In this document: positions 1-64,000 of the stretch, in pieces
Position numbering within the stretch: position 1 is the first letter of the stretch
Layout of the letters: every line of letters starts with the position of its first letter
Assembly: GCF_014201835.1 (NCBI RefSeq)
Contig: NZ_JACHFH010000008.1
Coordinates: 1 to 64,000 of the forward strand
Source of the DNA: Pectinatus brassicae
Lineage (GTDB): Bacteria; Bacillota; Negativicutes; Selenomonadales; Selenomonadaceae
Direction of reading: 5' to 3'
Length of the DNA stretch: 64,000 nucleotides
The notes under the pieces: model-generated
Databases searched by the model: none
The model's input: only the letters and a program-made list of their open reading frames with translations
What the model was told of the DNA's origin: nothing
Made by a program: the position numbers and the translations under genes

Positions 1-24
1 TACGGGGATAGCCTGTGGAGATAA
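1..24 (+). CDS. tnpB: 3' end of a TnpB-family gene (partial, runs off the window start)
   Basis: The first seven codons read YGDSLWR followed by TAA. They sit directly before an IS200/IS605-type right end, the position where tnpB normally stops. TnpB is an RNA-guided nuclease (ancestor of Cas12) that travels with, or alone on, IS200/IS605 elements. Only the very end of the frame is in the window, so no domain can be checked. The call rests on the downstream hairpin and on the general shape of such loci. Confidence 0.5.
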   Translation, partial: YGDSLWR

Positions 25-96
25 TGTAAGACGTGTTTTTTGCGCAACTATCTATGAAGCAGGAACCCCGCGACTTTAGTCGTGGGAGGTTCAGGG
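20..96 (+). ncRNA. Likely omega-RNA 3' part and right end of an IS200/IS605 (IS1341-type) element
   Basis: After the presumed tnpB stop comes a GC-rich hairpin, CCCGCGAC (67-74) pairing with GTCGTGGG (79-86) around the loop TTTA, then GGAGGTTCA. This matches the form of IS200/IS605 right ends, which double as the scaffold of the TnpB guide RNA. In these elements the scaffold ends at the element border and the next 15-20 bases, here tsaB sequence from about 96, act as the guide. The exact border is my estimate. Confidence 0.55.
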
Positions 97-683
97 GGCA
101 TATAATTAATGCGTTAAAAATAGCACAGGTCGATAAAAAAGATTTAACAGCGATTGCTGTCAATATTGGGCCGGGGTCTTTTACCGGACTTAGAATCGGT
201 TTGGCAGCAGCCAAGATGATGGCTTATAGCTTAAATATTCCGTTGATAGGTGTGGATATTGGCGAATCTTTGGCATATCATTATCCAATAGAAAATATCT
301 ATAGTGCTGTATTTATTGATGCGCAGAAAAATAATGTATATTTTGCTATGTACGAATGGGTAAATGGCAAGATGAATACTGTAAATAATATGCAGGTCTT
401 GTCATTGCAGGAAGCAATAGCGATATGTGCCAATGCACCTAAAACGGTAATTGCTATGGGTGATATTGTACAGAGAAAACAGCAGGTTTTTACTGAATGC
501 AGCAATATACATATTGCACCACCGCATCATATAATGCTGCGGGCAGCTAATACGGCTTATGCGGGGCTGGCTAAATTAGCAGCTGGTGAAACAGCCAATA
601 TTATGAATTTGGAACCTTTATATATAAGGCGCTCTGAAGCAGAAGAATTATGGGAAAAACAGCAGAAAGAACAGCAAAAATGA
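33..683 (+). CDS. tsaB: TsaB, tRNA threonylcarbamoyladenosine (t6A) synthesis protein; 5' part replaced by IS sequence
   Basis: TsaB is the non-catalytic partner of TsaD in the t6A37 tRNA-modifying complex. The conserved GPGSFTGLRIGLAAAK block lies at residues 46-61, whereas in full-length TsaB it lies near residue 65-70. The usual N-terminal strand (AIDTS-like) is absent. About the first 22 residues of this frame are translated from the IS200/IS605 right end, so roughly 40 native residues are missing or lie upstream of the insertion. The frame opens with GTG at 33; no better in-frame start exists before the conserved block. rimI overlaps the stop by ATGA, as in the usual tsaB-rimI-tsaD order. 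Either this is a disrupted tsaB, or the protein is made as an IS-TsaB fusion. Confidence 0.8.
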   Translation: MFFAQLSMKQEPRDFSRGRFRGHIINALKIAQVDKKDLTAIAVNIGPGSFTGLRIGLAAAKMMAYSLNIPLIGVDIGESLAYHYPIENIYSAVFIDAQKNNVYFAMYEWVNGKMNTVNNMQVLSLQEAIAICANAPKTVIAMGDIVQRKQQVFTECSNIHIAPPHHIMLRAANTAYAGLAKLAAGETANIMNLEPLYIRRSEAEELWEKQQKEQQK

Positions 684-1135
684 CAATATCGTTTAGAAAA
701 ATGGAACCTAAAGATGCTGCCGCGGTAGAGCTGGTAGAAAGGGCGTGCTTTGCTATTCCCTGGTCAAGAGAGTCATTTTGGGAAGAGGCTGCTAAAAAAG
801 ATGCCTATTACTTATTGGCAGTAGATGATGAAGGAGATAAAGTTATTGGTTATGTTGGGGTATGGTTGATATTTGATGAGGGACATATTACCAATGTGGC
901 ACTTATTCCTGATTATCAGGGACAAGGTATTGCTTCAGCAATGATAAAAAATATTATTGCTATAATAAGAGAAAAAGGGATAAATTCCATGACTTTGGAA
1001 GTTCGTCCTTCTAATAAGCCCGCCTTAAAATTATATGAAAAATTTGGTTTTAAAAGTGTAGGCCGCAGACCACATTATTATGAAGATAATGATGAAGATG
1101 CTGAAATAATGTGGTTGATTTTTAAAGGAAAATGA
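680..1135 (+). CDS. rimI: RimI-type ribosomal-protein/N-alpha acetyltransferase
   Basis: This is a GNAT-fold acetyltransferase of about 151 residues, the family size. RimI acetylates the N-terminal alanine of ribosomal protein S18 (its target rpsR lies further along this window), and homologues act on other proteins. The acetyl-CoA loop is visible as DYQGQGIASAMI, followed by the LEVRPSNKPALKLYEKFGF signature typical of RimI. I place the start at ATG 680, which overlaps the tsaB stop (ATGA); an upstream in-frame start at 650 would add an N-terminal tail lying inside tsaB. It belongs to the tsaB-rimI unit, consistent with translational coupling. Confidence 0.92.
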   Translation: MTISFRKMEPKDAAAVELVERACFAIPWSRESFWEEAAKKDAYYLLAVDDEGDKVIGYVGVWLIFDEGHITNVALIPDYQGQGIASAMIKNIIAIIREKGINSMTLEVRPSNKPALKLYEKFGFKSVGRRPHYYEDNDEDAEIMWLIFKGK

Positions 1136-1160
1136 TATTATCTGAATGGAGATGAAGCTG

Positions 1161-1997
1161 ATGCATCAGTATTTATTTTATATTGGAGATTTTCCAGTGC
1201 GTTCATATGGGCTGGTATTGTCTTTGAGTATAATTTTGGCAGTCGGTGTGGGTTATTTTTTAGCTAAACAGGATGGCCGCTGGCAGGGTCATGTTGTTGA
1301 TATGGGTATTTATTGTGGTTTAGCTGGTATTTTAGGTGCGCGGCTTTGGGATGTATTCTTTTTTGACTGGGAATATTATGGCAACCATATCACAGAAATA
1401 TTTAATGTTTGGCAAGGTGGTATGGCCATACAAGGCGGTATCTTTTTGGGAACAATTACCGGCATAATATATGCCAAAAAACATAAAATAGATGTTTTAG
1501 CAATAGCTGATATTTTGGCACCAGCGATGATTTTAGGACAGGCTTTGGGACGTTGTGCTAATTTATTAAATGGTGATGCATTTGGTACGCCTACAGGAAC
1601 AGGCTATGGCCTTGTTTATCCAGTGACGACACTGGCTCATCATGTTTATGGCAGTCAGCCCTTATGGCCGGCTGAAGTATGGGAGGGACAGCTGGATTTT
1701 GTCATTTTTGCGTTATTGTTAATATTTCGTTCCTTTAAGCATGGTCGTGGCCAGGCGTTTACGTTATACATAATGCTTTATTCAGTAGCTCGTTTTTGTT
1801 TGGAATTTTTACGCGGTGACTATAGTGAACCGGTATTTGGCTTGTGTACATCAGCACAGATGACCAGTGTGATAGCCTTTATCTTGGCATTTATAGGTTT
1901 TATTTATTTTGGCTGGCGTGATCGTAAAACCAATAGTAATAGTGATGGTATAGTGGAACAAATACCAATAAAAACAAAAAAACGCAGACATAAATGA
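1161..1997 (+). CDS. lgt: Prolipoprotein diacylglyceryl transferase
   Basis: Lgt is the inner-membrane enzyme that moves diacylglycerol from phosphatidylglycerol onto the lipobox cysteine of prolipoproteins, the first step of lipoprotein maturation. The protein has several hydrophobic spans, the GARLWDVFF segment, and the family signature GRCANLLNGDAFG, close to the consensus GRxGNFxNxExxG. At about 278 residues it has the normal length. The ATG at 1161 is preceded by GGAG at a good distance; an in-frame ATG at 1146 has a poorer ribosome-binding site. It lies 25 bases after rimI and 31 before the SpoIID-like gene, so co-transcription is likely. One client in the window would be the GlnH-like lipoprotein at 35.5 kb. 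Confidence 0.93.
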   Translation: MHQYLFYIGDFPVRSYGLVLSLSIILAVGVGYFLAKQDGRWQGHVVDMGIYCGLAGILGARLWDVFFFDWEYYGNHITEIFNVWQGGMAIQGGIFLGTITGIIYAKKHKIDVLAIADILAPAMILGQALGRCANLLNGDAFGTPTGTGYGLVYPVTTLAHHVYGSQPLWPAEVWEGQLDFVIFALLLIFRSFKHGRGQAFTLYIMLYSVARFCLEFLRGDYSEPVFGLCTSAQMTSVIAFILAFIGFIYFGWRDRKTNSNSDGIVEQIPIKTKKRRHK

Positions 1998-2028
1998 GAA
2001 TTCTCGGAATAGCAGAGGAGGCGTAAGG

Positions 2029-3318
2029 ATGAGATGTAAAAAAAGTATAATTGCTATATTGTTTTTCATATTGATGCTGGGAAATTCTGTGGTATCAGCT
2101 GCAGAAGAGCCAAATATTCGGGTAGGGATATTAACTAATCAAAGCAATGTATATGTTACAGCTAATGAAGATTTTATGATAAAGGATCCGGGAACAAATG
2201 ATGTTTTTGGTAAATATGCGGCCAATGAGAAAATTCTCATTTCAGAGAAAAATAATCGTATGTACGTGGGGAAATTGCCGATAAATAATCGTACGATAAG
2301 TGTAGTAACGTCTGATAAAGATGCCCGTATACAAGTTAATCAGACAAAATATCGTGGCAGTATCTTATTTAAAAATATAAATAATCATATGAGTGTTATC
2401 AATGTTTTGCCACTAGAGAAATATTTGTATAGTGTTGTCCCGCAGGAAATGTCATCATCCTGGCCAATGACGGCACTTAAGGCTCAGGCAATAGCTGCGC
2501 GGTCCTATGCGTTATATAGTATGCATCGTCATGAAGCGGAAGGGTTTGATGTTTGTTCGACTTCGCATTGTCAGGTTTATGGCGGCAGTGATGCTGAAAC
2601 CAATATTGCTATTACAGCTGTTGATGAAACTAAAGGGCAGGTGCTGTTATATGACCATAAACCAATAGCTGCAGCTTTTCATGCCAGTGCTGGCGGTAGG
2701 ACGGAAAGCAGTAAAGATGTTTGGGGAACAGATGTTCCTTATTTGCAGTCAGTTGCTGATTTTGACCAAAAATCACCGGTTTATCATTGGCAGATAAAAA
2801 TTACGCCGCAAATTCTTAGTGAAAAGTTAGCACATGCAGGATATATGATAGGAAATTTACAGTCAATGGCTTTGTCATCCTTAGATAAGCCGGCGGCTGA
2901 CAGAACAACTGGCGGTATGGTAAAATCCATTGTATTTACAGGTGATAAAGATACGGCAGTAGTCAGTGGCAGTAAGCTGCGTGCGATATTAGGCTTAAAA
3001 AGTGCTAAATTTGCTGTAGCTGTTACAACACCAACACAAAAAACAGTAAAAGTTGTTTTGGATAAAAAGTCTAATTACAGCAAAGATATTGAAGTGGAAT
3101 TACCGGATCGTAAATATACTAGTTTTTCCGTCGGCAATAAAAATATTTATAAAATAACTGGCGGTATAGGCGAACAAATAATTATCGATGGCTATGGTTC
3201 CGGACACCGTGTCGGCATGTCACAATGGGGAGCTAAGGCACTGGCGGAAAAAAATTATACCTACCAGCAGATTTTATATAACTATTATACGGAAGTATCA
3301 ATTGGGCAATGGTATTAA
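2029..3318 (+). CDS. spoIID: SpoIID/LytB domain protein, secreted peptidoglycan-processing enzyme
   Basis: The product of 429 residues begins with a signal peptide (basic MRCKKS, a hydrophobic stretch, then VSAAEE). The SpoIID domain is recognised by LPLEKYLYSVVPQEM, LKAQAIAARSYALY, ASAGGRTESSKDVWG and the C-terminal GYGSGHRVGMSQWGAKA. SpoIID-family proteins are lytic transglycosylases acting on glycan strands stripped of stem peptides. In spore formers SpoIID works in engulfment; relatives in non-sporulating bacteria act in general wall turnover, so presence of this gene does not prove sporulation. A strong GGAGG lies just before the ATG. It sits between lgt and queA on the same strand with short gaps. 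Confidence 0.88.
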   Translation: MRCKKSIIAILFFILMLGNSVVSAAEEPNIRVGILTNQSNVYVTANEDFMIKDPGTNDVFGKYAANEKILISEKNNRMYVGKLPINNRTISVVTSDKDARIQVNQTKYRGSILFKNINNHMSVINVLPLEKYLYSVVPQEMSSSWPMTALKAQAIAARSYALYSMHRHEAEGFDVCSTSHCQVYGGSDAETNIAITAVDETKGQVLLYDHKPIAAAFHASAGGRTESSKDVWGTDVPYLQSVADFDQKSPVYHWQIKITPQILSEKLAHAGYMIGNLQSMALSSLDKPAADRTTGGMVKSIVFTGDKDTAVVSGSKLRAILGLKSAKFAVAVTTPTQKTVKVVLDKKSNYSKDIEVELPDRKYTSFSVGNKNIYKITGGIGEQIIIDGYGSGHRVGMSQWGAKALAEKNYTYQQILYNYYTEVSIGQWY

Positions 3319-3359
3319 AATTTATAGTTGCCAGAAAAAAGGAGATTGAACGATAACTT

Positions 3360-4388
3360 ATGTTATTAACAGATTTTGATTATGATTTGCCGGAAGAACT
3401 TATTGCTCAAACACCGGCAGAAAAACGTGACCATTCCCGTTTGATGGTTTTAAAAAAGCAGGAACAGACAATTGAACATGAGCATTTTTATGATATAAAA
3501 AAACATTTAAAAGCTGGCGATACGTTAGTATTTAATAATACACGGGTTATACCAGCCCGTCTTATCGGACATCGTGATAAAACCGGCGGCAAGGTAGAAG
3601 TGTTTTTATTGCGTCGGGTTGAAGGCAATAAATGGGAAGCATTAGTTAAACCAGGTAAGAAAGCTCGTGTTGGTAATATCATAAAATTCGGCGATGAACT
3701 TAGCTGTGAAGTATTGGATAATACTGATTTTGGCGGTAGAATTGTTGAATTCAGCTATGATGGAATATGGGAAGAAATACTGGATAGATTGGGGCAAACA
3801 CCATTACCGCCATATATTCATGAAAAACTCGATGATAAAGAACGTTATCAGACAGTTTATGCTAAGGAAAATGGTTCAGCAGCAGCACCGACAGCTGGTC
3901 TGCACTTTACCGAAGGATTATTGCAGGAACTAAAAGATATGGGCGTTAATTTGGAGTTTGTTACGCTTCATGTTGGACTTGGTACCTTTAGACCTGTTAA
4001 TGAAGATAATATTGAAGACCATGTTATGCATACTGAATATTTTCATATTGATGAAGCAACAGCTCAGCGCATAACAGCAGCAAAAAAACGCGGCGGCAGA
4101 ATAATTGCCGTGGGAACTACCTCGATACGTACATTGGAATCGGCAGGCTTATCTGATGGAACATTGCCGGCTAAAAGCGGTGAAACAGATATATTTATTT
4201 ATCCGGGATATAAATTTAATATAGTCGATGGTATTATAACAAATTTCCATCTGCCTAAATCGACACTTATTATGCTTATAAGTGCCTTTGCTGGTCGTGA
4301 ATTTGTCCTGAAAGCGTATAATACGGCTGTACAGGAAAAATATCGTTTTTTTAGCTTTGGTGATGCCATGTTGATTTTGGATAAATAA
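3360..4388 (+). CDS. queA: S-adenosylmethionine:tRNA ribosyltransferase-isomerase
   Basis: QueA transfers and isomerises the ribosyl group of SAM onto preQ1 in tRNA, giving epoxyqueuosine. The 342-residue length is typical. Diagnostic stretches include the N-terminal [14 protein letters not shown], the [12 protein letters not shown] segment, [13 protein letters not shown] and [12 protein letters not shown], and the C-terminal [19 protein letters not shown]. It is the last gene of this plus-strand run; a strong terminator follows 11 bases after the stop. In many Firmicutes queA is followed by tgt and yajC; here the run ends after queA. Confidence 0.96.
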
Positions 4389-4398
4389 TTTCTAACAT

Positions 4399-4436
4399 AC
4401 AAATGACCCTGAACAATTTTGTTCAGGGTCATTTGT
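4399..4436 (+). terminator. Rho-independent terminator after queA
   Basis: A perfect 16-bp stem, ACAAATGACCCTGAAC (4399-4414) against its complement (4421-4436), with the loop AATTTT. It can act on both strands, separating the queA run from the convergent small gene at 4477. Confidence 0.85.
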
Positions 4437-4476
4437 ATACTAATTCAACAAATAAATAATTTAATTATACTGTCGT

Positions 4477-4785
4477 TTATTGAACAGTAACTTTAGGTAA
4501 TTGCTGCCAAAGACGACGAAAAGCACTTTTTTGAACTTCTGGTGTACGGATAATTCTTTGTTCTAACTCTTCTTCGCTTTTTATATTGAACATAGTGACA
4601 TATAAATCATCTAAATTTTTAAAATCCTGCATCTGTAAGGAGTTTAAATAGGCATATTCAGGAATAGCATCCATTTGTTTTTGCAGGCGGTCGCGGAATG
4701 CATCGGCATTAGCATTATGTACCCCATTTACTATTTCTGCTGTTTCTTTCAAATCGAGCATTTCACGCATAGAATCGCTCATCAT
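4477..4785 (-). CDS. Small conserved-looking protein of unknown function
   Basis: This is a hydrophilic protein of about 102 residues from the tandem ATG codons at 4785, preceded by AAAGGA. A longer reading frame starts at 4857 but lacks a ribosome-binding site and would add a hydrophobic segment. The sequence is rich in charged and Gln residues, predicted to be mostly helical, with no cysteine cluster or known motif that I recognise. It ends with QQLPKVTVQ. It is transcribed toward the queA terminator and lies downstream of mtlD, with the mtl terminator in between, so it is probably expressed on its own. No function can be assigned. Confidence 0.55.
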   Translation of the reverse strand: MMSDSMREMLDLKETAEIVNGVHNANADAFRDRLQKQMDAIPEYAYLNSLQMQDFKNLDDLYVTMFNIKSEEELEQRIIRTPEVQKSAFRRLWQQLPKVTVQ

Positions 4786-4910
4786 AACAATATCAAATCC
4801 TTTCGCACTTATTAAAATATATACAGTAATTATACAACGTGCATTTATCATCTGCAATGTTTATTGCAAATAAAGTAGCATTTATAATAAACAGATAAAA
4901 AAATTAAAAA

Positions 4911-4935
4911 CAGAGCTATTGTTATAATAGCTCTG
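4911..4935 (-). terminator. Terminator of the mannitol operon
   Basis: The 10-bp perfect stem CAGAGCTATT (4911-4920) / AATAGCTCTG (4926-4935) is followed on the minus strand by a T-rich tract. It lies 33 bases after the mtlD stop. Confidence 0.8.
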
Positions 4936-4967
4936 TAAGCAGATTAAAATTGGGAAATGTTTTAATT

Positions 4968-6116
4968 TTATTTCATGTTGTTATAAGCGGAGATTACTTT
5001 ATTGAATAAAGCATCAGCAGGAGTTAATTCGGAATATTTTTCTACAGCTTTTTCAATAGAGTTTTCTTTGATGAAAGCTTGTATTTCTACAGCTTGTTCA
5101 TCATCCTTGCAGTCAAATAAATAACCGGCAGCGATAGCAGCTGCTAAATGGTCATTTGGCAAATTGTATTCCTGAGCCAATAAAGCTGGTCCGACCAAAC
5201 GATCTTTATTGTTGAGCTTACGGATAGGTGAACGACCTACGCGAATGACTTCATCATGTAAATCTTCCAAAGAAATACGTTTAAGGATTTTTTGAATAAA
5301 AGTTTCTAGTTCTTCCATGCTGAACGGGAATTTTTTTGTCATCATTACAGCGGCTTCACGCATAGCAGCGATAACATTAGCATATATTTCTTTGTCGTTA
5401 AGGGCATCAAAGATAGTAGGCAGATTTTTATGATAGCCTAAATAAGCGGTTGCAGCATGACCGCAGTTAAATACGTATAATTTTCTTTCGAGGTACATGC
5501 CAAGATTTTCCGCATATTCAGCGCCTTTAATCGGTTGACTTGCCGGGTCGTTCAATTTGTTTTTTTCGATTACTAATTCGAAAGAAGTTTCGATTTGCGG
5601 AATACGGATACCATCCTGCTCGGTACTAAGAGCAATACGGTCAACAGCTACGTTAGGGAAACAGCCGATTGCATCAAGGTCAGCTTCACTAACGGCATCC
5701 TTGCATTCCATTAGAGTTTTTTTGAGCATATCAGTGGCATAGAAGGCATTTTCACAAGCCATAATATTGACCTTGTCTTTGCCTTGGGAAAGACGTTCTT
5801 TTAGGCCTTTAGCCAAGGTGTTGGCAATTTTAGGTAAATTATCAACACAGACCGAAGTGGTAATGATATCGGCAGCAACAATGGCTTCGATGGCTTTTGC
5901 TTCATCAGTTATGGGAGAAACAGCACATACATTATCGATAATTTCTTTACGGTAATTATCATTTATGATATAAACATCATAATTATTATTTTTATTAATA
6001 TAGTCAACAGTTTTTTTGTCGACTTCTACAAAGGTAATTTCAAAGCCGGAATTATGAAGTAGTTCTCCAATAAATCCTCGACCAATATTACCAGCACCAA
6101 AATGTACAGCTTTCAC
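4968..6116 (-). CDS. mtlD: Mannitol-1-phosphate 5-dehydrogenase
   Basis: MtlD oxidises mannitol 1-phosphate to fructose 6-phosphate with NAD+, feeding the sugar into glycolysis. At 382 residues it has the family length. The N-terminal nucleotide-binding motif VHFGAGNIGRGFIGELL is characteristic, and the central segment ending FNCGHAATAYLGY and the later ISLEDLHDEVIRVGRSPIRKL match the polyol dehydrogenase family. It is the last gene of the mtlR-mtlA-mtlD unit, so the substrate is the product of the neighbouring mannitol PTS. A ribosome-binding site (GGAGGA) lies just upstream of the start. Confidence 0.97.
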   Translation of the reverse strand: MKAVHFGAGNIGRGFIGELLHNSGFEITFVEVDKKTVDYINKNNNYDVYIINDNYRKEIIDNVCAVSPITDEAKAIEAIVAADIITTSVCVDNLPKIANTLAKGLKERLSQGKDKVNIMACENAFYATDMLKKTLMECKDAVSEADLDAIGCFPNVAVDRIALSTEQDGIRIPQIETSFELVIEKNKLNDPASQPIKGAEYAENLGMYLERKLYVFNCGHAATAYLGYHKNLPTIFDALNDKEIYANVIAAMREAAVMMTKKFPFSMEELETFIQKILKRISLEDLHDEVIRVGRSPIRKLNNKDRLVGPALLAQEYNLPNDHLAAAIAAGYLFDCKDDEQAVEIQAFIKENSIEKAVEKYSELTPADALFNKVISAYNNMK

Positions 6117-6160
6117 TATAAATTCCTCCTATAAGTTTGTGAATATATTAATAACTAAGG

Positions 6161-6198
6161 CGCGTGTATCAATAAAAGAAAATTTATCAATACACGCG
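6161..6198 (-). other. Stem-loop in the mtlA-mtlD spacer
   Basis: CGCGTGTAT (6161-6169) pairs with ATACACGCG (6190-6198), with a further five A-T pairs inside after two mismatches. No T-run follows on the minus strand, so an mRNA-stabilising or processing element is more likely than a terminator. It could set different levels of transporter and dehydrogenase. Confidence 0.6.
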
Positions 6199-6232
6199 GA
6201 TTAGTTTGTAAGACTAATTTTTATTTTATATA

Positions 6233-8119
6233 TTATTTAGTAAATAAATCATATATTTCTTGGGCTGATTTAGCATTTTTTAAGATATTAACAGCATTTT
6301 CATTTTCATCAAGCATTGTGGCAATATTTGATAAAATAGTTAAATGTTCATTGCCGATGCCAGCAATACCAATTAAGATATAAGCTGTTTCATCGCCAAA
6401 ATTTATGCCGTTAGGGAACTGCAGTACAGAAAGCCCGGAAGCTTTAATTTCGCCTTTGGCATCATTATCACCATGCGGAATGGCAACACCTTTGCCGATA
6501 TAGGTGCTGACTTGTTCTTCACGACGCAGCATAGCATCAATATAGCCGCTGTTTACATAGCTGCCATCAACAAGAATTTGACCGGCCATCTTTATGGCAT
6601 CTTCTTTCGCAATACTATCAAGACCAATTTTAATATTGCTGAGCTTTAAGAGATTGCTGTCGAAAACAGCAGGAGTGTCATCGACAATTTCTTCGGTGGA
6701 AATTGCTGATGCAGAGTCATTTTTTATGCGTTCGGAAAGAATATCAAAAACATTGTTTTGCAGGAAATCGGTAACAAAAATATGTTCAGCTTGTGGTGAA
6801 GCTTTTTCAGCGCGTTCAGCTAATTTTTCATGTGAAACTACTATTTGGGCATCAGCAGGGATGTTTTCAATAGCACAATTTGTAACAGAAACGTTAGCAA
6901 AACCAGCTTTTTTGAATTTATTGCGGAGGGCACTAGCTCCCATAGCGGAAGATCCCATACCAGCATCGCAGGCATAAATAATCTTTCTGATTTCAGAACC
7001 TTTGATGGCAGTGGATTGTGCAGTTCCTTTAGCGCGGCTTTTCATAGCTTTCATATCAGCCTGAGCGGTTTCTAATGAAGTATCATCATCTTTGGACGCT
7101 TTTAAAATTACTGAGGAAATAGCAAAGGAAACAGCTGTGGCAATAACGACAGCTAAAATATTGGCGAAATAGGCACCTTTAGGTGTCATAGCCAGTACGG
7201 CAAATATACTGCCAGGAGAAGCCGGAGCAATAAGACCACCATTTAATACATTTAATGTGAATACGCCGCACATACCAGCCGGAATTACAGCTAAGAGAAG
7301 TTTTGGACGCATCAGGATATACGGGAAATAAATTTCATGGATACCGCCTAAGAAATGAATGATTACAGCACCAGGGGCGGAACCTTTAGCAGCGCCCTTG
7401 CCAAATAAGCAGTAAGCCAGAAGCATACCAAAACCAGGGCCAGGATTGGCTTCAATAAGGAAGAATAATGATTTGCCAAAGTTTTGGGATTCTTGAATTC
7501 CGATAGGAGTGAATATACCATGGTTGATAGCATTGTTTAAGAAAAGAATTTTAGCAGGTTCAACGATAATTGAAACAAGCGGAATTAAATTAATACTAAC
7601 AAGAACTTCAACCGCATTTTTTAGAACAGTATTTAAGGCAAGTACGATAGGGCCAATAACAACATAGGCCAATACTGCTAAGATGGCGCCTAAGATACCA
7701 GCTGAGAAATTATTAACAAGCATTTCAAAGCCAGCGGGAATTTTTTCTTGGAAGGCATCATCAAATTTTTTAATACAGTAACCGCCGAGGGGACCGACAA
7801 TCATGGCACCTAAAAACATTGGAATATCAGCACCGGCGATAACGCCAGCTGTAGCTATGGCACCGACAACACCGCCGCGATGATCATAGATAGCGCGGCC
7901 ACCAGTAAAACCAATTAATAATGGTATAAGCCATTGTACCATAGGACCGCTGGCCTTGGCCAGATAAGCATTTGGCAGCCAGCCGGTAGGAATAAATAAG
8001 GCCGTTAAAATACCCCAGGCGATAAAAGCACCGATATTTGGCATTACCATTCCACTTAGAAAACGGCCAAATACCTGTACTTTTTCCTGTACACCGTTGG
8101 ATTGTGCATTTTCGTTCAT
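6233..8119 (-). CDS. mtlA: PTS mannitol transporter, fused EIICBA
   Basis: MtlA takes up and phosphorylates mannitol to mannitol 1-phosphate. Three domains are fused in 628 residues: a membrane EIIC domain (about 1-340, multiple hydrophobic spans, with the GGIHEIYFPYILM loop), an EIIB domain with the phosphorylated cysteine in YACDAGMGSSAMG (Cys384), and an EIIA domain with the active histidine in IGKGVAIPHGDND (His549). All phosphotransfer residues are present, so the protein looks active. It lies 58 bases downstream of mtlR and upstream of mtlD. A linker of about 30 residues with several lysines precedes EIIB. Confidence 0.97.
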   Translation of the reverse strand: MNENAQSNGVQEKVQVFGRFLSGMVMPNIGAFIAWGILTALFIPTGWLPNAYLAKASGPMVQWLIPLLIGFTGGRAIYDHRGGVVGAIATAGVIAGADIPMFLGAMIVGPLGGYCIKKFDDAFQEKIPAGFEMLVNNFSAGILGAILAVLAYVVIGPIVLALNTVLKNAVEVLVSINLIPLVSIIVEPAKILFLNNAINHGIFTPIGIQESQNFGKSLFFLIEANPGPGFGMLLAYCLFGKGAAKGSAPGAVIIHFLGGIHEIYFPYILMRPKLLLAVIPAGMCGVFTLNVLNGGLIAPASPGSIFAVLAMTPKGAYFANILAVVIATAVSFAISSVILKASKDDDTSLETAQADMKAMKSRAKGTAQSTAIKGSEIRKIIYACDAGMGSSAMGASALRNKFKKAGFANVSVTNCAIENIPADAQIVVSHEKLAERAEKASPQAEHIFVTDFLQNNVFDILSERIKNDSASAISTEEIVDDTPAVFDSNLLKLSNIKIGLDSIAKEDAIKMAGQILVDGSYVNSGYIDAMLRREEQVSTYIGKGVAIPHGDNDAKGEIKASGLSVLQFPNGINFGDETAYILIGIAGIGNEHLTILSNIATMLDENENAVNILKNAKSAQEIYDLFTK

Positions 8120-8177
8120 AATATTATACCTCCATTACATTGAAATTTATAATATTGCTGTAAAAACCACTATTGCT

Positions 8178-10304
8178 TTAATTTAACAATAGTTTGTGTT
8201 TTTCTTTCAAAAATTTTGTTAATATATTTTCTAATATTGTTTGTATTTCAGGGGATGAATTATTAATGATTGTTGTTGCAAAAAGCCAGTTATCAATCAA
8301 TGATTCGGAAATTGTGCCCATTGTTTCTCGGACTTCATCGGCACAGCTATCAGGGATTATCATGATAACTGCGGCAATAAAATTATTGTGTGTGTCGTCA
8401 GAAACTGCAGCAATTCCAGTTTTGCTGCGGATTACAGCAAAATGAGTTTGGGTAACAGCGGCTTGACAGTGTAATAAGATGATTTGTTGTTCATATAAAA
8501 GCGTGCTGCCGTATCGTTCCCGTTGTAATAATGCCGCAGCAATATTATTGGCAGTGGTTTTATCAGAACTAATTTTTTTACTTATAAACTCAATAATTTC
8601 TGCGATGGATAATGATTTTGCCAAATCATCAAAGATAAAATTATTTAATATCTGAAAAATACTATTTTGATATTGGATAAGATGGGGCAGATTTTCTGTT
8701 AATGATGTTTTTGCTATGAGCGGTAAAAAGTCATGATGATTTTTTTGCTTAAATACCGCTAAAAATTTATTTATTATTTCGATGTCGTTATTTTTTAATA
8801 ACGGATTGATTACAATTACGGGAATTGATGTGGCAGGAATAGGAACGGTAGAGATGATAAAATCAATTTGCTGTTTAATAAGTGTTTCAGCATTGATACG
8901 CAGTGCTGAAATAACTGCCGTAATTTCTATATTGGTAAATTCATGCTTCAAACGTGCAGCTAAAAGTTTGGAGGAACCAAGCCCGGTAGGGCAGGCAATT
9001 GCTGCATGATAATATGTTTGCTGACGTTTTTTCAGGTTTATATCTTCCAAAGCGGCACCGAGATGCATGGCAATATAGGCTGATTCTGATTCAGGAATAG
9101 GTTTATTAACAATGGGACTTAGTACGGCACTGCAGCAGATTTTGCTGAGCTGCATAAGGGGAGCATATTCTTCCTTGATATCATCAAGCAATGGATTACG
9201 AATTTCCATACCCATATGCAGACGGCTGATGGAAGGTCCCAGATGATTTACCAGTCCGATAAGAAGTTTATCGTTATGTTCCAGTTTTTGACCTGTCTCA
9301 GCTTGGGCGATTTTGATGATCTTTTTGGCAATTTGTACTAATTGAAAATTGGGAATAAAGGGAGTTGCTCCCGTATAGTATAAATTTCTTGTACCCAGTA
9401 AATGCATGGTAATATAGCCCATTTCTTCTACGGGTACGTCTAGGTTGAATATTTTTTTAATGCCAGCGGCGATTTTTTTACTGATGGTAAATTCATGTTT
9501 GGTAGAAATTTCCTGCAAAAAAGCATCATCAAAAGTAATTTGTTCATGCTGCTGCATACGCTGAATTGCCAAAGCTAAGTGAATTAATAGTGCTACATAA
9601 GCGTTGTCGGATAATTTGAATTTATATTCAGTTTCCACATTATGGATAACAATTTCTAATTTTGCCAGTATCTGTGTATCAACCAGATTTAAGAGACGTT
9701 TTTCAGACTGTATCTGGGATGAGTTTTCGGCCGTATTATGCGATAAAAGCTCATGCAATACTTCAACCAGATCGGCCTCGTTTATATTTTCATAGATATA
9801 ATGCAGAATTGCTTTGCGAATATCTTTTTCCCTGCCGGTAATATATACGCCAAGACCAGGTTTTCTTATAAGCGTAAGACTATGGTTGGTAAACCAGGCA
9901 TCCAGTTTATCAAGATCAGTACTTATTGTGCTTTCTGCTACATTAAGCTGGTTGGAAAGTTCAAATAATTTTATTGGTTCCTGATTTTGCAGTAAACGGG
10001 CAATTAAGAAATGGGCACGCTCCTTGGGTTCGTAAGCTATAATTTCAGGAGCATTAGTAAAAGCTTTTTTCAAATTACCAATAGCGGCAGCATTACCTGT
10101 GATGCAGATGCCTACACCTTGTTTTTTTTCTAGAAATACATTATATTTTGCTAATAATTTGTCAATTCTTGCAAGTTCACGAGTGATAGTCTTAGTACTT
10201 ACAGATAATTTATTAGCAATATCACCAACTGTGATAAAGTCTTTTTGCTCGCATAGGATAACAATAATGTTTTTTATGCGGCGGCTTATTTCTCCTCTAT
10301 GCAA
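8178..10304 (-). CDS. mtlR: MtlR-type PTS-regulated transcriptional activator of the mannitol operon
   Basis: A 708-residue multidomain regulator. Order: two N-terminal helix-turn-helix segments (within residues 1-150), two PTS-regulation domains with candidate phosphohistidines His242/His301 and His354/His414, an EIIB-like domain with Cys438 in IACPTGLGSSK, and a C-terminal EIIA-like domain with a histidine near 612. This is the architecture of MtlR activators, which sense mannitol uptake through phosphorylation by HPr and the mannitol EII proteins. The start is TTG at 10304 with a strong GGAGGG ribosome-binding site. It is first in the mtl unit, so it probably controls its own transcription or a promoter near mtlA. 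Confidence 0.92.
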   Translation of the reverse strand: MHRGEISRRIKNIIVILCEQKDFITVGDIANKLSVSTKTITRELARIDKLLAKYNVFLEKKQGVGICITGNAAAIGNLKKAFTNAPEIIAYEPKERAHFLIARLLQNQEPIKLFELSNQLNVAESTISTDLDKLDAWFTNHSLTLIRKPGLGVYITGREKDIRKAILHYIYENINEADLVEVLHELLSHNTAENSSQIQSEKRLLNLVDTQILAKLEIVIHNVETEYKFKLSDNAYVALLIHLALAIQRMQQHEQITFDDAFLQEISTKHEFTISKKIAAGIKKIFNLDVPVEEMGYITMHLLGTRNLYYTGATPFIPNFQLVQIAKKIIKIAQAETGQKLEHNDKLLIGLVNHLGPSISRLHMGMEIRNPLLDDIKEEYAPLMQLSKICCSAVLSPIVNKPIPESESAYIAMHLGAALEDINLKKRQQTYYHAAIACPTGLGSSKLLAARLKHEFTNIEITAVISALRINAETLIKQQIDFIISTVPIPATSIPVIVINPLLKNNDIEIINKFLAVFKQKNHHDFLPLIAKTSLTENLPHLIQYQNSIFQILNNFIFDDLAKSLSIAEIIEFISKKISSDKTTANNIAAALLQRERYGSTLLYEQQIILLHCQAAVTQTHFAVIRSKTGIAAVSDDTHNNFIAAVIMIIPDSCADEVRETMGTISESLIDNWLFATTIINNSSPEIQTILENILTKFLKEKHKLLLN

Positions 10305-10364
10305 TTTTACCCTCCTAATGATCAGTTAGAAGTAACCAGTTAAAAACTTAATTAAGTTACTTTT

Positions 10365-10393
10365 ATTATACGAGATAAATTTATGCTATACAA
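10365..10393 (-). promoter_or_regulatory. Probable sigma-70/A promoter of mtlR
   Basis: On the minus strand TTGTAT (10388-10393) and TATAAT (10365-10370) are 17 bases apart, about 60 bases before the mtlR start. Confidence 0.6.
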
Positions 10394-10440
10394 TTAAAAG
10401 ACATATTGATAAGTACTAATCTATTTAGGACAAAACTGAA

Positions 10441-10482
10441 TAATGCTATTTATTACTTATGGATAAAGAATAAATAGCATTA
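10441..10482 (-). terminator. Hairpin terminator after the HAD gene
   Basis: A 14-bp stem (10441-10454 with 10469-10482) containing AATGCTATTTATT and its complement. It lies about 30 bases past the HAD phosphatase stop. The T-run is weak on the minus strand. Confidence 0.55.
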
Positions 10483-10509
10483 TAAATAAAGGACTTTATG
10501 GAATTGTGC

Positions 10510-11148
10510 TTATAGTATAGAGATGTCTATATCGTTGACATCGTCAACAATTATATCAGTTATGCTAAGATCCTGGATACCGCTGCCGGGATTTTTAAAG
10601 CCGATACATTTCATGCCGGCACTTTTAGCAGCGGTAGCGCCGTTATGAGAATCTTCAAGAACAACGCAATCCACAGGAGTAACTGTGAGACGTTTAGCTG
10701 CTTCAAGATAAATATCAGGAGCGGGTTTGCCATGTTCTACTTCATCGCCGCTCAAAAGAAATTGGAAATAATGCGTTAAATTCAAATTGTCAATGCTCGC
10801 TTCAATGAATTCAATTGGTGAGGATGAGGCAACAGCAGCAGGAATATTGGCTGCCTGCAGCTGCTGCAGTAATTCGGGAATGCCAGATATTGGAACTAAT
10901 TGATTGGCATGTACATGGGCAACTAATTTGCCATTGTATTTTTTTACAGTATCATTAACCGATATGTCAAGATTGTAGTCACTTTTTATTTTTTCAAAAA
11001 TATGGTCGATGGTGAGACCGCATAATGAGGCTAAATAAGGTTCTTCAGCCTTAAGACCAAAGAGTGTCATCATTTCTACAATGATTTCATTATGCAGTGG
11101 TTCACTGTCCATTATTACGCCGTCCATATCAAAGATAAAAGCTTTCAT
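10510..11148 (-). CDS. HAD-superfamily hydrolase, beta-phosphoglucomutase/phosphatase type
   Basis: A 212-residue HAD protein. Motif I is FDMDGVIMDSEP with the nucleophile and acid/base aspartates (Asp7, Asp9). Motif II is the serine in AVASSSPIEF, motif III the lysine in GDEVEHGKPAPDIY, and motif IV the VLEDSHNG aspartate. The helical cap lies between motifs I and II, as in beta-phosphoglucomutase and sugar-phosphate phosphatases. The substrate cannot be read from the sequence. A good GGAGG precedes the start. Only about 31 bases separate the start from a strong terminator hairpin at 11180-11207, so its promoter is not obvious; before the transposon arrived it lay directly downstream of glmS and may have relied on read-through. 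Confidence 0.88.
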   Translation of the reverse strand: MKAFIFDMDGVIMDSEPLHNEIIVEMMTLFGLKAEEPYLASLCGLTIDHIFEKIKSDYNLDISVNDTVKKYNGKLVAHVHANQLVPISGIPELLQQLQAANIPAAVASSSPIEFIEASIDNLNLTHYFQFLLSGDEVEHGKPAPDIYLEAAKRLTVTPVDCVVLEDSHNGATAAKSAGMKCIGFKNPGSGIQDLSITDIIVDDVNDIDISIL

Positions 11149-11179
11149 TAAAAATCCTCCTAAGGATAATAAAAATAAA

Positions 11180-11207
11180 AGACTGCCGTAGAAAACTGCG
11201 GCAGTCT
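11180..11207 (-). terminator. Terminator that originally followed glmS, now cut off by the transposon
   Basis: The stem AGACTGCCGTAG (11180-11191) pairs with CTGCGGCAGTCT (11196-11207) around AAAA, with one G-T pair. On the minus strand it is followed by TTTTATTTTTATT. Half of the stem (the last 7 bases) is repeated beside glmS at 25101-25107, which shows that this is the old glmS terminator. Confidence 0.85.
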
Positions 11208-11232
11208 AAAAATAACAAGAAAATTGAGCACA
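11201..11232 (+). repeat. Left copy of the 32-bp direct repeat bordering the Tn7-like element
   Basis: GCAGTCT, five A's, then TAACAAGAAAATTGAGCACA. It abuts the TGT of the left end exactly and matches 25101-25132 at 31 of 32 positions, the difference being A versus G at the eighth base. Confidence 0.95.
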
Positions 11233-11376
11233 TGTAACATTACAAAACAGTTTGATTAAAATATACTAAAAAATATTATCAATTAATATATATAATGAAG
11301 TATTTGAACAAAATAGTTTGATTGAATTTTTACGGATATAAAACAATATTATTTTGTACAAATAATATTGATCAAT
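11233..11376 (+). promoter_or_regulatory. Left transposon end with spaced TnsB-type binding sites
   Basis: Sites matching ACAAAAYAGTTTGATYRAA lie at 11241-11261 and 11308-11328, with a weaker one at 11358-11376. The wide spacing is typical of Tn7 left ends. Confidence 0.8.
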
Positions 11377-11451
11377 ACAATACGATATTAGGCCACATTA
11401 ATATAGTATTGTTATTTAATTATATTACATCAATATAATATCGTTATTTAG

Positions 11452-11690
11452 TTATTTTATCAATCCTATTTCGGATAAAAAACGAGATGTTTTTTTATTC
11501 CAACCATAATATGATTTTGAATATGACAAAAATAAACTTTTTTTAGTTCTAGTAATTGCTACAAAACAGTTTCGTCGATCTTCTTCCATTTCTCTGCTTG
11601 AATTTCCCTTTTTTATACTTTGAAAAGAGGGGAGTTCATCTTCTACTAGACCAATTAAAAAAACATAACAAATAGTTATCTCTATAAGTT
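11452..11690 (-). pseudogene. C-terminal remnant of a UvrD/Rep-like superfamily I helicase
   Basis: Reading the minus strand from about 11690 to the TAA at 11452-11454 gives FLIGLVEDELPSF, then EEDRRNCFVAITRTKKSLF. The first matches the VxxxGLxEGxLP segment and the second helicase motif VI (E-x-RR-L-x-Y-V-A-x-T-R-A) of UvrD/Rep/PcrA helicases. The frame breaks up upstream of the first block and no start codon or ATPase domain is present. It is the remains of a full helicase gene, perhaps cargo lost from the left end of the transposon. Similar helicases occur in several phage-defence loci, but that link is only a possibility here. Confidence 0.75.
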
Positions 11691-11840
11691 TTGCAAAAGG
11701 CTATTATTTTGTCTAGATTAATATCTATAGATGTGGTTATCTAATACATATCTTTGGGATTGATACTTAGAGAAATAGCCTGTTGACCTTTTTGTAAAGT
11801 GAATGATTTTATCAACTGGTACAATGTAAATATTATTTAA

Positions 11841-13010
11841 TTATTCTATTAGAGAACTGGATTTTTTTCCTGAAGTTGGAACAGAGATTGGATTAGTTCC
11901 ATTAACCGTAAGGTGACCTGAGATACTAATGGTTTTTGCTACTATTGAACCATTAACCGTTACATTTCCTGTTATTTTTACATTTCCTTTAGGTGCATAT
12001 ATAATTCCATCTATAGTTGTGTTCCCACTAATTGTTATTGCATCATTAGCATTGGACAAAGAATAAATAGCTAACTGCTGTTGGTTAGTGTTATCTGCAG
12101 CTGTTAGATTTCCACTAATCGTTATTGTTCCATTTACTAATAATTGACCAGTACTACTAATTGTATTGTTACTACTTATTTTTACATCGTCATTAACATA
12201 TATTGCCCCAGATAGTGTGCTGTTTTTCCACTTTGGATCTTTCGTATAGGATTGTCCAACTGCTTCTGCATTTGTTTGTATTTCGTTTGCAAAATCTGGC
12301 ATAGGAATATTAGTTACATTACTACTATTTTGTGTGGATGAACTAACGGTTGAACTACCGGATATTAGAATATTTCCATGGGCAGTTACAGAAGTAACAG
12401 AAGAACTACCACCTAATGTTATATTACCAACTGCTTCTGCATTTCCCAAGAGAGATGCATTCCCAGAAATTTCTAAATTTTGATTAGAGTGAGCATTTCC
12501 AGTTACATGGGTATTGCCAGATATTGTTAATGGATCAGTTGAACTCCCAGAAAATAAAGAGTAGGCAAATGGTCCTGATGGAATATTTGTCATTTGGGCA
12601 GTCGCTCTAGCTGAAATAGTATAAGTGTTAGTACCTGTAAGTAGCTGAATAAAATAAGTTTTAACATTTTTACTAACATTTACAATAATCATTGTACTAG
12701 GATCATATGTTGTTCCTGTTTTTTTTATAGTAGTAGGATAAGTAACTGTAATACTTTCATCGGACTTACTGTTTAAATTAATATATTTTTGAGCTTCTGC
12801 TTCAGCTTCAATATGATTTGTAGCAGAAACAATATACATTGCACCAGCTGCAGCACCTGCATCAGCCATGTTCTGTAGGTATGATTTTTGATAATATAAA
12901 TTCCCTAGATCTATAGCTAATCCTGCCATGCCTAATAAAATAGGAAGTGTCAATGCAAATAATACGATCATTTGTCCATTTTTTTGTTTCAAATATTTAA
13001 ATATATTCAT
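11841..13010 (-). CDS. TadG/Flp-type envelope protein with beta-solenoid-like repeats (transposon cargo)
   Basis: A 389-residue protein. The N-terminus KQKNGQMIVLFALTLPILLG followed by MAGLAIDLGNLYYQKSYLQN matches the TadG/TadE N-terminal region of Flp pilus assembly proteins: a short cytoplasmic lead, one membrane helix, then an outward-facing domain. From about residue 165 on the sequence consists of short Gly/Asn/Ser/Thr-rich units (ISGNTHVTG, EISGNASLLG, ITISGNLTA, VKITGNVTVNG) that suggest a right-handed beta-helix or bactofilin-like stack. GGAG precedes the ATG. No other tad genes (TadA ATPase, prepilin peptidase) are present. It lies beside three c-di-GMP signalling genes. Surface display is inferred, not shown. 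Confidence 0.75.
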   Translation of the reverse strand: MNIFKYLKQKNGQMIVLFALTLPILLGMAGLAIDLGNLYYQKSYLQNMADAGAAAGAMYIVSATNHIEAEAEAQKYINLNSKSDESITVTYPTTIKKTGTTYDPSTMIIVNVSKNVKTYFIQLLTGTNTYTISARATAQMTNIPSGPFAYSLFSGSSTDPLTISGNTHVTGNAHSNQNLEISGNASLLGNAEAVGNITLGGSSSVTSVTAHGNILISGSSTVSSSTQNSSNVTNIPMPDFANEIQTNAEAVGQSYTKDPKWKNSTLSGAIYVNDDVKISSNNTISSTGQLLVNGTITISGNLTAADNTNQQQLAIYSLSNANDAITISGNTTIDGIIYAPKGNVKITGNVTVNGSIVAKTISISGHLTVNGTNPISVPTSGKKSSSLIE

Positions 13011-13067
13011 AATATTTACTCCATATAATTAAAAGTTAACTATGTAGGTATATTAATAAAATGTATT

Positions 13068-13976
13068 TTAACTGCAATATATTTTGTTGCGACCTGAATT
13101 TTTTGCTTTATATAAATTTTCATCAGCTATTCTAAGTGCATCTAGTACATTAATAGTTTCATTTTTTAAAATATAACCACCAAAACTAGATGTTATTGAT
13201 ATGATTCCGGCAGAAGTATCAAATTTTTCATTTTCAATAGATTGTCTAATATGCTCAATTAGTGAAGGAATCGATTCTTTTTTTGCATATTTTATACAAA
13301 TTAAAAATTCTTCGCCACCATATCGTGCAACCCAATCTTGATTTTTACGTGTATTATTAACTAATATATTAGCAAATTTTTTTATAACCTCATCTCCTAC
13401 TAAATGACCATAATTATCATTTATTTTTTTAAAATAATCAATATCAGTCAAAACTATTGCTAAAGTAAATTTGTTTTTTATGGAATCAAGTATATCTATT
13501 GGTAATCTTTCAATGATATATTTTCTGTTATATACTTGAGTAAGCTCATCACGAATAACTATATCATTTAATTTTTCAATAGTTTTTTTTAATGAATAAT
13601 TTTCCAATGAGCCTATATTTGCAGGAGAAATACTATCTAATAATTTTTGTCCAGTGATATCTTTAACCAATTCTATCACTAATGAAGAATTATCTAATTT
13701 TAATGGTATTGCTGTAATGATAAAAATTTTTCCAGAATTTTCTTCGAATTTAATAAGAGAAGTGTCTTCATTAATTGCTCTCATTGATATACAATTTTTG
13801 CAAGGGGAATAACTGTTCCAAATTGCATGACATGGTAGTTTATTACTTGAATGTATATCATTTTTATTTTCAATATTATATATTTTTTTTTCCACAGGAT
13901 TTATTATTCTAACTGTATCAAAATAAAAGTCTAATGTTTTTATGTCATCTAATATTTTTTGAGGTATTTTTATCAT
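13068..13976 (-). CDS. PAS-GGDEF diguanylate cyclase (transposon cargo)
   Basis: About 302 residues from the ATG at 13976, which has GGAGAT upstream; a longer frame from 14039 lacks a good site. The N-terminal sensor has the cysteine-rich CHAIWNSYSPCKNC pattern found in some PAS domains. The C-terminal half is a GGDEF domain: DELTQVYNRKYI, LTDIDYFKKINDNYGH and the active loop RYGGEEFLICI. The metal and substrate residues look intact, so c-di-GMP synthesis is expected. The inhibitory RxxD site is altered to KNQD, suggesting loss of product feedback. It is divergent from the EAL-HDOD gene at 14180 and followed by the TadG-like gene on the same strand. Confidence 0.85.
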   Translation of the reverse strand: MIKIPQKILDDIKTLDFYFDTVRIINPVEKKIYNIENKNDIHSSNKLPCHAIWNSYSPCKNCISMRAINEDTSLIKFEENSGKIFIITAIPLKLDNSSLVIELVKDITGQKLLDSISPANIGSLENYSLKKTIEKLNDIVIRDELTQVYNRKYIIERLPIDILDSIKNKFTLAIVLTDIDYFKKINDNYGHLVGDEVIKKFANILVNNTRKNQDWVARYGGEEFLICIKYAKKESIPSLIEHIRQSIENEKFDTSAGIISITSSFGGYILKNETINVLDALRIADENLYKAKNSGRNKIYCS

Positions 13977-14179
13977 AAAATGCTTATCTCCTATCTTTGC
14001 ATAGAGTTTAAATATATTTAAAATTCTATAAGAAAGCATTAATACCTGCGTAATTTATGTATATATTTAGTTTTCCATTTTTTGTTATTTTCTTTATTTT
14101 AGAGGTATATCACTTTTCTTGAAGAAAAAGGATATAAGTAAAAAAAATTAATTGTTTTCTTTAAAAGGGAGAAAATACT

Positions 14180-15403
14180 TTGAGAAATAATTTTATTGCG
14201 CGACAGCCAATTTTTAATAAAAACAAACAGGTTTTTGGATATGAACTATTATTTCGTTCTTCAGCACATTCTCAAAATGATAATATATTTGATAATGATA
14301 GAGCAACTTTACAAGTATTAGAAGATAGTTTATTAGGAACAGGGATTACTAGGTTGACTAATAGAAAAATTGCATTTATCAATTTTCCTACTAATATTTT
14401 ATTGGCTCCATTTATATTAAATTTACCAAAAGATATACTAATAATTGAAATATTAGAAACCGTATTACCTTCTACTGATATTATTATTCAATGTAAAAAA
14501 TTAAAAATGGCAGGATTCTCTTTGGCATTAGATGATTTTTCTACATTATCAGTAAACACAGAGTTGTTGCCATTCGTTGATTATGTAAAAGTCGATTTTC
14601 GAGTTACTAACCGTCATGAACGTAGAGAATTTATAAAAAAATATAAACAGTATAATATTGTTTTTTTAGCAGAAAAAGTTGAAACTTATGATGAATTTAA
14701 AGAAGCAATTCATGATGGTTATAGTTTGTTTCAAGGTTATTTTTTCAGTAAACCTGAGGTGCTTATTACTAAAGCAGTTAATTTAATTAGTAAAACTACC
14801 TTTCAATTTATGCGTGAGCTAATGATGGAAGAACCGAATTTCAATAAATTAGAATCTATTTTATCTCATGATGTTTCGTTATCCTATAAAATTTTAAGAT
14901 TTATTAATTCTTCCTATTTTGGGTTTAGTAGAAAAATAACATCTATACGTCAAGCATTAATGCTTTTAGGCAAAGATGGACTTTATAAATGGTCTTCTTT
15001 ATTTATTCTTAGTAGTTATATAAAAAATAAACCATCGGAATTACTGGTACTTTCATTAGTACGAGCTAGATTTGCGGAATTAATTGCTGAACAATTACAG
15101 CAAGAAAATCCAAATGAATTTTTTCTTGCTGGAATGTTTTCACTTTTAGATGCTTTTTTTGATTGTCCTTTAGATGTTATTCTAGAAAATTTGCCAATAC
15201 ATGATGAAGTAAAACAGGGAATAAAATTTAGTAATAATATTATAGGTAAAGTTATGAGTTTAGTAGCTGCTTGTGAAAAGGCAGACTGGAATAAATGTGC
15301 TCAGTTGAGTGAGAAATTACATATTCCTTATCCTATTTTACTAAACAAATATAACCAAGCACAGCAATGGAGTTATGTTGACTCTATTGTCTTAAATATT
15401 TAA
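14180..15403 (+). CDS. EAL-HDOD (YuxH-type) signalling protein (transposon cargo)
   Basis: A 407-residue protein starting at TTG 14180 with GGGAGA upstream. Residues 1 to about 195 form an EAL-like domain beginning IARQPIFNKNKQVFGYELLF; the EAL triad is replaced by ELL, and the later motifs (ALDDF, DYVKVDF, LAEKVET) are only partly kept, so c-di-GMP hydrolysis is unlikely and binding is possible. From about 200 on there is an HDOD domain (LSHDVSLSYKILRFINSSYF, then SIRQALMLLGKDGLYKW). This pairing is known from YuxH/CdgJ proteins that act in motility and surface behaviour. It stands next to two GGDEF genes within the transposon. Confidence 0.88.
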   Translation: MRNNFIARQPIFNKNKQVFGYELLFRSSAHSQNDNIFDNDRATLQVLEDSLLGTGITRLTNRKIAFINFPTNILLAPFILNLPKDILIIEILETVLPSTDIIIQCKKLKMAGFSLALDDFSTLSVNTELLPFVDYVKVDFRVTNRHERREFIKKYKQYNIVFLAEKVETYDEFKEAIHDGYSLFQGYFFSKPEVLITKAVNLISKTTFQFMRELMMEEPNFNKLESILSHDVSLSYKILRFINSSYFGFSRKITSIRQALMLLGKDGLYKWSSLFILSSYIKNKPSELLVLSLVRARFAELIAEQLQQENPNEFFLAGMFSLLDAFFDCPLDVILENLPIHDEVKQGIKFSNNIIGKVMSLVAACEKADWNKCAQLSEKLHIPYPILLNKYNQAQQWSYVDSIVLNI

Positions 15404-15433
15404 CTATATAAAATATAAAAAGGAGAGGTAAAA

Positions 15434-16368
15434 ATGCAACTACCATCACGATTTTCAGGAACCAGCATTGGAGCTCATATAAAGTTGCAAAAAATTTATT
15501 TGAAGCAGCATATATTGTAGATAAAGAAGGCACTGTTTTATTTTGGAATGATATGGCTACAGAAGTTACAGGATATGATTATGCTTCAGCAATTGGGAAA
15601 AAATGTAAAGATCATTTATTAATGCATTTTGATGAAGATGGCAACTCTTGCTGTGAAAATAAGTGTCCTGCAAAGAAAGCACTAGAAATACAGGATGTAT
15701 TTCAATCAAACTTTACAATGCATCATCAAGATGGACATGTTATTCCTGTAGAAGTAAGATGTATTCCATTAACGGATGACTCAAATAATATTATTGGCGT
15801 TATAGAATTATTTAGGAAACTACAAAGTGCAACATCGACAGTAAAAGATTCTGTTGTAAATGGTTTAGTTCAAATTGCATATACTGATCCAGTTACAAAT
15901 ATTCCTAATAGACAATATATGGATCAAAAATTACGAATGCTTTTATTAGAATCGATAAAATCTACAAAGGACATATCTCTAGGTATATTAATTATTGATA
16001 TACGAAATCTCGTAGATTTTAATAGTTATGGGGGAATAACTTTAGGAAATTTATTATTAAAAGTTGTAGCTAAATCAATTTTTGAAATAATCCAATTAGA
16101 ATCTGGTAGTTTTCTTGCTCGTTGGTACGGAGGAACTTTTATAGTATTTATTAATACAAATAAGAACACTATATTAATGAATTGGGCAAATAAATTAAAA
16201 TTAGCACTTGATCATTCTTTTGTCCCTGCTTGGGAAGATATTCAGATTGATTCACGTATTTATGGGACAATTGTAAATAATGGTGAAACTTTTGAGAAAA
16301 TAACAACTCGATTGGAAAAACAATGGTCTAAATGTAAAAATAGTACAGAAACGATAAATGTTTTTTAA
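15434..16368 (+). pseudogene. PAS plus degenerate GGDEF protein with a frameshift near its start (transposon cargo)
   Basis: The gene begins with AGGAGAGG and ATG at 15434, giving MQLPSRFSGTSIGAHIK, but that frame stops after 24 codons. In the neighbouring frame the protein continues without loss: KVAKNLFEAAYIVDKEGTV and then a PAS domain with SCCENKCPAKKAL. One base missing from the AAA run at 15481-15483 would explain it. The GGDEF part has TDPVTNIPNRQYMDQ, but the active loop is RWYGGTFIVF, so cyclase activity is not expected. Translation from the internal ATG at 15553 has no ribosome-binding site. A sequencing error, true decay or slippage at the A-run are all possible. Confidence 0.7.
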
Positions 16369-16407
16369 CTGATGAATTATCAAGTTAAGTGCGACAGTTC
16401 GTGTAAA

Positions 16408-16513
16408 AAAGACAGGAATAGGTCTTTTACAACCAAATATTTTCTTGGTTGTGAATTAATTAAAAACATTTTTCTATTAAATCAGAAGTTTCTACTTTAT
16501 AAAGGCCTGTCTT
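16408..16513. repeat. Nested inverted repeats in the cargo-tnsE gap
   Basis: AAAAAGACAGG at the left pairs with CCTGTCTTTTT at the right of this span. Inside, ACAACCAA (16430s) pairs with TTGGTTGT, and a competing small hairpin AAAAGAC / GTCTTTT is possible at the left. The plus-strand end has a T-run. It could be a terminator-antiterminator pair, the ends of a lost insertion, or a structured RNA. The rest of 16369-16893 shows no convincing gene. Confidence 0.5.
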
Positions 16514-16790
16514 TTTAGAACATAACGATCATAGTAATTTGTTAGTCTTTTCATTATTAGCAGCTCTTAGGAGTGGTAAGAAACTGCAAAATATATAACA
16601 ATTCCGAGAGTGTTGTTGAGTTTCTGATGGCAGGTGAATTCCGTGCCGCAAGCTGTTTTAACTGTTTTAAAAGATTACAAAGATAATAATGAACGAATAT
16701 AAGAAATTGATTTTTGCGTACTATGTTAAGAATCATTTGGTATTTTTAATTAGGTATATTTTTATGGATGCTTTTTTTTCTTTTTTGCCG

Positions 16791-16836
16791 AAGAATAATC
16801 TTCATTTTATATGAAGATTATTCTTTGAGCGTTTTT
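16791..16836 (+). terminator. Strong hairpin downstream of the tns operon
   Basis: A 14-bp perfect stem AAGAATAATCTTCA (16791-16804) / TGAAGATTATTCTT (16812-16825), followed on the plus strand by TGAGCGTTTTTATTT. It would stop plus-strand transcripts from the cargo before they enter tnsE in antisense, and may fold in the tnsE 3' end as well. Confidence 0.65.
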
Positions 16837-16893
16837 ATTTGTCATACTTTATTTTACAATCTAAGATTCAATAAAATAAACTTATAATTCAAG

Positions 16894-18423
16894 TCAAAAT
16901 AATTTATTAAAAAGTCTTTCTTCTTTTTTTTCTATCGTAATATTAGTATGTTTTAAACGGTAACATACTAAATAATTAATTTTTTCTAATTGAGGCCATG
17001 TACCTGAATTTATAATAAATTTTTTTATTATATTATGACATATTTTATCCCAATTTAGTAACTGTTTAGATATACACATTAGTGTGGAAATTGATAAGTG
17101 TTGGCGTTGTATTTCAATGATAATCGCATTAGTGTTATTTTGGGTTTTTATTTTTCCAATGAGATATTTTCTAGGGGTAACTCCGTCATCAAGCGTACAT
17201 ATTGATCTATAACGCCAATGATTATTTAATACCCCAATATATTGGGTAATACTATCTGTTTTGCTCCGTTTCCCCATTAGCTGTAGCACTGCTTGAATAT
17301 CTGCAAAATCATCATCTAAATTATCTTGCATTATATGCGCAAATTCCAGTTGAGGAATTGTTTCTAAGCCTCCAAAATCACCTGTTGTTCGCTGATTTGT
17401 ATCAGAAATGATATTACATTTTGTACTTTTTGATGTCACACATTCTTTATTTATTTTGATTCTGTTGATTTCGGTAAATGTACTATATTCAGAGAGAATA
17501 TCCTTATCATCTTCAATATCTAGAAAATTATTAGATGCCGTCATATTAGCTATTAAATCTTTTGTATAATCACTAGATAATGTCACTATTTTTCTTTTTG
17601 ATTTGTTTAATTCTCTGTTTTTACGATCTTCTACTTCTTCATAAGTCGCTAATCTTGGATGAGTAACCTGAATTGCATTACATTTTAATCTTTTTTGTTT
17701 ACAGGCTATAATCTCTCTGATGTATCTTCGACCATTTCTTTCTTCAAAGCGTATTGTGAGTGTCAAGTCATTAAATAAAAATTCAAATAAAATCCCCTTA
17801 TTTTCTTTAATATTTTTATAAAGCAGATTCAGCATACTATAAATTTCAGGATTAGAAAGTACCCAGGCGACATGTTTAATTGCCGCATTTTGCTTTACAT
17901 AGTTGACAGGTACATCCGTACTGAAATTCAGTTCTAACACATCATTTTTTAATGCATGTAAAATTCGAGTATCAATGGAATCAAACTGTGTGATTTGATT
18001 TAACCAAAATACATCTGGTGCTAATATAGCCCGCATAATTTCAAAAAGTGAAATTATATAATATTTATAATTTATACTGATCCCAAATGTATAACAATCA
18101 AACCTGTGATCCCTTCCATTTTTTAGTAAATATGGTTCAATTGGTTTCCGATGTAACACATCTTCCACTATAGAAATATCGGCTTCGACCCATTTAGACA
18201 TATCTTGTCGTACCCCATCTATATATACAGCAGCTACTATTAATAAATGCAAATCTCCAAAAGACCGTCGGAGTGTTTTGGGATAATTATGTTCTATGGA
18301 TAAAAATAATGCATCGACAAACCAGCGGCCTTTTGCGTGATAAGGTTTACTGATTTTTATTAATTTTGCTTTTTCACCTTTTTCAAAAGGCCACTTATTT
18401 AACCGGATGATTGACTTTGTCAT
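16894..18423 (-). CDS. tnsE: TnsE-like target-selection protein
   Basis: About 509 residues from the ATG at 18423 (a GTG at 18441 in the same frame is also possible). In Tn7, TnsE directs insertion into replicating DNA and conjugal plasmids by binding 3'-recessed ends and the sliding clamp. The assignment rests on the position as fifth gene after tnsABCD, on length (Tn7 TnsE is 538 residues) and on overall composition: an N-terminal half with YHAKGRWFVDALFLSIEHN and a central QVTHPRLATYEEVEDR block. I see no simple catalytic motif, as expected for a DNA-binding selector. It overlaps tnsD by 29 bases, so the genes are probably coupled. Codon use is AT-rich like the rest of the element. Confidence 0.75.
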   Translation of the reverse strand: MTKSIIRLNKWPFEKGEKAKLIKISKPYHAKGRWFVDALFLSIEHNYPKTLRRSFGDLHLLIVAAVYIDGVRQDMSKWVEADISIVEDVLHRKPIEPYLLKNGRDHRFDCYTFGISINYKYYIISLFEIMRAILAPDVFWLNQITQFDSIDTRILHALKNDVLELNFSTDVPVNYVKQNAAIKHVAWVLSNPEIYSMLNLLYKNIKENKGILFEFLFNDLTLTIRFEERNGRRYIREIIACKQKRLKCNAIQVTHPRLATYEEVEDRKNRELNKSKRKIVTLSSDYTKDLIANMTASNNFLDIEDDKDILSEYSTFTEINRIKINKECVTSKSTKCNIISDTNQRTTGDFGGLETIPQLEFAHIMQDNLDDDFADIQAVLQLMGKRSKTDSITQYIGVLNNHWRYRSICTLDDGVTPRKYLIGKIKTQNNTNAIIIEIQRQHLSISTLMCISKQLLNWDKICHNIIKKFIINSGTWPQLEKINYLVCYRLKHTNITIEKKEERLFNKLF

Positions 18424-20299
18424 TTCTTGTAAATATACCACCTTGCGATGAATTCCAATTTAGATAATTTTTAATTAAGTTATAATCTTTGTGCCGTAAC
18501 CCTGCTTTACGCCATACTTTCCATTCAGGTAAAAATATTCCTTCTGCATGCATTTCTTTAATAATTTGCTGGCATCTTCTAATTTGAAATTGCTGTGTTG
18601 TTTCTGTAACTCGTGCAATAAAAGCTTGACTAAGAGGCAACTTGTCTTTTTTTTTGTTTAAAATCGACAATTCTGCAATTTGTTTTCCCAATGAAGATTT
18701 ACATATGCGAATTATTTTATTCTTCTGAAGCAATATACTATATGCTCTTTGCAACTGTACTAATATCTCTAGGTCGCGTTGTTGCCAATCAATATATCCA
18801 TTGTTGCCACTCGGCGCCTTAGCAATAGGAAGTATTTTCATTAGCCATGCTTGATCATGCCGGTATAAAAACATATATTCTTTTGGACAAATTTTACGAA
18901 TTTCAGTGCGTGATAATTCTGGTTGTTCTCTCATTATTTGTTGGAATCGTTGTTTATAAGATTTGTGATACTGAGTCGCTTGTTTTTGTAAGATGTCTAG
19001 TGGTGTATGCCCTTCCTTCATAGTTTCGTTTTTCATGCTAGCTTCGAATTTCTGAACGGTTTTAACATCACATCCCAAGATTCTTGCCATTTTGCGATAG
19101 CTTAAATCATTTTTCTGGAGTAATTCGCGTAATTTTCTTTCCCAAACGGCACCAAATACTTTTATGCGTCCCTTACGGTATCGATCTTTCTCTGATTGAT
19201 CTGGACCAGTACGTGAATAGCAATATCCGCATTTACAAGTAAAGGTACCAACAGGTCTTCTTGTTTTCGAATCTGCTGTAATAATAACCTGTTCAATCAT
19301 AGCTTGCTGATAATGTTCAGCTGCTTGGTTTAAACATGGCCAAGGACCAGCGCCAAAAGGATTATAACTTGTTGACATTCCCCTAAAAAAATTGTCCATA
19401 TTACCAGATAGCAAAAGAATGAGCAATATATGTCGTAGTGGATGTACGGTTCTTTTTATATCTCGCGTGACAATACGTAACCAATTGTATTCATTATGCC
19501 GATCTATATTTGATTCGAGAAACATCAATAACGGTTTTCCATAATGTCCAACTACAAAGTCATGTAAATTCGCTTGCCGAACTCGCATCCCATTCGTCAG
19601 TAAATCTTTTTGATACAATAAGTTTTTATATCGAGCTAGTACATTCTTTTTTTCGATGTTCGAAAAATGATGTGTCAATAAATAATAAGCTGCTTTTGCT
19701 ATACGCCATAAAAGCCCATTAAATTTTTTTTTATAACAATAAGTACTTGATAGATCAATTCGATTTTCTTCTAGGCGGACATACTCAATCCGACTACAAT
19801 CATTTGTTGTTATGTCATACGCTTTCAAATCACAGCTATGATGAGGACAGACTACTACTCCCTGCAATTGATGCTCACGATGAATGTAGGGTTCACCCAC
19901 TGTTGCAATCTCTGTACTTGCACACATGGGGCAATAATATATCGCTTTTTTAACACAAATACTCCCTGCAATAATTCCTAATTTGTTATACACGCCTTGT
20001 CCATTTCCCAATGTTATAGCCTTTCGAATATCAACTTGTCTGTATTGTGGCAGGAATGGTGCATAAAAAGGAAAAATTGTATGTTGTTGAATCAATGATT
20101 TTGGTGTATACGAATTACCTAATTCATTACAGAAAAATTGCAAGTAATTTCCCATTTCAAAAGTAGGAATTATGGTTTTTTTGCCAAATAGCTCCATTAA
20201 CGTATCTTTAAAAACAATATTGCCAGAATAAAAATGATATCTGGCAAACGCAGAATATAATAACTCATCAGGATAAGGATCTGTGAAGAAGGATAGCAT
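18395..20299 (-). CDS. tnsD: TnsD/TniQ-family attTn7 target selector
   Basis: TnsD binds inside the 3' end of glmS and recruits TnsC. About 634 residues from the ATG at 20299, which has GGAG seven bases upstream and lies just past the tnsC stop. The TniQ N-terminus reads FTDPYPDELLYSAFARYHFYSG. A zinc site follows: CPMC, then H-x7-C-x2-H in REHQLQGVVVCPHH. The second half contains CKCGYCYSRTG and a helix-turn-helix (LSYRKMARILGCDVKTVQKF), as in TnsD proteins that recognise a fixed site. The insertion beside glmS agrees with this function. An in-frame start at 20329 would overlap tnsC and looks less likely. Confidence 0.93.
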   Translation of the reverse strand: MLSFFTDPYPDELLYSAFARYHFYSGNIVFKDTLMELFGKKTIIPTFEMGNYLQFFCNELGNSYTPKSLIQQHTIFPFYAPFLPQYRQVDIRKAITLGNGQGVYNKLGIIAGSICVKKAIYYCPMCASTEIATVGEPYIHREHQLQGVVVCPHHSCDLKAYDITTNDCSRIEYVRLEENRIDLSSTYCYKKKFNGLLWRIAKAAYYLLTHHFSNIEKKNVLARYKNLLYQKDLLTNGMRVRQANLHDFVVGHYGKPLLMFLESNIDRHNEYNWLRIVTRDIKRTVHPLRHILLILLLSGNMDNFFRGMSTSYNPFGAGPWPCLNQAAEHYQQAMIEQVIITADSKTRRPVGTFTCKCGYCYSRTGPDQSEKDRYRKGRIKVFGAVWERKLRELLQKNDLSYRKMARILGCDVKTVQKFEASMKNETMKEGHTPLDILQKQATQYHKSYKQRFQQIMREQPELSRTEIRKICPKEYMFLYRHDQAWLMKILPIAKAPSGNNGYIDWQQRDLEILVQLQRAYSILLQKNKIIRICKSSLGKQIAELSILNKKKDKLPLSQAFIARVTETTQQFQIRRCQQIIKEMHAEGIFLPEWKVWRKAGLRHKDYNLIKNYLNWNSSQGGIFTRNDKVNHPVK

Positions 20300-20303
20300 A
20301 GTA

Positions 20304-21989
20304 TCACTCCACTTTTGTAAATTCCTCAAATGGATTTTTTATAAGCCCTTTTTTCTTAAATAACTCATAGGGATGTTCTTTTTTGCGAATTGCCTCATCA
20401 TAGATTTTTAAAAGACTGAAAGTTTTATTAGGAATAGCCTGTTGTTTTTTCTTTTGTTGCTGTTGATTTTTAGTTTCAGCAAAAATACGTTGCATAACTA
20501 GCATTTTTAGCTCATCTTCTGGAATATTACTATCTGTAGTACTAACAACTGTGTCAATAATATTTCGAAGGACATCTTGAGTGAAATTTGGAAAAATATT
20601 GGATGAACAAATACTAAAATATAAGGCATCATGGGATGCTTGGCGTTTATTTTTCATTTCTTGCCGTTTATTAGCAATGGCTTCATTAACACGATCTTCC
20701 ATCTCAATATCATGCTGTAAATTTCGCCAAATGATTTCTTCATTAATAGATATATCATCAAATTCAGCAATTTTTAGAGGATCACCTGAGCGTAGTGCTG
20801 TAATCATCGGTTGTGTAAATTTCAAATCATGCTCTGTAGCTTCTTTAATTATCGCAGGTGTCATTTTATTCACATTATGGAGCAAAGCACGGCTTTGGGC
20901 ACACATAAATAGCATTACAGCTAATGAAATAACTCCTTGGCATTGATCATAAAAGAAATCCTTTATCGTTTGAGTTAGTTCAGTATCTTCATCCAACACA
21001 TTAAATTCCCATAAGGACTCTAACAGAGTATCCCACTCAGCACTATTTTGTTTTAAAGGACCCATTTCAATATAACCACCAGATTGCACTCGACGAGCTA
21101 ACCTGAAATTATGCTGAAAAAGACTACGTGATTTACTAGTCCCAATAAAAATAAGGGGAACCGAAAACATATTTGTAAGTGTGACCAAAAAATCCAGCAT
21201 ATCAGCTGCTTCTTTTTTCAATTTACTCAAATGTTGAATTTCATCAATGACTAGAACACCAACATTATAATTAATCAATAAGGTGGTCATATGCATCAGC
21301 ATTGTAGATGTAGAACGAGTTAAATAACCATACTTTTCTAACCATCGTTCATTTGTTAAACGATCAATTTCTGCAAATATAGACCGGCATAATGTTGCAA
21401 AGTTGCCATCATAAGGGCAGTCTATTTTTAACCAAACAATCTGTGTCCTAGTAAGTGGTTGTCCTTTATAAGAGAAATGTTTGATTACCTGCGGATATAA
21501 GTGCAATGTGCGATTGATAGCTGTTGTCTTTCCTGCACCAGAAACGCCATTTATCATGACACATTCTGCGGTTGTGTTTCCAACTTGATAATTGGTTTCC
21601 AACTCTTCAGTCGTACACTCTTTTAAATTTTTCATTTGATTTAGTATCTGCATCTTATGCTTGTATTGAGCATCTAGTGGATTTCTTGATTGATAAGAAT
21701 GACGAATCAATGTTGAAATAATAGATTCCAAACGAATATGAGCAGGCAGAGGTTGCAAAAAGCTTTTTACACGCCATAAGATATGTGACTTTATACGGGG
21801 ACTCAATCTCTTTTCCTCTTCACTGATTATTGGAAAATGATAAAAGGCATCAATAACCTCTTCTTCTGTCTCTAAAATTGGTGGCAGAGCTTCAATTAAA
21901 GGATTGCCATCATAATCACTAATTTTTTGTGCGCGATAAACAGCGGATTCATATGCAGAATAACTATTACTATGATTTTGATTTTTCAT
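20304..21989 (-). CDS. tnsC: TnsC, AAA+ transposition regulator
   Basis: TnsC is the ATP-dependent link between target selector and transposase; it also mediates target immunity. The 561-residue protein has Walker A GVSGAGKT at about 148-155 and Walker B VLVIDE at 245-250 followed by IQHLS, then a sensor-1-like IFIGTSKS. The long C-terminal tail after about residue 400, rich in Lys and Gln, is where Tn7 TnsC contacts TnsA and TnsB. The start ATG overlaps the end of tnsB by 20 bases and has GGAGAAGG upstream, so tight translational coupling is likely. Confidence 0.95.
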   Translation of the reverse strand: MKNQNHSNSYSAYESAVYRAQKISDYDGNPLIEALPPILETEEEVIDAFYHFPIISEEEKRLSPRIKSHILWRVKSFLQPLPAHIRLESIISTLIRHSYQSRNPLDAQYKHKMQILNQMKNLKECTTEELETNYQVGNTTAECVMINGVSGAGKTTAINRTLHLYPQVIKHFSYKGQPLTRTQIVWLKIDCPYDGNFATLCRSIFAEIDRLTNERWLEKYGYLTRSTSTMLMHMTTLLINYNVGVLVIDEIQHLSKLKKEAADMLDFLVTLTNMFSVPLIFIGTSKSRSLFQHNFRLARRVQSGGYIEMGPLKQNSAEWDTLLESLWEFNVLDEDTELTQTIKDFFYDQCQGVISLAVMLFMCAQSRALLHNVNKMTPAIIKEATEHDLKFTQPMITALRSGDPLKIAEFDDISINEEIIWRNLQHDIEMEDRVNEAIANKRQEMKNKRQASHDALYFSICSSNIFPNFTQDVLRNIIDTVVSTTDSNIPEDELKMLVMQRIFAETKNQQQQKKKQQAIPNKTFSLLKIYDEAIRKKEHPYELFKKKGLIKNPFEEFTKVE

Positions 21990-24135
21990 GCTTAGCCTTC
22001 TCCTTCCGCTGTCTGATCTTTTTCATCATTTGGGCATTATAATCCAAGTTTTTATTATCTTGATCTTGGAAGTCCATTGGGGATTGTTCTATAGGAAAGG
22101 GGACGATTCCTCCTGAGTTATCATTACATGGCATAAATGCTTCGATTTTACGATTTCGTTCTTTTTCTTCGGCACGATTATTTCCAATATTTTTTAACCG
22201 CTTTGTCTTAGAAATGTTTGCATTTATATCTGTATTAGTTTTTTTCCTAGCATGCTTTGCAATCTTTAAGATCCTTTGATCTAGTTCCGTTTCCTGTTGT
22301 AATTGTGACTTACGTGCCTCATGACGTAAGGAGGCTGCTTTTTTATGAGTTGCAATTACATCTTCTAAATACATATCTTTAAAATGACGACTTTTATCTA
22401 GTAAATTCAGAGTGATATACTGATGTCCGTCTTCTTTAAGCCAGTAAATTTGTTCCATATTGCGCGGATCATAGACAATTTCTACAGTTTTAATTTTATG
22501 TTGTTTATATATATGTTCATTTAACAACTCAGTCGCACCATAGGAAAGATTTTTAAAAACAATAGTTCCTCGGCTAATTGTACCTTTGCCTCGTGGCATA
22601 ATGTTAAGCCTGAATATCTGCCGATCGACTTTTCGTAAGATCCCCTTTTTATGTGCTGTGCCCCAATTCCACAAATCTAACGGAACAGGTTTCACATTAT
22701 CTTTAATCATTGCGGGTGTTAATGGATATTTTTCAATTTCGTGGATATTATGCAAAAGAACGCTGCGAAGAATAATTTCGGTAATTTCTTTTAACGTAAG
22801 TTTTGAGTCTAACCGATAATCTGGATCGCCACGTTTGCGATAATCTTTCATTATGGCTCCGGGTAAAAAGCTTTTAATCCGGGCATTTACTGTACGAAAG
22901 AATCGTTCAACAATCCCTTTATAGTCACCACGATAGGGCGAGGTGTTTTCGATGGTTATATTCAAATTATTAATTAAATTTTTTACGCCATATCCCTCTA
23001 ATTCACCGCGATCAGCAATAATTGTTTTCGGCAAAAAACAGCAGGGCCAATCTTCTGATTCAATTTGTATATTGTATTTTCTACATAATTCTACTTTATC
23101 TGCCACCATCGAATCGAGTACCATCATTGCACCATTCCAAGAAGGCGATTCTAAGCCGACATAACATCCTGTTATCATACGTGAAAAAACATCAATTATA
23201 ATATACACAGTTGGTCTACCAATAATTTTACTACGATCAACTTCACTAACAATATAAAGATCTGCTACTGTAGCATCAATTTGAAAGCGAAAACCTGGAC
23301 CAGGGGATTCTATCGTCGAGTTACTTAACAGAGAACGATGTTTTAATTCAAATTCTTTTTCTCCCTTACGCATCTTAATATCTAATTCCGTGTTTTCATT
23401 TTTTTTGAACCAATAATAGTATTGGCGAAAGGTGGGAATCATCCCTTCATCACGTATAATTTTTTCAATCTCATTATTTTTTTTCACAGTAATAGAATAA
23501 AAATCAGCAAGAATTAATCGATATACTTGTCGCAATGATTTTTGCTGATTTGTCCGCCAATACTTGTTAGTCCCTGCTTCAAATTGTTTTTTTATACACT
23601 CAGAAATAATAATACCATTTGCTTTATTATTGCTATATATACGACGGCGTCCATTCTTTTCTTTTAAAATTCGTTCTTGCCCTTTTCCGCCTGATTTTGC
23701 ATAATCAGGTAGCAGAGCGTTGCGATTCATACCTCGTTGCCAAAAGCGGCTAAAAATGCGACGTACTCTAACCATAGGGATATTTTCAATTCTGCTTATT
23801 TCTTTAAATATTGCAGTTCTTGTATGTTTTGTTAAAATTGCCATTTTTTTATTATCCCAATATACTTCTATGATTCTCCAGGCTTCATCTCTTTTTGCAA
23901 TTTCTGAAGCCTTCAAGTTTTTATCTGACTTAATCATAAAGTATGGATCAGCGATTTCAACAATATCTGCATTATCAGATTTTATTTGCATGTCGTTAAT
24001 ACTTCCCATTATAGGCATACTAAAAGCTTGCTCAAGATATACATATAGGCAAATATCAGATGTTACATCTAAATGAATAATTCGCATTCGTTTTCCGTCA
24101 TTTACAAATTGATACACACTATTAAAATTTATCAT
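21970..24135 (-). CDS. tnsB: TnsB, DDE transposase of the Tn7-like element
   Basis: TnsB binds the repeated boxes in both ends, cuts the 3' ends and joins them to the target. Of 721 residues, 1 to about 270 are DNA-binding domains, then the RNase-H-fold core: Asp287 in FRFQIDATVADLY, Asp375 in TIIADRGELEG and Glu410 in YRGDYKGIVERFFRTVN, giving the D-D-35-E spacing of the family. A beta-barrel and a charged C-terminal tail (about 600-721) follow, the region that contacts TnsC. The start overlaps the tnsA stop by ATGA. All catalytic residues are present, so the element could be active. Confidence 0.97.
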   Translation of the reverse strand: MINFNSVYQFVNDGKRMRIIHLDVTSDICLYVYLEQAFSMPIMGSINDMQIKSDNADIVEIADPYFMIKSDKNLKASEIAKRDEAWRIIEVYWDNKKMAILTKHTRTAIFKEISRIENIPMVRVRRIFSRFWQRGMNRNALLPDYAKSGGKGQERILKEKNGRRRIYSNNKANGIIISECIKKQFEAGTNKYWRTNQQKSLRQVYRLILADFYSITVKKNNEIEKIIRDEGMIPTFRQYYYWFKKNENTELDIKMRKGEKEFELKHRSLLSNSTIESPGPGFRFQIDATVADLYIVSEVDRSKIIGRPTVYIIIDVFSRMITGCYVGLESPSWNGAMMVLDSMVADKVELCRKYNIQIESEDWPCCFLPKTIIADRGELEGYGVKNLINNLNITIENTSPYRGDYKGIVERFFRTVNARIKSFLPGAIMKDYRKRGDPDYRLDSKLTLKEITEIILRSVLLHNIHEIEKYPLTPAMIKDNVKPVPLDLWNWGTAHKKGILRKVDRQIFRLNIMPRGKGTISRGTIVFKNLSYGATELLNEHIYKQHKIKTVEIVYDPRNMEQIYWLKEDGHQYITLNLLDKSRHFKDMYLEDVIATHKKAASLRHEARKSQLQQETELDQRILKIAKHARKKTNTDINANISKTKRLKNIGNNRAEEKERNRKIEAFMPCNDNSGGIVPFPIEQSPMDFQDQDNKNLDYNAQMMKKIRQRKEKAKHEKSKS

Positions 24136-24968
24136 GATATCCCCATTCCTAACATCCTTGATTTTTTCAGTAATTCAACACGAATATACTGATCTATATT
24201 TAATGGTTGCAACAAATCAATTGTAATATACTTCTGTGCTATAAGATGTTTAAAAAGAGCTATACCTGCACCTTTCGGCAGATGAACATCTTGCTCAAAC
24301 ATGCGGGATATTTGTCGTACTGTTTTATCAGAAACAAGTAGTCGTTTTAAAAATTCAATAACAAGATCTTCTTTCTCATCTTCGTCTATATCAGAAAGTC
24401 CTGCGTAATCTGATAAATCATAATATGCTAAAGCATCGGCAATATTTTGGCTATAAATTTTATCTATTTCAACTTCGGTAACTATACCCCAATTAATTTC
24501 TTTACGATGCCAATATGTTTTTTCAATTTGGAATTTTTCAATAACCCTACGCGATAATAAATCTTGTTTATACTTTGTTGTACGGATAATATCTTCCGTT
24601 GTATCTCCTTTTTTTAGAGTAATACAAAAATCTGACGTCATTGTAATTGGTTTTTTAGTTATTGGATGTATCGGATGCTTAATGCCTAACTCTTCAGCTA
24701 TTAACAAGGTTTCTTTTAACTCCAATGGAAATTGTTCACGTATATCAACAACAAAGGCAGAAAATTCTAATAATATAAAGTAGTTTCGCTCTAAGTCAGA
24801 GAGAAATTCATGTTGTCGTCCTGTTTTTATACCACGTAATCTTGATGAACGTCCTAATGATGGTACATCTTGAATAAGAATAAATGGCTTATATGCGTTA
24901 CCATGAGGAATAAGATTATAATTTTCTTCATTTCCGCGATGGATGTTAATTCTGTTTCGTTTTGCCAT
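24132..24968 (-). CDS. tnsA: TnsA endonuclease
   Basis: TnsA cuts the 5' strands at the transposon ends, making Tn7 transposition cut-and-paste. The 278-residue protein has a restriction-enzyme-like fold with Glu60 in the ERNYFILLEF segment, Asp113 in MTSDFCITLK and Lys132 in TTKYKQDL; these line up with Tn7 TnsA Glu63, Asp114 and Lys132. VVDIREQFPL and YWHRKEINWGIVTE are family signatures. The C-terminal winged-helix part contacts TnsC. The ribosome-binding site GGGAGGTGG lies inside a long hairpin (24971-25012), which also carries the likely -10 box. It is first in the tns operon, 129 bases inside the right end. Confidence 0.96.
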   Translation of the reverse strand: MAKRNRINIHRGNEENYNLIPHGNAYKPFILIQDVPSLGRSSRLRGIKTGRQHEFLSDLERNYFILLEFSAFVVDIREQFPLELKETLLIAEELGIKHPIHPITKKPITMTSDFCITLKKGDTTEDIIRTTKYKQDLLSRRVIEKFQIEKTYWHRKEINWGIVTEVEIDKIYSQNIADALAYYDLSDYAGLSDIDEDEKEDLVIEFLKRLLVSDKTVRQISRMFEQDVHLPKGAGIALFKHLIAQKYITIDLLQPLNIDQYIRVELLKKSRMLGMGIS

Positions 24969-24970
24969 AA

Positions 24971-25012
24971 AAAACCACCTCCCGCAATAAGTATATTACG
25001 AGAGGTGGTTTT
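24971..25012 (-). promoter_or_regulatory. 19-bp hairpin covering the tnsA ribosome-binding site and -10 box
   Basis: On the minus strand AAAACCACCTC (25012-25002) pairs with GAGGTGGTTTT (24981-24971). Eight more pairs (25001-24994 with 24989-24982, two of them G-U) extend it to a TACT tetraloop. The 3' arm contains the tnsA Shine-Dalgarno sequence and is followed by further T residues just before the ATG. It can act as a terminator for transcripts from glmS and also hide the ribosome-binding site. Confidence 0.85.
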
Positions 25013-25018
25013 AATCAA
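24990..25018 (-). promoter_or_regulatory. Probable tnsA promoter inside the right end
   Basis: On the minus strand TTGATT (25018-25013), 17 bases, TATACT (24995-24990). The predicted start near 24985-24983 lies after the 5' arm of the hairpin, so this RNA would have a leader of only about 16 bases and an open ribosome-binding site. The -35 lies beside the innermost TnsB-type box, so TnsB could repress it. Confidence 0.65.
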
Positions 25019-25030
25019 TTTTTATTGAAT

Positions 25031-25100
25031 GGTTTAATCAAACTGTTTTGTCTTTGATCAAACTTATTTATAAATGATCAAACTATTTTGTAATGCTACA
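25031..25100 (-). promoter_or_regulatory. Right transposon end with contiguous TnsB-type binding sites
   Basis: Reading inward from 25100: TGTAGCATTACAAAATAG-TTTGATCA, then AAATAAG-TTTGATCAAAG (25070-25051), then ACAAAACAG-TTTGATTAA (25051 to 25031). Three boxes in phase at about 20-bp steps is the compact form of Tn7 right ends. Confidence 0.8.
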
Positions 25101-25132
25101 GCAGTCTGAAAATAACAAGAAAATTGAGCACA
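25101..25132 (+). repeat. Right copy of the 32-bp direct repeat bordering the Tn7-like element
   Basis: It abuts the right end exactly and lies 18 bases from the glmS stop codon. It has G where the left copy (11201-11232) has A at the eighth base. Its first seven bases are half of the old glmS terminator stem. Confidence 0.95.
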
Positions 25133-25150
25133 GTAAAATTAAGAAATATA

Positions 25151-26980
25151 TTATTCAACTGTTACTGATTTAGCTAAATTACGAGGTTTATCAACATCGC
25201 AGCCGCGGGTAATAGCGGCATAATAAGCAAGCATCTGTAAAGGAACAACAGTTAGAAGCGGTATTAATAATTCATCAGTAGCTGGAACTTTAATAACATG
25301 GTCAACGTATTTAATCAGTTCATTGTCAGTTTCAGCAGCAATACCAATAACTACCGCATCACGTGCTTTGATTTCTTTGATGTTACTGATAGTTTTTTCA
25401 TAAACACTTTTCTGGGTAGCAAGGGCAATAACTGGAACTCCCTTAACGATAAGAGCCAGGGTGCCATGTTTTAATTCGCCAGCAGCATACGCTTCAGCGT
25501 GAATGTAGGAGATTTCCTTTAATTTTAAAGACCCTTCAAGGGCAACATTATAATCAAGGGAACGACCGATGAAGAATACATCTTCATTAAAACCATATTG
25601 TTTGGCAAAGGTTTTAATCGGTTCGGTATCTTCTAAAGTGCGGCTGATTTGATCAGGCAGCGCACGCAGCTGTGTTAAAAGATCTTTTGTTCGTTCAGGA
25701 GCAATAGTCTTTTTGATGCCAGCCATGTACATAGCCAGCAGGAACATTGTTACTAGCTGGGTAGTATAAGCTTTAGTAGAAGCTACAGCTATTTCCGGAC
25801 CAGCCCAGGTATAGATAACTTCATCAGCGTCACGGGCAATGGAAGAACCTACAACATTAGTTATAGCTAGTGTTTTGCCGCCAAGACGTTTGGTTTCCTT
25901 TAAAGCAGCTAATGTATCACTGGTTTCACCTGATTGGCTTACAATGATGACTAATGTATGTTCATCGACAATTGGATTGCGATAACGGAATTCTGATGCA
26001 ATATCAAGTTCAACTGGTATGCGGGCCAGTTTTTCAATATAATATTTGCCGACAAGACCAGCATGATAAGCTGTACCACAGGCAACAATGAAGATTTTAT
26101 GGAATGATTCAAGATATTCTTTATTCCATTTTAATTCATCGAGAATAACGCTGGAATTATCTTTAGCAAGACGCGGCATTACAGTGTCACGGACAGCTTT
26201 TGGCTGTTCATGGATTTCTTTAAGCATGAAGTGTTCATAGCCGCCTTTTTCAGCAGCTTCAGCATTCCAGTTAACTTCAAAAACTTTTTTGGTTACAGGA
26301 ATACCTTCGTGATTGGTTATCCAAATGGAATCTTTTTTAACAACAGCCATTTCACCGTCATTGATTATATAATTACGGCGAGTATAACCGATGATAGCCG
26401 GTATGTCGGATGCGATGAAGTTTTCACCATCTCCAAGACCGATTACCAATGGATTGTCTTTTTTAGTGCAGATTAATTTATCAGGATCTCTGCGTGACAT
26501 GAATAATAATGAGTAAGAACCTTCGATGCGTTTTAATACTTCGCGAACAGCTCCTTCGAAATCACCATCATATAAATCTTCTAATAAATGGACAACAACT
26601 TCTGTATCTGTTTCGGAAAGAAATTTATGACCTTTTTCGATAAGGTCTTCTTTAAGGCTCATATAGTTTTCGATTATGCCATTATGAACGATAGCAAAAT
26701 CACCTTTGCAGTCCATATGAGGATGAGCATTTAAATCGGAAGGTCCGCCATGAGTAGCCCAACGGGTATGACCGATACCGATGCTTCCTTTAGGTTCATG
26801 ACCTTTAATCTTGTCTTTCAATGCATCGAGGCGACCAACGCATTTTTCTAAATTAATTTTATCACCATCAAATACCGCGATACCTGAAGAATCATAACCA
26901 CGATATTCGAGCTTAGTCAGGCCGTCAATCAAAAAAGACTGAGCCTGCTTATTTCCAATATAACCAACAATACCACACAT
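25151..26980 (-). CDS. glmS: Glutamine-fructose-6-phosphate aminotransferase
   Basis: GlmS makes glucosamine 6-phosphate, the entry point to peptidoglycan and other amino sugars. At 609 residues it begins MCGIVGYIG, with Cys2 the glutaminase nucleophile after removal of Met1. Glutaminase motifs HTRWATHGGPS and DGDFEGAV-type segments are followed by two SIS domains (SQSGETSDT, TKAYTTQ) and the C-terminal PRNLAKSVTVE. The start has a GGAGG site. Upstream is a glmS ribozyme. The 3' end of the gene, the TnsD recognition site in Tn7, is intact, and the transposon right end lies 50 bases beyond the stop. Confidence 0.98.
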   Translation of the reverse strand: MCGIVGYIGNKQAQSFLIDGLTKLEYRGYDSSGIAVFDGDKINLEKCVGRLDALKDKIKGHEPKGSIGIGHTRWATHGGPSDLNAHPHMDCKGDFAIVHNGIIENYMSLKEDLIEKGHKFLSETDTEVVVHLLEDLYDGDFEGAVREVLKRIEGSYSLLFMSRRDPDKLICTKKDNPLVIGLGDGENFIASDIPAIIGYTRRNYIINDGEMAVVKKDSIWITNHEGIPVTKKVFEVNWNAEAAEKGGYEHFMLKEIHEQPKAVRDTVMPRLAKDNSSVILDELKWNKEYLESFHKIFIVACGTAYHAGLVGKYYIEKLARIPVELDIASEFRYRNPIVDEHTLVIIVSQSGETSDTLAALKETKRLGGKTLAITNVVGSSIARDADEVIYTWAGPEIAVASTKAYTTQLVTMFLLAMYMAGIKKTIAPERTKDLLTQLRALPDQISRTLEDTEPIKTFAKQYGFNEDVFFIGRSLDYNVALEGSLKLKEISYIHAEAYAAGELKHGTLALIVKGVPVIALATQKSVYEKTISNIKEIKARDAVVIGIAAETDNELIKYVDHVIKVPATDELLIPLLTVVPLQMLAYYAAITRGCDVDKPRNLAKSVTVE

Positions 26981-27027
26981 AATGAGATACCTCCAAAATA
27001 AATAATTATTAAAGATGTATCTGCCAA

Positions 27028-27158
27028 TCCTTACTCTTTGTATTGTGTCCTGGGTTGCCCCAAGGTTTTGACAAATTTTATCGACCGGATTACAGCCGAG
27101 AGGCATCCGCTGATTACTCGACAACCTCTTCCTCGTCCTCTTATAAAGAGCCAGCGCT
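27028..27158 (-). ncRNA. glmS ribozyme (glucosamine-6-phosphate-activated self-cleaving riboswitch)
   Basis: On the minus strand the cleavage site AGCGC lies at 27158-27154 with the cut expected before G27157. Then come the conserved pieces GACGAGGAAGAGGTTGTCGA, the CAGCGGATGCCTCTCGG segment of the catalytic core, and GGGGCAACCCAGGACACAAT near the 3' end. Order and spacing match the known glmS ribozyme. Binding of glucosamine 6-phosphate triggers cleavage, and the mRNA is then degraded, giving feedback control of glmS. The 3' border is approximate. Confidence 0.92.
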
Positions 27159-27218
27159 AAGCAATATGCTTTTCAGTAAAATAATCTATCCTCCTTTTTT
27201 CTATCTTGGTTATGGCAG

Positions 27219-27246
27219 ATTATAACGGATAGACTATAGTATACAA
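27219..27246 (-). promoter_or_regulatory. Probable glmS promoter
   Basis: On the minus strand TTGTAT (27246-27241), 16 bases, TATAAT (27224-27219), about 60 bases before the ribozyme cleavage site. Confidence 0.6.
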
Positions 27247-27376
27247 AATGATTATTTCGCATCCTCCATATTCTAATATATACTTGCCATTTGGTCAAGT
27301 TATTTATGTAATTGTTATTGTAATGAAAAAATACGACGAATTTTGTTTTCATCGTATTTTAATAAAGCTTATTAAA

Positions 27377-28216
27377 TTAATGATGTGGCTGACAAAGTAA
27401 AGCAAGAAGTTTATCATCATGAAAATCTAAATTGTTATTGATGCCGCTGCCAAGTTTTATGTCTGGTTTAACTTTTTCACCATGAAAATCGCTGCCACCA
27501 GTTATTAATAATGAGTGTTTTTGGGCTAACGCTAATGATAGCTCAGTATCCTGCGGCGTGTTTTCACTATGATAACATTCAATGCCGGCAAGCCCTAATT
27601 TTTTAAGTGGAATAATAAAAGTATCTAGTTCAGCATACGCTTTTCCCTGCTGCATAGGATGGGCTAAAACAGGAATACCCTGCATTTGTTTTATCATTAC
27701 AATAGCTTCCTCAACTGTTGGGCGAGGCTCTTTTATTTGACGGAATTCTGGGGTATCAAGATATTTATCAAAGGCTTCCTTGATAGAGCCAACGTATTTA
27801 TGTTCGAGCATGGCTCGGGCAAAATGTGGTCGGGCATAAATTTTATGCAGGGCATATTTGTCAATATCTTTCCATGTCAGATGAATAGCACGTTGTTTGA
27901 GAAATGCAAAAATCAATTCTGCTCTTTTTTGGCGCAGCTGCTTATTGTTTTCGCATATTTGCAGGGCAGTATCTGATTTATAATCAACATTATAGCCAAG
28001 GACATGGACATTTTTGCCGAGGGCATTTATTTCAATACCGGGAATAAATTGTATGTTTGCTTGCTTGGCGGCTTGAGCGCCTTCGTCTAAGGCATCTATA
28101 GTATCATGGTCAGTTATGGAAAGTGCAGTCAGGCCAATGCTTTTAGCCATTGCTACAATTTCAGTGGCAGTATATTGACCATCAGAAGCGAATGTATGGC
28201 AGTGTAAATCCATCAT
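27377..28216 (-). CDS. PHP-domain phosphoesterase (RNase AM / TrpH type)
   Basis: The protein of about 279 residues starts at the ATG at 28216 after AAGGTG. The PHP metal site is visible: DLHCHTFASDG at the N-terminus, LSITDHDT, RPHFARAM, and the C-terminal GGSDFHGE. Family members (E. coli YciV/RNase AM, TrpH) hydrolyse 3',5'-bisphosphonucleotides and trim 5' ends of RNA with a trinuclear metal centre. It stands alone between glmS and thiC on the minus strand. The exact substrate cannot be read from the sequence. Confidence 0.85.
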   Translation of the reverse strand: MMDLHCHTFASDGQYTATEIVAMAKSIGLTALSITDHDTIDALDEGAQAAKQANIQFIPGIEINALGKNVHVLGYNVDYKSDTALQICENNKQLRQKRAELIFAFLKQRAIHLTWKDIDKYALHKIYARPHFARAMLEHKYVGSIKEAFDKYLDTPEFRQIKEPRPTVEEAIVMIKQMQGIPVLAHPMQQGKAYAELDTFIIPLKKLGLAGIECYHSENTPQDTELSLALAQKHSLLITGGSDFHGEKVKPDIKLGSGINNNLDFHDDKLLALLCQPHH

Positions 28217-28281
28217 ATTTATCACCTTGCTTATATTATTTTATGGTTATATCGTGTTGTGTTAGTTAATAAAATAGGGTG

Positions 28282-28396
28282 GTTTTTAAAGCCGTCCCTT
28301 TAGGGAAGGTGGCTTGACGAAGTCAAGTCGGAAGGGTTGGTTTATAACCCCTCAGGCAGCTTCACTGCCAGCTCCACTGCCAGCTCCACGCACAAT
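28282..28396. repeat. Intergenic repeat-like element made of small hairpins
   Basis: The span holds CCGTCCCTTTAGGGAAGG, CTTGACGAAGTCAAG, AGGGTTGGTTTATAACCCCT and GGCAGCTTCACTGCC hairpins, with the unit ACTGCCAGCTCC repeated twice. This pattern resembles short non-coding repeats dispersed in many Firmicute genomes. More GC-rich than its surroundings. No coding frame is convincing. Confidence 0.6.
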
Positions 28397-28444
28397 GTGT
28401 ACTATATTTCTAAGCGCTAAAGCGCAAAGAACTATAGTATACAA
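28396..28444. repeat. Imperfect inverted repeat next to the intergenic element
   Basis: TGTGTACTATA at the left is inverted as TATAGTATACAA at the right, with AAGCGC / GCGC near the centre. The 14 bases ACTATAGTATACAA also occur in the glmS promoter region at 27233-27246. Confidence 0.6.
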
Positions 28445-28595
28445 GGGAGTCTTTCAGACAGGTAAGATTCAACTAGCACAATATGAAGTAATATATATTT
28501 TTAATTGTAACGAAAAAATAAAAATACAGCAAGTATAATAAAAGTCCACACCAAAGGCATGGACTTTTACAAGAGTGTATTAAAATTTATAGTGA

Positions 28596-29921
28596 TTATT
28601 TATCGCAATTGCCGTTTTCTTCACAGAATAAAACTTTTTCACCATCAAGAATTTTATTAGTCGTTCTGACTGCACACATTTTGCCGCACATTGAGCAGGT
28701 ATGTCTTTCTGCAGGAGGAGTGCTCTCATAATAACGACGTGCTTTTTCTGGATCAATAGCAGCGTCAAACATTGCATCCCAGTCGAGTTTATGACGAGCA
28801 TCAGCCATACGGTTATCCTGCGTGCGGGCACCAGGCAGTTTATTGGCAATATCGGCGGCATGCGCAGCGATTTTAGTAGCAATGATACCATTGCGGACAT
28901 CATCTAAATCAGGCAGTCTTAAATGTTCAGCCGGGGTTACATAACAAAGAAAATTAGCACCACTCGATGCGGCAATAGCGCCGCCAATTGCTGACGTTAT
29001 ATGGTCATAGCCTGGGGCAATATCGGTAACAAGCGGGCCGAGTACATAAAATGGAGCGTTGTGGCAAAGGCGTTTTTGTAGTTTCATATTAGCAGCGATC
29101 TCATCAATTGCCATATGCCCCGGACCCTCGACCAAAACCTGAACATCGGCTTTCCAGGCACGTTCAGTCAGATTGCCTATTTCGATGAGTTCACCAATTT
29201 GTCCGGCATCAGAAGCATCATCAAGACAGCCGGGACGCAATGAATCGCCAATAGAAATAGTGACATCATGTTCGCGTAGTATTTCCAGTACCTTATCATA
29301 ATGTTCGAAAAATGGGTTTTCATTACCGGTCATTTCCATCCAGGCAAAAAGTAACGAGCCGCCACGGGAAACAATATTCATGCGTCGGCCGGAGCGCTTA
29401 AAGCCTTCAACAGCACGGCGGTTCAAGCCGGCGTGGATGGTCATGAAATCCACACCTTCTTTAGCATGCGCCTCTAATACAGATAGAAAATCATCAGCAG
29501 TCATCTTTAATAAATCTTTTTCCAAATAGCCTAAGGCATCGTACATGGGGACAGTACCAATCATCGCTGGTGAATAATCAATAAGTTTTTTTCGGAATTC
29601 ATGGGTTTTACCATAATTGGATAGATCCATGATTGATTCGGCACCCATATCAATAGCCATTTTTACCTTATTCATTTCTAAATCGTAATTTTTGGCATCG
29701 CCGGATATGCCAAGATTGACATTAATTTTGATTTTTAGCCCGTCACCGATACCTTCTGCCGATAAGGCGCTGTGATGAATATTGGTGGGAATAGCAATAG
29801 TGCCCTTGGCAACATTATCTCTTATCCATTCTGGTGTGCGATTTTCTTTTTGGGCAACAAGTGACATTTGATCAGTAATGATACCTTGTTTGGCAGCAGC
29901 AATTTGTGTTTTATAGGCCAT
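28596..29921 (-). CDS. thiC: Phosphomethylpyrimidine synthase (HMP-P synthase)
   Basis: ThiC is a radical-SAM enzyme that turns aminoimidazole ribotide into hydroxymethylpyrimidine phosphate for thiamine synthesis. The 441-residue protein lacks the long N-terminal domain of the E. coli form, as in many anaerobes. The C-terminal [11 protein letters not shown] carries the cluster cysteines typical of ThiC (CxxCxxxxC), and [10 protein letters not shown] and [15 protein letters not shown] are core signatures. The start is ATG 29921 with AGAGGA upstream; an in-frame extension to 30065 would run into the riboswitch. A TPP riboswitch and terminator lie upstream. No other thi genes are in the window. 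Confidence 0.97.
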
Positions 29922-29969
29922 ATACATCCTCTTTTCTTCCTCATTAGGAATAAATAATAAACAGGCCAA

Positions 29970-30003
29970 TAAAAAAAAGCCTGCTTTTATGGGAAAGCAG
30001 ACT
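29970..30003 (-). terminator. Terminator controlled by the TPP riboswitch
   Basis: On the minus strand GTCTGCTTT / AAAGCAGGC around CCCATA is followed by eight T residues. It sits between the aptamer and thiC, so TPP binding should favour termination. Confidence 0.85.
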
Positions 30004-30015
30004 TGAAAATTTTTT

Positions 30016-30106
30016 ATCAGCTTCCCTACGCTGGTATTAACCAACAGGTTCAAAGGGTTGGACAAATAGTCCTCTCAGCTAGAAAAGCACCCCTGCTGAG
30101 ATTCAG
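30016..30106 (-). promoter_or_regulatory. TPP (THI-box) riboswitch aptamer
   Basis: On the minus strand the conserved elements appear in order: CTCAGCAGGGGTGC, GCTGAGAGGA, ACCCTTTGAACCTG and GGTTAATACCAGCGTAGGGA. These are the P2-P5 core of the thiamin-pyrophosphate riboswitch. It controls thiC through the terminator just downstream. Confidence 0.96.
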
Positions 30107-30224
30107 TCTAGCAAAATGAGACTATCCTGTCAAGTAAATGATTTAAGAAAATTATAAATATTACAAGGTTATTTTTAGCAAATAGAGAATTATATAAATA
30201 ATAAATAGTAAAGAGGGTGGCATT

Positions 30225-30656
30225 ATGAGAGAATTTAAATCGATATTAGTTCCTATTGATGGTTCGGCACATTCTGAGCATGCTTTACAGCAGGCTAAAT
30301 ATATTGCTGGTTTAAGTAATGCAGCATTAACTATTTTATATGTTATTGATTTAAACACGGCAGTTACTGCTTTTGAAAGACTTAGCATGAATACGTACAT
30401 CCCTGATGATATTGATGCTCAAGGAAAAGAGGTTTTGGAGAAGGCGAAGGGAATTATTGGTGATTTGCCAAATACTGACTATGAATTGCGGGTTGGCGAT
30501 CCGGCAAAAATAATTTTATCATATTCCAAAGATAAGAATATGGACTTAATTGTAATGGGCAGCCGCGGACTTGGTGCGATTAAACAGATAATTATGGGAA
30601 GTGTCAGTCAATACTTGGCAACGCATGCTGAGTGTCCAGTACTGGTAGTTAGATAA
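30225..30656 (+). CDS. Universal stress protein, UspA family
   Basis: A single Usp domain of 143 residues. It begins FKSILVPIDGSAHSEHAL and ends with the ATP-binding signature GSRGLGAIKQIIMGSVSQYL plus CPVLVV, of the ATP-binding kind (G-x2-G-x9-G-S/T). Usp proteins help cells survive starvation and other stresses by mechanisms that differ between members. A GAGGGTGG site lies before the ATG. It is a single-gene unit with its own terminator, shared with the convergent rpsR operon. Confidence 0.93.
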   Translation: MREFKSILVPIDGSAHSEHALQQAKYIAGLSNAALTILYVIDLNTAVTAFERLSMNTYIPDDIDAQGKEVLEKAKGIIGDLPNTDYELRVGDPAKIILSYSKDKNMDLIVMGSRGLGAIKQIIMGSVSQYLATHAECPVLVVR

Positions 30657-30663
30657 TAAAAAA

Positions 30664-30699
30664 GACTCAATACTTAATAAAAAGTATTGAGCCTTTTTT
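30664..30699 (+). terminator. Bidirectional terminator between usp and rpsR
   Basis: The perfect 10-bp stem CTCAATACTT (30666-30675) / AAGTATTGAG (30682-30691) has T-runs on both strands, so it serves both convergent units. Confidence 0.85.
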
Positions 30700-30700
30700 A

Positions 30701-30934
30701 TTATTCCGCAGTGAACGGTAATAATGCGATATTACGAGCACGTTTAATAGCAAGTGTAACTTGACGCTGATGGCGTGCACAGTTGCCGGAAATACGACGA
30801 GGTAAGATTTTACCGCGTTCTGTAATAAAACGGCGTAATTTAGCAACATCTTTATAATCGATAGATTCTACTTTATCTGCGCAGAAACTGCAAACTTTTC
30901 TTTTTGGTCTTCTGCCTCTATCACGTTTAACCAA
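30701..30934 (-). CDS. rpsR: 30S ribosomal protein S18
   Basis: A basic protein of 77 residues that binds the S6 protein and the 16S central domain. It starts [20 protein letters not shown], then [19 protein letters not shown] and the typical [27 protein letters not shown] end. It retains the CSFC pair seen in zinc-type S18 proteins. Last in the rpsF-ssb-rpsR operon. Confidence 0.97.
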
Positions 30935-30951
30935 TGGAATACCCTCCTAAA

Positions 30952-31371
30952 TTAAAATGGAATTTCTTCGTCAGGGGGTAATTCTGACCCAAAAGAATTA
31001 GCTGAACTATTGTCAGCAGATTGAGCAGAATTGGAATAATCATTACCGGCATGAGCTGGACGTGAGCCCATAAACTCAACTTCGTTGGCAATGACTTCAG
31101 TTACATAACGTTTAGAACCATCCTGAGCATCATAGCTGCGTACCTGTAAACGACCTTCGATAAGGACTTGGCTGCCTTTTACTAAATTATTGCCGCATAT
31201 TTCAGCAAGTTTCTGCCAAGCAACAATACTAAAGAAATCAGCAGTATTTTCTTCCTCACGAGAAAAACGCCTGTTTACAGCTAAGCGAAATGAAGCTACG
31301 GCTTTACCTGATTGGGTATAACGCACTTCAGGATCAACGGCTAATCGTCCCGCTAAAATAACTTTGTTCAT
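30952..31371 (-). CDS. ssb: Single-stranded DNA-binding protein
   Basis: SSB coats single-stranded DNA in replication and repair. It has 139 residues: an OB-fold starting MNKVILAGRLAVDPEVRYT, then a flexible Ser/Asn-rich linker and the acidic tail ELPPDEEIPF, which recruits partner proteins. It sits between rpsF and rpsR as in most Firmicutes. Confidence 0.97.
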   Translation of the reverse strand: MNKVILAGRLAVDPEVRYTQSGKAVASFRLAVNRRFSREEENTADFFSIVAWQKLAEICGNNLVKGSQVLIEGRLQVRSYDAQDGSKRYVTEVIANEVEFMGSRPAHAGNDYSNSAQSADNSSANSFGSELPPDEEIPF

Positions 31372-31391
31372 AAATTTCCCCCCGCAACGAA

Positions 31392-31679
31392 TTATTTTTC
31401 GTCTAATCTAATGATCATGTGTTTTAGTATTTCGTCATTAAGTTTCATTACACGATCAACTTCATCAGTACAGGTTGATTCAGCACTGATATTGAGCAAG
31501 CAATAATAACCGTCCATGCAATCATTGATTTCATAAGCAAGACGTTTTTTGCCCCAACGATCTTCTTTATCGATGGTACCGCCGTTATCAGTGATGATTT
31601 TGGAATATTTTTCGATTACGGCATTGGTTTGTTCTTCTTCCATTGGTCTAACAATGAAAACTACTTCATATTTTCTCAA
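31392..31679 (-). CDS. rpsF: 30S ribosomal protein S6
   Basis: The S6 protein, 95 residues, forms a pair with S18 on the 30S platform. It begins MRKYEVVFIVRPMEEEQ and has the WGKKRLAYEINDCMDGYY segment of the family. It is first of the rpsF-ssb-rpsR operon, with GGGAGGTAA before the start. The leader (31680-31760) has a CGGGCAG-rich stretch that may form an S6:S18 autoregulatory element; this is a guess from position. Confidence 0.97.
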   Translation of the reverse strand: MRKYEVVFIVRPMEEEQTNAVIEKYSKIITDNGGTIDKEDRWGKKRLAYEINDCMDGYYCLLNISAESTCTDEVDRVMKLNDEILKHMIIRLDEK

Positions 31680-31810
31680 GAAATTACCTCCCTCTCTGGA
31701 CTATCGGCCCGTTTAACGGGCAGGGGATTCAAAATAAAATTTTGAAACCAGTCTAAATAATTATTAACTAGAAAATTATATCATTATAATGTACATATTA
31801 CAAGCATATT

Positions 31811-33166
31811 TTATTTGTTTTTTTTGCCACGAGCCAGTGAACAGAAAATTCCCAGACAGCAGGTTAAAGCTAAAACAAAGAAAATCATCTTTATACCAGT
31901 CAATAAATTACTGTGATATTGGACATACGGTGAATTGACGGTATACATTGATAATAATAAAGTTACGATAGCCATACTCGTAGCCTGTCCGAACATGCGC
32001 ATGGCCGATACGATAGAAGAAGCGATACCGTAATATTTTTTTTCAACAGAACCCATTATGGCATTATTATTCGGCGAAGAAAATAATGCAAAACCAATGC
32101 CGATAAATAATAAAACACTTCCAATATAATATAAAGAGGAAAAAGCTGTTAAACGCGATAACAAAAACAGGCCAACAGCAGTGATACTCATACCGCCGGA
32201 GGCAATAATACGTGGCTCATATTTATCAGAGAGGGCACCAGCTAGCGGCGATAAAATTGCCATCATCACGGGCTGTAATAATAGCAGCATGCCGGCGTTT
32301 AAAGGTGCAAAACCGCGGATTACCTGTAAATATAGTGACATCACAAAGGCAATGCCGAAAGTGGCGCTGTAGTTAATAAGGGTTGCCAAATTGGACATGG
32401 CAAAAATTGTGTTTTTAAATAAGGAAAGATCTAATAATGGATGGTCAATGATACGCTGGCGCTGAATGAAAATAATACCAACAATAATACCGCAAAGTAT
32501 CAGCCACTTCATTATCGGGTGATGCAAGTATGAGGAAAGACCATAAAGAATACTGGAAGATGAAATAGCATATAAGGCAGCGCTTACAATATCAAATTTA
32601 TCGTTTTTATCACCGAACCAGTCTTTATGTACAGAAATTAGCAGACTGAGACTAAAAATAAGGCCGATAGCTGTGAAAAAAAAGATCGAGCGCCAGCCTA
32701 AAAATTCTGTAAGCGCACCACCGATAACCGGACCTAATGATAGTCCCATATAGACACAGGAAGCAGAGTAGCCAATTACCCGGCCACGCCGTGCTTTAGG
32801 ATAACAGGCAATAAGCATGGCGATTCCTGTAGAAAAATTCATAGCCATGCATACCCCTTGGCTGAACCGTAAAAATAATAAAAACTGTAATGATGGGGCA
32901 AAAATACAGGCTAATGTAGTTATAATTACACCAGTACAACCGTACTGATAAATTTTTCGCCGTCCTTTTATGTCGGCATATTTTCCCCAGGGAATTAAAA
33001 ATGAGACAGCACCCAACAAAAATAAGGTCAATACCCAGGTTAAATCCTCAGCCAGTAAGTGGTATTCCAAAGCCATGGAAGGAATTGCGACATTTACAGA
33101 ACTGGCCATGAACGGACCGAAAAAAGAGGTAATAAGTACAGAATAAAAAATTCGTTTTTCAGCCAT
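31811..33166 (-). CDS. MFS transporter, drug:H+ antiporter type (DHA2-like)
   Basis: About 451 residues, with many hydrophobic spans (12-14 predicted by eye). The N-terminal part has the family loop WGKYADIKGRRKIYQYG (motif A, usually GxLaDrxGrkxxl) and the fifth-helix motif C region SLGPVIGGALTEFLGWR, characteristic of antiporter exporters. The substrate is unknown. The start chosen is ATG 33166 (MAEKRIFYS); in-frame starts further up (33187, 33214) are possible and the ribosome-binding site is not decisive. It is a single gene, divergent from cysK. Confidence 0.85.
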   Translation of the reverse strand: MAEKRIFYSVLITSFFGPFMASSVNVAIPSMALEYHLLAEDLTWVLTLFLLGAVSFLIPWGKYADIKGRRKIYQYGCTGVIITTLACIFAPSLQFLLFLRFSQGVCMAMNFSTGIAMLIACYPKARRGRVIGYSASCVYMGLSLGPVIGGALTEFLGWRSIFFFTAIGLIFSLSLLISVHKDWFGDKNDKFDIVSAALYAISSSSILYGLSSYLHHPIMKWLILCGIIVGIIFIQRQRIIDHPLLDLSLFKNTIFAMSNLATLINYSATFGIAFVMSLYLQVIRGFAPLNAGMLLLLQPVMMAILSPLAGALSDKYEPRIIASGGMSITAVGLFLLSRLTAFSSLYYIGSVLLFIGIGFALFSSPNNNAIMGSVEKKYYGIASSIVSAMRMFGQATSMAIVTLLLSMYTVNSPYVQYHSNLLTGIKMIFFVLALTCCLGIFCSLARGKKNK

Positions 33167-33288
33167 AATAATTGTATATCCTTTCATTGTTAGCTTATTT
33201 GTATAATTCGACATTATACAAGCAGAATACTCTTAAATAGGAAGAAGTTTATAAAACATAATTTATACATTACTACAATAGTAGGGTA

Positions 33289-33317
33289 TTGACTTTGCTG
33301 TTTTAGGGTGTTATAGT
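33289..33317 (+). promoter_or_regulatory. Probable promoter of the cysK leader
   Basis: TTGACT (33289-33294), 17 bases, TATAGT (33312-33317). Transcription would start near 33324, giving a leader of nearly 300 bases before cysK. Confidence 0.65.
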
Positions 33318-33343
33318 ATAAACAATAAGTGAAAGAGTTGATT

Positions 33344-33373
33344 ATGAGCTTTAATAAAAGCAGTAGTGACTAG
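33344..33373 (+). CDS. Possible leader peptide MSFNKSSSD
   Basis: A nine-codon frame 20 bases after the predicted transcription start, containing three serine codons in a row (AGC AGT AGT) just before the stop. The ribosome-binding site is weak (AAAGAG). The position ahead of two hairpins, the second a terminator, fits transcription attenuation, but this is unproven. Confidence 0.35.
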   Translation: MSFNKSSSD

Positions 33374-33458
33374 ATTTAGCTTATAAGAAATATGCAGGCT
33401 GATTAGAAATCTAAAGGCTTGGTTCTATGAGAAATTTATAGGGCCAAGCCTTTGTGTT
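33371..33458 (+). terminator. Leader hairpin and terminator upstream of cysK
   Basis: TAGATTT (33371-33377) pairs with AAATCTA (33406-33412). Directly after it AAAGGCTTGG (33413-33422) pairs with CCAAGCCTTT (33444-33453), with six more pairs inside, followed by a T-rich tract. It should stop most transcripts before cysK unless relieved. Confidence 0.75.
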
Positions 33459-33477
33459 TTTAGGAGGAAATTTTGCG

Positions 33478-33525
33478 ATGAAAAATGAATATAATCAAAT
33501 AAACAGATTGCTTAGCAGGCGATGT
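33478..33525 (+). CDS. Small frame of 16 codons in the cysK leader
   Basis: MKNEYNQINRLLSRRC has an excellent TAGGAGGAAA ribosome-binding site and stops at TGA, with Cys as the last codon. It could be a cysteine-sensing upstream peptide. Alternatively the next frame (LAGDVEDP) suggests it is the broken start of a longer lost gene. Too short to decide. Confidence 0.4.
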
Positions 33526-33621
33526 TGAAGATCCATAACCACTAATGAATATTATTGACAAGCTGGAAATTCATAAGTATTATTATCACAAAATATAATT
33601 ATTTAACAGGGGGATTTTATT

Positions 33622-34554
33622 ATGTCAAAAATTTATAATGATATGACTGAACTTATAGGGAAAACACCATTGCTGCGAGCTAGCAATTATATAAAAAAAT
33701 ATGCATTAAAGGCAGATGTTTTAGCAAAATTGGAATATTTCAATCCGGCCGGCAGTGCTAAGGATCGTATAGCTAAATCAATGATTGAAGACGCTGAAAA
33801 AAAAGGTATTTTAACGAACGAGTCAGTTATTATAGAGCCAACAAGTGGAAATACAGGTATCGGACTAGCGGCAATTGCAGCAGCACGCGGCTATAAAACC
33901 ATTATAACTATGCCAGAGACTATGAGCGCAGAACGCCGTACTTTATTGAAAGCTTATGGTGCGCAAATAGTCCTTACCGATGGAAAAACTGGGATGAAGG
34001 GGGCTATTGCCAAAGCTGAAGAATTGGCTAAAGAAATACCACATGCGTTTATTCCATCACAATTTACAAATCCGGCCAATCCACAGGCACATTTTGCAAC
34101 TACCGGCCCGGAAATATGGCAGGATACTGATGGCAAAGTTGATATCTTAGTCGCTGGTGTAGGTACAGGTGGAACTTTATCTGGGGCTGGTAAATATTTA
34201 AAAGAGCAAAATCCAGATGTTAAAGTTTATGCGGTAGAACCAGAAACTTCACCAGTATTGAGTAAGGGGGAAGCTGGTGCCCATAAAATTCAAGGAATTG
34301 GTGCAGGCTTTGTACCGGAAACGTTAGATACAAAAATATATGATGAAGTAATAACCATATCCAATGAAGATGCCTTTACATATGGACGTGAGTTTTCACA
34401 AAGTGAGGGCGTATTGGTCGGTATATCATCGGGCGCTGCTTTTGCTGCTGCCGTGCAATTGGCACAAAAAAAAGAAAATGAGGGAAAAATAATAGTAGCA
34501 ATTTTGCCGGATACAGGAGAAAGATATTTATCAACAGCATTATTTGCGGAGTAA
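33622..34554 (+). CDS. cysK: Cysteine synthase A (O-acetylserine sulfhydrylase)
   Basis: CysK replaces the acetyl group of O-acetylserine with sulfide, using pyridoxal phosphate. The 310 residues contain [16 protein letters not shown] with the PLP lysine (about 44), the substrate loop [11 protein letters not shown], the phosphate-binding [12 protein letters not shown], and GISSGAA near the C-terminus. Length and order are those of CysK. GGGGGA lies before the ATG. It is preceded by an unusual terminator-containing leader and followed by its own terminator, so it forms a single-gene unit. Confidence 0.97.
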
Positions 34555-34573
34555 AGATAGAGTATAGCTGTTT

Positions 34574-34613
34574 AAAGCCGTCGGTATTTTATAAATGAAA
34601 TACTGACGGCTTT
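34574..34613 (+). terminator. Terminator after cysK
   Basis: AAAGCCGTCGGTATTT pairs with AAATACTGACGGCTTT (one G-U) and ends in TTTT. Confidence 0.85.
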
Positions 34614-34723
34614 TAAAATATTTAAGGCTTTTGATGATAAAAATTAATAATTATACACTATTAATGGCCAAAAAAATAATTAGTTACATTATTATGAATT
34701 TACTGTAATACTATTAAAACTTA

Positions 34724-34752
34724 TTGCAAATTTGTTAGGCATCCAGTATAAT
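34724..34752 (+). promoter_or_regulatory. Probable promoter of the YjfB-like gene
   Basis: TTGCAA (34724-34729), 17 bases, TATAAT (34747-34752), about 45 bases before the start codon. Confidence 0.6.
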
Positions 34753-34795
34753 AGAGGTGGATTTATAACAAATGGTAATGAAAGGGATGTTCAGA

Positions 34796-34975
34796 ATGGA
34801 TATGAATATTGCTGCTATGTCGGTGAATATGAGCCAGACTCAGGTTCAGCAGGACGTAGGCATTTCTGCCCTTAAGAAGGTTTATGACCAAATGGAATCC
34901 TCTACAGATATGCTTTCGGAACTATCGGCAGGTGTTTCTGATAGCGTAGGCGTCAATGTTGATCTTAGTGTATGA
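34796..34975 (+). CDS. YjfB-family putative motility protein
   Basis: A small protein of 59 residues, MDMNIAAMSVNMSQTQVQQDV then ISALKKVYDQMESSTDML and a short Val/Ser tail. The pattern M-x2-N-I-A-A-x-S-x5-Q-x-Q-x-Q is that of the YjfB family, small proteins linked to motility regulons in Firmicutes; the biochemical role is unknown. AAAGGGA lies upstream of the ATG; an in-frame start at 34772 is weaker. It stands alone, with its own promoter. Confidence 0.75.
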   Translation: MDMNIAAMSVNMSQTQVQQDVGISALKKVYDQMESSTDMLSELSAGVSDSVGVNVDLSV

Positions 34976-35083
34976 TTATACGGTATATACCGTAAATTTT
35001 ATATAAGCTAATTTGTTCATTTTTGCACAGCGATCATTGGGCAACGGGGGCGAACGGGCTTTACATGTGAGGAGAATTTACAG

Positions 35084-35380
35084 ATGGATTATCAAGACAA
35101 GACTTTAGTGTGTAAAGATTGTGGAAATGAGTTCGTATTTACTGCTGGTGAACAAGAATTTTATGCCGAAAAAGGATTTCAAAATGAACCTAGCCGTTGT
35201 CATGAATGTCGTGCAGCTAAAAAACATGGTCGTGGCAATGGTGGGGATTCTTCTCGGAAAATGTATGAAGTGAAATGTGCTCAGTGCGGTAAAACAACGC
35301 AGGTTCCATTCGAGCCCAAAACAGATCGCCCAGTATATTGTCGTGATTGTTTTAGTGCGCGTCGCGATAGAAATGAGTAA
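35084..35380 (+). CDS. Small protein with two zinc ribbons (CxxC-CxxC)
   Basis: 98 residues with two zinc-finger-like halves: VCKDCGNEF with CHEC about 30 residues later, and VKCAQCGKT with YCRDC at the end. A basic stretch KKHGRGNGG joins them. Such CxxC-x(n)-CxxC proteins are common in Firmicutes; their role is unproven, with RNA or protein contact usually suggested. GAGGAG precedes the ATG and a terminator follows. A single-gene unit. Confidence 0.8.
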   Translation: MDYQDKTLVCKDCGNEFVFTAGEQEFYAEKGFQNEPSRCHECRAAKKHGRGNGGDSSRKMYEVKCAQCGKTTQVPFEPKTDRPVYCRDCFSARRDRNE

Positions 35381-35407
35381 GGATATATTTATTTAATGCC
35401 GGCAAGG

Positions 35408-35434
35408 GAGCACGGAATTTCCGTGCTCTTTTTT
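35408..35434 (+). terminator. Terminator after the zinc-ribbon gene
   Basis: GAGCACGGA / TCCGTGCTC followed by TTTTTT. Confidence 0.88.
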
Positions 35435-35528
35435 ACATAAAGTAAGAAAATGATATTTTATTGAAGCAAATATAAAATATTATGATATATTTTAAAATAA
35501 TATTTTAATTTTATAGGAGGAATTTTTT

Positions 35529-36320
35529 GTGAAGAAGATTTTATTGTTATGTATGGCTCTTATTGGTTCACTTTTATTAGTTGCAGGCTGCGGCGGCAAT
35601 ACTGCCAGCAAAGATGGTGGCAGTGACAAAGCTAAAGTATTAAAAGTAGCAACCAACGCTGATTTTGCACCGTTTGAATTTCAAGGCGCTGATGGCAAAG
35701 AATATCAAGGTTTTGATATGGACTTAATACGAGCACTTGGTAAGGAAATGGGAATGCAGGTAAAAATAGATAATATCAGCTTTGATGGTTTGATTCCAGC
35801 ATTGCAGACGGGCAATATTGATGTTGCTATTTCTGGTATGTCCATAAATGATGATCGTAAAAAGAAAGTAGCTTTCTCTGATCCATATTATGAAGCAGGT
35901 CTTACTATTATGGTGAAAGCTGATAATAATAACATAAAATCATTTAAAGATTTACAGGGCAAAAAAATTGCCGTTCAGATTGGTACAACTTCAGCTACTG
36001 AAGCCAAGAAAATTCCTAATGCTGAGGTAAAGGAATTAAACAGCTCGGCAGATACGTTCTTGGAATTAAAAGCAGGTAATGTAGATGCGGTTATAAATGA
36101 CAAACCAGTAAATGACTACTATAAAGTAAAAAATAGCGATGATAGCGTAAAAAGAATCGGTGAAAAACTCACCTTAGAAAATTATGGTATTGCCATGAAC
36201 AAAGATAATACTGAATTAGTAAAAAATCTTAATGAAGCTTTGAAAAAACTCAAAGCAAACGGTGAATACAATAAAATCTATAAAAAATGGTTCGGTACAG
36301 ATGCACCTGCCGCTACATAA
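35529..36320 (+). CDS. Polar amino-acid ABC transporter, substrate-binding lipoprotein (GlnH-like)
   Basis: A 263-residue lipoprotein: signal peptide ending LLVAGCGG (lipobox LVAG-Cys), then the periplasmic-binding-protein fold of family 3 (VATNADFAPFEF, GFDMDLIRALGKEMG, DVAISGMSINDDRKKKVAFSDPYYEAG). This family binds glutamine, other polar amino acids or cystine; the ligand is not certain here. GTG start at 35529 with an AGGAGG site. The cognate permease and ATPase follow on the same strand after a terminator-like hairpin, which would leave more binding protein than transporter. Confidence 0.92.
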   Translation: MKKILLLCMALIGSLLLVAGCGGNTASKDGGSDKAKVLKVATNADFAPFEFQGADGKEYQGFDMDLIRALGKEMGMQVKIDNISFDGLIPALQTGNIDVAISGMSINDDRKKKVAFSDPYYEAGLTIMVKADNNNIKSFKDLQGKKIAVQIGTTSATEAKKIPNAEVKELNSSADTFLELKAGNVDAVINDKPVNDYYKVKNSDDSVKRIGEKLTLENYGIAMNKDNTELVKNLNEALKKLKANGEYNKIYKKWFGTDAPAAT

Positions 36321-36345
36321 ACAGCATTAAATAAGCTGTTTATGT
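36315..36345 (+). other. Hairpin at the glnH-like stop codon
   Basis: An 11-bp perfect stem ACATAAACAGC / GCTGTTTATGT overlapping the stop codon; no T-run. It probably protects the 3' end of the binding-protein mRNA. Confidence 0.65.
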
Positions 36346-36360
36346 AATAAACTGAAAAAT

Positions 36361-36410
36361 TATTCGATTAGGGACGTAGAGTTTTACCTTAATCGAATAG
36401 TTTTCTTTTA
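36361..36410 (+). terminator. Partial terminator between binding protein and permease
   Basis: TATTCGATTAGGG pairs with CCTTAATCGAATA (one G-U), followed by GTTTTCTTTT. Read-through would still supply the permease and ATPase. Confidence 0.7.
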
Positions 36411-36482
36411 TGTTCAGGAATAGTTGCGACAGACTTTCCTAACAGAGTTAATAAAAAGTGAAGAGTATAGGATGTTGACTAA

Positions 36483-37142
36483 ATGAGTTTTGATTTTAAT
36501 TTAGTTATTAATTCGTTTCCGCTTCTGCTGGCAGGGGCTTTGGTGACGATAAAAATAACGCTTATAAGTGTGGCAATGGGGATTGTCATAGGGATGTTTG
36601 TGGGGATTGCCCGCGTTGTTCATATCAAGCCGATAAAATGGCTGGCAGCGATTTATGTTGATTTTATACGTGGTACGCCGCTGTTAGTACAAATATTTAT
36701 AATTTATTTTGCTTTGCCACTGGTAATAGGTATTCATATGGACCCGTTTTTGGCTGCAATTACAGCTTGCAGCATAAATAGTGGTGCTTATGTTGCGGAA
36801 ATTTTTCGTGCCGGCATACAGGCTGTTGATGAAGGTCAAATGGAAGCTGGACGCTCATTGGGACTTACTTGGCCGCAAACGATGCGCTATATAATAATTC
36901 CTCAGGCTTTTAAAAGTGTGATACCGCCATTAGGTAATGAATTTATTGCTTTACTCAAGGATTCGTCATTGGTTTCGGTTATTGGCTTTGAGGAACTTAC
37001 CCGTAGAGGGCAGCTGATAATTGCCAGGACTTATGGGTCGCTGGAAATATGGCTCAGTGTAGCATTTATTTATCTGATAATGACAGTCACAATATCTCGC
37101 TTGGTCGCTTATTTAGAACGGAGGTTTGATGTAAAAAAATGA
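36483..37142 (+). CDS. Polar amino-acid ABC transporter permease (GlnP-like)
   Basis: 219 residues with about five hydrophobic spans. The His/Glu/Gln-type permease signature is clear: [20 protein letters not shown] near the middle and [23 protein letters not shown], the EAA loop that docks on the ATPase. It overlaps the ATPase gene by four bases (ATGA). It works with the upstream lipoprotein and downstream ATPase as an importer. Confidence 0.95.
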
Positions 37143-37855
37143 TAGATATAAAAGATTTGCATAAATCATTTGGGGAAGCCGAAGTTTTAAAAGGGATAGA
37201 TTTAAATGTGGAAAAAGGTGAAGTCGTTGTTATAATTGGGCCATCAGGCTCTGGGAAATCAACTTTGCTGCGCTGTATGAATTATTTGGAAGTACCAACT
37301 GGCGGACAGGTGCTTGTTGATGGAATGGATTTACAGAGCGCTGATATTAATAAAATACGCTCGGAAATTGGTATGGTTTTTCAGCGGTTTAATTTATTTC
37401 CGCATATGACGGTACTTGATAATATCGTGTTGGCACCGATGAAAGTGCGTTCAATTACTCGCAGCGAAGCTGAAAAAGAGGCAATGGATTTACTGACGAG
37501 AGTAGGACTGGCAAATAAGGCCCAATCATATCCAACACAGCTTTCTGGCGGACAGCAGCAGCGCGTTGCTATTGCCAGGGCACTGGCGATGAAACCTAAA
37601 GTGATGTTATTTGATGAGCCGACTTCAGCCCTTGATCCAGAAATGGTTGGCGAAGTTTTAGATGTAATGCGCAGCTTAGCTAAAGACGGCATGACGATGG
37701 TTGTTGTTACTCATGAAATGGGTTTTGCCCGTGAGGTGGGGACTCGACTGCTGTTTGTTGATGATGGGAAAATAATTGAACAGGGTATACCTAAAGATGT
37801 CTTTGAAGCACCGCAGGAAGACAGAACAAAATTATTTTTGTCAAAAGTATTATAA
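37139..37855 (+). CDS. Polar amino-acid ABC transporter ATP-binding protein (GlnQ-like)
   Basis: 238 residues. Walker [10 protein letters not shown] at about 35-43, the ABC signature [15 protein letters not shown], Walker [16 protein letters not shown] and the switch histidine in [10 protein letters not shown]. Strongest resemblance to GlnQ/HisP-type ATPases that pair with EAA-loop permeases. Its start overlaps the permease stop. A terminator lies about 65 bases downstream. Confidence 0.96.
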
Positions 37856-37920
37856 TATAGAAGATAATATAAAAATACACAAAAAATAAAAGTCTTGCTT
37901 AAACTTAAGATAGAAAAGAG

Positions 37921-37951
37921 CTGGTAAATGGATAAAATTTGCCAGTTTTTT
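37921..37951 (+). terminator. Terminator after the amino-acid transporter operon
   Basis: CTGGTAAAT (37921-37929) / ATTTGCCAG (37937-37945), then TTTTTT. The following stretch to 38118 shows only a small ACACGC / GCGTGT hairpin. Confidence 0.8.
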
Positions 37952-38118
37952 ATTGCTTAAAATTAATTTTTAATTTTTTTTTTGGAAGAAACTGATATTA
38001 ATGCTTTAATATGATGAAAACCCTTGTAGAATAAGGGGTCCCGAGGTTTGAAAATATGAAAAATTAAATTTATGACACGCTAGGATGCGTGTAGATGCAG
38101 ATACTTATAAAATAAGTG

Positions 38119-38147
38119 TTGACATTGTTTTTTAAGCATGGTAAGAT
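38119..38147 (+). promoter_or_regulatory. Strong promoter ahead of the L7Ae-like gene and str operon
   Basis: A consensus TTGACA (38119-38124), 17 bases, TAAGAT (38142-38147), about 45 bases before the first start codon. Probably the main promoter of the ribosomal run that follows. Confidence 0.75.
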
Positions 38148-38191
38148 ATACGAGTGTCAAAAACTGCGATAATGTTACGGGAGTGATATTG

Positions 38192-38437
38192 ATGCTGGAA
38201 GAACTAAAAAATGCAAAACGAGTTATTGGAATGAAACAAGTTACTAAAGCTATTAATAACGGTTTCGCACAATGTGTTTTTTTAGCTATCGACGCAGATG
38301 ACAGGATTTTGGAACCGTTAAAAACTTTATGTGCTGACAGAAAAATTAAAGTGGTTACAGAATCTACGATGGCAGAACTTGGCAAAGCCTGCTCAATTGA
38401 AGTCGGCGCTGCAGCAGCAGCTATTATAAACAAGTAA
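38192..38437 (+). CDS. rplGB: L7Ae/L30e-like RNA-binding protein (YbxF type)
   Basis: 81 residues of the L7Ae/L30e/S12e fold: LEELKNAKRVIGMKQVTKAI, AQCVFLAIDADDRILEPL, and the C-terminal LGKACSIEVGAAAAAII. In B. subtilis the homologue YbxF lies at the same place, before rpsL, and binds kink-turn RNA. The ATG at 38192 has GGGAG upstream; a longer frame from 38138 would begin inside the promoter. It is the first gene of the str cluster here. Normally rpoB and rpoC precede it, but they are absent at this place. Confidence 0.9.
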   Translation: MLEELKNAKRVIGMKQVTKAINNGFAQCVFLAIDADDRILEPLKTLCADRKIKVVTESTMAELGKACSIEVGAAAAAIINK

Positions 38438-38487
38438 TTGCCGATATGCCCGTTATGGGTCTTATCTTTTAGGAAGGAGGTGCATGT

Positions 38488-38865
38488 ATGCCTACAATTA
38501 ATCAGTTGATCAGAAAAAGCAGACAGAGCATGCAGGAAAAATCTACGGCTCCGGCACTTAAAAACTGCCCGCAGAAACGTGGCGTTTGCACCAGGGTTTA
38601 TACAACAACCCCGAAAAAGCCTAACTCCGCATTGCGTAAAGTTGCCCGTGTCCGTTTAACCAATAGTATCGAAGTTACAGCATACATTCCTGGTATTGGA
38701 CATAATCTTCAAGAACATAGTGTGGTATTAATCCGTGGAGGTCGTGTAAAAGATTTACCAGGGGTTCGTTACCATATTATTCGCGGCTCACTCGATACAG
38801 CAGGAGTTCAGGATCGTGCGCAGGGAAGAAGCAAGTACGGTGCTAAACGTGCTAAAAAGAAATAA
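38488..38865 (+). CDS. rpsL: 30S ribosomal protein S12
   Basis: A decoding-centre protein of 125 residues. It contains [32 protein letters not shown] (the streptomycin-sensitive K42 region, lysine present) and [23 protein letters not shown] lies ahead of the start. Confidence 0.98.
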
Positions 38866-38906
38866 TAAATTCTAGATTATAATGTTTAAGACAAGGAGGG
38901 ACGTAA

Positions 38907-39377
<471 letters not shown>

Positions 39378-39403
39378 TTTAATTAGAGCGAGGAGCGATA
39401 CAA

Positions 39404-41476
39404 GTGGGCAGAGAGTTTTCTCTTGAAAAAACTCGTAATATCGGTATCATAGCGCATATCGATGCTGGGAAGACAACTACGACTGAACGTATTTTGTTCT
39501 ATTCTGGTATTGTTCACAAGATCGGGGAAGTTCATGATGGCGCAGCTACCATGGACTGGATGGCTCAAGAACAAGAAAGAGGTATAACAATTACCTCTGC
39601 GGCAACTACTTGTCATTGGAAAGACCATCGTATCAACATTATAGATACACCCGGACACGTGGACTTCACAGTAGAAGTTGAACGTTCATTAAAAGTACTA
39701 GACGGTGCAGTAACAGTTCTTTCTGGTAAAAGTGGTGTTGAACCACAGTCCGAAACAGTTTGGCGTCAGGCTGAACGTTATCATGTACCACGTATGGTAT
39801 ATGTTAATAAAATGGACATCGTTGGTGCGGACTATTATAGTGTGCTTCAACAAATGGTTGATCGTTTACATGCTAATCCAGTTGCTATTCAGATTCCTAT
39901 CGGGGCTGAAGATGACTTCCTTGGTATGATCGACTTAGTTAAAATGGAAGCTATTCTTTATGAAGATAAAGAAGGCAAAGTAGAAACATTTGGACCTATT
40001 CCAGCGGAATTACAAGAAAAAGCTGAAGAATATCGTCAAAAAATGCTTGATGCTGTCGCAGAAACTGATGACGAGCTTATGATGAAATACCTTGAAGGTG
40101 AAGAAATCACCCAGGAAGAAATCAAAGCAGCAATCAGAAAAGCTACTGTAGCTTGCGAAATTTGCCCGGTAATCTGCGGTTCTTCTTATAAAAATAAAGG
40201 TATACAGCCAATGCTCGATGCAGTACTTGACTATATGCCAGCTCCAGTAGACATACCTGCTATTAAAGGTGTAACTCCTGACGGCGAAGAAGATGTTCGT
40301 AAAGCTAGCGATGAAGAACCATTTGCAGCACTTGCATTCAAAATCATGGCTGATCCATTCGTTGGTAAATTAGCATTCTTCCGTGTATATTCAGGAACAT
40401 TATCTGCTGGATCTTATGTATATAACTCCACAAAAGATAAAAAAGAACGTATCGGTCGTGTATTGCAGATGCATGCTAACCATCGTAAAGAACTTGATGT
40501 TGTTTACAGTGGAGATATCGCAGCTGCAGTCGGCCTTAAAGATACAACTACTGGTGATACTCTCTGCGATGAAAAGAACCCTATCGTTCTTGAATCCATG
40601 GAATTCCCGGATCCAGTTATTTCAGTTGCTGTAGAACCAGAAACTAAAGCTGACCAGGAAAAAATGGGTATTGCTCTACAGAAACTAGCTGAAGAAGATC
40701 CAACTTTCCGTGTCAAAACTGATCATGAAACTGGACAGACAATTATCTCCGGTATGGGTGAACTTCACTTGGATATCATTGTTGACCGTATGCTTCGTGA
40801 ATTCAAAGTTAAATGCGCAGTTGGTAAACCTCAGGTTGCTTACCGTGAAACGATTAAGAAAACTGTTAAGGCTGAAGGTAAATTTATTCGTCAGTCCGGT
40901 GGTAAAGGTCAATATGGTCATTGCTGGCTTGAAATCATTCCACAGGAACCTGGAGAAGGCTTCTCCTTTGAAAGTAAAATCGTTGGTGGGGCTATTCCAA
41001 AAGAATATATCAACCCTATCGAAAACGGTATTAAAGAAGCTATGGCTAACGGTGTTGTTGCTGGTTATCCGATGGTTGACATTAAGACTATCGTTTACGA
41101 TGGTTCTTATCATGATGTCGATTCATCTGAAATGGCATTTAAAATTGCTGGTTCCATGGCATTCAAAAGTGGTGCACAAAAAGCCGATCCAGTGCTTTTA
41201 GAACCATATGTAAAAGTTGAAGTAACTGTTCCAGAAGAATATATGGGCGACGTAATCGGCGATTTGAATTCTCGTCGTGGCCGCATCGAAGGTATGGAAC
41301 CACGTAATGGCGTACAAGTTATTAATGGTATGGTACCGCTTTCTGAAATGTTCGGTTATGCAACTGACCTGCGTTCTAGAACACAGGGTCGTGGGAATTA
41401 TTCAATGGAAGTATCCCATTATGAAGAAGTTCCTAGAAACATTGCTGAAGATATTGTTACAAAAAACAAAGGTTAA
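39404..41476 (+). CDS. fusA: Elongation factor G
   Basis: A 690-residue GTPase that moves tRNA and mRNA through the ribosome. G1 is [15 protein letters not shown]3 DTPGHVDF, G4 NKMD. Domains II-V follow to the C-terminal [24 protein letters not shown] start at 39404 with GAGGAGCG upstream. Between rpsG and tuf in the str operon. Confidence 0.98.
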
Positions 41477-41497
41477 TAAGGGAGGAAATTACTCACA

Positions 41498-42685
41498 ATG
41501 GCTAAACAAAAGTTTGAAAGAACTAAACCACATGTTAATATTGGTACAATCGGTCACGTTGACCATGGTAAAACAACTCTTACCGCAGCTATCACAAAAG
41601 TTCTCTCCGAAAAAGGCTATGCTAAATTCGAAGATTACAGCATGATTGATAAAGCTCCGGAAGAACGCGAACGCGGTATTACAATCAACACCGCTCACGT
41701 TGAATATGAAACTGACAACAGACATTACGCTCACGTTGACTGCCCGGGCCATGCTGATTACGTTAAAAACATGATCACTGGTGCTGCACAGATGGATGGC
41801 GGTATCTTAGTTGTTAGTGCTGCTGATGGCCCTATGCCTCAGACACGCGAACATATCTTGCTTGCTCGTCAGGTTGGCGTTCCTGCTATGGTTGTTTTCC
41901 TTAACAAATCAGATCAGGTTGACGATCCTGAATTATTAGAACTCGTAGAAATGGAAGTTCGTGAACTTCTTTCTTCTTACGATTTCCCTGGTGATGACAT
42001 TCCAGTTATTACTGGTTCTGCTTTAAAAGCTCTTGAAGGCGACGAAGAAGCTAAAAAGAAAATTCTTGAACTCATGGACGCTGTAGATGATTATATCCCT
42101 ACCCCTGTTCGTGATACAGATAAACCTTTCTTAATGCCAGTCGAAGATGTATTCACCATTACTGGTCGTGGTACTGTTGCTACCGGCCGTGTTGAACGTG
42201 GTGAAGTTAAATTAAATGACGTGGTTGAAATGGTTGGTCTTTCTGAAGAAAAGAAACAAACAACTGTAACTGGTATCGAAATGTTCCGTAAAAGCATGGA
42301 TAGCGCTGTTGCAGGCGATAACATCGGTGCTCTTTTACGTGGTATTGACCGTACTGAAATCGAACGTGGTCAGGTTCTTGCTAAACCAGGTTCAATTCAT
42401 CCGCATACCAAATTCATGGCTCAGGTTTATGTATTAACTAAAGATGAAGGTGGCCGTCATACTCCATTCTTCTCTAACTACCGTCCTCAGTTCTACTTCC
42501 GTACAACTGATGTTACTGGTGTTTGCACATTACCTGAAGGTACCGAAATGGTTATGCCTGGTGATAACATCGAAATGGATATCGAACTCATTACCCCAAT
42601 CGCTATCGAAAAAGGTTTGCGTTTCGCTATTCGTGAAGGTGGTCACACCGTTGGTGCTGGTCGCGTAATTGAAATTGCAGAGTAA
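41498..42685 (+). CDS. tuf: Elongation factor Tu
   Basis: A 395-residue GTPase that delivers aminoacyl-tRNA. G1 [11 protein letters not shown]3 DCPGHADY, G4 NKSD (usually NKCD), followed by domains II and III. Codon usage is visibly biased toward C-ending codons compared with its neighbours, as expected of a very highly expressed gene. A strong terminator follows, ending the str operon. Confidence 0.98.
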
Positions 42686-42704
42686 TTTCTAAAAACTATA
42701 AAGT

Positions 42705-42750
42705 TTATATAAGGGCGGCGCTTCGCCGCCCTTATATAAGGCTTTTTTTT
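42705..42750 (+). terminator. Strong terminator between tuf and rpsJ
   Basis: A 16-bp stem, TTATATAAGGGCGGCG (42705-42720) with its complement (42724-42739), loop CTT, then GGCTTTTTTTT. It separates the str and S10 operons. The next 90 bases should hold the S10 promoter; I see no clear consensus, only a CTCGC / GCGAG hairpin. Confidence 0.92.
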
Positions 42751-42849
42751 GTCCCATGCGATGATGTGTTAGATTGCTCGCATTTGGCGAGGTAACTAGT
42801 GCAGAGAAGTGTCTGGATCTAGAACCCGGGCGATAAGGAGGAAAATATT

Positions 42850-43161
42850 TTGTCCAAACAACAAAAAATACGTATTCGTTTAAAAGCATATGATCATAAA
42901 GCACTTGACCAGAGCGCTGTTAAAATAGTTGACACCGCTAAAAGAACAGGTGCAATGGTATCAGGTCCTATACCTTTACCTACCGAAAAAAATATCTATA
43001 CAATTTTAAGATCTCCACATGTCAATAAAGATTCTCGTGAACAATTCGAAATGAGAACCCATAAACGTCTTATCGATATTTTACAACCTACATCCAAAAC
43101 AGTAGATGCATTAATGCGTTTAGACTTACCGGCTGGTGTGGATATCGAAATTAAATTGTAA
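42850..43161 (+). CDS. rpsJ: 30S ribosomal protein S10
   Basis: 103 residues, also the NusE transcription factor. [18 protein letters not shown], then [10 protein letters not shown] and the C-terminal [15 protein letters not shown] start with AAGGAGGAAA upstream. First gene of the S10 operon. Confidence 0.98.
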
Positions 43162-43176
43162 TAGGAGGTGGTAAAA

Positions 43177-43818
43177 GTGACAAAAGCAATTTTAGGTAAA
43201 AAACTCGGCATGACTCAGATTTTTACCGAAGAAGGCGGAGTAATCCCGGTTACTGTAGTCGAATCTGGTAATAATGTCGTGCTTCAAAATAGAACCATTG
43301 AAAATGATGGTTATAATGCAGTTCAGATTGGTTTTGGTAGCATTAAAGAAAAACAGGTTACCAAACCTATGAAAGGCCATTTTTCCAAGGCTGGCGTAGA
43401 TCCGGTTAAAGTTATCCGTGAAATCCGTTTAGCTGATGCTTCTGAATATAACGTCGGCGATAAAATCGGCGTTGATATATTTGCTGAAGGTGATGTAGTA
43501 GATGTTGTTGGTACTTCCAAAGGTAAAGGTTTTGCCGGTGGAATTAAACGCCACAACTTCGCTTGCGGACCAATGGCACATGGTTCCAAATCACATCGTG
43601 AACCAGGTTCAACTGGTGCAATGATCAGTGGTCATGGTGGACGTGTATTAAAAGGTAAAAAACTGCCAGGTCGTATGGGGGCAGATCAAGTAACTGTACA
43701 ACGTTTAACTGTTGCTCGCGTTGATGGAGATCGCAATCTTTTACTTATAAAAGGTGCAATTCCAGGCGCAAAGAACAGCTTTGTAATGATAAAAGAAACA
43801 GTTAAACCTAAGAAATAA
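43177..43818 (+). CDS. rplC: 50S ribosomal protein L3
   Basis: About 213 residues from GTG 43177, which has AGGAGG eight bases upstream (GTG 43168 is too close to it). Begins [15 protein letters not shown]; contains [17 protein letters not shown] and HRTPGSIG-like [10 protein letters not shown]. One of the first assembly proteins of the 50S subunit. Confidence 0.98.
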
Positions 43819-43844
43819 TAACTGGAAGGAGGATAAAAGGTAAT

Positions 43845-44468
43845 ATGCCTGAAGTAAAAGTATTTAACATGGCCGGACAAGAAGTAGAATCTATGCAATT
43901 AGATGAAACTGTATTCGGTGTTGAAATAAATGAAGGTCTTGTTCATCAAGCTGTAGTTATGCAGCTCGCATCTCAGCGTTTAGGAACACATGCTACTAAA
44001 ACCAGAGGTTTGGTTCGTGGTGGCGGACGTAAACCTTGGCGTCAAAAAGGCACAGGTCGTGCAAGAAGTGGTAGCACCCGTTCTCCAATATGGGTTGGCG
44101 GTGGTACCGTATTCGGACCGCAACCTCGTTCTTACTCATTCTCAATGCCTCGTAAACAGCGTCGTTTAGCAATAAAATGCGCTCTTACTGATAAAGTTAA
44201 CAGCAATGATTTTATCGTAGTAGATAACATTGAGTTTGCAGCACCCAAAACAAAAGACGTTGTAAAAATGCTGAATGATTTCAGTGTTGATAATAAGGCT
44301 CTTATTATAACAGCTGATTTTGCTGAAAACGTGGAAAAATCTTCCCGTAATATCCCGGGTGTAAAAGCAATAAATTCTAATGGATTGAATGTTTATGATA
44401 TCTTAAATCATAATAAACTCTTCATAACGAAAGATGCTGTTACCCGTATTGAGGAGGTATTGGCATAA
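43845..44468 (+). CDS. rplD: 50S ribosomal protein L4
   Basis: 207 residues. The exit-tunnel loop reads [20 protein letters not shown] and is complete. In proteobacteria L4 represses the S10 operon; whether that applies here is unknown. Its last codons overlap the start of rplW. Confidence 0.98.
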
Positions 44469-44749
44469 TGGAAGCAAGAGACATTATCATCAAGCCGTTA
44501 GTAACTGAAAGAACAACTGACCTTATGGCTCAGGGTAAATATGTTTTTAAAGTTGACAAACGTGCTAACAAAATTGAAATCGGTAAAGCTATTGAAGAAA
44601 TCTTCAAAGTTAAAGTTGCTGATGTAAACACCAGTAATGTTACCGGTAAAATGAAACGTATGGGCCGTACCATGGGTAGACGCCCAAGCTATAAAAAAGC
44701 AATCGTAAAACTCGCTGTTGGAGAAACAATCGAATTCTTCGAAGCGTAA
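44468..44749 (+). CDS. rplW: 50S ribosomal protein L23
   Basis: 93 residues. [18 protein letters not shown] at the start and [20 protein letters not shown]23 lies at the tunnel exit and docks trigger factor and SRP. The start overlaps the rplD stop by one base (TAATG). Confidence 0.97.
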
Positions 44750-44774
44750 CTCAGGGAAAAGGAGGTAAACTAAC

Positions 44775-45614
44775 GTGGCAATAAAAAAATTCAAACCATA
44801 TTCCCCAGGTAGAAGATTTATGACTGTTTCTGCTTTTGAGGAAATTACAACTGATAAACCAGAAAAATCTTTAACCGAAAGCTTAATGAAAAAAGGCGGC
44901 CGTAATATGCAGGGTCGTTTAACAGTAAGACATCAAGGCGGCGGACATAAACGTCTTTATCGTATAATTGATTTTAAACGTAATAAAGATTCCGTTCCAG
45001 CACGTGTAACTACAATCGAATACGATCCTAACCGTAGTGCTCGTATTGCGTTACTTAGCTATGCTGATGGTGAAAAACGCTATATTTTAGCTCCTAATGG
45101 CTTAAAAGTAGGCGATACTGTAGTATCAGGTCCTGATGCTGATATCAAGACAGGTAATGCTCTTCCATTGGTAAACATTCCTGTAGGTGTAATGATTCAT
45201 AACATCGAACTTAAAATCGGTAAAGGCGGACAGTTAGTTCGTTCCGCAGGAACTTCTGCACAGCTTATGGCTAAAGAAGGCAACTATGCACTTTTACGTA
45301 TGCCGTCAGGAGAACTTCGTAAAGTTCATGTAAACTGCCGTGCTACAATTGGTCAGATTGGTAACCTTGATCATGAAAACATTTCTATTGGTAAAGCAGG
45401 TCGTTCCCGCTGGCTTGGTATTCGCCCAGCTAACCGTGGTGTTGTAATGAATCCTTGCGATCATCCACATGGTGGTGGTGAAGGTAAAAGCCCAGTCGGC
45501 CGTAAACATCCTGTTACTAAATGGGGTAAATGTGCAATGGGTGCTAAAACACGTCGTAAGAAGCCTTCTGATAAACTTATTGTTAGACGTCGTGCAAATC
45601 GTCGCCAGAAATAA
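44775..45614 (+). CDS. rplB: 50S ribosomal protein L2
   Basis: 279 residues. [48 protein letters not shown] with the conserved histidine near the peptidyl-transferase centre. GTG start with GGAGG. Confidence 0.98.
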
Positions 45615-45656
45615 TAAACTGTAATAGGTATTAGATGGCTGAAAGGAGGATTTATC

Positions 45657-45938
45657 TTGTCAAGATCCATAAAAAAAGGACCTTACGTCCATGAAAGCAT
45701 CGTTAAAAAAATTGGTGCAATGAACGAAGCTAATGAAAAGAAAGTTATTAAAACCTGGTCAAGAAGCTCAACAATCCTGCCAGACTTTTTAGGACATACA
45801 ATTGCTGTGCATGATGGTCGCAAACATGTGCCAGTATTTATAACTGAAGATATGGTTGGTCATAAATTAGGCGAATTCGCACCTACACGTACCTTTAAAG
45901 GTCATGGCGGCGAAGAACGCAAAACCAGCTTAAAATAA
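45657..45938 (+). CDS. rpsS: 30S ribosomal protein S19
   Basis: 93 residues, [18 protein letters not shown] then [20 protein letters not shown] and the [13 protein letters not shown] end. TTG start with GGAGG. Confidence 0.98.
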
Positions 45939-45959
45939 TTGCCGAAAGGAGGAACTTTA

Positions 45960-46292
45960 GTGGAAGCTAAGGCAGTAGCGAAATATATTCGAATTGCTCC
46001 GCGCAAAGCTCGTGTGGTTATTGACCTCATTCGCGGCAAAAATGTGGCGGAAGCCTTTGCAATTTTAAAATTTACACCGAAAGCAGGAGCTGACGTAGTA
46101 AATAAAGTTTTAAAATCAGCTGTAGCAAATGCTGAAAACAACTTTGACATGAATGGTGATGCACTTTATGTAGCAGAAGCATTTGTAGATCAGGGACCTA
46201 CATTAAAAAGAATCCATCCGCGTTCTCGTGGACAGGCATTCAAAATTTTAAAACGTACCTCACATGTTACAGTTGTAGTAAAAGAAAGATAA
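45960..46292 (+). CDS. rplV: 50S ribosomal protein L22
   Basis: 110 residues from GTG 45960; the in-frame TTG at 45939 lies before the GGAGG site and is not the start. [19 protein letters not shown] and the beta-hairpin that lines the tunnel, [16 protein letters not shown]. The tip of this loop is a known macrolide site. Confidence 0.97.
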
Positions 46293-46308
46293 AAAGGAGG
46301 CAATAGAT

Positions 46309-46980
46309 TTGGGTCAGAAAGTTAATCCACATGGTATACGTCTTGGCATAGTTAAAACATGGGATGCAAAATGGTATGCTGACAAAGATTACGCAGCTAA
46401 CTTATACGAAGATATAAAAATTCGTGAATTTCTACAACAGAGCCTTCAACAATCGGGTGTATCACGAATTGAAACTGAACGTTCTAAAAATCGCCTTAAA
46501 TTGACAATTCATACAGCTAAACCAGGTATGGTAATTGGTCGCGGTGGTTCAGGAATTGAACAGATTAAAAAAGATTTGAAGAAATTCACATCTAAGCATG
46601 TTGATATCAACATTGCTGAAATTAAACAACCAGATATGGATGCAACACTTGTTGCTCAAAATATCGCATCACAGCTTGAACGTCGTATAGCTTTCCGCCG
46701 TGCAATGAAACAAGCTGTAGGTCGCACAATTCGCTTTGGAGCTAAAGGTATAAAAATTACCGTTGGCGGTCGTCTTGGCGGCGCTGAAATCGCTAGAAGT
46801 GAATCTTGTCGTGAAGGAAGTATTCCACTTCACACTTTAAGAGCTGATATCGATTATGGAACAGCAGAAGCTCATACTACTTATGGTCGTATCGGCGTAA
46901 AAGTATGGATCTTCAAAGGCGAAATCCTTCCAGAAAAGAAACAGCTGGTAAAAGCTGTGGCTGAAGGGAGCGAAGCTTAA
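46309..46980 (+). CDS. rpsC: 30S ribosomal protein S3
   Basis: 223 residues with a KH domain ([18 protein letters not shown]) at the mRNA entry. [18 protein letters not shown] at the start. TTG start with GGAGG. The stop overlaps the rplP start. Confidence 0.98.
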
Positions 46981-47420
46981 TGTTAATTCCAAAAAGAACA
47001 AAATTCCGTAAACAGTTTCGTGGCAGAATGAAGGGCCAAGCAAATCGCGGCAATAAAGTATCACATGGTGAATTCGGCCTTCAGGCTCTTGAACCATCAT
47101 GGATTACCAACCGTCAGATCGAAGCTGCTCGTATTGCTATGACTCGTTATATCAAACGTGGTGGTCAGGTTTGGATTAAAATATTCCCTGATAAACCAGT
47201 AACTGCAAAACCTGCTGAAACTCGTATGGGTAAAGGTAAAGGGGCTCCAGAATACTGGGTAGCAGTAGTAAAACCTGGTCGTATCATGTTTGAAATGGGC
47301 GGTGTGACTGAAGAAGTAGCTAAAGAAGCTATGCGTCTTGCAGCTCATAAATTGCCTATTAAAACAAAATTTGTAAAACGTGAACAAAAGCAAGAAGGCG
47401 GTGAAGTAAATGAAGGTTAA
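46980..47420 (+). CDS. rplP: 50S ribosomal protein L16
   Basis: 146 residues, [18 protein letters not shown] and [20 protein letters not shown]. It helps position the A-site tRNA. Starts within the rpsC stop; the last residues, a Lys/Glu-rich tail, overlap rpmC by 11 bases. Confidence 0.98.
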
Positions 47421-47610
47421 TGACATACGTGATATGAGTGACGGCGAACTTAACCAGAAACTTGCTTCACTTAAAGAAGAGCTCTTCAATTTAAGATTTC
47501 AGCTTGCCACTGGCCAGCTAGAAAATCCTATGCGTATCAAGGATATAAAGAAAACAATCGCTCGGATTAAAACAATTCAGCGCGAACAAGAATTAAAAGC
47601 TAATGCTTGA
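47410..47610 (+). CDS. rpmC: 50S ribosomal protein L29
   Basis: 66 residues, two helices: [20 protein letters not shown] then [17 protein letters not shown]. Near the tunnel exit, beside L23. The start lies inside the end of rplP. Confidence 0.96.
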
Positions 47611-47641
47611 TAAAGATATGCATAAGGAAGGAGGCTCTTTT

Positions 47642-47899
47642 ATGAGTGAAAGAAATGAACGCAAGACTAAAATTGGTAAAGTCGTAAGTGATAAAATGGA
47701 CAAAACTGTTGTAGTTGCTGTAGAAGATTTGGAACAGCATCCACTTTACAAAAAACTTGTAAAAAAGACAGTAAAATTTAAAGCTCATGATGAAAACAAC
47801 GATGCCCATATCGGCGATACCGTTTCTCTCATGGAAACACGCCCGTTATCTAAAGATAAACGTTGGAGAGTCGTTAAAATTCTTGAAAGAGCAAAATGA
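47642..47899 (+). CDS. rpsQ: 30S ribosomal protein S17
   Basis: 85 residues from ATG 47642, with GGAGG upstream; a longer frame from 47603 is rejected because it overlaps rpmC and bypasses this site. [21 protein letters not shown] is typical, an OB-fold RNA binder. Confidence 0.97.
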
Positions 47900-47937
47900 T
47901 TTAAAGCCCAAGGATTTTAATAAAGGAGGTAAAGCAA

Positions 47938-48306
47938 TTGATCCAACAACAGACTATGCTAAATGTTGGTGATAACACTGGCGCAAAGGAAATTATGTGC
48001 ATACGTGTTATGGGTGGTTCTTATCGTAAATATGCCAATGTTGGCGATATTATCGTAGCTGCGGTAAAAGCTGCTTCTCCCGGTGGAATGGTCAAAAAGG
48101 GTGAAGTTGTAAAAGCTGTAGTTGTACGTACTAAAAAAGGCTCAAGAAGACAGGATGGATCTTATATCCGTTTTGATGAAAATGCAGCTGTAATTATAAA
48201 AGATGATAAAACCCCAAAAGGCACTCGTATTTTTGGGCCTGTAGCCAGAGAACTGCGTGACAAATCATTCATGAAGATCATCTCATTGGCTCCAGAAGTA
48301 CTCTAA
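47938..48306 (+). CDS. rplN: 50S ribosomal protein L14
   Basis: 122 residues, [20 protein letters not shown] then [16 protein letters not shown] and [26 protein letters not shown] start with GGAGG. It bridges to 16S rRNA. Confidence 0.98.
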
Positions 48307-48325
48307 CGGATAGGAGGTGCAAATT

Positions 48326-48658
48326 TTGTCACAATATAAATTAAAAATTAAAAAAGATGATACAGTTGTTGTATTATCTGGTAAAGACAAAGGCAAACAA
48401 GGTAAAGTTTTAAAAGCAATGCCTAAAAAAGATAAGGTTATCGTTGAAGGTATGAACAAAGTAAAACGTCATACTAAACCTAATCAAAATGCTCCTAAAG
48501 GCGGTATTATTCCTAAAGAAGCACCTATGTATGCAGCTAAAGTTATGGTTGTATGCCCGGCATGCTCCAAACCGACCCGTGTTGCTAAAAAAGACGTAAA
48601 CGGTAAAATGGTTCGTGTTTGCAAAAAATGCGGCGAACTTTTAGACCAAGCAAAATAA
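48326..48658 (+). CDS. rplX: 50S ribosomal protein L24
   Basis: 110 residues from TTG 48326 with AGGAGGTG nine bases upstream. KIKKDDTVVVLSGKDKGKQG is the KOW motif. A CPACSKPTRV...CKKCGE zinc-like pair of CxxC motifs is present near the C-terminus. It starts 50S assembly. Confidence 0.97.
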   Translation: MSQYKLKIKKDDTVVVLSGKDKGKQGKVLKAMPKKDKVIVEGMNKVKRHTKPNQNAPKGGIIPKEAPMYAAKVMVVCPACSKPTRVAKKDVNGKMVRVCKKCGELLDQAK

Positions 48659-48676
48659 TAAGGGAAGGAGGAAATA

Positions 48677-49219
48677 TTGGTGGATAGATTGCAGGAAAAA
48701 TATTTAAAAGAAGTAGTTCCGGCTTTAACCGAAAAATTCGGTTATAAAAATGTTATGCAATTACCTAAAGTTGAAAAGATCATCATCAACATGGGTGTAG
48801 GCGAAGCTGTTGGTAACTCCAAAGCTCTTGATGCCGCAGTTAAAGACATGACTATAATTGCAGGACAAAAACCTATATTAACAAAAGCTAAAAAATCTTT
48901 GGCAGCATGGAAATTACGTGCTGGTATGCCGATTGGCTGTAAAGTTACATTACGTGGTTCACGTATGCAGCAGTTTTTGGATAAATTCATGAATATCGCA
49001 TTACCGCGTGTTCGCGATTTCCGTGGTGTAAATGGAAATGCATTTGATGGACGTGGTAATTATTCCATAGGATTAAAAGAACAATTAATTTTCCCGGAAA
49101 TTGAATTTGATGAAATTGATAAAGTCCGTGGTATGAATATTATTGTTGTAACAACGGCTAAGACTGACGAAGAGGCTAAAGAACTTCTCCGCCTTTTGGG
49201 AATGCCGTTCAGTGCATAA
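48677..49219 (+). CDS. rplE: 50S ribosomal protein L5
   Basis: 180 residues, [40 protein letters not shown]. It binds 5S rRNA. The start is TTG 48677 or GTG 48680; both suit the GGAGG site. Confidence 0.97.
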
Positions 49220-49239
49220 AAAGAGGAGGTAAGTTTTTA

Positions 49240-49425
49240 ATGGCCAAAAAGGCATTGATTGAAAAATGGAGTCAAGAACCTAAATACAAAGTTCGTAGTT
49301 ATAATAGATGTAAAATTTGTGGCCGTCCACACGGTTATATGCGTAAATTTGATATGTGCCGTATTTGTTTTAGAGAACAAGCTTACAAAGGCGCAATCCC
49401 TGGCATAACTAAAGCCAGCTGGTAA
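49240..49425 (+). CDS. rpsZ: 30S ribosomal protein S14, zinc type
   Basis: 61 residues with all four zinc cysteines (CKIC and CRIC), the short C+ paralogue type. GGAGGTAA upstream of the ATG. Confidence 0.98.
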
Positions 49426-49453
49426 CTTAGAAAGAAAGGAGGATATCGATTTT

Positions 49454-49852
49454 ATGGGAATGACTGATCCGATTGCAGATATGCTTACACGTTTGCGCAA
49501 TGCAAACTCTGTTTTACATGATAAAGTTGAGATCCCTGGTTCTAATATCAAAAGAGCTATTGCTGACGTTTTAAAAGAAGAAGGGTTCATTAAAGACTAT
49601 AATTTCACTAAAGATAGTAAACAAGGTGTTATCACTATCAAATTGAAATATGGCGCTAATGATGAACAAGTAATCACTGGTTTAAAACGTATCTCCCGTC
49701 CTGGTCTTCGTGCTTATGTTAACAAAGATCAGATACCTCGCGTGTTAGGTGGTCTTGGTATCGCTATAATATCTACTTCTAAAGGTATTATGAGTGATAA
49801 AAAGGCTCGCAGCGCTGGTGTTGGCGGCGAAGTATTAGCTTATGTATGGTAA
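49454..49852 (+). CDS. rpsH: 30S ribosomal protein S8
   Basis: 132 residues. [16 protein letters not shown] at the start and [11 protein letters not shown] at the end. It binds helix 21 of 16S rRNA and in E. coli represses the spc operon. Confidence 0.98.
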
Positions 49853-49876
49853 TCTTTAGAACTAGGAGGTGTACAA

Positions 49877-50422
49877 ATGTCAAGAATAGGTAGAGCACCT
49901 ATCGAGCTTCCTGCTGGCGTTACAGTTACAGTTGATGAAAAAAATCACGTAGTTGTAAAAGGACCAAAAGGCGAATTAGCTCGTACGTGCCATGAAGATA
50001 TAAAAATAGTAGTTGAAGGAAATGTTGTCACTGTACAGCGCCCTTCTGACGATAAAAAACATAGAGCATTACACGGCCTTACCCGCAGTCTTGTAAATAA
50101 CATGGTTGTTGGCGTAACCGATGGTTTCACAAAAAATCTTGAAATCAATGGTGTTGGTTATAGAGCAACACAGCAGGGCAAAAATCTTAATCTCGCATTA
50201 GGTTTTTCACATCCTGTAGTTGTTGAGCCACCAGCAGGTATAACCATTACTGCTCCAGCTCCGAACAAAATCGTTGTTTCCGGCATCGATAAAGAAATGG
50301 TCGGCGAAGTAGCTGCGAAAATTCGCGCTTACAGAGAACCTGAACCTTATAAAGGTAAGGGTATTAAATATGAAAATGAACATATTCGTCGCAAAGTCGG
50401 TAAAGCCGGCAAAGCTAAATGA
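49877..50422 (+). CDS. rplF: 50S ribosomal protein L6
   Basis: 181 residues, [39 protein letters not shown], and the [20 protein letters not shown] end. It lies at the base of the factor-binding stalk. Confidence 0.98.
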
Positions 50423-50448
50423 TTTTTTAAGAGAAAGGAGCAATTGAC

Positions 50449-50808
50449 GTGTTTAACAAGCAGGATAAAAACAAAGCTCGTCAAAAGCGTCATTTACGTG
50501 TGCGCAATCATGTGGCCGGTACGGCAGAAAGACCACGCTTGAATGTGTTCCGCAGCCTTAGCAATATTTATGCTCAGGTAATTGATGACGTTAATGGTAT
50601 TACAATTGCAGCAGCTAGTACAAAAGATAAATCTTTTGAAGGATACGGCGGAAACGTTGCAGCTGCTAAAATAGTAGGAACTGCAGTAGCAAAAGCTGCT
50701 GTTGAAAAAGGTATCACAGAAGTTGTGTTTGATCGCGGTGGTTATTTATATCATGGTCGTATTGCAGCCTTGGCTGACGCAGCTCGTGAAGCAGGACTTA
50801 AATTCTAA
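50449..50808 (+). CDS. rplR: 50S ribosomal protein L18
   Basis: 119 residues, [40 protein letters not shown]. It binds 5S rRNA with L5. GTG start with AAAGGAG. Confidence 0.98.
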
Positions 50809-50831
50809 TATATGGAACAGGAGGTTAATTA

Positions 50832-51332
50832 ATGGCCAGAATAGATGCTAATGCGCTTGAATTACAAGAAAAAGTCGTATATATAAATCGCGTAGCTAAA
50901 GTTGTAAAAGGCGGTCGTCGTTTTTCTTTTAGTGCTTTGGTTGTTGTCGGTGACAAGAACGGTCATGTTGGTGCAGGACTTGGTAAAGCCAGCGAAGTAC
51001 CAGAAGCAATCAGAAAAGGCATTGAAGATGCAAAGAAAAATTTAATAGAAGTATCATTAGTTGAAAAAACTATACCGCATCAGATTACAGGTATTTTTGG
51101 TGCAGGTAAAGTTCTTTTAAAACCAGCAGCAAAAGGTACTGGTGTTATTGCCGGCGGACCTGCTCGTGCAGTATTAGAATTAAGCGGTATCGGTGATATC
51201 TTAACAAAATCACTTGGTTCTTCTAATCCTAACAATATGGTACGTGCTACAATTCGTGGCTTGAGCCAGCTTAAAAAAGCAGAAACAGTTGCTCAATTAC
51301 GTGGCAAAACTGTTCAGGAACTTTTGGGTTAA
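50832..51332 (+). CDS. rpsE: 30S ribosomal protein S5
   Basis: 166 residues, [40 protein letters not shown]. Important for decoding accuracy, binds the neck of the 30S subunit. GGAGG upstream. Confidence 0.98.
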
Positions 51333-51345
51333 GGAGGTTATTTCA

Positions 51346-51531
51346 ATGGCAAAACTGAAAGTTACTCTTACCCGCAGTCTTATTGGTTATCCGCAGGATC
51401 AACGCGATACCGTTAAGGCTTTAGGCTTGAAGAAAACAAATTCTGTAGTAGAAAAAGAAGACAATCCAGCTATTCGCGGAATGCTTCATAAAATAGAACA
51501 TCTCGTAACAGTAGAAGAAATAAACGCATAA
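51346..51531 (+). CDS. rpmD: 50S ribosomal protein L30
   Basis: 61 residues from ATG 51346, after AAGGAGG; longer frames overlap rps[21 protein letters not shown] and [15 protein letters not shown]. Confidence 0.97.
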
Positions 51532-51555
51532 TAAAGAAGGGGGTGCCAGTTGACG

Positions 51556-51996
51556 ATGAAATTACATGAATTGGCTCCGGCTCCGGGATCGAAAAAAACA
51601 CGTACACGTGTAGGACGCGGTCTTGGTTCTGGTTTAGGCAAAACTTCTGGACGTGGTCAAAAAGGTCAGAACTCCCGCTCCGGCGGCGGCGTTCGTACCG
51701 GTTTTGAAGGCGGTCAGATGCCATTATATCGCAGATTACCAAAACGCGGTTTCAAAAATATTTATGCTAAAGAATATGCAGAAGTTAATGTTTGTATGCT
51801 TGATCGTTTTGAAGACGGCAGCGTAGTTGATGCAGTTGCTTTAGTAGAATCCGGTATATTGAAAAACGTGCGCGATGGTATCCGTATTCTTGGTAATGGT
51901 GAAGTAACCAAAAAATTAACAGTTAAAGCTCAAGGCTTTACAAAAACTGCTGAAGAAAAAATTAAAGCAGCAGGCGGACAAATTGAGGTGATCTGA
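51556..51996 (+). CDS. rplO: 50S ribosomal protein L15
   Basis: 146 residues from ATG 51556 (TTG 51550 in frame is also possible). [41 protein letters not shown] late assembly protein. Directly before secY. Confidence 0.98.
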
Positions 51997-51997
51997 G

Positions 51998-53254
51998 TTG
52001 ATTTCAGCCCTTGGGAACATATTTAAAATTCCTGAATTACGGCAGAAAATCATCTTCACCTTAATAATGTTTGCAGTGTTCAGACTGGGAACGCATATCC
52101 CGGTACCTGGAGTAAATCCAGATACACTTGAACATCTTTTTAATAGTGGTAATTTATTTGGACTATTGGATTTGTTTTCCGGTGGTGCACTCAGTAAATT
52201 TTCCATATTTGCAATGAGTATAACGCCTTATATCAATGCTTCGATCATAATGCAGCTGTTGGCTGTCGTTATTCCTACTTTGGAAGATTGGTCCAAAGAA
52301 GGCGAAGAAGGTCAGAAAAAAACGACTAAGGTCACCCGTTATTTAACGGTTGTCCTTGCGTTTTTGCAGGCCATTGGTATGTCAATAGGCTTGAAAGCTG
52401 CTATAATAAATCCAAATCCAATATCCATCTTAATTATTGCAATCACATTAACAGCAGGAACTGTTTTTTTAATGTGGGTTGGTGAACAGATAACAGCCAA
52501 TGGTATAGGAAATGGTATTTCATTAATAATCTTTGCCGGCATCGTGGCAGCTTTGCCGCGTTCGTTGGGAACGATGTATAAATATCTTCAGGCAGGAACA
52601 ATAAATTATTTCAATGTAGTGTTGTTTATTATAATAGCACTTGCTATGGTAGTTTTTGTAATTGCTATCCAAGAGGGGCAACGCAGAGTGCCTATCTCTT
52701 ATACTAAAAGAGTTGTTGGAAATAGAACTTATGGTGGCAGATCTTCTTATATACCACTTAAGGTCAATCAGGCAGGAGTAATTCCAATTATCTTTGCCTC
52801 ATCATTATTGATGTTCCCGGCAACTATTGGACAGTTTGTGAGTGTTGGTTGGGTAAAAACCATTGCATCTTATTTTCAATGGGGTACACTTACTCATGCC
52901 ATAACATATACCCTGCTAATAATTTTCTTCACATATTTTTATACAGCTGTTACGTTTAAAATTCCAGATTTAGCTGATAATCTTAAAAAATATGGTGGCT
53001 TTGTTCCAGGAATAAGACCGGGACAAGATACGGCTGCTTATTTTGATAAGATTATGACCAGAATTACACTCGCTGGGGCAGTGTTCTTAGCTTTTATAGC
53101 AATATTGCCAATGGCAATTGGACATGCCACCCAGATTCAGGGGATATATTTTGGAGGAACGGCACTGCTTATCGTAGTAGGGGTTGCACTCGACACGATG
53201 AAACAGATTGAATCAATGGTAGTTATGCGTCACTATGAAGGCTTTATAAAGTAA
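51998..53254 (+). CDS. secY: Protein translocase subunit SecY
   Basis: 418 residues with ten membrane helices by eye, forming the Sec channel with SecE and SecG. Typical segments are RLGTHIPVPGVNP, FAMSITPYINASIIMQLLAV (plug and helix 2), and ISYTKRVVGNRTYGGRSSYIPLK (the cytosolic loop that contacts SecA and the ribosome). TTG start with GAGGTG, one base after the rplO stop, so translation is probably coupled. Confidence 0.98.
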   Translation: MISALGNIFKIPELRQKIIFTLIMFAVFRLGTHIPVPGVNPDTLEHLFNSGNLFGLLDLFSGGALSKFSIFAMSITPYINASIIMQLLAVVIPTLEDWSKEGEEGQKKTTKVTRYLTVVLAFLQAIGMSIGLKAAIINPNPISILIIAITLTAGTVFLMWVGEQITANGIGNGISLIIFAGIVAALPRSLGTMYKYLQAGTINYFNVVLFIIIALAMVVFVIAIQEGQRRVPISYTKRVVGNRTYGGRSSYIPLKVNQAGVIPIIFASSLLMFPATIGQFVSVGWVKTIASYFQWGTLTHAITYTLLIIFFTYFYTAVTFKIPDLADNLKKYGGFVPGIRPGQDTAAYFDKIMTRITLAGAVFLAFIAILPMAIGHATQIQGIYFGGTALLIVVGVALDTMKQIESMVVMRHYEGFIK

Positions 53255-53266
53255 GGAGAAATTATT

Positions 53267-53911
53267 ATGCATATATTGTTAATGGGACCTCCTGGTGCTG
53301 GTAAAGGCACACAGGCGGCAAAATTAGTAGAAGAATTTCAGATACCACATATTTCTACAGGTGACATGTTTAGGGCAGCAGTCAAAAATCAGACTGAACT
53401 TGGTAAAAAAGCAAAAGCTTGTATGGACCAAGGGCAGCTAGTGCCAGATGATGTAACAATTGGAATAGTAAAGGAACGCTTGTCAGAATCTGACTGTAAA
53501 ACAGGCTTTATTCTTGATGGTTTTCCTCGCACTGTGGAACAGGCTAAAGCGCTTGACAATATTGTTGCAGAATTAGGACTGGATCTTAACTGTGCATTAA
53601 ATATAAATGTACCATCAGCTGATCTTATTGAGAGAGCTGTGGGACGTCGTATTTGTAAAGCATGTGGTGCTACTTATCATATAAAATTTAAAGCGCCGAC
53701 AAAAGACGGCGTGTGCGATGCTTGTGGTGGCGAGCTTTATCAGCGTGCTGATGACAGCGAAGAAACTATGAAAAGTCGTTTGTCTGTTTATGATGGGCAG
53801 ACTAAACCGCTTATTGAGTACTATAAAAATGCTGGTTTATATAAAGAAGTTGACGGCAGACAGTCTATGGATAAGGTGTATAGTGATGTTGTGGCTGTAC
53901 TGCGCGGCTGA
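53267..53911 (+). CDS. adk: Adenylate kinase
   Basis: 214 residues, the long-lid form. P-loop [11 protein letters not shown]; lid with four zinc cysteines (CKACGATYH and CDACG), common in Firmicutes. Interconverts ATP, ADP and AMP. Normally map follows between adk and infA; here it is missing and only a 141-base spacer is found. Confidence 0.98.
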
Positions 53912-54052
53912 TAAAATGAAAAAATTTGTGCCGGGCAGTACTATACTGCAAGGACTATTCATTGCAATAATGTTGGGCAAGGACGGTTCCTTGGAAAAAA
54001 GGTTGCCAGAATTTATATTTAGCCCAACCTTCATTTGAAAGGGAGCAGTTTC
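53912..54052 (+). other. adk-infA spacer with a long imperfect stem, no map gene
   Basis: GTTGGGC (about 53971) pairs with GCCCAAC (about 54022), with AAGGA / TCCTT inside. A 40-codon frame (53917-54039) has no family resemblance and no ribosome-binding site. Possibly a processing or regulatory structure. Confidence 0.5.
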
Positions 54053-54271
54053 ATGTCTAAACAAGATGTAATTGAAGTTGAAGGTAAAGTGCTTGAAGCA
54101 TTACCAAACGCAATGTTTCAGGTAGAACTGGAAAACGGCCATGTCGTTTTAGCTCATGTATCTGGGAAAATACGTATGAACTTCATACGCATATTGCCTG
54201 GAGATAAAGTTACAATAGAGCTTACGCCGTACGATCTCACGAGAGGTCGCATAACATATAGATTTAAATAA
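54053..54271 (+). CDS. infA: Translation initiation factor IF-1
   Basis: 72 residues from ATG 54053 after [28 protein letters not shown], then [19 protein letters not shown]: a single S1-like OB fold that binds the A site. Confidence 0.98.
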
Positions 54272-54317
54272 GCGGCTTATCAGAGATTAAGGAATATTGC
54301 CGAAAGGAGTAATTGCA

Positions 54318-54431
54318 ATGAAAGTACGACCATCAGTAAAGAAAATTTGTGAAAAATGTAAAATTATAAAACGTAAAGGGCGCGTAATGGTCATTTGCGA
54401 AAACCCTAAACATAAACAAAAACAAGGATAA
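54318..54431 (+). CDS. rpmJ: 50S ribosomal protein L36
   Basis: 37 residues, [20 protein letters not shown] then [13 protein letters not shown]. The Zn-binding C-x2-C-x(12)-C-x4-H is intact. AAAGGAG lies before the ATG. Between infA and rpsM as usual. Confidence 0.97.
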
Positions 54432-54449
54432 TAGGAGGTGTGTTGATAT

Positions 54450-54824
54450 ATGGCACGTATTGCTGGTGTAGATTTACCACGCGATAAACGAATGGAAGTT
54501 GCTTTGACTTATATTTTTGGTATTGGTCCAAAAACTTCCAATGACATTTTAGCTGTAACAGGAATCAATCCTGATACACGTTCTCGTGATTTAACTGAAG
54601 ATGAAGTAGCTAAATTACGTGAAGTTATTGAAAAAGACTATGTGGTAGAAGGTGACCTTCGTCGTGAAGTAGCACTTAATATCAAACGTCTAGTAGAAAT
54701 CGGCTGCTATCGTGGCAGACGTCATCGTTTCGGACTTCCTGTACGCGGACAGAACACTAAAAACAATGCTCGTACAAGAAAAGGTCCTAAGAAAACAATC
54801 ATGGGCAAAAAGAAAGACGCATAA
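54450..54824 (+). CDS. rpsM: 30S ribosomal protein S13
   Basis: 124 residues, [40 protein letters not shown]. Touches the P-site tRNA and bridges subunits. Confidence 0.98.
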
Positions 54825-54836
54825 GGAGGGTTAGAA

Positions 54837-55223
54837 TTGCCAAGTAAATCTCGTCCAAAGAAAAAAGAACGTAAAAATATCGAATTTGGCGTAGCTCATA
54901 TTCGTTCAACATTTAATAATACAATTGTTACTATTGCTGATAGAAATGGTAATGCACTTTCTTGGGCAAGTGCTGGTGGCCTTGGTTTCAGAGGTTCCCG
55001 TAAAAGCACTCCATTTGCAGCTCAAATGGCAGCAGAAGTAGCAGCAAAAGCAGCTATGGAGCATGGTCTTAAACAAGTAGAAGTTTTTGTAAAAGGTCCT
55101 GGCGCTGGTCGTGAAGCAGCTATTCGTTCACTCCAAGCTACTGGTCTTGAAGTAAACATGATTAAAGACGTTACACCTATTCCACATAATGGATGTCGTC
55201 CACCAAAACGTAGAAGAGTCTAA
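54837..55223 (+). CDS. rpsK: 30S ribosomal protein S11
   Basis: 128 residues, [40 protein letters not shown], and the [12 protein letters not shown] end. TTG start with GGAGGG. Confidence 0.98.
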
Positions 55224-55243
55224 TAGGAGGGAAGAATAGATAT

Positions 55244-55831
55244 ATGGCAATTGATAGAACACCATCGCTTAAAAGATGCCGTTCATTAGGTATTGAACCA
55301 GCTGTTGTTGGTCTTGGCAAAAGCTCCAAGCGCCAAATTAACCGCAGAACACGCAAAGTAAGCGAATACGGTATGCAGCTTAAAGAAAAACAAAAAGCAA
55401 AATTCATTTATGGCGTATTAGAAAAACAATTCCGTCGTTATTATGATACAGCTAAAAAAATGCAGGGTGTTACCGGTGAAAATCTTTTGATTTTACTGGA
55501 AAGACGTCTTGATAATGTAGTATACCGTTTAGGTCTTGCTAACACTCGTCGTCAGGCAAGACAATTAGTATCTCATGGACATATTACCGTTAACGGTAAA
55601 CGTCTTGATATACCTTCTGCATTAGTAAAAGCAACTGATGTTATCGGTGTAAGAGAATCCAGCCGTTCCAGCGAAGTTTTCAAAGCTATTGCTGAATCTG
55701 GCAACAACTTAAGCGTTCCAGCATGGATCAGCGCTGCTGAATTAAGCGGTACAGTTACAAGATTCCCTAATCGCGATGAAATCGATGTTCCAGTAGACGA
55801 ACAGGCTATCGTCGAATTGTACTCCAGATAA
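55244..55831 (+). CDS. rpsD: 30S ribosomal protein S4, short zinc-free type
   Basis: 195 residues, beginning [18 protein letters not shown] rather than the usual ARYxGPxCRLCRREG, with a single cysteine left, so no zinc site. The S4 RNA-binding domain is present ([35 protein letters not shown]). This N-terminus is characteristic of Negativicutes S4 as far as I recall. In E. coli S4 represses the alpha operon. Confidence 0.96.
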
Positions 55832-55894
55832 TAATATGTCACATTGGGCGTATGGTAGCACTTTTTGTGCATAGAATAAAGGAGGGGAACCTTA

Positions 55895-56854
55895 GTGATT
55901 GAAATCGAAAAACCGAAAATAGAAATTGTAGAAATAAGTGAAGACCAAAAATATGGTAAATTCATTTGTGAACCACTAGAACGCGGCTATGGTACTACTT
56001 TAGGAAATTCCTTACGTCGTATTTTATTGTCTTCTTTAACAGGTGCAGCTATAACATCAATCAAAATTGATGGAGTGCTTCATGAATTCTCTACAATACC
56101 TGGTGTGCGTGATGATGTTACTAATATCATTTTGAATCTCAAATCTTTGTGTCTCAAAATGTATAATGACGAACCGCATACTATCAGTATAGATGTTACT
56201 GGCGAAAAGGAAATTACCGCTGCTGATATCAAAACGGACGCCGACATTGAAATATTAAATCCCGATCTGCATATTGCAACTGTCGACGAAAGTGGTTCAC
56301 TCAAAATGGAAATGACTGTTGAACGCGGCCGTGGCTATGTCCCTGCTGATAAGAATAAAAAAGCCGATCAGCCTATCGGTGTTATTCCAATTGACTCAAT
56401 CTTTTCCCCTATCCAGAGAGTGAATTATACTGTATCGGATACTCGTGTAGGAAATGTTACAGATTATGATAAGCTGGTTTTGGAAGTTTGGACTAATGGT
56501 TCACTTCGTCCAGAAGAAGCTATAAGCAAATCTGCCAGCATTTTGATTGCACATTTTAAACTCTTCCAAAGCATGGCAGGTTGTTCTGAAGAAGAAAATG
56601 AATCGGAAAGCACTTTCATGGAAAATGAAGAGGATGAAACAAATAAAATTATGGAAATGACAATCGAAGATCTCGATTTGTCAGTGCGTTCTTTTAATTG
56701 TTTGAAACGCGCCGAAATAAATACAGTAGCTGACCTTGTTGAAAAATCAGAAGATGATATGATGAAGGTTAGAAACTTGGGCAGAAAATCACTTGATGAA
56801 GTGAGAAACAAATTGAAAGAATTAGGGCTTATGCTCACCCATAATGAGGAATAG
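55895..56854 (+). CDS. rpoA: RNA polymerase alpha subunit
   Basis: 319 residues: N-terminal dimerisation domain ([20 protein letters not shown]) and, after an acidic linker, the C-terminal DNA-binding domain ([20 protein letters not shown]). GTG start with GGAGGGG. Alpha cluster, between rpsD and rplQ. Confidence 0.98.
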
Positions 56855-56865
56855 GAGGAGACAAA

Positions 56866-57201
56866 TTGAGAAAGTTAGGTCGTAACAGCAGTGCACGTCG
56901 TGCTCTTTTTCGCAGCGTTTTAACAGCATTGTTCACGCAAGAGCGCATTGAAACAACTGAAGCTAAAGCAAAAGAAATCAGTGGTCTTGCTGAAAAAATG
57001 ATTACTTTGGCAAAACGCAACGATTTACATGCACGTCGTCAAGTTATTGCTGACTTACAGGACGAAGCAGTTGCTAGAAAATTATTTGACGAAATAGCAC
57101 CTGGATATAGCGAACGTCAAGGTGGCTATACTCGTATTCTTAAACTTGGACCTCGTCGCGGTGATGCCGCTCCGATGGTTATTCTTGAATTAGTTAAATA
57201 A
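56866..57201 (+). CDS. rplQ: 50S ribosomal protein L17
   Basis: 111 residues, [37 protein letters not shown], and [22 protein letters not shown] start with GGAGGA. It ends the ribosomal run. Confidence 0.98.
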
Positions 57202-57241
57202 ATTTATGCGGGTGATGCCTGTTATAAATTAAATATTTGAT

Positions 57242-57271
57242 AAGAACTGTCTTATGGCGGTTCTTATTTTG
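57242..57271 (+). terminator. Terminator after rplQ
   Basis: AAGAACTGTC (57242-57251) / GGCGGTTCTT (57256-57265), including G-U pairs, loop TTAT, followed by ATTTTG. Confidence 0.75.
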
Positions 57272-57280
57272 CTAAAATAA

Positions 57281-57310
57281 ATAAGGGATAAGCAATTGCT
57301 TATCCCTTAT
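57281..57310 (-). terminator. 30-bp perfect palindrome, terminator of the HD-GYP gene
   Basis: ATAAGGGATAAGCAA and its exact complement. On the minus strand it is followed by a T-rich tract, 15 bases after the HD-GYP stop. Confidence 0.8.
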
Positions 57311-57325
57311 TTGCGTTATAAACAT

Positions 57326-58405
57326 TTATTTTATAACATAATGAATATTTACATCCTTTAGTGTTGGTAGATTTAAAACAGTGCCATTATCAAGCTGTAC
57401 AATAGATTTTGATGGCTTATCACGATTTATAAAGACCACACGACCTTCTTGTTTATTGCTCAGCATTACACGGTGACCAGATAAAAAATTCATCATATGA
57501 TCTCTAAAGATTAGGCTTATCTTGGGATCAAAGCAGTATAATCTATCACGGATATTGTCTAGACTGGCATATGGACTGGTAGCACCAGGAAAATCACAAT
57601 TAATGGTCAATGATTCATCAAATAAATCAGCTACAGCGATAATTTTAGCGTAAGGATGGATATCATCAGCACCTAAATGCATTGGATAGCCAGAACGATC
57701 TGTTCGTTCATGATGATGAAAAATGCCGAATAAGATACTTTGTGAAATATTTTCTTTTTTTCGTGCTAACTCATAGCCTAATTTAGTATGGGTTTGATAA
57801 AGCTTATAATCTGCTGGCGAAAGTTTGTAAGGCTTATTTAATATTTCCGGTGGTAGCTGCGACTTGCCAACATCATGGAGTAAGCCAGCCAAGGCAACCG
57901 CAGTAATGCTTTCCGTTGAATATTTAAGCCATTTGGCAATTAATGCCGAGATAGCACTTACATTAACGCAGTGACGAATGGTGTAGTCATCGCATACCGG
58001 CAAATCATAAAGTTTATCAATAATATTGATATTCTCAGCATCGGTGATATTATTCACAATATCATCAGCTGTTTCCGAAAATGCTTCTACTGGAATATCC
58101 TGAGTTTGCCTTATGGAATCAAAGGTCTTTTGTATTACATCTATCGATTGATTATAGGTATTTAAAAATTTTTCAATATTAGGATTGGTAAAGGGATTAT
58201 CAGCAACTTCAGCAACAATATCAACTTTGGTAATATCCCATTTTCTTAATTTTTTTATAAGTTCAGTATTGATAATAGTTCCGGCATTAGCTAATATAGA
58301 TAGATCTTTAGAATAAACAGTATGAGCAAGTTCCATACCGGGTACGACAAATTCTATGTTTTCTTCAAAGCTTTTTTTATTGATAGATGAATTTTTTGTA
58401 TCCAT
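57326..58405 (-). CDS. HD-GYP domain protein, probable c-di-GMP phosphodiesterase
   Basis: About 359 residues from the ATG at 58405 (GTG 58414 in frame also possible). The N-terminal 100 residues are a variable region (DUF3391-like in position); then the HD-GYP domain: LLHDVGKSQLPPEIL, the HHHERTDRSGYP signature with GYP, and AKIIAVADLFDE. Both HD metal ligands and the GYP motif are present, so hydrolysis of c-di-GMP is expected. It is a single-gene chromosomal unit, convergent to rplQ. It could counteract the cyclase carried by the transposon. Confidence 0.9.
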   Translation of the reverse strand: MDTKNSSINKKSFEENIEFVVPGMELAHTVYSKDLSILANAGTIINTELIKKLRKWDITKVDIVAEVADNPFTNPNIEKFLNTYNQSIDVIQKTFDSIRQTQDIPVEAFSETADDIVNNITDAENINIIDKLYDLPVCDDYTIRHCVNVSAISALIAKWLKYSTESITAVALAGLLHDVGKSQLPPEILNKPYKLSPADYKLYQTHTKLGYELARKKENISQSILFGIFHHHERTDRSGYPMHLGADDIHPYAKIIAVADLFDESLTINCDFPGATSPYASLDNIRDRLYCFDPKISLIFRDHMMNFLSGHRVMLSNKQEGRVVFINRDKPSKSIVQLDNGTVLNLPTLKDVNIHYVIK

Positions 58406-58612
58406 TGCTAACACGCTCCCTTCAGATATTGATGCAAATAAAAAAATTGTGTAATGAATTATTGTATATACTATTTTTTATTATATCATATTAGAATATA
58501 AAATATTCTAAAAAAATACATTATTTAATAAATATAAAGGATAATATATTGATTTTTCTTCGGATAAAGTTTATTCTTAAAATTATTATAATAATAAAGA
58601 AGGAATAAATAT

Positions 58613-59680
58613 ATGAAAAACTACAAGATAGCAGTTATTGCGGGCGATGGCATAGGAAAAGAAGTAACCGATGAAGGCATAAAGGTCTTGCAGGCAATTG
58701 AAAAATTGGATAATAGAATGGCATTTTCTTTTGAATATTTTCCCTGGGGTTGTGAATACTATAAAAAAACAGGTAAAGTGATGGATGTAGATGGGCTTGA
58801 TAAATTAAAAGAATTTGATGCCATATATTTGGGTGCTGTAGGTGCTCCCGATGTGCCCGACCATATATCTCTGCGGGATTTATTGATAAAAATAAGACAG
58901 GGTTTTGATCAATATGTAAATTTACGGCCGGTAAAATTACTGCAGGGAGCGCCATGTCCATTAATTGGGAAAAAGGAAAACGATATTAATATGACAGTTG
59001 TGCGGGAAAATTCTGAGGGTGAATATGCTGGTACTGGAGACTGGCTATATAAAGATAAGCCGCAGGAAGTGGTACTTCAGACTAGTGTATTTTCTCGTAT
59101 GGGTACAGAACGAATTATTCGTTATGCTTATGAGCTGGCACGTAAAGAACATAAGAGCATCACAAGTATCAGTAAAGGGAATGCCCTTAATTATTCGATG
59201 GTATTTTGGGATAAAATATTTGCTGAGGTGGGAAAAGAATATCCTGATGTTAAGCAGTACAGCTATCTGGTAGATGCAGCAGCAATGTTTTTCGTAAAGG
59301 ATCCGGCGCGTTTTGAGGTAGTAGTAACTTCTAATTTGTTTGGCGATATATTGACGGATTTAGGTGCAGCTATCGCTGGTGGAATGGGACTAGCTGCTGG
59401 TGCCAATATCAACCCAGAGAAAAAATTCCCATCAATGTTTGAGCCTATTCATGGTTCAGCACCTGATATTGCTGGCCGGGGAATTGCCAATCCAATGGCG
59501 GCTATTTGCTCAATAGCACAGCTGCTGGAATTTTTTGGTGAAAAAACTTGGAGTGATAAAATAATCGCTGCAATTGAAAAAGTCTTAGTTGACAAAAAAG
59601 TATTACCAGCAGATTTTGCTGGAACAGCAGCAACAAAAGAGGTTGGATCGGAAATAAGACGGCAATTAAGAATAATATAA
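58613..59680 (+). CDS. Tartrate/D-malate dehydrogenase family, isopropylmalate-dehydrogenase-like
   Basis: 355 residues of the beta-decarboxylating dehydrogenase family. IAVIAGDGIGKEVTDEGIKV at the start, substrate loop SLRDLLIKIRQGFDQYVNLRPV, VRENSEGEYAG, the metal/NAD region TSNLFGDILTDLGAAIAGG and EPIHGSAPDIAGRGIANP. The VREN(S/T)EGEY pattern and the LRPVKLL segment point to TtuC/DmlA (tartrate or D-malate dehydrogenase) rather than LeuB. It stands alone, with no leu genes nearby. The exact 2-hydroxy-acid substrate is not certain. Followed by its own terminator. Confidence 0.85.
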   Translation: MKNYKIAVIAGDGIGKEVTDEGIKVLQAIEKLDNRMAFSFEYFPWGCEYYKKTGKVMDVDGLDKLKEFDAIYLGAVGAPDVPDHISLRDLLIKIRQGFDQYVNLRPVKLLQGAPCPLIGKKENDINMTVVRENSEGEYAGTGDWLYKDKPQEVVLQTSVFSRMGTERIIRYAYELARKEHKSITSISKGNALNYSMVFWDKIFAEVGKEYPDVKQYSYLVDAAAMFFVKDPARFEVVVTSNLFGDILTDLGAAIAGGMGLAAGANINPEKKFPSMFEPIHGSAPDIAGRGIANPMAAICSIAQLLEFFGEKTWSDKIIAAIEKVLVDKKVLPADFAGTAATKEVGSEIRRQLRII

Positions 59681-59688
59681 TAATAAAT

Positions 59689-59725
59689 AATGCTGAAATA
59701 AGCAGAGAAAGCTTATTTCAGCATT
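59689..59725 (+). terminator. Terminator after the dehydrogenase gene
   Basis: AATGCTGAAATAAGC (59689-59703) and its complement (59711-59725). Convergent to the hydrogenase-like gene; probably serves both. Confidence 0.75.
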
Positions 59726-59750
59726 TGTGGATAGTGCTTATAAAATAGTT

Positions 59751-60896
59751 TTATACTCCAGCTTTTTGGCAAGAAGCTGGAGTATTTATTTTTCGCATAA
59801 AGAAGCTGGTATCGCTTAATAAATCATCTAATGTAGTAAAATCCAAACGTTTTAATAGCTCTAATACATATGGATTATCAAGAGGGGTCTTATATAAGGA
59901 TTTTTGTCCATAATCATTTACATAATCACGGGCAGTTTCTTTTTGTATTAATGATTTAGGCCCGCCGACGCAGCCGCCAACACAGCCCATGCCTTCAAAA
60001 AAATTAGCAGTGGTTTTATGAGTTATTAAATCTTCCATCATCTGCTTACAGGCTGGGATTCCATCGGCATGTTTTGCGGTTAATTCGATTTTGCGATTAG
60101 GATTAAGGCGAGCCAAAGTAGCTTTTACAGCAGAACTTACGCCACCAGCACGGGCATATATTCTTCCAGCTTCAGATGAAAATTCTTTGACAGAATTTTT
60201 TTGTGCATAAAGATCAATATCTAATAGTTCAAATATTTCTTTGGCTTCCTGGAAGGTCAGAACATAGTCAATAGCATCATCAATATCTTTTTCTCTGGAT
60301 TCTGCTTTTTTGGCGATACATGGACCGACAAATACTGTTAAAGCATCAGAGTGCAGTTTTTTTACAGTTCGTCCAGCAGCAATCATGGGAGATACAGAAG
60401 GCGGAATATTGGGGATAAGGGTTGTATACATTTTTTTTATCATTGCCAGCCACATTGGACAGCAGCAACTGGTCAGCATAAAATCCTGTTTAGTTTGTAT
60501 ATGATGGTCAAATTCAAGCGCTTCTTTTAATGTAAGAATATCAGCAAAAACAGCAACCTCCAATAAACCATCAAAGCCGATAGTTTTAAAAGCAGACCGG
60601 ATCATTCCTGGGCTTATACTGCTGAATTGTCCGAGAAAAGCTGGTGCAATAAGGACAAATGCCGTTTTTTCTTTATGCAGGCTTAAGGATTGTAAAACGG
60701 CAAGACTGTCCTTGGAGATTTTTTTGCCAGTTTTAATAATTGTATTATCGGTGTTTACTAGCTGGTTCAGTTTCCATTCAGGCAAATGTTTTTCCGGCTT
60801 AAAAAGACAGTCTAACTGTGTAGGATCATAGATAAAATCACGTTGGCTGCTGGATTCTTGTAAGGCCTCTTGATATAATTCCTGGATTGTTTTCAT
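59751..60896 (-). CDS. Short [FeFe]-hydrogenase homologue (H-cluster domain only)
   Basis: 381 residues. The three H-cluster motifs are present: TSCCCPMW (142-149), GPCIAKKAE (191-199) and EGMGCVGGCVGGP (301-313). There are no N-terminal ferredoxin-type clusters (only Cys30 before the domain), unlike the classic HydA of Clostridia. This form fits the small, little-studied or sensory groups of [FeFe]-hydrogenases; electron transfer would need a separate partner, and no HydE/F/G maturase is in the window. Function as an enzyme or a hydrogen sensor is open. Upstream, three TTAACTTTAT boxes may be operators. A single-gene unit. Confidence 0.85.
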   Translation of the reverse strand: MKTIQELYQEALQESSSQRDFIYDPTQLDCLFKPEKHLPEWKLNQLVNTDNTIIKTGKKISKDSLAVLQSLSLHKEKTAFVLIAPAFLGQFSSISPGMIRSAFKTIGFDGLLEVAVFADILTLKEALEFDHHIQTKQDFMLTSCCCPMWLAMIKKMYTTLIPNIPPSVSPMIAAGRTVKKLHSDALTVFVGPCIAKKAESREKDIDDAIDYVLTFQEAKEIFELLDIDLYAQKNSVKEFSSEAGRIYARAGGVSSAVKATLARLNPNRKIELTAKHADGIPACKQMMEDLITHKTTANFFEGMGCVGGCVGGPKSLIQKETARDYVNDYGQKSLYKTPLDNPYVLELLKRLDFTTLDDLLSDTSFFMRKINTPASCQKAGV

Positions 60897-60972
60897 TTAT
60901 GAAACTCCTTTAACAATTATATAATAAATAGTATTGCTATTTCTAATAATCTTCATAGGTATTGAAATATTA

Positions 60973-61021
60973 TTAACTTTATATTTGGAAAAATAAAGTT
61001 AATAAATAATATTAACTTTAT
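60973..61021. promoter_or_regulatory. Three TTAACTTTAT boxes upstream of the hydrogenase-like gene
   Basis: TTAACTTTAT at 60973-60982, its inverse ATAAAGTTAA at 60993-61002, and TTAACTTTAT again at 61012-61021. Steps of 20 and 19 bases, about two DNA turns, suggest an operator array. The remaining 61022-61127 is AT-rich, with nothing else recognisable. Confidence 0.55.
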
Positions 61022-61127
61022 CTACTACTAACTATAATTAAAAAAATAATTAAAAGCAAGATTTATTTTAGTATTTTACTATTAATAGTGAAGAAATATT
61101 AGAAAATAAGGATATAAATATAAAAAA

Positions 61128-61172
61128 AATAATGTTGAAATAAGTTTGGCCTATACTTATTTCAACATTATT
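61128..61172 (-). terminator. Terminator of the suf operon
   Basis: A 17-bp stem (61128-61144 with 61156-61172) followed on the minus strand by T-residues, 28 bases past the sufU stop. Confidence 0.85.
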
Positions 61173-61199
61173 TTTAAAACAAGATGTTTTTAAAAGCAG

Positions 61200-61682
61200 T
61201 TAGTTTTTTTGTTTGTCTGTAAGCATTTGATTTAATGTATGCCAGGCAAGCACTGCACATTTTACTCGGGCCGGCATATGGGCAATATCCTTTAGGGCCA
61301 GAGCCTCATCAAGTTCTTCTAATTTATCTTCATCGGTTTCCTCACCGCGTACCATTTTTATAAATAAATCAGTAAATTCAATTGCTTCATCAATTGTTTT
61401 GCCAATGACAAGATCAGCCATAATATCGGTAGATGCTTGTGATACAGCACAGCCCTGTCCATCGAAAGCAACGTCTTTAATAATGCCGTCTTCGACATTG
61501 ATTTCTAAAACTATTTCATCGCCGCAGCTGGGATTAATCCCTTTTTTAACAAGAATAGCATCACTTTCGCACTGAGGATTTATGGCAGTTTGGCAGTCAC
61601 TGGCATTACTGAGCTTATGCTTATGGTCGGGGTGGGTATTGTGTTCCATTAGAATATCATTATAAATATTATTAAGCGCCAT
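61200..61682 (-). CDS. sufU: SufU, Fe-S cluster assembly protein / sulfur acceptor of SufS
   Basis: 160 residues, an IscU-like fold. The three key cysteines lie in NPSCGDE, DGQGCAVSQAS and PARVKCAVLAW, and the insert between the second and third that marks SufU (rather than IscU) is present (KTIDEAIEFTDLF to EALALKDI). In Firmicutes SufU binds zinc and takes sulfur from SufS. It overlaps the sufS stop by 11 bases, so translation is probably coupled. Confidence 0.95.
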   Translation of the reverse strand: MALNNIYNDILMEHNTHPDHKHKLSNASDCQTAINPQCESDAILVKKGINPSCGDEIVLEINVEDGIIKDVAFDGQGCAVSQASTDIMADLVIGKTIDEAIEFTDLFIKMVRGEETDEDKLEELDEALALKDIAHMPARVKCAVLAWHTLNQMLTDKQKN

Positions 61683-62883
61683 GAAAATAACTCCTTATAT
61701 ATTTTACTCGTTCTATAAGTTGGTGAATATCTTCGTTATCATTATAAAAAGCCATGCTAGCACGGCAGCAGAAATTGCATTTTAGATAGCGCATCAATGG
61801 CTGGGCACAGTGATGCCCGCCACGGATGGCAACATCGCCGGAGTCCATTAAGCTTGCTACATCATGGGGATGAACTCCTTCAATATTAAAAGCAATAACG
61901 CCATGGTGCAGTGCGGGATTTTTGCTGCCATAGATAGTGACATAAGGCAGTTTACTTAATTCATCACCAGCTAATTTTCCTAGAGCAGTTTCCCTTTCAA
62001 TAATAGTGTCATAGCCAACAGACTCCATAAAATCAATAGCAGCAGAAAGACCGACGGCACCACCAACGTTTTGTGTGCCAGCTTCAAATTTATAAGGAAG
62101 TTCAGCGTAGGTTGCCGTTTGCTCATCTACATAGTCAATCATTTCGCCGCCGGTAAGAAATGGCGGCATTTTTTCCAGATATTCCTGTTTGCCATAAAGA
62201 ACGCCAATTCCCATAGGCGCATACATTTTATGACCGGAAAAAGAATAAAAATCGCAATCAAGTTTCTGTACATCAATTTTTATATGGGGAATAGCCTGGG
62301 CGCCATCAACAGAAACAATTGTTTTATTAGCGTGGGCAATTGCAGCTAATTCTTTTATATTTTGTTCTGCTCCCAAAACATTAGAAACATGGGTTAATGA
62401 TAAAATTTTTGTTTTAGTAGACAGCTTGTTTGTTAATTCGTCAGTAGTGATAATACCATCTTCATTGGGATAAAGATAAACTAGTTTAGCGTGATGACGT
62501 TTTGCTGCCTGCTGCCAGGGAATCATATTGCTATGGTGTTCCATTATAGATATAAGAATTTCATCATCAGCCTGTAAAACAAGATCGGATAAACTAAAAG
62601 CGACAATATTAAGTGATTCGGAAGCGTTTCTTGTATATATTATTTCCTGTTCTTTTTGGGCATTGATAAATTTGGCAATTTTTTTGCGGGCGTTTTCATA
62701 GGCATCAGTAGCTTTTTGTGATAATTCGTACAGACCGCGCAGGGGGTTAGCATTTTCCTGTTTATAATACTCAGCAACAGCATCAATTACCATATCAGGC
62801 TTTTGGGTTGTAGCAGCATTATCCAGATATGCTAAAGACTTATTATGGCGCATTATGGGAAAATAGTTTTTATATAGATTCAT
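61672..62883 (-). CDS. sufS: Cysteine desulfurase SufS
   Basis: 403 residues from ATG 62883; a longer frame from 62913 lies inside sufD. The class-V PLP fold: YLDNAATTQKPDMVIDAV at the start, HHSNMIPWQQ, VDGAQAIPHI, SGHKMYAPMGIGVLYG with the PLP lysine, and GHHCAQPLM with the active cysteine (group II type). Supplies sulfur as persulfide for Fe-S clusters. Start overlaps the end of sufD; SufU is downstream. Confidence 0.97.
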   Translation of the reverse strand: MNLYKNYFPIMRHNKSLAYLDNAATTQKPDMVIDAVAEYYKQENANPLRGLYELSQKATDAYENARKKIAKFINAQKEQEIIYTRNASESLNIVAFSLSDLVLQADDEILISIMEHHSNMIPWQQAAKRHHAKLVYLYPNEDGIITTDELTNKLSTKTKILSLTHVSNVLGAEQNIKELAAIAHANKTIVSVDGAQAIPHIKIDVQKLDCDFYSFSGHKMYAPMGIGVLYGKQEYLEKMPPFLTGGEMIDYVDEQTATYAELPYKFEAGTQNVGGAVGLSAAIDFMESVGYDTIIERETALGKLAGDELSKLPYVTIYGSKNPALHHGVIAFNIEGVHPHDVASLMDSGDVAIRGGHHCAQPLMRYLKCNFCCRASMAFYNDNEDIHQLIERVKYIRSYFHGA

Positions 62884-63943
62884 TACATAGCACATCCTTA
62901 CTGTAGTTATCAATTTTTGCTGCTAAATTTGCTGGTAAAATATTTTTTAGGCGGCTAAGTGTTGATTCAAGAAATATTTGGCGGGCGGCTTTTTCATTAA
63001 TACCACGGGATTTTAAATAAAATAATGGTTCTTCATCAAGGGTACCAATCGCAGCACCATGATTACCGGCAACATCATCTTCATCGCAGAGAATAAGCGG
63101 GACGCTTTTGTTTTTTACTTTATCACTCAGCAATAAAACATATTCACTTTCATTACCGCTGGCGCCTTTACAGCCACGATGAAAATCAATAGTACCACGG
63201 GCGGTTTTTTTGCTGCTGTCTAAAAGTATACCGGTCATTTTTATATCAGAAGTGCTTTTGCTGCCATAATGACAGGCAACATAATTTAAATCGATGTCCT
63301 GTTCGCTTTGACCGATGTAATCAGCATAAATTTCGACAGATGATTTATAGCCGGTTAAATTGGCAGTTACTGAGGCAAGTGCTGTTTTGCCGCCTAAAGG
63401 TATCTGATGGATTTTTATATGGGCTTCATTATCAAGCTGGGCAGTAATATTGTTAAAAGCAATGCTGCTTTGCCCTGACAGCTGCAAAAATGTAATATTT
63501 GCTTTGGCGTGGGCAGCAGCTTTGATACGAATAAGATCGGCATATTGACCATGGGCTTTTACCGCAGCAGATACAGAAATAATAATATTAGCAATACTAT
63601 TTTCTTCTAGAATGATATCAAATAATGCAGTTAATTTATCATCATTATGCATAGTAAGATCAATGATAAGCGGCAGATCATTATGCGAATTTTTATTTAC
63701 AACGATTTTTTTTCGTAATGAGGCATTTGCCATAATATAATTAATGACTTTATTATTACTGCCAATTACAGGTAACTCATCAGAGACAGCAATATCTTTA
63801 ATATTTATATTGTTGGTGCTGCCTGTAATATTAGGTTCTATTTTACTGTCAGCAGTATTAGAAAGTTCAATCTGCTTATAATTAACATTGAATCTATTCC
63901 AGGTTAGAACAGGCAGCTCATTAGCGTGTAAAAGAGTGTTCAT
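62870..63943 (-). CDS. sufD: SufD, Fe-S cluster assembly scaffold
   Basis: 357 residues. N-terminal NTLLHANELPVLTWNRFNVN; a central beta-helix rich in Asn/Ile; the C-terminal GNHGAAIGTLDEEPLFYLKS, ARQIFLEST block typical of SufB/SufD, with the invariant histidine. Forms the SufBC2D scaffold that builds clusters. The start overlaps the sufB stop by one base (TGATG). Confidence 0.94.
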   Translation of the reverse strand: MNTLLHANELPVLTWNRFNVNYKQIELSNTADSKIEPNITGSTNNINIKDIAVSDELPVIGSNNKVINYIMANASLRKKIVVNKNSHNDLPLIIDLTMHNDDKLTALFDIILEENSIANIIISVSAAVKAHGQYADLIRIKAAAHAKANITFLQLSGQSSIAFNNITAQLDNEAHIKIHQIPLGGKTALASVTANLTGYKSSVEIYADYIGQSEQDIDLNYVACHYGSKSTSDIKMTGILLDSSKKTARGTIDFHRGCKGASGNESEYVLLLSDKVKNKSVPLILCDEDDVAGNHGAAIGTLDEEPLFYLKSRGINEKAARQIFLESTLSRLKNILPANLAAKIDNYSKDVLCNESI

Positions 63944-64000
63944 CAGCCTATTCCTCCTTCCATTTCCAAACGGATTAAATTATTCATTTCCACGGCATAT
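63943..64000 (-). CDS. sufB: SufB, C-terminal end only (runs off the window)
   Basis: The last 18 residues, AVEMNNLIRLEMEGGIG, match the SufB C-terminus (typically AVEMNRLIxLEMExSVG). It is followed by sufD in the usual order. The rest, and presumably sufC, lie beyond the window. Confidence 0.85.
   Translation of the reverse strand, partial: YAVEMNNLIRLEMEGGIG

Follow-up and report, generated by a model that had tools for sequence, protein, structure and literature searches.

Hairpins that silence the transposase on transcripts arriving from outside the element are known from the insertion sequences IS10 and IS50. The gene upstream of a Tn7-like element is typically essential, expressed and oriented the same way as the element, which makes the means of keeping the transposase low a basic question for such elements. 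For Tn7 itself, Gay, Tybulewicz and Walker, in Biochem J in 1986, reportedly mapped glmS transcripts as ending about 127 bp inside the element. At the right end of VchCAST, a palindrome at 97–107 bp is discussed as affecting orientation, possibly via tnsABC transcription (PMC10201428). The original prediction for Pectinatus brassicae held that a hairpin between glmS and tnsA guards tnsA against transcription from glmS, and that such a guard was not known to be described for Tn7-like elements. We analysed this proposal in the window, a stretch of 64,000 nucleotides (contig NZ_JACHFH010000008.1, positions 1 to 64,000), and in the right ends of related elements.

Tn7 (L007), as well as an E. coli chromosome with Tn7 downstream of glmS and the same layout (L127), shares with the window the Tns genes, the TnsB-type repeats and the insertion behind glmS. 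Counted from the right end, the −35 is at 80, the −10 at 103, the hairpin core at 96–127 and the ATG at 135 in Tn7, and the corresponding positions in the window are 83, 106, 93–126 and 133; promoter, hairpin and ATG are thus at nearly equal distances. In contrast, the stem sequences are unrelated, the stem of the window is longer, and the Shine-Dalgarno sequence that it contains is strong, whereas the one in the stem of Tn7 is only weak. The reported distance of about 127 bp coincides with the position at which the Tn7 hairpin core stops in our analysis; the 1986 mapping would directly support termination in Tn7, and the terminator half of the arrangement is probably already known for that element. 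The layout is therefore not peculiar to the Pectinatus element. As to the nesting, a search of the open literature, with the 1986 and 2000 Tn7 papers outside its scope, found no description of a promoter nested in the hairpin, or of the breadth and covariation of the hairpin across the family.

The hairpin of the window resembles those of IS10 and IS50 in that both arms would be present only in outside transcripts, and in that the ribosome-binding site lies in the 3' arm. The cases differ in that here a T-run follows the stem, the function conserved in relatives would be termination, and the transposases are unrelated. VchCAST and the window both have an inverted repeat that lies some 100 bp in from the right end, with a suspected tie to the tnsABC promoter; in VchCAST, however, it is one arm, not the palindrome, that is reported to matter, for integration orientation, and the excerpted text does not propose a terminator for the palindrome (PMC10201428).

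The features of the locus are collected in Table 1. The genes tnsA–tnsE form one operon, and all five gave Pfam matches above the cut-off, with tnsD matching both TniQ and TnsD. The element has TGT...ACA ends and several TnsB-type repeats at the right end (TnsB sites being predicted from sequence), and the right end forms an inverted repeat with 11233–11256 at the left end. The insertion lies directly downstream of glmS with the right end towards glmS, 50 bp past the glmS stop codon. A 5-bp target duplication is absent, as the flanks ACTGC and TGTGC differ. Instead of the 5-bp duplication of Tn7, a 32-bp direct repeat (31/32) of DNA from downstream of glmS flanks the element at 11201–11232 and 25101–25132, perhaps reflecting the right and left ends of two insertions at different positions that were joined by recombination. 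The missing 5-bp duplication is a matter of the history of this copy, and membership in the Tn7-like group rests on the proteins, the ends and the target. Beside tnsE, the element carries a set of cyclic-di-GMP genes as cargo (11841–16368), encoding GGDEF, EAL/HDOD and PAS-GGDEF proteins together with a Tad/bactofilin-like protein. Elsewhere in the window, a long series of short same-strand open frames at 35500–57200 is prophage-like in appearance.

Table 1. Coordinates of the Tn7-like element, its host gene and the predicted regulatory features in the window
Feature	Position	Strand	Remarks
Tn7-like element, whole	11233..25100	minus	terminal inverted repeats TGTAACATTAC / GTAATGCTACA
glmS	25151..27124	minus	upstream of tnsA, same direction; Pfam SIS + GATase
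Element right end	25013..25100	minus	terminal TGTAGC (25100); about four TnsB-type repeats (...AGTTTGATCA)
−35 element TTGATT (putative)	25013..25018	minus	end of last TnsB-type repeat
19-pair hairpin	24971..25012	minus	5' arm 25012–24994, loop TACT 24993–24990, 3' arm 24989–24971
−10 element TATACT (putative)	24990..24995	minus	hairpin loop; same place in relatives
Shine-Dalgarno sequence GGGAGGTGG of tnsA	24975..24983	minus	wholly within 3' arm
Six-T run	24969..24974	minus	behind G-C core of stem; U-tract of predicted intrinsic terminator
tnsA	24132..24968	minus	Pfam PF08722 + PF08721
tnsB, tnsC, tnsD, tnsE	16894..24135	minus	Pfam Mu-transpos_C, TniB/AAA_22, TnsD+TniQ, TnsE_C
Displaced intrinsic terminator of glmS	11180..11207	minus	behind element's left end (11233)

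The predicted loss of the terminator belonging to glmS is borne out by comparison with four congeneric empty sites. In these, an intrinsic terminator stands closely behind glmS and is followed by a HAD-type gene, named here from its first residues rather than by family search. In the window, the element separates glmS from both the terminator and the HAD-type gene, which are found past its left end; the terminator is now 13.9 kb away, and next to glmS only the first seven bases of the terminator stem, AGACTGC, remain. RNA polymerase leaving glmS would therefore meet the hairpin of the element first. That hairpin lies inside the element and the glmS terminator outside it, and we thus rejected the possibility that the hairpin is a leftover of the glmS terminator.

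The hairpin itself, predicted as a 19-bp stem with a TACT loop and the tnsA Shine-Dalgarno sequence in its 3' arm, was confirmed on the minus strand. It is located between glmS and tnsA or, more exactly, between the TnsB-type repeats and tnsA. All 19 pairs, two of them G-U, form on the RNA strand read from glmS to tnsA, whereas on the opposite strand the two G-U pairs become A-C mismatches (89% match). The sense-strand fold was −36.0 kcal/mol, compared with −15.4 (sd 2.8) for shuffled sequences (z −7.27; 0/200 shuffles as good), and the opposite-strand fold gave a z of −3.32. The six T's abut the tnsA ATG (24968–24966), and four of the six have pairing partners among the A's of the 5' arm. The combination of a G-C-rich stem and a following T-run on the transcribed strand agrees with the sequence definition of an intrinsic terminator. 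A simple terminator scan of the window did not list the site, probably because T's were counted only after the stem had been extended to its full length.

The promoter proposed to overlap the hairpin, TTGATT and TATACT separated by 17 bp, was present as described. It matches 9 of 12 consensus bases; four such sites were found against 3.3 expected, and the match by itself was rejected as evidence, being at chance level in this A+T-rich DNA. The promoter carries weight because its position is conserved in relatives, not because of its consensus match. In 41 of 51 hairpins, the stem-loop contains a −10-like hexamer, preceded at 16–18 bp by a −35-like hexamer that usually falls within the last TnsB repeat. 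The nulls for a promoter inside the hairpin at a single locus were mostly about 0–13%, making single cases weak; the evidence for a nested promoter is its repeated position across loci. In one element (L010), a good candidate promoter, TTGACA-17-TATACT, occupies the corresponding place and the hairpin is absent, so that the promoter does not arise simply from the presence of a stem. Judging from the position of the promoter and its conservation, tnsA transcription in the window is predicted to start at about 24984–24983, past the 5' arm; the native leader would then be very short, at approximately 16 nt, and the Shine-Dalgarno sequence would lie close to its 5' terminus.

We consider it likely that the hairpin of the element is an intrinsic terminator against transcription from glmS, with the promoter of the element nested in it and the Shine-Dalgarno sequence locked in the stem as a backup. 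RNA polymerase reading in from glmS would transcribe both arms, the hairpin would fold, and transcription would stop in the T-run just ahead of the tnsA start codon. In any read-in RNA that gets through, the tnsA ribosome-binding site would still be locked in the stem. The native tnsA RNA, in contrast, would start inside the hairpin, using the −35 that the last TnsB-type repeat contains together with the −10 of the loop; lacking the 5' arm, it could be elongated and translated. The same hairpin may supply a new 3' end to the glmS RNA.

To see how far the arrangement extends, we collected TnsA relatives from plasmids, where ten loci were read, from 80 loci on genome contigs, and from whole genomes of the class, the loci being picked by TnsA similarity and the tnsA starts set by script. 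Under a strict definition applied by a single script (a stem core with no fewer than 7 pairs, 4 or more of them G-C, then 5 or more T among the following 8 bases, and an energy of −8 or lower), a terminator-like hairpin was present within 160 nt of 51 of the 89 tnsA genes, compared with 66 of 8900 shuffled regions (0.7%). Among control genes of the same loci, it was found at 17/251 other genes and 2/186 downstream tns genes. The difference was also clear when only hairpins whose end lay no more than 12 nt from the start codon were counted: 32/89 for tnsA, 2/251 for other genes and 0/186 for downstream tns genes. The occurrence of the hairpin at tnsA right ends is thus far above the level of shuffles and control genes, and these comparisons, together with the shuffled folds of the window, rule out a chance hairpin. 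TnsA proteins fell into 36 clusters at 60% identity, of which 16 have a strict hairpin match at tnsA, indicating that the signal does not come from one clone. With a slightly looser cut-off, the hairpin was detected between glmS and the first element gene in 44 of 49 glmS-linked elements. Three of the five misses (L044, L059 and L078) show a hairpin by eye and two (L048 and L090) none; a few elements (L010, L048 and L090) thus have no hairpin. The nearest kin in the class, L098 and L101, have the hairpin, as does L002 by eye. One copy near a contig start (L029:1-178) has lost most of the 5' arm, of which ACCCCTAAAGGGGT remains, and is perhaps a natural broken guard.

Conservation of the stem with covariation in related right ends had been proposed as a check, and it held. 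In 13 related ends, 7 of the 18 stem pairs have changed on both sides, and the covariation score of 0.336 lies above all 500 shuffled values (0.222, sd 0.023) and above those of slid versions (at most 0.172). The stem is more conserved in the Bacilli group, where three pairs have changed on both sides. Across the hairpins with a T-run, 76 G-U pairs were found compared with 13 A-C pairs, counted alike; of 59 hairpins, 47 have a T-run facing tnsA, compared with 14 that have one on the opposite side. The G-U excess and the side of the T-run point to RNA made from glmS to tnsA rather than to a DNA palindrome. Tn7, the window, L012 and L087 have nothing in common in their stem sequences, while the layout is alike. 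These observations bear on the possibility that the inverted repeat acts as DNA, as an operator bound by a repressor or a transposition protein at the tnsA promoter, the RNA form being incidental. The repeat does overlap the promoter and adjoin the TnsB sites, and the VchCAST palindrome is discussed with regard to tnsABC transcription (PMC10201428). However, a stem sequence that is wholly different between families with its pairing kept, the preference for G-U over A-C pairs and the one-sided T-run disfavour a plain operator palindrome, and we regard this explanation as very improbable.

The original prediction left open whether RNA from glmS is stopped at the T-run or has its ribosome-binding site hidden; conservation favours the former, and the latter stands for a subset only. 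The Shine-Dalgarno sequence lies within the 3' arm in the window, in Desulfosporosinus (L016, L017), in Tissierella (L058) and in the Bacilli group; in those of these ends that were modelled, read-in RNA leaves little or none of it unpaired. In the modelled RNA of the window, its unpaired probability is 0.000 in the read-in form and 0.22 in the native form, consistent with the pairing known from IS10 and IS50; in modelled native RNA of L016 and L017, it is unpaired at 0.8–0.9. In contrast, the Shine-Dalgarno sequence of Halolactibacillus, Aerococcus, Acetobacterium, Paenibacillus and others lies 10–60 nt downstream, outside the stem, and these ends retain the stem, the T-run and usually the −10 in the loop. 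Many relatives (L031, L034, L036, L042, L045, L053, L055, L069, L071, L076, L038 and L009) keep the hairpin and T-run with the ribosome-binding site outside. In L038, L059, L078 and L092, where another gene precedes tnsA, the hairpin has kept its place next to the TnsB repeats instead of accompanying tnsA; in L041, with its long leader, it likewise directly follows the TnsB repeats. Since the hairpin is fixed at the TnsB repeats and is kept even with the ribosome site outside, termination at the element's boundary is the most suitable reading of the shared function, while ribosome-site hiding is, on the modelled RNAs, an added layer in a subset that includes the window. The extra gene between the right end and tnsA in L038, L059, L078 and L092, with the hairpin ahead of it, could encode a regulator.

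A mainly translational guard, as for IS10 and IS50, would leave read-in RNA unstopped and hide only the ribosome-binding site in the stem. Besides the full pairing of the Shine-Dalgarno sequence in modelled read-in RNA of the window, and its near-full pairing in Bacilli and Desulfosporosinus relatives, this reading draws on L098, in which the 5' arm drifts to G-U pairs while the 3' arm, which holds the Shine-Dalgarno sequence, has stayed the same. It is nevertheless unlikely in view of the many relatives with the ribosome-binding site outside the hairpin and T-run, and of the retention of the T-run on one side.

It could also be argued that the hairpin serves the host, being kept for restoring the 3' end of glmS mRNA, with protection of tnsA as a by-product, as insertion cuts off the glmS terminator and nearly all glmS-linked elements have the hairpin. 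However, plasmid-borne and non-glmS elements (L006, L007 and L012) keep the hairpin, most with the nested promoter, and service to the host would not require a −10 in the loop, so that we judge this explanation to be distinctly improbable.

Terminator and nested promoter are arranged differently in the Clostridium-type ends L037, L043, L044, L049, L054 and L056, which have a promoter-side hairpin and then a separate terminator. Double hairpins of this kind lie approximately 150–200 nt upstream of tnsA in L037, L043, L044, L054 and L056, the first over the likely promoter and without a T-run; in L044, the 3' arm of the first hairpin (TGTATAGT) has a possible alternative partner in the 5' arm of the second, in the manner of an antiterminator. 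Native RNA of these ends would also meet the terminator, suggesting that the escape of native transcripts is not a universal rule. A terminator behind a likely promoter, with a second hairpin in front, would suit a regulated attenuator of the element's own transcript, starting upstream of the 5' arm, in which a signal would choose between termination and elongation. In most relatives and in the window, however, the best promoter pair of the region predicts a start beyond the 5' arm, and we give attenuation hardly any probability. A terminator facing glmS, with the tnsA promoter inside it, is the reading that we prefer for the window.

Taken together, Tn7 and many unrelated-looking relatives have the same layout, which therefore looks like a family-wide shield. 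On balance, we lean towards the view that, across phyla, the right ends of Tn7-like elements hold a promoter inside a terminator, an arrangement acting as a compact one-way valve: the −35 would come from the last TnsB site, where TnsB could repress, and the −10 from the loop; the stem and T-run would block transcription from the host, and in one branch the ribosome-binding site would be supplied by the 3' arm as well. Some mini-Tn7 constructs use a 90-bp Tn7R (PMC2918618), which stops before the Tn7 hairpin, and such insertions would thus be without the shield; background from Tn7-lux has been blamed on sequences near the resistance cassette (PMC12823268). For an element located behind glmS, the nested layout would be a simple answer to how the transposase stays low. 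If the valve reading is true, the turnover of stem sequences under a constant layout would represent a general way for these elements to stay deaf to the host gene.
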